Positions 1 through 33,280 of a stretch of DNA of 33,280 bases are shown here, one piece after another. The position numbers and the translations under genes are program-made. The notes below the pieces were generated by a model that saw nothing but the letters and a program-made list of their open reading frames with translations, did no database searches and was not told where the DNA came from. The DNA comes from Aneurinibacillus terranovensis DSM 18919 (lineage in GTDB: Bacteria; Bacillota; Bacilli; Aneurinibacillales; Aneurinibacillaceae). The stretch spans positions 87,416 to 120,695 of the forward strand of contig NZ_KE387172.1 in assembly GCF_000430625.1 (NCBI RefSeq). The letters are read 5' to 3'. Positions within the stretch are counted from its first letter, which is position 1; the number at the start of each line of letters is the position of its first letter.

Positions 1-6
1 CCCTGC

Positions 7-43
7 AGAAAAAGGACGAGCGGCAACGCCCGCGAGTTTTTCT
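7..43 (-). terminator. Possible terminator downstream of proC
   Basis: A short imperfect GC-rich hairpin (GCGGC and GCCCGC halves around AAC) lies between an AGAAAAA run and a TTTTTCT run, just past the proC stop. The A/T flanks are symmetrical, so it could work in both directions. The stem has a bulge and is short, so this is a weak call. Confidence 0.3.
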
Positions 44-128
44 CATATTTATTCTTTTTTCATACACGACCGTGCCTCTAATTTTATCGCGGTGTCACAT
101 CATAACTTATTTATTTGGAAATCGGCTA

Positions 129-947
129 CTACTGTTCACTCATTTCTTTTGAACGAGCGGCTGCACGCTTTATGGCTGCTTCTATCGCAACGCCGCCACC
201 GTTCTGTTCGAGTGCATCAAGGCCGGCAGCCGTTATCCCTTTCGGTGTCGTGACATTTCTCCGCAACACTTCAGGCGGCTCAACTGTTTGAAGCAGCATT
301 TTACCGGCACCTAGCATGGTCTGGGCGGCAATGTTTCGCGCAACTTGAGGATCCAGGCCGCTTTCCCGGCCCGCTTTCACCATATGTTCCACCAGATAAT
401 AAAAATAAGCGGGGCCGCTGCCGGCAATTGCAGTAAATATATCCATCGTATGTTCTTCAATCACGCTTACCTGTCCAATACTTTGCAACAGTTCGAGTGC
501 AATTTTTTGCTGCTCAGGTTTTACATGGGAACCAAACACCACGGCCGTAGCCGATTCTCCAATCATGCTTGAGGTGTTGGGCATTGCCCGGACGACAGGC
601 AAAGCATTTTCCAACCGCTTTTCGATATAGGCGGTTGAAATCCCGCCGAGCACGGAAAGGATGAGCTGCGCTGGCGAAACGTTGTCTCTGATAGATGCAA
701 AGACTGCTTCAGCATCTTTGGGCTTCATGGCTAAAATTAAAATATCGGCTTCTTTCATATCAAGCGTATGTATCGGCATCGTGCGTATTCCATATTTATC
801 CGTTAGTTTCTTGCGCCTCTCTCTATTTTCACGATTGGCCGCAATAATTTGTTGAGGGATAAATTTCTTCGTCGCAATCATCCCGGCAATCATTGCCTCC
901 GCTATCGCCCCTGCTCCAAGAAAAGCAACTGTTTTCCTGTTTACCAT
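129..947 (-). CDS. proC: Pyrroline-5-carboxylate reductase
   Basis: This enzyme catalyses the last step of proline synthesis in the cytoplasm, reducing 1-pyrroline-5-carboxylate to L-proline with NAD(P)H. The 272-aa product has the usual family length. Near the N-terminus it shows the Rossmann motif FLGAGAIAEAM. In the C-terminal dimerisation/active-site half it has SGPAYFYYLVEHM, then TMLGAGKMLLQ and the signature VTTPKGITAAGLDALEQNG. The ATG is preceded by AGGAGGT at good spacing. The gene stands alone; the next gene on this strand is the LysM gene, about 540 bp upstream beyond a hairpin-rich element. The assignment is secure from the motifs. Cofactor preference cannot be read from the sequence. 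Confidence 0.95.
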   Translation of the reverse strand: MVNRKTVAFLGAGAIAEAMIAGMIATKKFIPQQIIAANRENRERRKKLTDKYGIRTMPIHTLDMKEADILILAMKPKDAEAVFASIRDNVSPAQLILSVLGGISTAYIEKRLENALPVVRAMPNTSSMIGESATAVVFGSHVKPEQQKIALELLQSIGQVSVIEEHTMDIFTAIAGSGPAYFYYLVEHMVKAGRESGLDPQVARNIAAQTMLGAGKMLLQTVEPPEVLRRNVTTPKGITAAGLDALEQNGGGVAIEAAIKRAAARSKEMSEQ

Positions 948-1020
948 TCGAAACCTCCTGCATTACCAATTTTTCATCCTATATTTTGCGTTGGAGTTCC
1001 CTTTTAACTTTTTTAGCCAA

Positions 1021-1393
1021 GAAGTCTCCCACTTCTAAACGTGAAGGTGCGATAGCACCAGTGAAAGTGGGAGATGAATTGGCTTCGGACAAGGACAGGC
1101 TTTTGCCTGTTCAATTGTCCGACGATATGCTAATCTACAAGTAAGAATCTTGTGCGTGTTCTTTGACAATCAAACATATGGGGTTGTGGCAAATCATGTG
1201 TTGCCATGTAAAATGTTTGCACCGTCACTTTGGTCATAGGCGAAATCCAAGCTTACTATGACCATTCCAACGTACAAACGATTTCTACTAACCGTTGGAA
1301 CAACGGGGTTAGCTCAATCAATTTATCTGCGTTGGCAGATATTACTTGAGAAGCCACCACTTCAAGCGTTAGCTAAGTGGTGGGTAGTTCACC
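1021..1393 (+). mobile_element. IS200/IS605-like non-coding element (omega-RNA/HEARO-like)
   Basis: No transposase is present here, but the sequence is a chain of perfect or near-perfect hairpins read on the plus strand. The paired arms are 1025-1034 with 1065-1074 (TCTCCCACTT), 1085-1092 with 1115-1122 (TCGGACAA) enclosing an inner hairpin, 1232-1238 with 1257-1263 (GGTCATA), 1265-1272 with 1293-1300 (TTCCAACG), 1325-1330 with 1335-1340 (ATCTGC), and 1354-1362 with 1375-1383 (CCACCACTT). It ends TAGTTCACC. Subterminal hairpins without inverted terminal repeats are characteristic of IS200/IS605 ends and of the guide RNAs of TnpB/IscB elements. It may be a right-end relic, or a non-autonomous element mobilised in trans. 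Both the exact boundaries and the family are inferred. Confidence 0.5.
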
Positions 1394-1491
1394 CCTGCCG
1401 ATACCCCCTTCCATTTGAGGTTATGTTTTAGCTTATAAAAATCTGTCTGAGTAATAAAGAGTGAGATTTTTACAGTCTACTGAGCGGTGAA

Positions 1492-1830
1492 TTAACGTCC
1501 TTGCAACCTTCGAACCCTTCTCTCCAGGCGATCCACCCTGCGAATCAAATCAGTAATAATAGGGCTAAAGTAAGCGTAGCCCTGTTCCAGGCGGGCAACG
1601 CGTTGATTCAACGTACCGCCATGAAAACCTGGCATCCCTGGCATCCCTGGCATCCCGGCTGCACCCGGTCCCGGAAACATCCCGGGTGCTGCGGGAATCC
1701 GCAAAATTTGGCCTACGTGAATCATATTTGGATCGGTAATTCCATTTAGCCGCATAATGTCCTGAACGGTTGTATGAAACCGCGCAGCAATTCCATGAAG
1801 CGTATCTCCAGGTCGTACTGTATAATTCAT
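1492..1830 (-). CDS. Small LysM-domain protein with collagen-like and coiled-coil tail
   Basis: The 112-aa product has three parts. Residues 1-46 form one LysM peptidoglycan-binding domain (VRPGDTLHGIAARFHTT ... DPNMIHVGQILRIP). Residues about 47-72 are rich in Pro, Gly and Met, with tandem PGM units encoded by 9-bp repeats at 1631-1657. A charged heptad-like C-terminal segment (RVDRLERRVRRLQGR) is probably a coiled coil. There is no signal peptide. Cytoplasmically made LysM proteins of this size in Bacillales are often spore coat or cortex proteins (SafA-like), but that role is inferred. The ATG follows AAGGAGGG. The repeated PGM units are prone to length variation. Confidence 0.85.
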   Translation of the reverse strand: MNYTVRPGDTLHGIAARFHTTVQDIMRLNGITDPNMIHVGQILRIPAAPGMFPGPGAAGMPGMPGMPGFHGGTLNQRVARLEQGYAYFSPIITDLIRRVDRLERRVRRLQGR

Positions 1831-1889
1831 TTCCTTATTCCCTCCTTATCACTTTCATTAGCCAATCTATGCAGGAGTCTATTTTTTGC

Positions 1890-2184
1890 TCAAGAAGAAT
1901 CCGCCCATATTACGAGAAACATCTCAGACACAAGCATATTCAGATGGTTAAATCGCGATTATGCATGCGGATACATCCTGCACTTACATATTTTCCAATA
2001 GACATCCATGCCGCTAACGCAGCACCAACAGATGATGAAATAAAGTTATTTCAAGATAGAAAGCTAACCAATTCGTTGATTTATTAATGATGATGAGCTG
2101 GCCGCCAGTTTGGGCCCAGGTAACCGGCGCGAGGCTGAACGATAAAAGAAGTAAACATATGAGAAAAACGATGATTTTCTTCAT
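1890..2184 (-). pseudogene. Decayed L,D-transpeptidase (YkuD family)
   Basis: A good ribosome site (AAAGGGG) precedes an ATG at 2184. It opens a typical secreted N-terminus: lysines, a hydrophobic stretch LLLLSFSLAPVTWA, then QLIIINKSTNWLAFY, as in YkuD proteins. This frame stops at 2014-2016. Downstream the catalytic signature of the family survives in another frame: SIGKYVSAGCIRMHNRD, followed by a stop at 1940-1942 and a further shifted stretch to about 1890. The normal enzyme cross-links peptidoglycan (3-3 bonds) through that cysteine. Most of the central domain is missing, so the locus has lost function through deletion and frameshift. It sits just upstream of the LysM gene on the same strand, so the pair may once have formed a cell-wall or spore unit. 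Confidence 0.75.
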
Positions 2185-2263
2185 TAGCATTCCCCTTTGG
2201 ATATACTTGATGCTATGAACAATTCCGCTTTACTATGCATAAATAAAACGTGGTCAGCGTCAA

Positions 2264-2330
2264 GCCAAAGGCGCAGGCGATAGCCCTCATAGTGCTTATG
2301 TGTATAAGAAAGTCTGGCTTTCTTATACAC
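2264..2330. repeat. Dispersed structured repeat, copy 1
   Basis: The element contains GCCAAA, then GGCGATAGCC (2276-2285), then CTTATGT leading into a perfect 13-bp hairpin: GTGTATAAGAAAG at 2300-2312 pairing with 2318-2330 around a 5-nt loop. A related copy lies at 18562-18634 with the same 24-nt spacing from the GGCGATWGCC block to the stem. Two stem positions differ between copies, but both sides change so pairing is kept. It is either a small mobile palindromic element or a conserved structured RNA; I could not match it to a named family. Confidence 0.6.
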
Positions 2331-2355
2331 TGACAAAAGTGGGGGATGTCTCAAC

Positions 2356-2393
2356 TAAAAACAAGGCCATACCTTCCTAGGGTTTGGCCTTGT
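2356..2393 (-). terminator. Rho-independent terminator of the amino-acid permease
   Basis: Read on the minus strand, arms ACAAGGCCA and TGGCCTTGT (2385-2393 and 2361-2369) form a hairpin followed directly by TTTTTAG. It begins 15 bp past the permease stop codon. Confidence 0.75.
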
Positions 2394-2407
2394 ATATTAC
2401 CTGGTTA

Positions 2408-3787
2408 TTATTTACCGACCGTAAAAGTAGAACCACTATTTTTCCTGTGTTTTTTTTCCGGCCTTATTCCCGCACAAATCAATAGAAAGATAACAATACC
2501 AATACATAGCAGCGAACTTACTTTGTTGTTCGGGTCAAACAGGATGGTCAAGAAAATAATAAGCAGGGAACAAGCGGTGAATAATGTCGACAGCGGAAAG
2601 AAACGCAGTGTAAAAAGCGGCGCTGCAGGATATGTCGAACGTAATTTTAATTGCGCGAGGCAGATGCTAATCCATACTAGCATTACCGTGAACCCCGGAA
2701 TGCCCATTAAGACGTGAAAAACATTTGCCGGTGTAATATAGGCTGCAATGACACCAATGAATAAACAAACCGCACTTGCGACCAGGCCAAAGATCGGCAC
2801 TCCGTTTTTAGAGGTCCGTTCAAAAACGGCGGGTGCATCGCCATTTTTCGCCAACGAATACAGCATTCTGGATGTTGCATACATCCCGGAATTGGCAGCG
2901 GAAAATACTGCGGTCAGCATAATAAAGTTCATCAACTCGGCCGCATCTTTCAAACCCACACTCGCTAACACCTGGACGAAAGGGCTTGCCTTTCCGGAAA
3001 CTTCATCCCACGGAATTAGCCCGCATATGACGAGCAGCGGCAGGGTATAGAACAAAATAACCCGCCACATGATTCCGTTTATAATTTTCGGTAGCACACG
3101 ACCCGCGTCTTTTGTTTCGGTTATCGTTAAACCAATTAGTTCGGATCCTCCATACGAAAACATAACAACGAGCAGAGAAGAAAAAAGACCGTGCCAGCCT
3201 TTTGGAAAAAAGCCGCCGTGTATCGTATAGTTCGTGAAATGGGAAACGTGATTCCCTGAAAAAACTCCCGTGAGAAGAGAACCGCCAAGTACGATAAAAC
3301 TGACAAGCGCCATCACTTTGACAGCCGAGATCCAGAATTCGACTTCTCCATAGTACTTAACATTGGACAAGTTAACGACAAGGATAGCAAGCGCGACCAG
3401 CAGGCTTAGCAACCAGAGCGGGGCCGCAGGAAACCAATACTGTATAAAGGTTCCGGCGGCCACAATTTCCACCGCCATGACTAGCACCCAATTGATCCAG
3501 TACAGCCACCCCATTACAAACGAGGCTCGCGTACCAAACGCTTTCTTTATCAGTTCCCGAATATCTGCTTTTGCATAGACACCCGCCATTTCGGCAAGCG
3601 CGCCCATAATAACCAGAAGAAGAATTCCGCCGGATAGATAGGCAAACACAACACTCGGACCCGCCAGAGATAAAGTATCGGAGCTTCCCTTAAACATGCC
3701 TGCCCCGATCATGCCTCCAATGGCCATCATTCGTACGTGCCGGGGCAATAACCCCTGCTGCAAGTTTTTATTCTCCACATAAACCAC
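2408..3787 (-). CDS. APC-family amino-acid permease
   Basis: This is a 459-aa integral membrane protein of the amino acid-polyamine-organocation superfamily, with about twelve hydrophobic segments. The first helix carries the family's unwound substrate-binding motif in IGGMIGAGMFKGSSDTLSLAG. Downstream are GGSELIGLTITE and the internal motif SANSGMYATSRMLYSLAKNG, typical of the GabP/RocE/ProY group of proton-coupled amino-acid importers. Substrate cannot be set from sequence; GABA, proline, aromatic acids and D-Ala/Gly are all possible. The longest frame opens with GTG at 3787. A second GTG three codons on (3778) lies 5 nt from an AAGGGTGG ribosome site and may be the true start. The gene is monocistronic with its own terminator. 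A weak sigma-54-like promoter lies upstream. Confidence 0.88.
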   Translation of the reverse strand: MVYVENKNLQQGLLPRHVRMMAIGGMIGAGMFKGSSDTLSLAGPSVVFAYLSGGILLLVIMGALAEMAGVYAKADIRELIKKAFGTRASFVMGWLYWINWVLVMAVEIVAAGTFIQYWFPAAPLWLLSLLVALAILVVNLSNVKYYGEVEFWISAVKVMALVSFIVLGGSLLTGVFSGNHVSHFTNYTIHGGFFPKGWHGLFSSLLVVMFSYGGSELIGLTITETKDAGRVLPKIINGIMWRVILFYTLPLLVICGLIPWDEVSGKASPFVQVLASVGLKDAAELMNFIMLTAVFSAANSGMYATSRMLYSLAKNGDAPAVFERTSKNGVPIFGLVASAVCLFIGVIAAYITPANVFHVLMGIPGFTVMLVWISICLAQLKLRSTYPAAPLFTLRFFPLSTLFTACSLLIIFLTILFDPNNKVSSLLCIGIVIFLLICAGIRPEKKHRKNSGSTFTVGK

Positions 3788-3884
3788 CCTTAAGCTTTAA
3801 TACGCAAAAGCATAACAGTGCAACAGTAAAAAAGAAAGGGCTTTTCAAATGATTTTAATTTATAAATAATTTAATTTATTTTAC

Positions 3885-3901
3885 GCGCAAATAATATGCC
3901 G
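3885..3901 (-). promoter_or_regulatory. Possible -24/-12 (sigma-54) promoter of the permease
   Basis: On the minus strand GGCA (3900-3897) and TTGC (3890-3887) are separated by exactly the distance required between the GG and GC of sigma-54 promoters. The flanking T and the CG after GGCA do not match the consensus, and the region is AT-rich, so chance is a real alternative. Sigma-54 control of amino-acid permeases is known in Bacillus (RocR targets). The rest of 3788-4064 holds a short palindrome, CGACAAAATGTCG, at about 3908 and nothing else I can name. Confidence 0.3.
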
Positions 3902-4064
3902 TTTATTTTCGACAAAATGTCGTAGATTTTTTAAACGACCGTTTAATTTTAATGTTTGGTTACAGCGCAGGGGGGTGAGAAGGAGCCGCAATATTGGGGT
4001 AGCAAAAGAATTCTTCCTACAATGGGTATAATAAACATAAGAGAATTATCCCTGCTTTGAATAA

Positions 4065-4313
4065 AACGATGGAGAGGGCGATTGTAAAGGTGATAGGTAT
4101 GAAGCGAATGACTCAAAGGTAACGATTGAACATTACAGGTGGGATGAGGTAAAAAATACGCACTACTTCGAAAAGGATATGGAATCTACCGAAGGATGTG
4201 TTGCCACGATCCGCTATTTCGAAGTAGAAACAATAAAAGGCAGGGCATTTACCATGAGAGATACCGCTAATTTTGCGGAACGGATTGATCTTTTTAACCA
4301 CCGTTTAAAATAA
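4065..4313 (+). pseudogene. Headless or frameshifted small conserved-looking gene
   Basis: An open frame of 82 codons ends at 4313 and has convincing protein character: VTIEHYRWDEVKNTHYFEKD, then CVATIRYFEVETIKGRAFTM and FAERIDLFNHRLK. It has no ATG, GTG or TTG before an internal ATG at 4179. A ribosome-site-like AAAGGTGA and an ATG at 4099 lie in another frame and run into a stop after seven codons, so one frameshift near 4100-4120 would explain the layout. I do not recognise the family. A start at the internal ATG would leave only 44 residues. The function is unknown. Confidence 0.45.
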
Positions 4314-4381
4314 TTGCCCTACGGGTAATCCTAAAAAAGGAAGCATTTTCATAAATCAAAGCGAAAGCAAAGGCGGAAAAA

Positions 4382-5317
4382 ATGGCAAAAAAACGTTATT
4401 ATAACTTGGATCGCGTTCCCACATCCAAGTCAGTGAAACATATTTATCGATGGGGGAAATCAAAAAGAATTAAAGCAAAAAAAACCTTTTCTTTTTCCGT
4501 TCCTCTTGTTGATTCTCCGGAAATCGATTTTCTTCGCCAAAATCGCACGAGTACAACGATTACCTGGATTGGTCATTCTACTTTTTTAATCCAGGCGGCA
4601 GGGTTAAATATTATTACCGATCCGGTATGGGCGCAGAGAATGGGGTTATATAAACGCCTTACACCACCTGGCATCGCTCTTTCTGCCATGCCTGCTATTG
4701 ACGTGGTTTTAATTTCTCATGGACACTTTGACCATTTAAACGTTCCATCCCTCAGGGGCCTAAAGGGCAACCGGACGCATCTCGTTCCGGAAGGATTACG
4801 CTTTTTGCTGCGCAGGAAGGGATTCCATCATGTTGAAGAATTTTCCTGGTGGGACCGACAACAAATAGGCGACCTTGAACTGGTGTTTGTCCCTGCACAG
4901 CACTGGACGAAGCGGGGTCTTTTTGATACGAATACATCCCACTGGGGGGGATGGGTCATACATAACAACCGTACGAAAGAAACGATTTATTTCGCAGGGG
5001 ATAGTGGGTACTTTCGCGGCTTCGCGGAAATCGGCAAACGTTTTTCCATTGACTATGTCCTGATGCCGATCGGTGCATACGATCCCGAATGGTTTATGGC
5101 CCCACAGCATGTTTCGCCTGAGCAAGCCACCCAGGCATTTCTCGATACGCATGGCAAATTTTTTGTACCCATGCATTACGGAACGTTCCGCCTGGCGAAT
5201 GATACACCACAGGAAGCGCTCGACCGCTTACTGGTGGCATGGGATAAAAAGAATATCAGCCACGATCAATTAAAATTTTTAAAACTAGGCGAAACGTTAC
5301 ACGTTGGTGTGCAATGA
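4382..5317 (+). CDS. Metallo-beta-lactamase-fold hydrolase (NAPE-PLD/UlaG-like)
   Basis: The 311-aa cytoplasmic protein has no signal peptide. After a basic N-terminal region of about 60 residues comes the fold: TWIGHSTFLIQAAGLNIITD, the metal-binding motif SHGHFDHL, the later ligand region PAQHW, the bridging aspartate in YFAGDSGYF, and the last histidine in FVPMHYGTFRL. The order and the HWGGW segment resemble the N-acyl-phosphatidylethanolamine phospholipase D-like branch of MBL proteins. The true substrate is unknown; lipid phosphodiesters, lactones and general housekeeping hydrolysis are all possible. AAAGGCGG precedes the ATG. The gene stands alone, facing psd, which comes from the other strand. 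No convincing terminator was seen in 5318-5528. Confidence 0.85.
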   Translation: MAKKRYYNLDRVPTSKSVKHIYRWGKSKRIKAKKTFSFSVPLVDSPEIDFLRQNRTSTTITWIGHSTFLIQAAGLNIITDPVWAQRMGLYKRLTPPGIALSAMPAIDVVLISHGHFDHLNVPSLRGLKGNRTHLVPEGLRFLLRRKGFHHVEEFSWWDRQQIGDLELVFVPAQHWTKRGLFDTNTSHWGGWVIHNNRTKETIYFAGDSGYFRGFAEIGKRFSIDYVLMPIGAYDPEWFMAPQHVSPEQATQAFLDTHGKFFVPMHYGTFRLANDTPQEALDRLLVAWDKKNISHDQLKFLKLGETLHVGVQ

Positions 5318-5528
5318 AATGCTCCGTTTCTTATTTTTTGCTTTTTCCCGCTGCCTAGTGGTACAAACAAAAGGGAACGTTTTTCTGCCCAATTGTCTCC
5401 ATCTTCGCGCTATCCGGATGTTTCGGGCAGGTTTCCCTCTGTTCGTACCACGGCCAGTCTATACTTCTTTGCAAGGGAAAACCCGCAAAAAAATAAAACG
5501 GACCATTCCATTCACCTTTACTGTTTTT

Positions 5529-5684
5529 CTAACTCAACGTCTTTGTTGTGCCATTCAATTCTTCCTTCATCTTCTTATCCAGGTTTGTTTCTGCGACAAT
5601 AAAAGGACCTTCAGTCGGTCCGGCTATAATCCTATCATTTAATTGTTTAAAATCGGGAAGATTCGGCTCGTCTTTCCTTGCCAT
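5529..5684 (-). CDS. 51-aa protein of unknown function
   Basis: The start at 5684 is chosen because GAAGGAGGTGG lies just upstream; a longer frame would begin before this ribosome site. The product, starting MARKDEPNLPDFKQLND, is hydrophilic with no membrane segment or cysteines. It ends in a Lys/Glu-rich stretch (AETNLDKKMKEELNG). It lies 57 bp downstream of psd on the same strand and may be co-transcribed. I do not recognise a family. Small hydrophilic proteins of this kind in Bacillales are often sporulation-stage products, but nothing in the sequence proves that. Confidence 0.65.
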   Translation of the reverse strand: MARKDEPNLPDFKQLNDRIIAGPTEGPFIVAETNLDKKMKEELNGTTKTLS

Positions 5685-5741
5685 CGTTCCACCTCCTTCT
5701 GTTTTAGGATGAGCCTGAGTCTGAAATATATGTGTACGCAT

Positions 5742-6599
5742 TCAGCTCTTTTTCACGGGCTGTACAAGATAGGTGCCGATTTGCTCCCCTACACGAAGAT
5801 ACTTGCCTTCCTGTATGCCGGGCAAGTATTCCATCCTTCCCTTTTCAAACAATAAAATAACGGTTGAACCAAATTCAAACAGGCCAATTTCCTGCCCTTT
5901 TTTATAGCAGGCCGGTGGGTCTATACCAACGGAAACATATTTGCCTTGTTTTTGGTTCGTTGTATGTTCACTGTATGCGATTTTTACACTACCCACGATA
6001 AAAGCGCCCACCTTTACGATTGCCACTTCTCCGGCTTGTGTGTTAGCATACGTGATCATTCTTTCGTTTTTCGTAAATAATCCGGGCACATGGTTAACTC
6101 CGATCGTATTGACGGGAAACAACCTGCCTGGAATATATGTATATTGATTGCATTCACCGTCAATAGGCATATGGATACGGTGATAATCCCGGGGGCTTAA
6201 ATAAATGGTAATAAACGTGCCCCCATCATATAAAGCCGCCTTTTCCTTCGAACAGCCAAGCAGTTGTTCAACCGTATAATGAATGTTTTTGGCTTGAATA
6301 AGGGTACCCTGTTTAATTATCCCCAGTTGAGCAACCGTCCCGTCCACAGGGCTGGCAATTGAGGAAGGGGATGAGCAAATCGGCCTGGCTCCGCTTTTTA
6401 ACTTTCGGGTAAAAAAAGCAGCTAAATTCGGGTACGATTTGAGTGGGTTTTCCATTTCACTTGTATCCAATTTGAACGCTGAAATGTATGGTTTGATAAA
6501 ATACTTGCTTATCCGTGATCGCGCCGCTTTCCCGACCAGGCGGGAAATAGCATTTTGCGGCAAGCATGTAAGAATTAATTTTGATAAATAGGCAATCAT
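5742..6599 (-). CDS. psd: Phosphatidylserine decarboxylase proenzyme
   Basis: This membrane-associated enzyme converts phosphatidylserine to phosphatidylethanolamine. The 285-aa proenzyme cleaves itself at a Gly-Ser bond to create a pyruvoyl cofactor. The cleavage motif is seen as FEFGSTVILLFEKG near the C-terminus; the usual LGST is here FGST. Other family signatures are SPVDGTVAQLG, the catalytic-histidine region YLSPRDYHRIHMPIDG, and GRLFPVNTIGVNHVPGLFTKNER. The length is in the normal bacterial range. It is read away from the divergent RND operon, with the 51-aa gene downstream. No pssA is visible in the window. Confidence 0.95.
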   Translation of the reverse strand: MIAYLSKLILTCLPQNAISRLVGKAARSRISKYFIKPYISAFKLDTSEMENPLKSYPNLAAFFTRKLKSGARPICSSPSSIASPVDGTVAQLGIIKQGTLIQAKNIHYTVEQLLGCSKEKAALYDGGTFITIYLSPRDYHRIHMPIDGECNQYTYIPGRLFPVNTIGVNHVPGLFTKNERMITYANTQAGEVAIVKVGAFIVGSVKIAYSEHTTNQKQGKYVSVGIDPPACYKKGQEIGLFEFGSTVILLFEKGRMEYLPGIQEGKYLRVGEQIGTYLVQPVKKS

Positions 6600-6738
6600 A
6601 CATATTCCCTTCCATGAAAACGTTTATGTTGTAGCCTTATTACACCGATTAACCCTTTAATATTAGTTATAATTTGTTAAAAATGCAAGACGTATTACAT
6701 CGCCCATATCAAACCGTTCCTCCTTTTTTTCGTATGTA

Positions 6739-6818
6739 ACTCGCAAACGCGTTAAGACTCCTACTATCCCCTAAGATTTTTTATCAAAAAAGGGAGGAGT
6801 TTGCCACGCTTTGCGAGT
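6739..6818 (+). repeat. Inverted repeat upstream of the RND promoter
   Basis: ACTCGCAAA at 6739-6747 is complementary to TTTGCGAGT at 6810-6818. The loop contains GGGAGGAG (6792-6799), a ribosome-site-like sequence with no correctly spaced gene start after it. It lies before the mapped-by-eye RND promoter, so it may be a relic or a regulator site. Confidence 0.35.
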
Positions 6819-6858
6819 TTCCTGCTGTTTCCAGTTGATTTTCTCTTAATTTTTTTCG

Positions 6859-6887
6859 TTGAAATTTTAGATATAATTGGTTATATT
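6859..6887 (+). promoter_or_regulatory. Sigma-A promoter of the RND operon
   Basis: TTGAAA (6859-6864) and TATATT (6882-6887) are separated by 17 bp. The predicted transcript would begin at about 6894, at the edge of the palindrome that follows. Confidence 0.6.
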
Positions 6888-6894
6888 ATACCTA

Positions 6895-6920
6895 TACACA
6901 TACCCATATGGGTATGTGTA
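6895..6920. promoter_or_regulatory. Perfect 26-bp palindrome, probable operator
   Basis: Each half is TACACATACCCAT and its exact complement, centred between 6907 and 6908. It starts within a few bases of the predicted transcription start and ends 24 bp before the adaptor ATG. A repressor bound here would block the RND promoter. The ATACCC/GGGTAT core flanked by A/T resembles CsoR/RcnR-type operators, but TetR-family sites are also long palindromes. No regulator gene is adjacent. Confidence 0.6.
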
Positions 6921-6944
6921 AAGATCGGTCGGGGGGAGCAGAAA

Positions 6945-8249
6945 ATGAGAGGGGCGCTTAAACTGTTTATTTTTTTGGTGATTCCGGTTACGGTTTTTTT
7001 ACTGCTGCTTGGCGGTGCTTTTACGGATAAAATCAAACCTGGGGTCGCCGCATCAGAAACACCAAAAGAGGTACGCGGGGTACCCGTTGGGAAAGTAAGC
7101 AACAACGCCTACCAGGCTGAATTAAGTGTACCTGGTACGGTGGTGACAAAAGAGGAAACAATGGTTTCCAGTAAACTGATGGCCCCCGTAGAGAAGATTC
7201 TAGTAAAGAAAGGGCAACTGGTCAAACAAGGGCAACCGCTTGTGCTGCTCGATCAAGCGCAGGTTTCCACACAGGCAAACCAAGCGAAAGCCGGAATTAC
7301 GGCGGCACAGGTCGCGCAACAAAGTGTCGAGAAATCAATAGAACTTGCTCAGTCGGGCGTACTTCAAGCGAACAGCGCCGTCCAACAGGCGCTGACAGGC
7401 GTACAGGATGCACAAGCGCGCTATCAAAACGCGACAGATGTCTATAACCGTTCGAAAACATTATTCGAAAACGGCGCCATCAGCCGCCAGGATTACGATA
7501 ACGCCAAAACGAATTACGATACGGCCCGTATCGCGGTTGACAAAGCGAAGGCCGCTCTCGCCCAGGCGAATGACGCGGTGAATCAGGCCAAGGCAGCGGT
7601 TGGCGTGGCCGTCGCCAAACGTGGGGAAGCCGGAGCCCAGATTCAGCAGGCCGAAGCTGGTTACGCTGTCGCCAATGTAAGTGTGTCCGATGCAACCATT
7701 CGGGCTCCGTTTGACGGCATGGTCGTTGATACTCTTGTCCACGAAGGGGATATGGCCTCACCAGGCACACCGCTGCTGACAATGGAACAACAGCCTTATT
7801 ATTTGGAAACATACGTCGATGAACGGAAAATGGAAGACATCGCAGTCGGTAACAAGATTCCAATCACAATCGAAGCCTTGCATATGCAACAAACGGGAAC
7901 CGTTGCAGAAATCACGCCGCATATCGATCCGGCAAGCCGCAAGTTCCGCGTGAAGATTTTGCTGCCGCAAACAGACGGGCTGATGAGCGGGCTGTTCGGG
8001 GAAGCAGCATTCCCGGACGGTGGCGATCAAAGTATTTTTATCCCGCAGGATGCCATCGTCCATTGGTCCCAATTTACAGGTGTCTATGTCGTCGATGAGA
8101 ACAGCATTTCCCATTTGCGCTACGTTAGTCTCGGGCGCACGAGCGGACCAAATGTGGAAGTGTTAAGCGGATTGAAAGCGGGGGAACGAATCGTCACATC
8201 TTCCGTGGATAAGGTAACAGATAAAGCCAGGGTGGTGGCGGCCCCATGA
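6945..8249 (+). CDS. RND efflux periplasmic-adaptor-type subunit (HlyD/AcrA family)
   Basis: The 434-aa membrane-fusion protein starts at the ATG at 6945, behind GGGGGAG. An upstream TTG at 6801 in the same frame would add 48 residues but lies before the likely promoter. An N-terminal hydrophobic anchor (LFIFLVIPVTVFLLLLGGAF) is followed by the first half of a lipoyl/barrel-sandwich domain (VEKILVKKGQLVKQGQPLVL). Next comes an Ala/Gln-rich helical hairpin (residues about 100-240), the second half (IRAPFDGMVVDTLVHEGDMA), then beta-barrel and membrane-proximal domains. It links an RND pump to the cell envelope. Its stop overlaps the pump start by four bases (ATGA), so the two are translationally coupled. 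Substrates are unknown. Confidence 0.9.
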   Translation: MRGALKLFIFLVIPVTVFLLLLGGAFTDKIKPGVAASETPKEVRGVPVGKVSNNAYQAELSVPGTVVTKEETMVSSKLMAPVEKILVKKGQLVKQGQPLVLLDQAQVSTQANQAKAGITAAQVAQQSVEKSIELAQSGVLQANSAVQQALTGVQDAQARYQNATDVYNRSKTLFENGAISRQDYDNAKTNYDTARIAVDKAKAALAQANDAVNQAKAAVGVAVAKRGEAGAQIQQAEAGYAVANVSVSDATIRAPFDGMVVDTLVHEGDMASPGTPLLTMEQQPYYLETYVDERKMEDIAVGNKIPITIEALHMQQTGTVAEITPHIDPASRKFRVKILLPQTDGLMSGLFGEAAFPDGGDQSIFIPQDAIVHWSQFTGVYVVDENSISHLRYVSLGRTSGPNVEVLSGLKAGERIVTSSVDKVTDKARVVAAP

Positions 8250-11200
8250 GCGAGGAGCAGCAAAAACCAAAACAGCGTTTGGGCATTGCCGGACAAATCG
8301 CCCGGGTGTTCATCGACTCGAAGCTGACACCATTGCTTGTGGTCGCAATTCTATTGCTCGGAGTGTTCGCGGTCATGAATACTCCGCGGGAAGAAGAACC
8401 GCAAATCAAAGTGCCGATGATGGATGTGTACATTCCATACCCTGGCGCCACTGCCGCGGATGTGGAAAACCGGGTCACCAAAATCATGGAGAAAAAACTG
8501 TGGAAAGTCGACGGCATCGAATACATCTATTCGACTTCCAAACCAGGAATGGCGATGTTTACGGCGCGATTCTATGTCGGTAAGGATCTTGATCAGAGTC
8601 TTGTCCGCCTGTATAACGCGCTGATGTCCAACATGGACGAACTTCCCCAGGGAACTATGCAGCCCATTGTGAAACCGGTCACGATCGATGACGTCCCAAT
8701 CGTGTCGGTCACCCTCTGGAGCAAACAGCTGAACGATTACGCCCTGCACAGAATCGGAACCGTTGTGAGCGATGAAGTGAATAAAATTAATAATATCGCC
8801 AAAACGAACGTGATTGGCGGGAGGAACAGGGAAGTTCGCATTCAATTCGACCCGAAACGGCTGGCGGCGTATCACTTGTCCCCGGTCACAGTTGAGACGA
8901 CACTACAGCAAACTAACTTATCACTGCCAGCCGGAACGTTTGACAAGGAAGATATCAATAATCAGGTCAAAGCCGGACGTTACTTGTTAAGCAAAGAGGA
9001 AATTGAAAATTTGGTCATTGGCGTGTACCAGAACCGCCCTGTTTATGTAAAAGACATTGCTACAATTATCGATGGGCCAGGTGAAATTAGTCAGTACGTG
9101 CTGTTTGGACCGGGACCCCAGGCGAAAGATAAAGGTGTTAACGAAACAATCGGTACGACGTATCCGGCGATAACGATCCAGGTGTCCAAGAAACCCGGCA
9201 CGAATGCGGTCGCCATTGCCAAGAACGTGATCCAAAAGATCGATGATTTGAAAGGAAAAGTCATTCCTGACGATGTACATGTGACCGTCACACGGAACTA
9301 CGGAGACACAGCGGAGGAAAAAGCGAATGAATTAATCATACATCTGCTTATCGCCACATTCTCCGTTGTGCTGCTTATTGGTGTTTCTCTCGGCATACGC
9401 GAAGCTGTGGTGATCGGGATTACTGTTCCGGTGACGCTTGCGCTTGCTCTTTTCCTAAGTGATATGTATGGCTATACGTTAAACAGGGTTACCCTTTTCG
9501 CACTCATTTTCGCGATCGGGATTCTTGTCGATGACGCGATCGTCGTCGTGGAAAATATGCATCGGTGGTTTCAAAAAGGCACACATCCACCGTTAGCAGC
9601 GTCCGTGCTAGCCGTCAACGAGGTCGGAAACCCGACGATTCTTGCGACGATAACCGTTATTGCGACTTTAATGCCGATGGCGTTTGTCGGCGGCTTGATG
9701 GGTCCATATATGGCCCCGATTCCTATTAACGCATCGGTTGCCATGTTTTTCTCGCTGTTTGTCGCGTTTATCATTACACCGTGGTTTGCCTACCGTCTCT
9801 TAAAAAAATCGGGCGGTACGCATCCGCTTAAGGAAATATCGTTTTCGTTCGATACGCTGCGGGGCGGAAGCCGGTGGTATGCCCGTTTTATCCGGGGCCT
9901 GCTTCTAAACAAAGGGAAGCGCGCGCTATTTCTCGGCAGCATTGTGGTATTACTGCTCGGGTCGATGTTGTTCTTTTATACGAAAGCGGTACCCATGAAA
10001 ATGATGCCATTTGACAACAAGAGCGAATTCCAGGTGGTCGTGGATATGCCGGAAGGGACGACGTTAGAGGATACGGCCAAAGCGACGAAAGCGTTGGGAG
10101 ACTATCTCGCACATGTCAACGAAGTAACAGACTATGAGATGTACATCGGAACGGCTTCGCCTTTTAACTTTAACGGTCTTGTTCGTCATTATTATTTACG
10201 CACAGGCCCGAACGTTGCGGATATTCAAGTCAATCTTGTCCACAAGCAACTTCGCCAGCAGCAAAGCCATGACGTCGCCAAGCGCATTCGCCCTTATTTG
10301 GATGCAATTGCGGCCAAATACGGCGCCAATATAAAAGTCGTAGAAGTGCCTCCAGGTCCTCCGGTAATGTCGACCATTGTGCTCGAAGTATATGGAAACA
10401 ATAAGGAAGACCAGTATGATATCACAAAACAAGCCGAGAAAATTTTCAGGGAAACAAAAGGTGTTGTTGATGTCGATACGTATATGGAAGCCAATCAACC
10501 CGAATATCGTTTCACGATTAACGATAAAGGACGCTTAAACGGGATCACGGAACAATCGTTTGTCAAAACGATGCAGATGGTGTTGCAGGGAAGCGAGGTA
10601 GGCCTGCTTCATCCGCCGAATGAGCTCGATCCTGTCGTGATCCGGGTACAACCGCCCAAAGGAGACCGCTCCAGCCTTGAGTTGTTAAAAAGCATTCAAA
10701 TTCCGACCCCGTCCGGGCAGCTTATTCCTCTGGGCGAAATCGCGACGATCGAAAAAGGCGCCGTTGAGCAAACTCTCTACCGCAAAAACCTGCAAAGTGT
10801 GATGTATGTAGTAGGAGATGTAGCCGGGTATGAAGAAAGCCCCGCCTATTCGATTGCGAATATGTGGGACCGTATCGGTGCCTTGAAGACGAAGTCGGGA
10901 AAAAAAGTGACCCAATATATTACGCAACAACCATGGCTTGAAGACGGAGTAAGCGTAAAATGGGATGGCGAATCGCAGATTACGTATGAAGTATTCCGTG
11001 ATTTGGGTATCGCGTTCGGCGTAGCGCTTATCATTATGTACTTGCTTATCGTTGGCTGGTTCCAATCGTTTGTGACACCGCTCATCATCATGTCACCGAT
11101 TCCGCTGACACTCATCGGCGTCATCCCCGGCCACTGGATATTCGGGGCCTTCTTTACCGCAACGTCAATGATTGGGGTTATCGCCCTCGCGGGAATCATC

Positions 11201-11527
11201 GTGCGGAATTCAATTTTACTCGTCGAGTTTGCCATTCAGCGCCGCAAAGAAGGGGCTGTACTTACGGAGGCCGTCATCGAGGCCGGCATCGTACGCGCCA
11301 AACCGATTATTCTTACGGCGGCAGCCGTAGTCGTGGGCGGGTTCGTTATTCTGTTCGACCCTATCTTTCAGGGTTTGGCTATCTCGCTTATGTTTGGTAC
11401 GATTACATCCACCATTCTAACGCTGTTTGTCATTCCGGTTGTTTATGCCATGGTGGAAACAAAACGGGCACAGCGCAAACAAAAACCATGTCAAATCGAG
11501 TGTGCGGATGACGTGCTTGGAATGTAA
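8246..11527 (+). CDS. RND multidrug/cation efflux transporter (AcrB-like)
   Basis: The 1093-aa inner-membrane proton antiporter has the duplicated RND layout. There is TM1 near residue 30, a large extracytoplasmic domain, a TM2-6 block, a second domain from about residue 580, and a final TM block. The proton-relay motif GILVDDAIVVVENMHR is intact (D429, D430). The second half carries ALAGIIVRNSILLVEFAIQR. The N-terminus has PREEEPQIKVPMMDV and PGATAADVENRVTKIMEKKL, typical of the AcrB/MexF branch. Firmicutes have no outer membrane or TolC partner, so export is presumably from the membrane outer leaflet. It is co-transcribed with the adaptor and followed by a clear terminator. Substrate is unknown. 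Confidence 0.93.
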   Translation: MSEEQQKPKQRLGIAGQIARVFIDSKLTPLLVVAILLLGVFAVMNTPREEEPQIKVPMMDVYIPYPGATAADVENRVTKIMEKKLWKVDGIEYIYSTSKPGMAMFTARFYVGKDLDQSLVRLYNALMSNMDELPQGTMQPIVKPVTIDDVPIVSVTLWSKQLNDYALHRIGTVVSDEVNKINNIAKTNVIGGRNREVRIQFDPKRLAAYHLSPVTVETTLQQTNLSLPAGTFDKEDINNQVKAGRYLLSKEEIENLVIGVYQNRPVYVKDIATIIDGPGEISQYVLFGPGPQAKDKGVNETIGTTYPAITIQVSKKPGTNAVAIAKNVIQKIDDLKGKVIPDDVHVTVTRNYGDTAEEKANELIIHLLIATFSVVLLIGVSLGIREAVVIGITVPVTLALALFLSDMYGYTLNRVTLFALIFAIGILVDDAIVVVENMHRWFQKGTHPPLAASVLAVNEVGNPTILATITVIATLMPMAFVGGLMGPYMAPIPINASVAMFFSLFVAFIITPWFAYRLLKKSGGTHPLKEISFSFDTLRGGSRWYARFIRGLLLNKGKRALFLGSIVVLLLGSMLFFYTKAVPMKMMPFDNKSEFQVVVDMPEGTTLEDTAKATKALGDYLAHVNEVTDYEMYIGTASPFNFNGLVRHYYLRTGPNVADIQVNLVHKQLRQQQSHDVAKRIRPYLDAIAAKYGANIKVVEVPPGPPVMSTIVLEVYGNNKEDQYDITKQAEKIFRETKGVVDVDTYMEANQPEYRFTINDKGRLNGITEQSFVKTMQMVLQGSEVGLLHPPNELDPVVIRVQPPKGDRSSLELLKSIQIPTPSGQLIPLGEIATIEKGAVEQTLYRKNLQSVMYVVGDVAGYEESPAYSIANMWDRIGALKTKSGKKVTQYITQQPWLEDGVSVKWDGESQITYEVFRDLGIAFGVALIIMYLLIVGWFQSFVTPLIIMSPIPLTLIGVIPGHWIFGAFFTATSMIGVIALAGIIVRNSILLVEFAIQRRKEGAVLTEAVIEAGIVRAKPIILTAAAVVVGGFVILFDPIFQGLAISLMFGTITSTILTLFVIPVVYAMVETKRAQRKQKPCQIECADDVLGM

Positions 11528-11572
11528 AGAAACTATGAAAGTAAGAGACAATTACATGCTCAGCTAACATTA

Positions 11573-11605
11573 AAGCGGCCGGAAAGGCCGCTTCTTTTAT
11601 TTTTC
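11573..11605 (+). terminator. Terminator of the RND operon
   Basis: Arms AAGCGGCC (11573-11580) and GGCCGCTT (11586-11593) around a GGAAA loop are followed by CTTTTATTTTT, 45 bp past the pump stop. Confidence 0.85.
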
Positions 11606-11736
11606 CGCTATCTCTTCCACAACGCATCAAACGAACCATACCCAAGGAGGTTATAGCAAAAACAAGCATAGGAAATCTCTATTCTTGTTTTAATAAGCTT
11701 AAAACTGTGTATATAGTTATACACGTTTACAATTAA

Positions 11737-11901
11737 CAATGGAATTATCGCGGCAATATTATCACGCCTAACATTATGGGGAGAAATCTGGGAATCCATC
11801 CGCTCACAATTATTGTAGTATTATTGTTTGCGGGAAATCTTGCAGGAATCAATGAAGAAGAACATGTGACAGGCATGAAAGGAATAGAGAAAGCAGTTTG
11901 A
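11737..11901 (+). pseudogene. Fragment of an AI-2E-family (PerM/YrrI-like) transporter
   Basis: A 54-codon open stretch without a proper start reads [20 protein letters not shown] then [11 protein letters not shown]. This matches the conserved C-terminal region of AI-2E family permeases (the usual pattern is N-I-x-P-x-I-M-G-R-x-L-x-I-H-P-L-T). The family signature then breaks off into an unrelated charged tail ending at 11901. The N-terminal two thirds of such a roughly 350-aa protein are missing. The remnant lies after the RND terminator. The region 11606-11736 upstream shows nothing recognisable. Confidence 0.65.
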
Positions 11902-11994
11902 TTTTACCAGGAAAATTACCCCTGAATCAGGAAAAGCTAAAGGCGAAAAGATAATCCAATATTTTTATGGACCAGAATCAGGAGGAAAATATCC

Positions 11995-12132
11995 ATGGCT
12001 TACACCTGTTACCACTGTGAACATGACGTCGAAAAAGTCCGCTACGTAACCTTTTATAATGTGAACGAGGAATACAATGAACCGCTTTGTGAAACATGTT
12101 ATGCGGAATGGCTGGAATCCATTAAAGGTTAA
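11995..12132 (+). CDS. 45-aa CxxC-CxxC small protein
   Basis: An ATG at 11995 follows AGGAGG at good spacing. The product begins MAYTCYHCEHDVEKVRYVTF and ends PLCETCYAEWLESIKG. Two cysteine pairs (C5/C8 and C34/C37) spaced by about 25 residues form a likely single zinc knuckle. No other domain fits in this length. Similar tiny zinc-ribbon proteins are common in Bacillales with unknown roles. Its last 11 bases overlap the 3' end of an opposing small frame. It is too short for default gene callers but has a strong ribosome site and clear motif spacing. Confidence 0.7.
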   Translation: MAYTCYHCEHDVEKVRYVTFYNVNEEYNEPLCETCYAEWLESIKG

Positions 12133-12274
12133 TCAGCGACCTCATACGTGCTCGATGAGCGGCGTTGGCGGGATTGCATCGTTGCGCGATGACGTATTGG
12201 ATAGCGGCTGCCCGCTGCGCCGCAGTAATTGGCACGCCCATGGCAGCGGATAATTGATCTACCATCGTACCCAC
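12122..12274 (-). CDS. Possible 50-aa protein of unknown function
   Basis: A minus-strand frame can start at GTG 12274 or ATG 12265. It encodes an Ala/Arg-rich product containing MVDQLSAAMGVPITAAQRAA and a tail rich in Ala and Arg. The amino-acid pattern (amphipathic helix, hydrophobic phase, then a basic end) looks protein-like. No good ribosome site is visible, and the frame overlaps the end of the CxxC gene tail to tail. It could be a remnant of a longer gene. No family recognised. Confidence 0.4.
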   Translation of the reverse strand: MGTMVDQLSAAMGVPITAAQRAAAIQYVIAQRCNPANAAHRARMRSLINL

Positions 12275-12318
12275 CGCGTAGGGATTTTACAAAGCAGCGT
12301 TAGAATATACGATTCTAC

Positions 12319-12344
12319 GAACCCTGTACCAATTGACAGGGTTC
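12319..12344 (+). terminator. Terminator-like hairpin before the nag operon
   Basis: GAACCCTGT (12319-12327) pairs perfectly with ACAGGGTTC (12336-12344), followed by ATTAATTTTA. The T-run is weak. It would separate the small genes from the amino-sugar operon. Confidence 0.5.
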
Positions 12345-12384
12345 ATTAATTTTAGGAGTCATTTATTTTTCCGGGCATAATAAA

Positions 12385-12420
12385 ATTGGTATAGACAACT
12401 AGTTATATAGTTGGTAGTAT
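12385..12420 (+). promoter_or_regulatory. nag operon promoter with dre-like NagR operator
   Basis: ATTGGTATAGACAACT (12385-12400) resembles the dre operator bound by NagR/DasR regulators (core GGTCTAGACC; here GGTATAGAC). It covers a -35 candidate, TAGACA (12392-12397), which is 17 bp from the -10 candidate TAGTAT (12415-12420). An adjacent inverted repeat, CAACTA with TAGTTG (12396-12413), fills the spacer. Since nagR is the third gene of this operon, autoregulation relieved by glucosamine-6-P or GlcNAc-6-P is the expected scheme. Confidence 0.7.
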
Positions 12421-12461
12421 AGGGGTAGAAAAGAATTCCCTTACGGAAAAAGGTGCTGGAA

Positions 12462-13667
12462 ATGAAGACGATACAAACTTACAATCGAATGGTTCTTGCA
12501 GGCGGCAAGGTGGTTGTCGAAGATAGCATCATTGAAAACGGTTACCTTTTGATTGAAGGCCAAACCATACAAGATATAGGTCCGCTGGACGAGATGCCTT
12601 CCAAGTATCGACCGTTTCCCACGATGCAAATAGGAGCCGACCAAATTATTCTGCCCGGATTTATCGACGTTCATATTCATGGGGCGGCCGGTTCCGATGT
12701 GATGGATGCAACCCCTCACGCGCTGCAAACGATCGCCGAGGCGCTGCCAAAAGAGGGGACGACTTCTTTTCTCGCCACCACGATTACACAAAGTGAGGAA
12801 GCTATTGCAAAAGCGGTGGAAACTGCTTCACGGTTTATGAAAACTAATTACACAGGGGCGGAAGTGCTCGGGATTCATCTAGAAGGGCCGTTTATTAATC
12901 CGAAACATGCGAACGCGCAGCCCCGCGATAAAATTATTCCGCCGAATATTGAGTTATTTGACAAGTGGCAGCGGTTGGCCGGACAAACCATCCGTTTGGT
13001 TACCATGGCACCCGAAGAAAACGGGGGGGACCTGCTCATTAAACACCTTGCGAAAACCGGAGTCATTGCTTCTGTCGGACACTCCGATGCGACCTTCCAT
13101 GAAGTGAAAAAAGCTGTGAGCGCCGGTTTAACGCACGCCACCCATTTATACAACGCGATGAGGCCCATGCACCATCGGGAACCGGGTGTGGTAGGAGCAG
13201 TGCTTTTAGAGGAAAACACGATGGCAGAAATCATTTTTGATGAGGTTCATGTTTCAAAGGAGATGGTTCAGCTTGCCTATCAATTGAAAGGAAGCCGGAA
13301 ACTGCAGCTCATTACGGATGCGATGCGGGCCAAGTGTTTAACAAGCGGGGAATACGACTTAGGCGGACAAAAAGTTACCGTGCAGGGAAATCAGGCCCGG
13401 TTGGCGGATGGAACGCTGGCCGGCAGTGTGCTTCGGATGAATCACGCCGTAAAAAATGCAAGTACACTCGTAGGCTGTTCCCTTCATGACCTTGTCCGTC
13501 TCTCTTCGGGAAATGCAGCAGAAGAACTTGGGGTTTTTGCGCGCAAAGGAAGCCTCGCTGTCGGCAAGGATGCTGACATTGTCATTCTCAATTCAGATTT
13601 TAACGTACAAACGACTTTTTGCCGGGGAAAGATAAGATACTCGGTAAATAAGGAGAGAGACATATGA
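12462..13667 (+). CDS. nagA: N-acetylglucosamine-6-phosphate deacetylase
   Basis: This enzyme hydrolyses GlcNAc-6-P to glucosamine-6-P and acetate. The start is set at ATG 12462 because AAAAGGTG lies just upstream; a GTG at 12453 in the same frame sits inside that ribosome site. Metal and active-site motifs are in order: GFIDVHIHGAAGSDVMDA (HxH), GIHLEGPFINP (metal Glu), VGHSDATF and THLYNAMRPMHHREPG (metal and substrate histidines), and LITDAMRA (catalytic Asp). The length (401 aa) is normal. It is the first gene of the amino-sugar operon and overlaps nagB by four bases (ATGA). Confidence 0.95.
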   Translation: MKTIQTYNRMVLAGGKVVVEDSIIENGYLLIEGQTIQDIGPLDEMPSKYRPFPTMQIGADQIILPGFIDVHIHGAAGSDVMDATPHALQTIAEALPKEGTTSFLATTITQSEEAIAKAVETASRFMKTNYTGAEVLGIHLEGPFINPKHANAQPRDKIIPPNIELFDKWQRLAGQTIRLVTMAPEENGGDLLIKHLAKTGVIASVGHSDATFHEVKKAVSAGLTHATHLYNAMRPMHHREPGVVGAVLLEENTMAEIIFDEVHVSKEMVQLAYQLKGSRKLQLITDAMRAKCLTSGEYDLGGQKVTVQGNQARLADGTLAGSVLRMNHAVKNASTLVGCSLHDLVRLSSGNAAEELGVFARKGSLAVGKDADIVILNSDFNVQTTFCRGKIRYSVNKERDI

Positions 13668-14395
13668 AAGTCATTATTGGAGATAGCTATGAAAGCATCA
13701 GCCGAATAGGCGCCGAACATCTTATCAACACCGTGTTGGAGCAGGGGAGTGTGACCCTTGGTTTAGCAACTGGGGGAACTCCCCTCGGATTGTATCGGGA
13801 GATGATTAAACCGGAAATAAAGAAGAAACTGGACGTCACAAAAATAACAACCTTTAATCTGGATGAATATGTAGGACTGCCGCCTACATCACCTCAAAGC
13901 TATAGATATTATATGAATCAGCATTTATTTATACCGCTTGGAATCCCTCTGGCGCAAACATTTTTGCCGGATGGAACCGCCAAAGACATTCAGGCCGAAT
14001 GCATGCGTTATGAATCGTTGCTTGAGGAACACGGTGGAATTGACGTTCAGATTCTTGGTGTTGGCAAAAACGGTCATATCGGATTTAACGAACCAGGCAC
14101 ATCGTTTTCAAGCCGCACCCACGAAGTGGTATTATCCGAGTCGACCAGGTTGGCAAACGAAAGATACTTTGATTCTCCCACTGACGTGCCAAGAAAGGCG
14201 ATAACGATGGGGATAGCCACCATTATGCAGGCAAAAAAAATCATTCTGCTGGCCAGCGGAGTAAACAAAGCACAGGCAGTTTACCATTTGCTTGAAGGGG
14301 ATACCATCACAAATGAGTGGCCGGTTACTTCACTTAAAAAGCACCCGAATGTGACGGTTATTCTGGAGCATTCAGCGGCTTCTCTCATTCATTAA
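13664..14395 (+). CDS. nagB: Glucosamine-6-phosphate deaminase
   Basis: NagB converts glucosamine-6-P to fructose-6-P and ammonia, feeding glycolysis. The 243-aa length is that of the short Bacillus-type enzyme, which lacks the E. coli allosteric extension. Motifs present are GLATGGTPLGLYREMI (phosphate loop), TTFNLDEYVGL (catalytic Asp) and ILGVGKNGHIGFNEPG (catalytic His/Glu region). The start codon overlaps the nagA stop, indicating translational coupling. The regulator gene follows after 27 bp. Confidence 0.96.
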   Translation: MKVIIGDSYESISRIGAEHLINTVLEQGSVTLGLATGGTPLGLYREMIKPEIKKKLDVTKITTFNLDEYVGLPPTSPQSYRYYMNQHLFIPLGIPLAQTFLPDGTAKDIQAECMRYESLLEEHGGIDVQILGVGKNGHIGFNEPGTSFSSRTHEVVLSESTRLANERYFDSPTDVPRKAITMGIATIMQAKKIILLASGVNKAQAVYHLLEGDTITNEWPVTSLKKHPNVTVILEHSAASLIH

Positions 14396-14422
14396 AACAG
14401 CAAACGCAGGAGTGGTCATAAG

Positions 14423-15166
14423 ATGATTAAAAAAGACTCACCAATTCCTCTTTATTATCAATTGGAAGAATATATTCGCTCCCAGATTAACAGCGGGGCA
14501 ATGAAACCGAAGGAAGCCATTCCATCCGAAAGAGAAATTTCTGAAGAACTTGGAATCAGCCGAATGACGGTTCGCCAAGCCATTACTAACCTCGTAAACG
14601 ATGGGTTGCTGGTCAGACACAAAGGAAAAGGAACGTTCGTTGCCGAGAAAAAATTTGAAAAAGGGCCTTCCGTATTTAGCTTCACAGAAGAGATGAGGCG
14701 AAGAAATTTACGACCGAGTGCCCGCATCATTGAGATGAAAACAATTCCAGCGGGCGGAAGCATGGCTGAACAGTTAGAAATCCCAACAGGAGAATCGGTC
14801 TATGAAATCTGCCGTTTAAGGCTTGCCGACGATGAGCCCATGGCAATTGAGACTGCCTATATTCCTGTCCGTTATATACCCGGTTTGAATGAACAGCTTT
14901 TGGCAGCCAAGGGTTCCCTTTACGAGCTTCTTCATGAGAACGGGATAAAACTGCGGCAAGTTGAACGGACATTAGAGGCGTCTTTAGCAACAGCAAATGA
15001 AGCCAAACTGCTTAACATTAAAAGTAAAACAGCCGTCCTTCTCGTCAAAGGAAGAACCTATTCAGAAGAAGGAAAAGTCATTGAATTCGTTAAGTCGATT
15101 TACCGTGGGGACCGTTATACGTTTGCCGTGAAATTTAACAACCCTAGTGAAGCCGCCCATTCATAA
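14423..15166 (+). CDS. nagR: GntR/HutC-family regulator of amino-sugar use (NagR-like)
   Basis: The 247-aa regulator has an N-terminal winged helix (residues 1-75): PLYYQLEEYIRSQI, IPSEREISEELGISRMTVRQ and GLLVRHKGKGTFVAE. A C-terminal UTRA effector domain of the HutC/FarR subfamily follows (YEICRLRLADDEPMAIETAY and the final RGDRYTFAVKF). In Bacillus subtilis the equivalent (NagR, formerly YvoA) represses nagAB and nagP and is released by amino-sugar phosphates. Its place after nagAB and the dre-like site before nagA support that assignment. AGGAG precedes the ATG. Confidence 0.88.
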   Translation: MIKKDSPIPLYYQLEEYIRSQINSGAMKPKEAIPSEREISEELGISRMTVRQAITNLVNDGLLVRHKGKGTFVAEKKFEKGPSVFSFTEEMRRRNLRPSARIIEMKTIPAGGSMAEQLEIPTGESVYEICRLRLADDEPMAIETAYIPVRYIPGLNEQLLAAKGSLYELLHENGIKLRQVERTLEASLATANEAKLLNIKSKTAVLLVKGRTYSEEGKVIEFVKSIYRGDRYTFAVKFNNPSEAAHS

Positions 15167-15238
15167 AAAAATCGGCAGGGTATCCACACGCTATTGAGGC
15201 AGGCTTCTGTATTTATGCAGAAAGAGGGAAGATATCGA

Positions 15239-15622
15239 ATGAACATTCTTATTGCCACTCATTTTAATTTATCCGAAAGCTTGCTGGGTGCCGCGGAAAT
15301 GATTATCGGCAGCCAAAAAAACGTTAAAGCTGTAACATTTTCACCGGATGAAGGGATCGATGCATTAAAGGAGAAAATGGAGCGGGTTATGATCGAGTGG
15401 GGCGGAGAAGGGCTCATTTTAACCGACATTCCCGGCGGCAGCCCCTCTAATGTAGCCTCTTTGCTGGCAACCAGGTATCCGGTATTCATACTTACCGGTG
15501 TTAACCTACCCATGTTATTGGAGATTCTGCTGCAGCGCGAAGTTTTGGCACCAAAAGAACTTCTGAAAACAGCAGAAGAAGCCGGAAAAACAGCTATCAG
15601 AGAAATTGCTGTCAATAAGTAG
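15239..15622 (+). CDS. PTS mannose/sorbose-family EIIA component
   Basis: The 127-aa cytoplasmic phosphocarrier starts at ATG 15239, behind AAGAGGGAAG; an in-frame ATG at 15194 lacks a ribosome site. MNILIATHFNLSESLLGAAE places the phosphorylated histidine at residue 8, as in ManX-type EIIA domains. GLILTDIPGGSPSNVASLL is the other family signature, with FILTGVNLPMLLE after it. It would receive phosphate from HPr and pass it to the EIIB encoded next. The canonical G-T-H-G at the active site is ATHF here, a mild divergence. It is the first of four separate PTS subunit genes. Confidence 0.9.
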   Translation: MNILIATHFNLSESLLGAAEMIIGSQKNVKAVTFSPDEGIDALKEKMERVMIEWGGEGLILTDIPGGSPSNVASLLATRYPVFILTGVNLPMLLEILLQREVLAPKELLKTAEEAGKTAIREIAVNK

Positions 15623-15676
15623 CTTTCCCATTTCGAAATAGTACATTATTTCTAATTTTTACGAGGGGGAATTACA

Positions 15677-16153
15677 ATGAAAATCGTGTTGACAAGAGTA
15701 GACGGACGACTGATTCACGGTCAGGTTGCCGTTGCCTGGACTCGTACCACAGGAGCTGAACACATTATGGTGATTCACGATCAATCAGCTAAGGATGAGA
15801 TGCAAAAGATGCTTTTGGAACTGGCAACACCTTCCGGGGTGAGTTTGTCGATTCTTACGGTAAAGGAAGGAGTGGAAAAACTAAAAAGCGGAGCCCTGAC
15901 CGGGAAATATATGCTTCTATTTAAAAATCCACACGATATTATAACACTTCTTGACCAAGGGGTTGAGCTAACTGAGGTCAATATCGGAGGGATGTATCAC
16001 GAAGACGGGAAAGAAAAAATCGACAACGCCCTTTTCGTCGGAGAAGACGATAGAAAAGTGTTAAAGGAATTAAGCAGCCGGGGCGTTCATCTGTATTATC
16101 AGGTAGCGCCGATGAATGCAAAGGAAGATCTCGCGAAGAAACTCGGTTTCTAA
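15677..16153 (+). CDS. PTS mannose/sorbose-family EIIB component
   Basis: The 158-aa cytoplasmic subunit transfers phosphate from EIIA to the incoming sugar. The active-site signature LTRVDGRLIHGQVAVAW puts the phosphohistidine at H14. GKYMLLFKNPHDIITLLDQG and EVNIGGMYHEDGKEKI are further family motifs, as in AgaV/SorB proteins. Length is normal. The ATG follows ACGAGGGGG. It lies 54 bp after EIIA, with an inverted repeat, GAAATA and TATTTC, near 15634-15651 between them. nanE follows rather than EIIC, which ties the transporter to N-acetylmannosamine-6-P metabolism. Confidence 0.92.
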   Translation: MKIVLTRVDGRLIHGQVAVAWTRTTGAEHIMVIHDQSAKDEMQKMLLELATPSGVSLSILTVKEGVEKLKSGALTGKYMLLFKNPHDIITLLDQGVELTEVNIGGMYHEDGKEKIDNALFVGEDDRKVLKELSSRGVHLYYQVAPMNAKEDLAKKLGF

Positions 16154-16235
16154 CCTTTACCAAATGGTAGGCGGAACGTCTTTTCAGTAACATCCAGAAA
16201 ATAAAGAACAAAACCATAGGGGGGAGGAGAGAAAC

Positions 16236-16919
16236 TTGAATCATATTGAACAACTAAAAGGTGGATTAATTGTCTCATGCCAGGCAGCCGAGGATGAGCC
16301 TCTGCACGGATCTGTTTTTATGCAAAAAATGGCCCAGGCGGCCATCGAAGGGGGGGCTGTAGGCCTGCGGGCAAACGGGGTCGATGATATTGTCGCGATA
16401 AGGAAAATTACGAGTTTGCCAATTATCGGAATAAACAAAGTAGCAAGTGAGGGATCGGATGTATATATTACTCCCACTTTTGAGGACGTAGTCAAACTTT
16501 TTGATGCAGGAGCCACCATTGTGGCACTCGATGCCACAAGCCGTAAACGGGCAGATGGAACAACCGGGTGCGATTTAATCAAAAGAGTGAAAAAACGGTT
16601 GAATGTTTTGATCATGGCGGACATTTCTACGTTTGAAGAAGGAGAGGCAGCCTATAAAGCCGGAGCGGATTTTGTTGGTACAACACTTTCCGGTTACACT
16701 GCATACACGAAAGGGAAATTCGAACCGGATTTTGATCTGATTGAACAACTCGCCAGAAAGCTTCCTGTGCCAATTATCGCGGAGGGTAGGATATGGACTC
16801 CTGAAGAAGCCGTTAAAGCATATAAGTCAGGTGCATTCTCAGTCGTTGTTGGAACCGCTATTACAAGACCCCAGGAAATTACCAAAAGGTTTGTCAATTA
16901 TATAAGAAAAAATATTTGA
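16236..16919 (+). CDS. nanE: N-acetylmannosamine-6-phosphate 2-epimerase
   Basis: NanE converts ManNAc-6-P to GlcNAc-6-P, the NagA substrate. The 227-aa TIM-barrel protein has IEGGAVGLRANGVDDIVAIR, LPIIGINK (catalytic Lys region), VALDATSRKRADG, ADISTFEEGEAAYKAGADFV and PIIAEGRIWTPEEAVKA (catalytic Glu region). Translation starts with TTG at 16236, supported by GGGGGGAGGAGA upstream. It sits between EIIB and EIIC, so the imported sugar phosphate, or one derived from it, is probably ManNAc-6-P. There is no sialate lyase (nanA) or kinase (nanK) in the window, which agrees with phosphorylation during PTS uptake. Confidence 0.94.
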   Translation: MNHIEQLKGGLIVSCQAAEDEPLHGSVFMQKMAQAAIEGGAVGLRANGVDDIVAIRKITSLPIIGINKVASEGSDVYITPTFEDVVKLFDAGATIVALDATSRKRADGTTGCDLIKRVKKRLNVLIMADISTFEEGEAAYKAGADFVGTTLSGYTAYTKGKFEPDFDLIEQLARKLPVPIIAEGRIWTPEEAVKAYKSGAFSVVVGTAITRPQEITKRFVNYIRKNI

Positions 16920-16961
16920 TGGATTCCGGGTTAAAATTCAGATTATTGAGGAGGTTTACGT

Positions 16962-17702
16962 ATGCATGTACTTCTTGTTGCCCTATTAGTTGCCATTGTT
17001 GCCGGGATATTAGAATGGGATATTTACGGTTGGGGACAAACCATGATTTCGCGTCCGGTGGTAGCCGGCCCTATTATGGGTTTAATTCTGGGGGACATGA
17101 AAACAGGGTTATATATTGGCGCAACGATTGAAATGATGTACCTGGGAACGATACCTGTCGGAGCGGCAATCCCGCCCGATCCCACTGCAGCTACTGCCAT
17201 TGCTACTTCTATAGCGATCTTATCCGGTATCGATCCGAAGGCGGCCCCCGCCTTGGCAGTTCCGGTTGCTATGGCCGCCCAATCTTTACAAATGTTAATC
17301 TGGACGGGAAATGTAGGCCTCACTCACAAGGCAGATAAATATGCGGAAGCGGGCAATATCAAGGGAATGGAAAAGATTCATATTACCGGTTCGTTCCTCT
17401 TTTTCCTGCAGGGATTTGTTCCCGCATTTGTTGCAACACTGTTTGGTGTAAGCGCTGTTAAATTGGTGATTCAACATATTCCAACATGGTTTATGAATGG
17501 CTTAACGGTAGCGGGAGGAATGCTTCCTGCTCTCGGTTTCGCGATGTTGTTCACCATGATGAGCAGTAAAAAACTTCTCCCTTACTTTATTATAGGATTT
17601 GTGGTCGCCGCTTTCTTCAAAGCTACGTTAATTGCAGCGGCCGCATTAGGAGTCGGCGCCATGCTCTTACATTTAAACAAGTTTGAAAAAAGCGAAGCAT
17701 AG
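16962..17702 (+). CDS. PTS mannose/sorbose-family EIIC membrane component
   Basis: The 246-aa polytopic membrane protein forms the sugar channel together with EIID. It begins MHVLLVALLVAIVAGILEWD and carries the family motif SRPVVAGPIMGLILGDMKTG, then IGATIEMMYLGTIPVGAAIP and DPTAATAIATSIAI. It is close in layout to AgaW/ManY/SorA proteins. GAGGAGG stands upstream of the ATG. It is followed by EIID after 13 bp. The family transports hexoses and amino sugars; the substrate here is inferred from nanE, nagA and nagB. Confidence 0.93.
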   Translation: MHVLLVALLVAIVAGILEWDIYGWGQTMISRPVVAGPIMGLILGDMKTGLYIGATIEMMYLGTIPVGAAIPPDPTAATAIATSIAILSGIDPKAAPALAVPVAMAAQSLQMLIWTGNVGLTHKADKYAEAGNIKGMEKIHITGSFLFFLQGFVPAFVATLFGVSAVKLVIQHIPTWFMNGLTVAGGMLPALGFAMLFTMMSSKKLLPYFIIGFVVAAFFKATLIAAAALGVGAMLLHLNKFEKSEA

Positions 17703-17715
17703 GAGGAGAATTAAA

Positions 17716-18522
17716 ATGGATGAAAACAAGGTAACTCCTAAAGAGTTAAAGTCGATGTTCTGGCGCTCTTTTTTCGTGATGGCAACGATTAACTACGAAC
17801 GGTTCCAATCGCTCGGTTTCACCTTCGTGCTGGCTCCTATACTGAAAAAATTCTATAAAACGGATAGCGAAAGAGCGGAAGCGCTAAAGCGGCATATGAA
17901 AATGTATAATTCCAACCCTTTTATGGCCAATCCCATTCTTGGAACCGTAGTGGCACTGGAAGAGAAAAACGCAGCCGGTGAAGATGTAGCGGACAGTATC
18001 AATAGCATTAAAGTTGGTCTAATGGGCCCGTTCGCCGGAATCGGTGATTCTCTGTTTTGGGGAACCATACGGCCGATTTTAGCTGGTATTGCCGCCGGCC
18101 TTGCTCTCAACGGAAGCATACTCGGCCCGATTTTGTTCCTGATTCTGTGGAATATTTTCAATTTTGGCTTTCGGTATTATTCTTTGAATTACGGATATAA
18201 AATGGGAATTGGTATGCTGAAAAATATTCGTGAATCCAATCTTGTGCAAAAAATTTCCGAGGGTGCTTCTGTCGTAGGGTTAATGGTTCTTGGTGTTCTG
18301 GTAGCCAGCTGGATACGCATTGAAACCCCGCTTCAATTCCATGCTGGAAAACAGGTAATGAAGGTTCAGGAAATTTTAGATGGAATCGTACCCAGTATGC
18401 TCCCGTTAATCGCTACTTTACTCCTTGTGTACTTTCTTAAAAAAGGGACAAAGCCTAACACTCTTCTGCTCTGGATATTCATTATTTCCTTTGCAGCCGG
18501 GGCGTTCGGAATACTTAAATAA
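17716..18522 (+). CDS. PTS mannose/sorbose-family EIID membrane component
   Basis: The start is set at ATG 17716, directly after AGGAGGAG; an ATG at 17683 in frame lies inside EIIC. The 268-aa product has the EIID signatures FWRSFFVMATINYERFQSLG, YNSNPFMANPILGTVVALEE and GLMGPFAGIGDSLFWGTIRP, then hydrophobic C-terminal helices. It completes the EIIABCD set. No transcription terminator with a T-run follows, and the operon appears to continue through a structured repeat into the SIS gene. Confidence 0.93.
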   Translation: MDENKVTPKELKSMFWRSFFVMATINYERFQSLGFTFVLAPILKKFYKTDSERAEALKRHMKMYNSNPFMANPILGTVVALEEKNAAGEDVADSINSIKVGLMGPFAGIGDSLFWGTIRPILAGIAAGLALNGSILGPILFLILWNIFNFGFRYYSLNYGYKMGIGMLKNIRESNLVQKISEGASVVGLMVLGVLVASWIRIETPLQFHAGKQVMKVQEILDGIVPSMLPLIATLLLVYFLKKGTKPNTLLLWIFIISFAAGAFGILK

Positions 18523-18561
18523 AGAGTAAACATTCTATGCGCTAAACATAACTTGGCTGAT

Positions 18562-18634
18562 GCCAAACGGGGCCACGGCGATTGCCTCAGTTGCCCTTAT
18601 GTAGATAAGAAAGCTATTACGCTTTCTTATCTAC
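18562..18634. repeat. Dispersed structured repeat, copy 2
   Basis: This is a related copy of 2264-2330: GCCAAA, GGCGATTGCC (18577-18586), CTTATGT, then a perfect stem of GTAGATAAGAAAG (18601-18613) with 18622-18634, extendable by one C-G pair. The local sequence TTGGC/GCCAA at 18554-18567 also pairs. It fills the 142-bp gap between EIID and the SIS gene, 30 bp ahead of the SIS start codon. As the only large gap in the second half of the operon it may modulate expression, or be an inserted element. Confidence 0.6.
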
Positions 18635-18664
18635 CAAAAAGGCAGGGTGGAAGGAGAATAAACT

Positions 18665-19402
18665 ATGGAAGCGTATGAACAGTACAGCAAAACCGTTACC
18701 AGCATTTTGTCGGAGGTACTTGCAAGCCAAAAGAACGAGATCAAAATCGCTGCAAAAGAGCTGGCAAAAAGAGTGGTCAGAGAAGGAATTATTCATTTGT
18801 TTGGAACCGGGCATTCTCATATGATCGTAGAAGAGGCTTTTTTTAGAGCAGGGGGACTCGCCTGTACAAACGCTATGCTTGAGCCGAATCTTATGCTTCA
18901 TCACGGAGCGGAACAGAGCAGCTGGCTGGAAAAGGTTGAAGGTTTTGCTTCCGTTATCCTTGATAAATATAGAGTAAAAGCTGAAGACGCCGTCATTATT
19001 ATTTCAAATTCCGGAAGAAATGCGGTTCCTATTGAGATGGCTATCGAAGCAAAGAAAAGAGGGCTTTACACCATCGGGTTGACTTCCCTTCAGTATAAAA
19101 ACGAACCGTCACGGCATTCATCCGGTAAAAAACTTTTCGAAATAGCCGATATGGTGATTGATAATGGCAGTGTCATCGGGGATGCCGTTGTTGAAATGGG
19201 TGGCGGAATGAAAATGGGACCCACTTCCACAGTAGTAGGAGCAGCCCTTGTGAATGGCCTTCTCGTACAAACGGCGGAAGAATTAAAAACTCTGGGCAAG
19301 GTTCCGCCCATCATTCAAAGTGTTAACGTTGATACGCAAGGAGCCGTAGAAAGGAACCGCGAATTAATCGAACACTACAGCCAAAGAGTGAGGCTTTTCT
19401 AA
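18665..19402 (+). CDS. SIS-domain phosphosugar-binding protein
   Basis: The 245-aa cytoplasmic protein has a single SIS (sugar isomerase) domain: IIHLFGTGHSHMIVEEAFFR, then the phosphate-binding loop VIIISNSGRNAVPIEMAIEA and KKRGLYTIGLTSL. It resembles the uncharacterised COG4821-type SIS proteins found beside PTS and amino-sugar genes. It could be an isomerase or a phosphosugar-responsive regulator; it has no DNA-binding domain. GGAAGGAG precedes the ATG. Its stop codon shares one base with the next start (TAATG), so it is tightly coupled to the ceramidase-like gene. Confidence 0.85.
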   Translation: MEAYEQYSKTVTSILSEVLASQKNEIKIAAKELAKRVVREGIIHLFGTGHSHMIVEEAFFRAGGLACTNAMLEPNLMLHHGAEQSSWLEKVEGFASVILDKYRVKAEDAVIIISNSGRNAVPIEMAIEAKKRGLYTIGLTSLQYKNEPSRHSSGKKLFEIADMVIDNGSVIGDAVVEMGGGMKMGPTSTVVGAALVNGLLVQTAEELKTLGKVPPIIQSVNVDTQGAVERNRELIEHYSQRVRLF

Positions 19403-20520
19403 TGCTGTACGCAGGGTTTGGCAAAGCTGACATGACACCGGAGTCCTCTGTGCAATTGGGCGGATATGAAAAACGGGAGGGTGTGTCTCAAAACATCCAC
19501 CTTCCTGTTTTTTCCCGAACGATGATTTTAAAGTGGCATAACGAGTTTTTTGTATTAATTTCTCTGGAACTGCTCGGCATTGATCTAGCATTTGCACACA
19601 CCTTACGCGAAGAAATCTCTCAATTATTGCCTGTCGAAAAGAAGCATATTTTTATCGGCGCTACCCATACCCACTCTTCATACGAAGGATTCCCGGCTCA
19701 TCTTCACAAAGGGCTTTGGTTAGAGGAACCCAGAATGGATATAGAAATAAGAAAAAGAATAAAGGAAAAAGTTGTTCTTTCGATAAAGGATGCGCAAAAT
19801 AACCTGCAAAAAGCGAGCATGTTTAAAGGGACAGGAAAGGGCCGCCTTGGCGGCAACCGGAGAAAAAAAGGCGGGATTTTTGACAACCAGATTCTACTTT
19901 TACAATTTATCTCGGAAGAGGGAGTTAGAATCGGTAGTTTGGTCAATTACAGCTGTCATCCGACAGTTTTAGACCATACAAACCTGAATATATCAGGTGA
20001 TTATGCCGGATGGATTATGAAGGAGATGGAAGCTGACGGGGGAATTAATCTATTCTTTAATGGAGCGGCAGGAGACATTAGCACCCGATTTCAAAGAGAC
20101 AAAGCAACGCCCCTTGAAGTAGAAAGATTAGGCGGGATTCTCTTACATGATATAAAACAAATACAATGTGAAGAAGTAGCTATTCATACAATTAAGGCAC
20201 AAGAAAAGGAAATTACTTTGGAGCAAAAAAACGGAAGAAAAATAACATCTCTTCTTCAGGTTCTGCGTCTCGGGATCCTTACCCTTGTCTTCTTTCCGGG
20301 CGAATTATTTACTGGGGAAGGGCTCCAATTAAAAAAGTTTAATCGTGAACTTTTTATCATCGGGTACGCCAATGATTACATTGGATATATTCTTACGGAT
20401 CAGGCCTACAAAGAAGAAGGCTATGAAGTAGAAGTGACTCGTTTTGAGCAGAAGGAAAAGAATTTTCTTATGGAAGAAGTAAGAAAAATGGTGGAACCAG
20501 GCGATTTAGCTTTTAAATAA
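19402..20520 (+). CDS. Neutral/alkaline ceramidase-like amidase, cytoplasmic
   Basis: The 372-aa product matches the N-terminal catalytic domain of the neutral/alkaline non-lysosomal ceramidase family. It has YAGFGKADMTPESSVQLGGY at the start, the Zn-site motif IGATHTHSSYEG, then LVNYSCHPTVL, ISGDYAGWIMKEME and FNGAAGDIST with the probable catalytic Ser. True ceramidases are secreted, about 650 aa long and split the amide bond of ceramide. This one has no signal peptide and lacks the C-terminal domain, so it acts in the cytoplasm on another amide. Its place at the end of an amino-sugar operon, translationally coupled to a SIS protein, suggests an N-acyl amino sugar or related glycan fragment. 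That substrate is inferred. Confidence 0.8.
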   Translation: MLYAGFGKADMTPESSVQLGGYEKREGVSQNIHLPVFSRTMILKWHNEFFVLISLELLGIDLAFAHTLREEISQLLPVEKKHIFIGATHTHSSYEGFPAHLHKGLWLEEPRMDIEIRKRIKEKVVLSIKDAQNNLQKASMFKGTGKGRLGGNRRKKGGIFDNQILLLQFISEEGVRIGSLVNYSCHPTVLDHTNLNISGDYAGWIMKEMEADGGINLFFNGAAGDISTRFQRDKATPLEVERLGGILLHDIKQIQCEEVAIHTIKAQEKEITLEQKNGRKITSLLQVLRLGILTLVFFPGELFTGEGLQLKKFNRELFIIGYANDYIGYILTDQAYKEEGYEVEVTRFEQKEKNFLMEEVRKMVEPGDLAFK

Positions 20521-20545
20521 AAATCGGAATGTAGCTTTAAGTTTT

Positions 20546-20584
20546 AAAGGGGGCAAGAATAAGTAATCTATTCTTGCCCCCTTT
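20546..20584 (+). terminator. Terminator of the amino-sugar operon
   Basis: A perfect 16-bp stem (AAAGGGGGCAAGAATA at 20546-20561 with 20569-20584) has a 7-nt loop. It stands 26 bp after the ceramidase-like stop. A strong T-run is absent apart from the CCCTTT end, so it may also act as an mRNA-stabilising hairpin. Confidence 0.75.
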
Positions 20585-20664
20585 GGCTTTAGCACGTTTT
20601 CAAGCTAGATTTCAAGTATGGATAACAAAAGAACGGTCACCTATTTCATGCCTGATTAAATTAA

Positions 20665-20693
20665 TTAAACGTTAGTATAAATTTCATTATATA
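20665..20693 (+). promoter_or_regulatory. Possible promoter of the sigma-54 activator gene
   Basis: TTAAAC (20665-20670) and TATATA (20688-20693) are 17 bp apart in an AT-rich stretch 40 bp before the ATG. It is a plausible sigma-A promoter, but the whole stretch is AT-rich. Confidence 0.35.
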
Positions 20694-20732
20694 ATTTTAT
20701 ATGAAAGTTGAATCATGAATTGAGGGATCATT

Positions 20733-22772
20733 ATGCAGCAAATAGAAGTTACGGTCAATAAAACAAATGGACTGCATGTCCGTATGGCAGCTACACTTAT
20801 TGCTAAATTACAATCACTCTTAAAAGATGCGAATATCTTAAAAAATATTTATGTTTTATATAATGGAAAGAAAATCCCGATAACCAGCCTACTAGCTATT
20901 GTATCCTTGAAAATAAAAAAAGGAGAAAAAATAGCGCTTCTTTTTGAAGAAGAAGTACATCCAAGAGTAATAGGGGAGATCAAGGCCTTCATCGAAAATG
21001 AACAAGGTGATTTTTCTGACCAACTTCAAACCGACCAGCTTCTCATCGAAAATTCCATTACTGTTGAAGCAGTTCTTTCTAGCCTTCCTAACGGTATCAT
21101 TGTCGTGAATAAAGAAAATCGGATTACATACGTCAATAAAGAAGCAACGGAACTTTTAGAGATATCTGATGATCAATTGTTAAATCAGAGGGCAGACATA
21201 GTCATTCCTCACTCTAGACTTCAATATGTACTACAAACCGGAAAAACCGAAATTGCTAAGCCGCAACAATTGGGAAGCCGCGTGATCATAACCAATCGGT
21301 CGCCCATCCTTTTTGATGACGAAATTGTGGGAGCTGTTGCATTATTTCAGGATATTTCCGCTGTAGAAGAGTTAAGCAAAGAACTGAAGGAAGTGAAAGA
21401 ACTTAAGAAACAGCTGGAACTTGTCTTACACTCTGTAGAGGATCTTATTGCGCTTTCTGATCAACAGGGAAATTTTATCTACTGCAATCCCGGCATAGAT
21501 TCTTTACTAAAACGGTTAAAGAAAAAGAACTCGGTTCAATCGATTCTCGGTAAGGAAAAATGCAATGTGGTTTTCCAGTCTTTTCAATCCATCGCTGAAT
21601 TAGTTTATCTAGAACAGGAGTATCCCTATATTACGAAATTAAATCCTATACTGGTAGACGGTGAATTTCGCGGAACGATTTTAACCATGAGTCCTTTTCA
21701 TGAAACCAAATCCTTATTGGAACAACTGGACATCGAAAAAGAACGGGCGAAATACCTAGAACAAGAACTGTCCAGACATGAAGCATTAAACGATTCTTTT
21801 ACCCACATTGTAGGGTATAGTGAGGAGCTTATCGATAGCCTTGCTATAGCTAACAAAGTAGCGAAATCAGATTCTACGATACTAATAACAGGGGAAAGCG
21901 GAACGGGAAAAGAACTTGTTGCTAAAGGCGTACATGAAGCTAGCCAAAGGAAAGGAAAGCCTTTTATCCGGGTAAATTGTGCTGCCATTCCTGCCAATTT
22001 AATAGAAAGTGAACTTTTTGGTCATGAAAAAGGGGCGTTTACAGGAGCATTCCAAATGCGAAGAGGGAAGTTTGAACTGGCTCATACGGGAACCATTTTT
22101 CTGGATGAAATTGGCGATCTTAATTTTGAGCTTCAAGCAAAACTTTTGCGCGTTTTACAGGAAAGAGAAGTGGAGCGAATTGGCGGAAATGTGACGATCA
22201 AGTTAGATGTAAGAGTCATCGCCGCAACCAATCATGATCTGCAAAAAATGGTTCAAAACGGGGATTTTCGAGAAGATTTGTACTATAGACTCAATGTAAT
22301 CCCCATTCATCTTCCTCCTCTGCGAAAGAGAAAACTGGACATTCCGCTTCTCGTTGATTATTTTAGGGTTCAATTTAACGAGTGCTTGGAAAAAAATATC
22401 AAGTCCTATGAAAACGGTTTTATGGATTCCCTTATGGAATATAATTGGCCAGGGAATATTAGAGAGCTCGAGAATGTACTGGAACGGGCCATAAATTTAA
22501 GCGAAGGAGAAAAGCTGCGCTTAAAAGATTTACCAGACTATATTTATTCTTCCTCCTCAAAAGATAACGGCATAAACATATCCCTATTAAAAGGAAACAA
22601 AATTCTTCCCATGGAAGAATATGAGAAAGAAATATTGAAATATGCTATTCAATTTTTCCCGAGTTTTAATGCTGCCGGAAAAGCACTAGGAATGACCCAT
22701 AAAACAGTAGCAAGTAAGGTAAGAAAATATAACCTTGAAGCCTATCTTGGTAAAAAGTATCAGCCGGGTTGA
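20733..22772 (+). CDS. Sigma-54-dependent activator with N-terminal HPr-like domain, probable dha regulator
   Basis: The 679-aa product has an unusual domain order. Residues 1-90 are HPr-like, with TNGLHVRMA giving H15 and R17 as in true HPr, and S52 at the regulatory-serine position. A PAS domain follows at about 105-215 (LPNGIIVVNKENRITYVNKE), then a linker helix and a second PAS at about 228-330. An AAA+ domain at about 360-590 has Walker A GESGTGKE from G387, GAFTGA at 434-439 and Walker B GTIFLDEIGD. A Fis-type HTH ends the protein (FNAAGKALGMTHKTVASKVRKY). It activates sigma-54 RNA polymerase. The -24/-12 promoter 64 bp downstream of it, ahead of dhaK, makes the dha operon its likely target. 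The HPr domain probably lets PTS phosphate flow control it. A weak GAGGGAT ribosome site precedes the ATG. Confidence 0.9.
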   Translation: MQQIEVTVNKTNGLHVRMAATLIAKLQSLLKDANILKNIYVLYNGKKIPITSLLAIVSLKIKKGEKIALLFEEEVHPRVIGEIKAFIENEQGDFSDQLQTDQLLIENSITVEAVLSSLPNGIIVVNKENRITYVNKEATELLEISDDQLLNQRADIVIPHSRLQYVLQTGKTEIAKPQQLGSRVIITNRSPILFDDEIVGAVALFQDISAVEELSKELKEVKELKKQLELVLHSVEDLIALSDQQGNFIYCNPGIDSLLKRLKKKNSVQSILGKEKCNVVFQSFQSIAELVYLEQEYPYITKLNPILVDGEFRGTILTMSPFHETKSLLEQLDIEKERAKYLEQELSRHEALNDSFTHIVGYSEELIDSLAIANKVAKSDSTILITGESGTGKELVAKGVHEASQRKGKPFIRVNCAAIPANLIESELFGHEKGAFTGAFQMRRGKFELAHTGTIFLDEIGDLNFELQAKLLRVLQEREVERIGGNVTIKLDVRVIAATNHDLQKMVQNGDFREDLYYRLNVIPIHLPPLRKRKLDIPLLVDYFRVQFNECLEKNIKSYENGFMDSLMEYNWPGNIRELENVLERAINLSEGEKLRLKDLPDYIYSSSSKDNGINISLLKGNKILPMEEYEKEILKYAIQFFPSFNAAGKALGMTHKTVASKVRKYNLEAYLGKKYQPG

Positions 22773-22783
22773 TACTTTTTACC
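22749..22783. promoter_or_regulatory. Perfect 14-bp inverted repeat across the activator stop codon
   Basis: GGTAAAAAGTATCA (22749-22762) pairs exactly with 22770-22783, leaving a 7-bp spacer; the TGA stop is the start of the right arm. It could be a T-rich terminator. It could also be the enhancer where the activator binds, since it lies 52 bp upstream of the -24 element of the dhaK promoter. Confidence 0.5.
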
Positions 22784-22835
22784 AATAACAGCAGAGAAAA
22801 TTTGCGGAAAGCAGGCATTTTAGGACGTTCAAATA

Positions 22836-22853
22836 TTGGCACGGATTTTGCGA
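22836..22853 (+). promoter_or_regulatory. Sigma-54 (-24/-12) promoter of the dha operon
   Basis: TTGGCACG (22836-22843), a 4-bp spacer and TTGCGA (22848-22853) match the sigma-54 consensus TTGGCACG-N4-TTGCW at all but the last position. GG and GC have the required spacing. It is 45 bp ahead of dhaK and directly follows a sigma-54 activator gene. Confidence 0.92.
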
Positions 22854-22897
22854 ATATTAAAGGGTGAAAATCAACTTAGGAGGAAGGAAAGGTTATC

Positions 22898-23893
22898 ATG
22901 AAAAAATTGATTAATAACCCTGAACAAGTGGTACGCGACATGATTGATGGAATGGTTTTAGCCCATCCTGACAAATTGAAAAACCTATCAGAAACCAATG
23001 TTCTTATTCGTGCTAATGCTCCAGTGCAAGGCAAGGTTGCTTTAGTTAGTGGGGGCGGAAGCGGACATGAACCAGCTCATGCCGGATTTGTTGGAGCAGG
23101 AATGCTCGATGCGGCCGTGGCGGGAGAGGTCTTTACTTCACCGACACCCGATCAGATTCTTGAAGCAATGAAAGCTGTTAATACCGGGAATGGGATTCTA
23201 TTGATTATTAAAAACTACTCAGGAGATTTGATGAATTTTGAAATGGCTGCTGAGTTAGCAGAAGCCGAAGGGATTCAGGTTGCCAAAGTCATTGTAAATG
23301 ATGATGTCGCGGTTGAAAATAGCACATTTACAACGGGGCGCAGGGGAATTGCGGGAACAGTTTTCGTTCACAAGATAGCTGGAGCCCTTGCTGAAAAAGG
23401 GGCTTCTTTAGCAGAAGTGGAACAGGTAGCTAACAAGGTGATTCATCGTGTGCGAAGCATGGGAATAGCCTTAACTCCTTGTATCGTTCCCGCCGCTGGA
23501 AAACCTAGTTTTGAAATCGGGGAAAAGGAAATGGAAATTGGCATTGGAATCCATGGGGAACCAGGTACTTACCGAACCGCCATAGCTTCAGCCGATGAGA
23601 TTGCAGAGATCCTTTTATCCCGTATCCTGGACGATATGAAATTATCCTCTGGGGATCGAGTAGCGGTAATGATCAACGGCCTTGGAGCAACCCCGTTAAT
23701 GGAACTTTACATTTTGAATAAAAAAGTATCCCAAATCTTAAGAAGCAAGCATATTTCCGTTTACGATACTTATGTAGGTGAATATATGACATCAATCGAA
23801 ATGGCCGGATGTTCTATCACTATCTTAAAACTGGATGATCAACTCATTGAGTTGCTTGAATCACCTGCTAACACTATCGCTTGGAAGAAATAA
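22898..23893 (+). CDS. dhaK: PTS-dependent dihydroxyacetone kinase, DhaK subunit
   Basis: DhaK binds dihydroxyacetone covalently through a histidine and presents it for phosphorylation by DhaL. The 331-aa product shows [18 protein letters not shown] (substrate loop, residues 50-66), [30 protein letters not shown] and [12 protein letters not shown], where H219 is the expected hemiaminal histidine. Length is normal. AGGAGG precedes the ATG. It is the first gene of the sigma-54-driven dhaK-dhaL-dhaM-HPr-glpF operon. Confidence 0.95.
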
Positions 23894-23908
23894 CCTGGAG
23901 GGACTACT

Positions 23909-24562
23909 ATGTTAATTAAATCTAACCAAATCATAAGATGGATTGAATTAGCGAATGCACAAATAGATAGACAGAAAGAATATCTAACACAGCTTGATCA
24001 AGCGATAGGCGATGGAGATCATGGAATCAACATGACCAGAGGTTTTAAAGAGATCATCAATAAAATACATCAGACTGCTTATGATGATGTTGGAAAATTA
24101 CTTCAAGATATTGGAATGGTACTTGTTTCGAAGGTTGGGGGTGCTTCCGGTCCGTTATTTGGCACTGCTTTTATGAAAGCGGGGCAGGTATTGAAAGGAA
24201 AACAGGAAATCACAATAAGTGAGTTAGGGCAAGCCTTTCAAGAATCTGTAAGCGGTATCAAGCTAAGGGGCAGATCGCAGATGGGAGATAAAACCATGCT
24301 GGACGTGTGGGAGCCGGTCACACAGTATATTCAACAAAACGGAAACACGATAAACTTTCAGGAACTGGCCTTCTATGCCAGAGAACAAGCGGAAAATACA
24401 AAGGGATTAGAAGCCAAGAAGGGACGTGCTTCCTTTTTAGGAAAAAGATCAATCGGACACTTAGATCCAGGTGCCGTTTCATCTTGTATCTTGTTTGAAA
24501 CCCTATGCTCGATCCTTATTGAAGGGAACGTTACCGAAGATGTAAAAAGGGGGATATCGTAA
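23909..24562 (+). CDS. dhaL: Dihydroxyacetone kinase, DhaL nucleotide-binding subunit
   Basis: DhaL holds ADP/ATP as a fixed cofactor that is rephosphorylated by DhaM, and passes phosphate to dihydroxyacetone on DhaK. The 217-aa helical protein has the Mg-nucleotide motif DQAIGDGDHGINMTRGF near residue 32. It also has VGGASGPLFGTAFMKA, RGRSQMGDKTMLDVWEP and ASFLGKRSIGHLDPGAVS, all standard. Spacing from dhaK is 15 bp with a GGAGGG ribosome site. Its stop shares one base with the dhaM start (TAATG). Confidence 0.95.
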   Translation: MLIKSNQIIRWIELANAQIDRQKEYLTQLDQAIGDGDHGINMTRGFKEIINKIHQTAYDDVGKLLQDIGMVLVSKVGGASGPLFGTAFMKAGQVLKGKQEITISELGQAFQESVSGIKLRGRSQMGDKTMLDVWEPVTQYIQQNGNTINFQELAFYAREQAENTKGLEAKKGRASFLGKRSIGHLDPGAVSSCILFETLCSILIEGNVTEDVKRGIS

Positions 24563-24957
24563 TGGAATATGTTGGGGTTGTGCTTGTTTCTCACAGTCCT
24601 GAGTTGGTCAAAGGCTTAAAACAATTGCTTTCTCAGCTGAATCCCCATGTTCCAATTGCCTTAGCAGGGGGAACGGATGAGGAGGAAATCGGTACAAGTG
24701 TGGATAAGATACACAGTGCCATAAAATCAGTTTGCTCTGATAAAGGTGTTATTGTCTTCTTTGACCTTGGCAGCGCTTTAATCAATACTGAATTAGCAAT
24801 GGAGCGGTTAGCGGAAGATAACATCACTAACGTTCATATTGCAGATTCCCCATTAGTGGAAGGGGCCTATGCGGCGCTCGTTGAATCTGGATGTGGCAGT
24901 ACACTGGAAGAAGTGATTAAGGTAGCACGTGAGGCAAAATCACTCGTAAAAATATAA
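24562..24957 (+). CDS. dhaM: Dihydroxyacetone kinase phosphotransfer subunit, DhaM EIIA domain only
   Basis: The 131-aa protein is a mannose-type EIIA: VGVVLVSHSPELVKGLKQLL places the phosphohistidine at H11. ALAGGTDEEEIGTSVDKIHS and GVIVFFDLGSALINTELAME are DhaM signatures. E. coli DhaM is a three-domain EIIA-HPr-EI protein. Here only EIIA is present, as in many Gram-positives, so phosphate must come from a separate HPr and general EI. A stand-alone HPr-like gene follows at once. Overlap with dhaL indicates coupled synthesis. Confidence 0.94.
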   Translation: MEYVGVVLVSHSPELVKGLKQLLSQLNPHVPIALAGGTDEEEIGTSVDKIHSAIKSVCSDKGVIVFFDLGSALINTELAMERLAEDNITNVHIADSPLVEGAYAALVESGCGSTLEEVIKVAREAKSLVKI

Positions 24958-24976
24958 ATTAAGGGAGCGTTTTTTC

Positions 24977-25237
24977 ATGGTAATCGAAAAGGAATTGGTG
25001 GTAGGTCGAGAAGATGGCATCCATGCTCGACCGGCAAGCGAGCTAATCACAAAAATAAAGGATTTTGAAAGTTCAATAGAATTTCAATATGGAGTGAAAA
25101 AAATAAATGCAAAAAGCATTCTTCAATTAATGGGGCTTGCTGTTCAACAAGGGACTGTATTAAAAACAATTATAAATGGTGAGGATGCAGAAGAAGCGTT
25201 GATTTTCATAGAAAAATTTTTACAGGGAGAACGTTAG
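24977..25237 (+). CDS. HPr-family phosphocarrier dedicated to the dha operon
   Basis: The 86-aa protein has the HPr active site REDGIHARPASELITKI, with H16 and R18, and the region NAKSILQLMGLAVQQG, with S47 at the HPr-kinase serine position. Length and order match HPr (about 88 aa). It lies 19 bp after dhaM, behind GGGAGCG, and resembles the HPr domain fused in E. coli DhaM. It is therefore probably the local phosphate donor to DhaM H11. The general ptsH normally lies beside ptsI elsewhere; no ptsI is here. Whether HPr kinase modifies S47 is untested. Confidence 0.92.
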   Translation: MVIEKELVVGREDGIHARPASELITKIKDFESSIEFQYGVKKINAKSILQLMGLAVQQGTVLKTIINGEDAEEALIFIEKFLQGER

Positions 25238-25298
25238 CCCATCAAATCTGAAATAACTCCGGAATCAGCATATCTCAATTCTAAAGGGGGAAAATAAA

Positions 25299-26126
25299 AT
25301 GACTCCATTTATTGCGGAAATTATTGGAACGATGATTCTTGTTATTTTGGGAGACGGGGTAGTCGCTGGGGTTGTGCTAAACAAGTCAAAAGCCCAAAAT
25401 TCAGGTTGGATTGTCATTACTATGGGATGGGGATTAGCCGTTGCCGTCGGTGTATATTCGGTTGGAAGCATAAGCGGAGCGCACTTGAATCCTGCTGTGA
25501 CAATTGGACTCGCTTCTATTGGATTGTTTCCTTGGACGGATGTTCCCAAGTATATTCTCGCTCAGATGATTGGAGCTTTGTTGGGAGCGGTTATTATATG
25601 GTTACAATATTTTCCTCATTGGAAAGAAACGGACGATGCCAGTCTTAAATTGGCTGCATTCTCTACGGGTCCTGCTATTCCAAATAGGAATGCAAATCTA
25701 ATGAGTGAAATTATTGGTACGTTTGTTCTTGTATTTGGCATTCTAGCCATTGGTGTTAACAAATTTACAGAAGGATTAAATCCATTAATCGTAGGATTCT
25801 TGGTTGTCGCGATCGGTCTCTCTTTAGGGGGAACAACCGGTTACGCGATCAATCCGGCCCGTGATTTAGGGCCTCGTATTGCGCATTTTCTGCTACCTAT
25901 AGCTGGTAAAGGGCCCTCTGATTGGAAATATGCTTGGATTCCTGTGGTTGGACCGATTATTGGCGGAGTGTTAGGAGCTGTTTTCTATCATTCCATTTAC
26001 AAAGGAACCGCTTCTTTGGCCATGTGGGGATTAGGATTAGTCTTACTCACAGCGATTGCTTTTGTACAGATGGGAAATAAGAAGACACAAGAGCACACCG
26101 GTAAACAAAACAAATTGGTTGGTTAA
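25299..26126 (+). CDS. glpF: Glycerol uptake facilitator (aquaglyceroporin)
   Basis: The 275-aa six-helix MIP channel has both pore motifs: SGAHLNPAVTIGL (first NPA) and GYAINPARDLGPR (second NPA, with the Asp after it that marks glycerol channels). It starts MTPFIAEIIGTMILVILGDG and has normal length. In this operon it would admit glycerol or dihydroxyacetone, which DhaKLM then phosphorylates. No glycerol dehydrogenase or glycerol kinase is present in the window. GGGGG precedes the ATG. It is the last gene before the terminator. Confidence 0.94.
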   Translation: MTPFIAEIIGTMILVILGDGVVAGVVLNKSKAQNSGWIVITMGWGLAVAVGVYSVGSISGAHLNPAVTIGLASIGLFPWTDVPKYILAQMIGALLGAVIIWLQYFPHWKETDDASLKLAAFSTGPAIPNRNANLMSEIIGTFVLVFGILAIGVNKFTEGLNPLIVGFLVVAIGLSLGGTTGYAINPARDLGPRIAHFLLPIAGKGPSDWKYAWIPVVGPIIGGVLGAVFYHSIYKGTASLAMWGLGLVLLTAIAFVQMGNKKTQEHTGKQNKLVG

Positions 26127-26159
26127 GTCAAGTTCAAGTTAATAAGCGTACATCTTGAA

Positions 26160-26203
26160 GGGAGTTGGGGTAGTCACTACTGAACTCCCCCTCCATATTT
26201 TTC
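26160..26203 (+). terminator. Terminator of the dha operon
   Basis: GGGAGTT (26160-26166) pairs with AACTCCC (26183-26189), with an inner GTAGT/ACTAC pair, followed after CCTCCA by ATTTTT. It lies 33 bp past the glpF stop. Confidence 0.7.
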
Positions 26204-26458
26204 ACATCCTCATCTATTTTCACTAACAAACCGGTCGCTGCCGCATGTATTCTTTTCCCTTTATTACTTTGAAAAAAAAAAACGGAATAGCACAAAAGCA
26301 ACCGCATAGAGGGCTGCTTTTTCACTGACGGTGGATTACAATTAACATAAAAAGCTGGTCATCTTTTAAACCTAATGAATATAGGGAAAAAGATTAAAGA
26401 AGGAGAGATGCTAATAATACATAAAATGAAAATTAAACGGTAAAACGCGACCATATGA

Positions 26459-26587
26459 TTGACGTTAGCTGACGGGAAACTCGTCCTTGGTACATGGCGG
26501 GGGATTTATTTCTGTGAGTTTGACTGGCCGCGAAGGCGCACGTTTTACGTAAAAGTCGAAAAGATTAGGAGTGAAATAGAGCCTTAA
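26459..26587 (+). pseudogene. C-terminal remnant of a YjbQ-family protein
   Basis: A 42-codon stretch with an in-frame stop just before it reads [20 protein letters not shown] then [13 protein letters not shown]. This is the conserved C-terminus of YjbQ/UPF0047 proteins (usual pattern LVLGTWQxIxFCExDGPR). The N-terminal hundred or so residues, including the histidine cluster, are gone. It ends 15 bp before msrAB. 26204-26458 shows nothing else recognisable. Confidence 0.75.
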
Positions 26588-26602
26588 GAATGGAGTGATC
26601 AT

Positions 26603-27583
26603 ATGAGCAACAGTACAAACGCAAATCAGCGCGAACTGGCCACCTTTGCGGGCGGGTGTTTCTGGTGCATGGTGTCACCGTTTGAAGAAATGCCGGGAAT
26701 CATAAAAGTGGTATCCGGTTATACGGGTGGAGATAAGGAGAACCCCACCTATGAGGAGGTATGTACACATACCACGGGGCATTATGAAGCGGTGCAAATT
26801 ACCTTTGATCCTTCGGTCTTCCCATATGAAAAGCTGCTTGATATTTATTGGCACCAGATTGATCCAACCGATGCGGGAGGCCAATTCTATGACCGTGGCT
26901 CCTCATACCAAACAGCTATTTTTTATCATAACGAGGAACAAAAGCGTAAAGCGGAAGCATCAAAAAAAGCGCTTGCGGAAAGCGGCCGGTTTCCTAAGCC
27001 GATCGTGACGCAAATTCTTCCTGCTTCCACGTTTTATCCCGCGGAAGAATACCATCAAAACTATCATAAAAAGAACCCGCTGCATTACAACCGTTATCGC
27101 CAGGGTTCAGGCCGCCAAGCGTTCATTGACAAACATTGGAACGATGTGGAAGACAAAATTCTGCTGAAAAACAGACTAACTCCGCTCCAGTATGAAGTAA
27201 CCCAAAACAATGCGACGGAACCGCCATTTAACAATGAATTCTGGGATAACAAAAAAGAGGGCCTCTATGTTGATGTCGTCTCGGGTGAGCCGCTTTTCAG
27301 CTCGCTTGATAAATACGATTCCGGATGCGGCTGGCCAAGCTTTACGAAGCCACTGCACCCGGAGACTATTGAAGAAAAGGCGGATTTCAGCCACTTTATG
27401 ATCCGGACGGAAGTGCGGAGTAAAGGAGCGAATTCTCATCTCGGCCATGTTTTTGATGATGGCCCCGGTCCCGCTGGTTTGCGCTACTGCATTAATTCGG
27501 CCGCCCTCCGATTTATCCCGAAAGCGGACCTGGAGAAAGAAGGGTACGCCGAATACGCGCACTTGTTCGAGAAAAAGGAGTAG
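26603..27583 (+). CDS. msrAB: Fused peptide methionine sulfoxide reductase MsrA/MsrB
   Basis: The 326-aa bifunctional repair enzyme reduces both epimers of oxidised methionine. Residues 1-165 are MsrA, with [18 protein letters not shown] (nucleophile C19), [16 protein letters not shown] and the [20 protein letters not shown] region. Residues about 185-326 are MsrB, with [40 protein letters not shown] and [11 protein letters not shown] (C296). The zinc-binding CxxC pairs of some MsrB forms are absent, as in the fused type. The enzyme uses thioredoxin. The ATG follows TGGAGTG, 15 bp after the yjbQ remnant. A strong terminator follows. Confidence 0.95.
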
Positions 27584-27733
27584 CATTTAGCAAATCCTAG
27601 CCATCCATTAAGCAATTCTTGATTATAAAATTAATTCGATGGACCGACTTAGTGAAGTGAATTACGGCCCAACCCAAAAAGTTGATGTGTTTCTCTCAAC
27701 TAAACGCAATCAAGGTTTCGGAGAAGACAATGG

Positions 27734-27780
27734 AAAACCCCCTATTTGTCCCTGGGTTCGGGATAAATAGGGGGTTTTTT
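27734..27780 (+). terminator. Strong terminator after msrAB
   Basis: A perfect 14-bp stem (AAAACCCCCTATTT at 27734-27747 with 27765-27778), extended by TCCC/GGGA, ends in TTTTTT. It is 150 bp past the msrAB stop. The bases between (27584-27733) hold no other feature I can name. Confidence 0.9.
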
Positions 27781-27899
27781 AGTAAATAAAAGAATATCAT
27801 TCCTTTTATGATACAAAATACCATCGTTTGACATATTCCTGTAACATTTAAATATTATAATGGATAAAGATTAAAAAATGATGAGAAAACGTGGTGAAA

Positions 27900-28058
27900 A
27901 TGAAGCTAATTATGCAGAAAGTGATCATAAGCGTTTTTTTCGGCATTGTTATTGGATATACAGTCGGAATCGGTTTCTTTGTTGAAAGTGTATTACTGTG
28001 CCTTTTAGCGGGAATGGTATTTTGTTTGCCGGAACCCACAGAAAATGAGGGAACCTAA
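27900..28058 (+). CDS. 52-aa membrane protein of unknown function
   Basis: The product has a basic start (MKLIMQKVIIS) and two hydrophobic segments, VFFGIVIGYTVGIGFFVES and VLLCLLAGMVFCLP, then a short acidic tail. It is a likely two-helix membrane peptide. The ribosome site is poor; in-frame GTG codons at 27891 and 27894 are alternatives. TTGACA at 27828-27833 with an AT-rich TATTATAAT about 20 bp on may be its promoter. It lies 52 bp upstream of the CDP-alcohol phosphotransferase gene on the same strand, so the two may be co-transcribed. No family recognised. Confidence 0.5.
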   Translation: MKLIMQKVIISVFFGIVIGYTVGIGFFVESVLLCLLAGMVFCLPEPTENEGT

Positions 28059-28110
28059 TGAAGAATGGGTATGAAATTCATTTGAAAAATTACATCCAGG
28101 GAGTATAAAA

Positions 28111-28701
28111 ATGAATGTTGCAACTAGAATCACCTTAGTAAGAATAACCCTTATCCTTATCTTTATGTTTATAATGAGTCCTGGTTTTCCATGGTCAGCT
28201 CATTGGGTTTCTGGAAATACATCTGTTTTAAATGATGGCCATTTTATTGGTATCTTGGCATTCTTTATTTCCACAGCCATCAGTACACTAGACGGTTATA
28301 TCGCAAGGAAAAGAAAAGAGGTAACAAAGCTCGGAAAATTCCTGGATTCGCTGACGAATAAAGTATCCATCATATCCGGGCTTCTGTTTCTTGTTCAAAC
28401 GCATCAAATCTCTTCATTCCTTGCCATGATTGTGATCAGTGCTGAAATCATTATCACCGCTTTTAAAACGATAGCCGTTGCCGAAGGGGTTACCCTAATT
28501 GTAAATCGCATTGACAACATACGATTTCCGGTTCAAATATTCGCGATCCTTGTTATGATGTTCGGCGGTTATTCTATTCGTTTTATAACCCCGCCACCAA
28601 TCGATACTTCAGTGATGTTGATTGCGGTTTTATTAACTATTTATTCAACAGCAGCGTATTTTCGCAGGAATATAAAAGCCACTAAAGTTTTATTTAAGTA
28701 G
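28111..28701 (+). CDS. PgsA-like CDP-alcohol phosphotransferase with altered active site
   Basis: The 196-aa protein resembles PgsA, which makes phosphatidylglycerol-phosphate: NVATRITLVRITLILIFMF at the start, then five hydrophobic segments. The family motif is D-x2-D-G-x2-A-R-x8-G-x3-D-x3-D. Here it reads STLDGYIARK then TKLGKFLDSLTNK, so the first Asp is Ser and the last is Asn. The conserved SREF and K-x-K-T regions further on are also changed (SAEI, NIRFPVQ). It is therefore likely a diverged paralogue, possibly inactive or with another role, not the essential pgsA. TCCAGGGAG precedes the ATG. Confidence 0.8.
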   Translation: MNVATRITLVRITLILIFMFIMSPGFPWSAHWVSGNTSVLNDGHFIGILAFFISTAISTLDGYIARKRKEVTKLGKFLDSLTNKVSIISGLLFLVQTHQISSFLAMIVISAEIIITAFKTIAVAEGVTLIVNRIDNIRFPVQIFAILVMMFGGYSIRFITPPPIDTSVMLIAVLLTIYSTAAYFRRNIKATKVLFK

Positions 28702-28765
28702 CACACCGGCTATTTTGCCATAAGAATTCTGTAAATAGGGTATGCAGTCATGTTTCGTCCATCTA

Positions 28766-29152
28766 TTACACAAATGAAAGGAGGGAGAGAAGGGAGGAGA
28801 AAAAAATGGGGAAAACAGAGGAACAAACCAGGATATATTTATATGCCTGCTTTGTTGCCTGCTCAATCTCATCTCTCGCAGCGCTAAGTCCATACCCGAT
28901 TTCCAAATCGCCGTTCTCGAACCCTTTAAACACAACGTCTGCAAAATCATCCAAAGGTGCGCCAAATGTATGCAATCCGACACCTCACAGGTCATTATTA
29001 ACAGCTGGAGGGAAGACTTCAACAACATTACCGTTTGTTTTGGACAATTGCAGCCTCAGACTTATCGAAAAGGAGTGCAACGCCGCTTTTGTCGCACTAT
29101 AAATCGGAACCCACGCACCCGGTGTAATCGCCAAACCGGAGGATATGTTAAC
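28766..29152 (-). pseudogene. Broken short-chain dehydrogenase (DltE/YvaG-like SDR)
   Basis: The C-terminal half of an SDR is readable: VNISSGLAITPGAWVPIYSA then TKAALHSFSISLRLQLS contains the catalytic YxxxK. FPPAVNNDL is followed by a TGA (near 28985), and the frame continues GVGLHTFGAPLDDFADVVFK and GDLEIGYGLS. The N-terminal Rossmann half is absent. The fragment begins exactly where the FMN-binding gene ends, sharing its last codons in another frame. This suggests a deletion joined the two genes. The tail after GLSAARDEIEQATKQ is probably also non-native. Confidence 0.75.
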
Positions 29153-29726
29153 ATTTGAGATCATCCTGCTGTGTGCGGCCAGTGAAGAACATTCTGTCCG
29201 TATTAACAGGATTGCTTTTTCCCGTTACATGCTCAGGTATGATCCGGTAAACGACCGTCCGGCTGCCCATATTGGATCGATATTTGTCCACGTGGCTTTG
29301 CGCAAGCGATGCCGGATAATAGCCGGGAACATACTTATCCAGCATTGCCTGCAAAACTTCGGTTGCTTCGTCTAAAGAAGCGACACGTTCCGGTTTTCCA
29401 AACACCATTACACTTTTGTATGCGGTATCCGTATGTGCCGGGATAGGGTCTGCAATGGTTCCATATTCTTCAGCTACTGTGAAACAAACGGTTGCAGGGT
29501 GATTAAGAGCATCAATTTTACGGCCGTCCTGGCTGCCGTGAAAATAAAGGTACCCTTCATGCCAGACGAAGTTGAGAGGCACAACATATGTTCCCTCATT
29601 ATCAACAAGCCCCAAATAACCGACACGTGCGGTATGTAAAAACTTCTCTATTTCGGCAGGATCGTTCATTTCTCCCACAGTTCGGCGCATATGCCGCATG
29701 TTTTCACTTTTCATTAGTTTCGTCAT
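29148..29726 (-). CDS. PPOX-family FMN-binding protein (NimA-like)
   Basis: The 192-aa protein starts at 29726, after GAGGAGGAG; an ATG upstream at 29756 precedes that site. It has the split-barrel flavin fold of the pyridoxamine 5'-phosphate oxidase superfamily: FLHTARVGYLGLVDNEGTYV, VPLNFVWHEGYLYFHGS, DGRKIDALNHPATVCFTV and YKSVMVFGKPE, as in NimA-type proteins. Such proteins are flavin- or heme-binding reductases of mostly unknown substrate. It is divergent from a MocR-type regulator, the usual arrangement for a regulated partner. Its last residues (TQQDDLKC) run into an SDR remnant, so the native C-terminus may be altered. Confidence 0.85.
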   Translation of the reverse strand: MTKLMKSENMRHMRRTVGEMNDPAEIEKFLHTARVGYLGLVDNEGTYVVPLNFVWHEGYLYFHGSQDGRKIDALNHPATVCFTVAEEYGTIADPIPAHTDTAYKSVMVFGKPERVASLDEATEVLQAMLDKYVPGYYPASLAQSHVDKYRSNMGSRTVVYRIIPEHVTGKSNPVNTDRMFFTGRTQQDDLKC

Positions 29727-29761
29727 CGTCAGGCTCCTCCTCATTATTGATATCACGCGAT

Positions 29762-29790
29762 TGTTCTGCTAATCTGTTAGAAACAGAACA
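29762..29790. promoter_or_regulatory. Inverted repeat in the divergent PPOX/MocR intergenic region
   Basis: TGTTCTG (29762-29768) and CAGAACA (29784-29790) face each other across 15 bp, midway between the two divergent starts. This is a plausible binding site for the adjacent MocR-type regulator, although sites of that family are more often direct repeats. Confidence 0.4.
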
Positions 29791-29831
29791 TTGAACGCAA
29801 ATTTTTAAAAGTATATAGAGGAGAAAAAGCT

Positions 29832-31283
29832 TTGTCAATTCCGTATTTTCGTTTACATCGTTCTAGCCGGGTTCCGCTCTCGAAACAAATAGCAGAACAA
29901 TTAGTGCATGCGATCCGCGCCCGACTCCTCAAACCCGGGCAATCTCTACCTACCGTACGCCAATTATCATCAAATCTACAGGTTAGCTTAGAAACCGTAC
30001 AAAAAGCTTATCACACGTTGAAAAAAGACGGCTGGATCGAGAGCCGCCCGCACCATGGCACAAGGGTAACGCCCACCTTGCCACCTTCACTTGTGATGCT
30101 TCCCCCGCATCGCGGCGAAAAACGAACGCTCCTTCTGACTGAAATGAAAAAGTATAGAGACACACCAGGCATTCTTCCAGTTTCCGGTGTAACACTGCCA
30201 CCGGACAGAGAATTAATGCGCGCCTTTCAGCAAGAAGCGGGAGCTGCTGTAGAACTTGCGTTTATACAAGAGGAACTGGAACCGTTTGGACTGATTCCGC
30301 TGCGTTCACGGATCCAGGGGCTGCTTGCAGCTCGCGGATTTTGGGCGGAGGAAAAATCAATCTGCATCGTAAGCGGTACACAGCAAGCTCTCTGGCTTAT
30401 TACCGATCAATTTATTAAGCCTGGCGATATTGTAGGCGTCCCTGAAATGTGCTATCTCCCGGCAAGAGATGTGTTTCGTGACCGGGGGGCCAGGATTGTG
30501 CCCATAAAACTCGGAAGCGATGGGATCGATGTGGAACATTTAATGGAAGTATGCAGGAGAGAACCGCTTGCAATGCTGTATGCCATGCCGAATGCCCATT
30601 ATCCGACAGGGGCATCCTGGACGCATGAAACAAAGCAAGCCGTACTTACCCTTGCCGTTCATTACGGCTTTAAAATCATAGAGGATGAATATTTCGGCGA
30701 ATTGTATTACAGCCCGTTGCCGCCGTCCACCTTATACAGTTTGGCAAAAAACGGCAAAGGGCAGAGCAAGGTACCGGTGTTTTATATGAGCTCGTTTAGT
30801 ACGATTACCCACCCAAACTTACGGCTGGGCTATATGGTTGTACCTGAAGCGCATACCGAACGTCTCGAACGAGCCAAGTATTTACTCGACAGCACCACAA
30901 GTGTCATTAGCCAGCAGCTTCTGTTAAATGTATGGGAACGCGTCAATATTCCGGAATACCTTGCCGGTCTTCGCGCTACGTTGAAAAAAGCGCGTGATGC
31001 GATGATTGACAGCTTAACTCGGTGGACACCGGATCCATTCAGTTTCAATGAACCTGCTATGGGAGTATGCACATGGGTATACGCGCCCGGGAACTTTACG
31101 AGCATGGACTTTTTCGAACAATGTCTCGCACGACATGTATACGTGATGCCTGCTGACGCGTTTGCTGTGGAGGATCCTGTACCGGGATTTCAAGTGAAAT
31201 TTGGCAGCTTATCGCCACAAATGCTGGATGAGGGACTTCGCCGAATCGGAGAAGTACTGGGCATGCAAATGGCAAATTCCTGA
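29832..31283 (+). CDS. MocR/GabR-type regulator lacking the PLP lysine
   Basis: The 483-aa protein has a GntR winged helix at residues 1-80 (VPLSKQIAEQLVHAIRARLL, LPTVRQLSSNLQVSLETVQK, WIESRPHHGTRV) and a fold-type-I aminotransferase-like domain at about 115-480. The latter shows IVSGTQQALWLITDQFIKPG, PNAHYPTG and IIEDEYFGELYYSP. The family's PLP Schiff-base lysine sits in an SFSK motif (K312 in GabR). Here the sequence is MSSFSTITHPNLRLGY, with Thr324 in its place, so covalent PLP binding is unlikely. TTG is the start, behind AGGAG. It probably controls the divergent FMN-binding gene. Confidence 0.88.
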   Translation: MSIPYFRLHRSSRVPLSKQIAEQLVHAIRARLLKPGQSLPTVRQLSSNLQVSLETVQKAYHTLKKDGWIESRPHHGTRVTPTLPPSLVMLPPHRGEKRTLLLTEMKKYRDTPGILPVSGVTLPPDRELMRAFQQEAGAAVELAFIQEELEPFGLIPLRSRIQGLLAARGFWAEEKSICIVSGTQQALWLITDQFIKPGDIVGVPEMCYLPARDVFRDRGARIVPIKLGSDGIDVEHLMEVCRREPLAMLYAMPNAHYPTGASWTHETKQAVLTLAVHYGFKIIEDEYFGELYYSPLPPSTLYSLAKNGKGQSKVPVFYMSSFSTITHPNLRLGYMVVPEAHTERLERAKYLLDSTTSVISQQLLLNVWERVNIPEYLAGLRATLKKARDAMIDSLTRWTPDPFSFNEPAMGVCTWVYAPGNFTSMDFFEQCLARHVYVMPADAFAVEDPVPGFQVKFGSLSPQMLDEGLRRIGEVLGMQMANS

Positions 31284-31288
31284 ACGAT

Positions 31289-31312
31289 CCGACCTAGGTG
31301 GGTCGGCATTTT
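31289..31312 (+). terminator. Terminator of the MocR-type gene
   Basis: CCGACC (31289-31294) and GGTCGG (31301-31306) form a hairpin followed by CATTTT, directly after the stop codon. Confidence 0.65.
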
Positions 31313-31426
31313 AAAATGTAAGGGGGGGGACAGACAACAGGGTTGAAAAAGAAATCAAACTCCCCCGGCAAAGTATAATGTATCGGACATAAAATATAAA
31401 AGAAGATCGTTGAGGGGAGGGACATC

Positions 31427-31734
31427 ATGCCGATTGTTCAATGATCCTGCTTGGAACTCCACAAAAACGAGTGGATAACGTGTTACGATTAATTATGTCT
31501 CGCTCTTTTGCCTACTGCTTGTTGCTCCTTGTCAAACTGGAAAAGAACAATCAGCACAGTCTATTGCAAATCAGTAGATGGCTCAAAGTATATCTCTGGC
31601 AACCTTTCGAGCAATGGATAGGCAGAATGGATTACCAGTCTAATCGAACATACAGAGGCGACAGAAAAGAAATTAAAGAAATCTATATCATCTCAAAAAC
31701 AAAAGAAATATTGGTTTGTGAGATGATTGTTTAA
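31427..31734 (+). pseudogene. Decayed coding remnants, unidentified
   Basis: A strong ribosome site (GAGGGGAGGG) precedes ATG 31427, but this frame stops after five codons (MPIVQ, the usual start of 4-oxalocrotonate tautomerase-like proteins). A frame shifted by one base then runs from 31441 to 31734 without recognisable family features. In a third frame, LFCLLLVAPCQTGKEQSAQS looks like a lipoprotein signal ending in a lipobox cysteine. The mix of frames suggests one or more frameshifted genes. The assignments are tentative. Confidence 0.3.
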
Positions 31735-31751
31735 AATTTTAAAGTTGTTTT

Positions 31752-31958
<207 letters not shown>

Positions 31959-31974
31959 ATTTTTTTGGAGGTCG

Positions 31975-32893
31975 TTGTGTATGGATGTTCAAAAAGCCGT
32001 CGATGATTTTTTGTTTTATTTAGAAGTTGAAAAAAACTATTCGCCGAATACGCTGCGCAGCTATGCGTTTGATCTACACTGTTTTTGTTCTTTTCTACAT
32101 AAGCAGCAGCGTTCCGTCGAGTTGAAATCCCTTGACATTACGACAGCTCGTCGTTTTATCCAGGATCAGGTTCTCTCATATGGAATTAAACCCCGTACAC
32201 TCCAGCGGCGTATTTCCTGTCTCAAATCGTTCAGCCACTACTGCGTACGGGAAAAATGGATCGACATTGACTTTATGAGCGGAGTTGATTCGCCTAAAAC
32301 TGACAAACGACTCCCTGTCTACATGAAACTGGAAGAACTACGCATGTTGTTTAGGAAGCTTGAATGTGAAGAACATGACTTCGCGATTCGCAATGAACTC
32401 ATGTTTAAGTTTCTGGCTACTACAGGGATGAGACGTCAGGAACTGGTCGACTTGAACTGGGAGCATATCGATTTTGGGACAAACACCGTTCGCGTCATGG
32501 GAAAGCGAAGTAAAGAACGCTTACTCCCCCTTCACGCCTCTGTAATCCCATTGTTTATCAGCTATCGAAAATCTCTGCGCCAGGATCAGCTTCACCCCGG
32601 TGAGCCTGTTTTTCTGAAATCGCTTTGGTCAGCGTATTGATCCTAGGGGGCTGCATCGAATTTTTAAAGACGTGTTAAAACGGGCTGGTCTCCCTCCTAC
32701 CCGTTTCTCTCTTCACCACTTGCGACATACGTTTGCAACTCTTCTGCTGCACAACAAAAAAGAAGGGTTCGATAAAGTGGATTTACGAACTCTACAGGAG
32801 TTGTTGGGTCACGAAAATCTGGCAACTGTTTCTGTTTATACGCATGTTGATTTTGAGAATAAGAAAAAGGCCATTGATTCATTTGAAATTTAA
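31975..32893 (+). pseudogene. Tyrosine recombinase (XerC/D-like integrase) with a frameshift
   Basis: From GTG 31975 (after GGAGG; ATG 31981 is the alternative) the frame encodes a SAM-like core-binding domain (VDDFLFYLEVEKNYSPNTLR). The catalytic domain begins with the first Arg in TTGMRRQELVDL and Lys in GKRSKERLLPL. The frame then ends at 32640. One extra A in the run at 32617-32619 explains this: removing it restores FLNRFGQRIDPRGLHRIFKD and joins to FSLHHLRHTFATLLLHNKK, LLGHENLATVSVYTHV and the stop at 32893. All catalytic residues (R, K, H-x-x-R, H, Y) survive on the two pieces. A sequencing error is possible. Confidence 0.85.
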
Positions 32894-32894
32894 C

Positions 32895-32944
32895 AAGAAA
32901 GCTGCCTCATATTGTCGAGGCAGCTTTCTTAAGTAATCTTTTTT
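32895..32944 (+). terminator. Terminator of the recombinase gene
   Basis: AAGAAAGCTGCCTC (32895-32908) pairs perfectly with 32917-32930 around an 8-nt loop, followed by AAGTAATCTTTTTT. Confidence 0.85.
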
Positions 32945-32956
32945 GAAGAAGTGTAT

Positions 32957-33106
32957 TGAACACAAATTTCCAGTGGCTTTGCATGGAGAGATGGGCATGA
33001 TAGCCTTCTTTGGCATGCGAAACCCTTGTGGTATCGCCCTTTTGCAAGGAATCATGCCCATAGAGGCTCCATGTCAAGCCACTGGAAATTTCCAGCAAGT
33101 GTTCAA
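32957..33106. repeat. Long imperfect inverted repeat (about 150 bp)
   Basis: TTGAACAC (32957-32964) faces GTGTTCAA (33099-33106). Inside, 32964-33001 and 33051-33091 are near-perfect complements, sharing AAATTTCCAGTGGCTT at the outer end and ATGGGCATGAT at the inner end, with small indels between. The central loop is about 49 nt. It abuts a transposase remnant and has replaced its 3' part. It may be a MITE-like insertion, or the end of a mobile element duplicated head to head. Confidence 0.65.
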
Positions 33107-33280
33107 ACTTAATTGGCGAAATCTGTTCAAATGAACTTGTCGGTTACATCCCGTTGGTGGTTCTTTTTCATTTCGTAAATTAAGCGGAATGATCGCTTGT
33201 GCGTTCAGTTCATGAGCAGCTTCATAATTCTTTAGCTGGTCATAGCCAGCATCCATCATGATAAATTCGATGTCGGTATT
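33074..33280 (-). pseudogene. DDE transposase fragment, runs off the window
   Basis: The minus-strand frame is open from the window edge. It reads NTDIEFIMMDAGYDQLKNYE then AAHELNAQAIIPLNLRNEKE and PPTG, which is the central catalytic stretch of an IS4/IS1182-like DDE transposase (second catalytic Asp in MDAGYD). From about 33148 downward the similarity stops and the frame enters the long inverted repeat, ending at 33074. The gene's start lies beyond the window. It has lost its C-terminal part, so it is inactive unless the other copy supplies function. Confidence 0.65.

Follow-up and report, generated by a model that had tools for sequence, protein, structure and literature searches.

A perfect 26-bp palindrome at the transcription start of an operon encoding a membrane-fusion protein (MFP) and an RND permease in Aneurinibacillus terranovensis is predicted, with considerable confidence, to be a CstR-type operator, i.e., a site for a persulfide-sensing repressor of the CsoR family. 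From sequence comparisons, the RND operon is very likely a new member of the CstR regulon. Reactive sulfur is the probable inducer of the pump, because the core of the palindrome is shared with the switch that precedes the organism's own hydrogen sulfide detoxification genes.

The palindrome and the RND promoter

The palindrome, TACACATACCCATATGGGTATGTGTA, was located at positions 6895..6920 by an exact palindrome search of the window, which is the whole 33-kb stretch of DNA analyzed here (33,280 nucleotides), and carries no strand assignment. It begins at the inferred transcription start (~6894) of the MFP/RND operon, just 3' of a sigma-A-like promoter. The latter consists of a -35 element, TTGAAA (6859..6864, plus strand; pattern match, letters read), and a -10 element, TATATT (6882..6887, plus strand; pattern match), separated by a 17-bp spacer. 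A ribosome-binding site, GGGGGGAG, was recognized by reading at 6931..6938 (plus strand). The initial annotation had marked 6859-6920, a span that comprises the promoter and the palindrome, and its report of a 26-bp perfect palindrome at the transcription start proved exact. The TTGAAA-17-TATATT promoter that it described is present, but the sigma-A call rests on position, because promoter-like matches between 6400 and 7300 (two found against 1.7 expected) are no commoner than in shuffles. The window content also agrees with its statement that no regulator lies alongside, as no regulator gene adjoins the palindrome within the window. Upstream of the RND promoter lies a divergent phosphatidylserine decarboxylase gene (5742-6599, minus strand), and the gap between them (6600-6858) contains a 10-bp inverted repeat, AACTCGCAAA/TTTGCGAGTT, at 6738-6747 and 6810-6819.

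No other perfect palindrome of at least 16 bp occurs in the window. Perfect palindromes of at least 26 bp are expected from the window's base composition 0.0006 times per window and 0.07 times per 4.25 Mb, and the longest perfect palindrome in 100 Markov-random windows was 22 bp. Within the palindrome, a conserved core, ATACCC-ATAT-GGGTAT (6900..6915, no strand), was delimited by its recurrence in the genome and upstream of orthologous operons and is the proposed CstR-type operator; the outer arms, TACAC/GTGTA, are not conserved. The core places an inverted TACC/GGTA repeat (6900-6915) at the promoter, adjoining the -10 element.

A palindrome in this position could also act in RNA, by folding into an 11-bp hairpin at the mRNA 5' end, which would either be stabilizing or serve as a protein-binding site. 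The RNA of the window does fold well here (-19.3 kcal/mol, z -4.7), with none of 200 shuffles as good. However, the hairpin is not kept in the two orthologues that were folded (z -1.6 in L036 and +0.2 in L035), and Rfam gave no match at the gathering threshold in 6500-7300; on these two grounds the RNA reading was rejected as barely plausible. The distance between the core and the -10 element also varies, and at the G000:C8 site the core precedes the -10 element (by reading). A secondary, mRNA-stabilizing effect of the palindrome is possible in this species.

Recurrence of the core in the genome and in orthologous operons

The pattern ATACCC-N4-GGGTAT was taken from the regions upstream of RND orthologues and then scanned over the 4.25-Mb genome. 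With at most one mismatch it occurs in 11 places against seven for a reversed-pattern control, and with at most two mismatches in 132 places against 130. As these counts barely exceed the control, the case rests on the location of the cores and not on their number. Seven of the 11 lie upstream of genes, namely the RND operon and six sulfide/persulfide or cstR-type units, and the remaining four lie inside coding frames. Three cores are exact: the RND-operon site, C8:26915, upstream of genes for a YgaP-like transmembrane protein and an SQR-like flavoprotein (68 bits, below the cut-off of 525 of its best NCBIfam SQR model), and C52:8935, upstream of a CsoR-family (cstR) gene. The eight one-mismatch cores include the four in coding frames and four intergenic ones, each of which precedes sulfur genes or a decayed cstR. 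The latter are found on C4, before a decayed CsoR-family gene in a neighborhood of TusA, TusA-rhodanese, rhodanese-MBL, TauE and DsrE genes; on C13, before a CoA-disulfide-reductase/rhodanese gene that is followed by a CsoR-family gene; on C32, before a row of TusA-rhodanese, DsrE2-like, rhodanese-MBL and TauE genes; and on C52, before a rhodanese gene. The decayed cstR-like gene (G000:C4:73437-73744; L094:4438-4745) contains several stops and still has its one-mismatch core on the 5' side.

The initial annotation had proposed a genome search for further copies; the full 26-mer has no second copy in the genome at up to three mismatches, and the core recurs at cstR and at sulfur genes. When a matrix was built from the other six sites, the RND site scored highest of all positions in the window, with 19.1 and the runner-up at 8.1. 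This test is partly circular, because the pattern that identified the training sites had been chosen with the help of L034-L036. The genome's RND paralogues on contig C3, with 26-27% identity, have no upstream core with up to two mismatches, and the listing of cores at this threshold covers that contig completely.

Close RND orthologues (68-75% identity) were collected from named genomes and further relatives; the closest named ones are Bacillota. They are rare, occurring at E <= 1e-120 in 6/398 genomes of the class and 3/398 of the phylum, with the present genome counted in both. When the upstream DNA was read, a -10-like element in Schinkia, a Bacillales MAG and Calidifontibacillus was seen to be followed immediately by ATACCC-N4-GGGTAT or a close variant of it. 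A core with zero to two mismatches was found within 200 bases of the MFP start in the window and in all eight other close orthologues with upstream DNA, a count that leaves out L037, the contig of which starts inside the RND gene. The core is exact in the window and in L036, has one mismatch in L035 and L106, and has two in L034, L070, L071, L107 and L108, among which L070 and L071 belong to the same genus. Compared to Markov resamples of each region, these cores gave p values of 0.001-0.007, except for 0.048 in L070. The weak sites are those of G034, G053 and G082, with scores of 2.2, 7.3 and 7.1 and p values of 0.048, 0.007 and 0.006, respectively.

Conservation of the palindrome upstream of orthologous RND operons had been set beforehand as the refuting test; the 26-bp palindrome is not conserved there, but the 16-bp core is. 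The 26-mer and its centre, CCCATATGGG, occur in none of the orthologue loci scanned, and no perfect palindrome of at least 16 bp with the core was found in 40 other loci, two of which (L005 and L006) stop short of the operon's upstream region. In two more distant orthologues (59-60%), the 2.6 kb preceding the RND gene contain no core with up to two mismatches, and each genome has a single CsoR-family protein that is not of the Cys-Asn-Cys type discussed below. A sulfur-gene neighborhood is mostly absent around the close orthologues, with the exceptions of G103 and G063. In G103, a genome from whose family no further member was found, two DsrE-like genes lie upstream, of which one exceeds the Pfam cut-off and the other falls short of it, and the core lies between them and the MFP gene. 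In G063, ~130 bp separate the RND gene from a downstream cstR-like frame with one stop (L108:8312-8573), which has a one-mismatch core on its 5' side at 8263. In L034-L037, L070 and L071 the operon is near mbl/flagellar/fabZ-type genes, unlike in the window, and no regulator was recognized there by reading.

CsoR-family regulators

Three CsoR-family proteins are encoded intact in the genome, and a fourth copy is broken. At the ligand positions, the C13 and C52 proteins have Cys-Asn-Cys (C-N-C, CstR-type) and the C8 protein (G000:C8:39699) has Cys-His-Cys (C-H-C, copper-type CsoR). The solved structure nearest to the C52 protein, 7mq1, is also Cys-Asn-Cys; we take it to be the pneumococcal persulfide sensor, and its record says copper. 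A C-N-C CstR is present in all nine core-bearing genomes (the present one, G034, G053, G063, G082, G103 and those of L034-L036, the last three assigned by eye). It is also present in all three pump-less relatives examined (G001, G005 and G007), so that the presence of CstR in pump-bearing genomes says little on its own. The link is strengthened by the location of the core, which lies, with at most one mismatch, near 9/17 C-N-C CsoR-family loci and near 0/24 other CsoR-family loci, the genome's own loci included. Stretches of ~3.2 kb were used for this comparison, i.e., the core had to lie within ~1.5 kb on either side. The 17 loci were assigned by an Asn at the middle position and include L135, which is without the second Cys; the 24 include L145-L147, the residues of which are unread. 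Exact cores are found at three of the 17 C-N-C loci, and eight of the 17 have no core at up to one mismatch. Two stretches of 3.2 kb around C-N-C cstR genes, L122 (G063) and L130 (G001), hold three exact cores each.

The initial annotation had regarded the palindrome as an operator, which is supported by the recurrence of the core at sulfide/persulfide genes, at a cstR gene and at orthologous operons. It had named as possible regulators a metal- or thiol-sensing CsoR-type repressor and a TetR-type drug sensor. For the metal branch, the palindrome would be the operator of a copper-sensing CsoR and the pump an exporter for copper or metal stress. CsoR and CstR are the same protein family, the C-H-C csoR gene of C8 lies in the same region as a gene for a heavy-metal P-type ATPase, and several CsoR-binding sequences contain a single TAC/GTA inverted repeat (excerpts of PMC10318464). 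However, the ~390 and ~280 bases upstream of the genome's own copA-like and csoR genes contain no ATACCC-N4-GGGTAT at up to three mismatches and by reading show an asymmetric G tract instead. The other intergenic cores adjoin sulfur or cstR genes, which also argues against a copper CsoR. Because the core is missing from the copA/csoR promoters and from all 24 non-C-N-C loci, the copper reading was rejected as very improbable, although some cross-binding by CsoR may occur. The thiol branch of the earlier proposal is supported, with the core near C-N-C and not near other CsoR-family genes. Another candidate would be a repressor of the TetR type, or some other drug sensor, with its gene at a distance; TetR regulators commonly have long perfect palindromes at the promoters of pumps. 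Against this, copies of the core lie next to cstR genes both here and in other genomes, and no tetR was seen by reading next to the core in nine stretches of the genome; we consider such a repressor very improbable.

In one respect the site departs from the usual family pattern. CsoR-RcnR sites usually carry a run of at least four G or C, with TTHA1953 as an exception (excerpts of PMC10318464). No such run is present in the RND core, which has CCC-ATAT-GGG, and the C8, C4, C13 and C52-rhodanese sites likewise have none. TTHA1953, a CsoR-like sulfur regulator of Thermus thermophilus, resembles the proposed system in its operator, a TAC/GTA palindrome that has no long G/C tract, and in a regulon that lies far from the regulator gene. 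It differs in its consensus, TACNNTACNNNNGTANNGTA, which is spaced otherwise, and in its control of sulfur-oxidation genes; the term RND is absent from that paper (PMC10318464).

Targets of CstR described in excerpts of PMC5480029, PMC9405070 and PMC9918477 include rhodaneses/sulfurtransferases, TauE, SQR, persulfide dioxygenase and CoA-persulfide reductase. In the CstR regulons of S. aureus (the cst operon), E. faecalis (CstR) and B. licheniformis (YrkD), a dithiol repressor of the CsoR family acts on the same kinds of genes that carry the core here. No RND operon is named in these excerpts, whereas the regulon proposed here is scattered and includes an RND pump. No link between CstR and an RND pump was found among the matches listed from open-licence papers, which is not proof of absence.

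We infer CstR binding and its release by persulfide at the palindrome by analogy with work on CstR/YrkD elsewhere. Reduced CstR, from one or both of the C13 and C52 paralogues, would bind ATACCC-N4-GGGTAT at the transcription start and block the RND operon. Upon a rise in persulfide or polysulfide, the CstR cysteines would become cross-linked and the repressor would be released. The MFP/RND pump would then be made alongside the products of the SQR-like, rhodanese, CoA-disulfide-reductase and rhodanese-MBL genes and, more speculatively, would remove a product of sulfur stress from the membrane or the cell.

The pump, its relatives and sulfur-linked efflux

The operon encodes a membrane-fusion (adaptor) protein (6945..8249, plus strand), with profile matches to HlyD_D23 / RND_mfp and an ATG at 6945 assigned by reading, and an RND permease of 1093 aa (ACR_tran; 8246..11527, plus strand; PF00873, 9e-164). 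By reading, it is followed by a terminator-like hairpin, AAGCGGCC-GGAAA-GGCCGCTT, and a T-rich tract (11573..11593, plus strand). The best solved relatives of the permease are MexK and other multidrug permeases, and other RND proteins of the class match it at ~22-35%. The Asp pair of TM4 is present (LVDDAIVVVEN in the window) and is kept in all 18 aligned sequences, the window included. TM10 reads VRNS at the position where AcrB has a Lys. The permease has two cysteines in all, both at its unconserved C-terminus.

Sulfur genes accompany some of the distant relatives. Among 32 distant RND loci (L038-L069, of which several are incomplete, at 44-67% over the best segment), 12 have a frame related to the YgaP-like transmembrane protein of the C8 site. 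In 11 of them, from several phyla, it lies within 1.5 kb of the RND match (L041, L045, L046, L049, L051, L052, L058, L061, L063, L066 and L068), and the four frames checked against Pfam YgaP-like_TM were all above the cut-off. Loci of other RND pumps from the window's class served as a control; with 1.5-kb flanks, none of the 27 contains such a frame, though this set differs taxonomically from the test set. SQR-like genes are present at L048, L061 and L063 and, more weakly, at L058; rhodaneses at L045, L046 and L061; and two Sulf_transp (YeeE-type) genes at L051. Most of the 32 loci have no SQR, rhodanese or transporter. In L048 the gene row is ArsR, YgaP-TM, SQR-like, outer-membrane-factor-like, MFP and RND. 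An ArsR protein nearest to BigR is encoded in L060 (94 bits against a cut-off of 155), with its relatives in L061 and L063. In Nitrospirae and further relatives (L038-L043, L045, L047, L052 and L056), the pump genes are likewise preceded by ArsR-family genes, and an ELCVC motif was read in those of L038 and L039. This motif resembles that of arsenic-type ArsR, and for that reason a metalloid role is possible for the pump in these relatives.

Sulfide-linked RND operons are already in print for Proteobacteria. In Azospira suillum, the Dsui_3440-3443 operon encodes an SQR together with a cation/multidrug efflux pump and an RND-type MFP, and it is highly expressed under sulfide-oxidizing conditions; its deletion left the sulfide oxidation rate unchanged, and the authors consider metal-sulfide export (excerpts of PMC5358917). 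This Gram-negative operon is likened to that of the window by gene content and not by homology of the pumps. RND pumps, proposed to act on sulfur compounds, are also among the likely targets of sHdrR/SqrR/BigR-type ArsR sensors of sulfane sulfur (excerpts of PMC12423496). BigR-like ArsR proteins are found near relatives of the window pump (L060, L061 and L063), although this repressor family is unrelated to CstR. In a third case, the MexAB-OprM RND pump is derepressed by sulfane sulfur through MexR (excerpts of the review PMC12918742); compared to the window, this is a MarR-family regulator and a multidrug pump in a Gram-negative organism.

Genomic association suggests, as a best guess, that the pump exports reactive sulfur species or a product thereof, and it may be part of a poorly known group of exporters for sulfur stress. 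More tentatively, and with some doubt, it could represent a separate RND subfamily that extends across phyla and is devoted to reactive sulfur. Its members would export persulfides, polysulfide, membrane-dissolved elemental sulfur or a metal-sulfide/thiol adduct under unrelated persulfide sensors, i.e., CstR in Gram-positives and BigR/SqrR-like ArsR next to SQR-like enzymes in Proteobacteria.

The disposal of surplus persulfide and zero-valent sulfur has been described mainly as enzymology, involving SQR, dioxygenases and rhodaneses, together with TauE-type exporters. An RND pump in the CstR regulon, if true, would add another kind of active efflux to the Gram-positive sulfur response and give a physiological job to an RND group that has none assigned. 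It would also provide a concrete link between sulfide stress and efflux, testable with one operator and two repressors.
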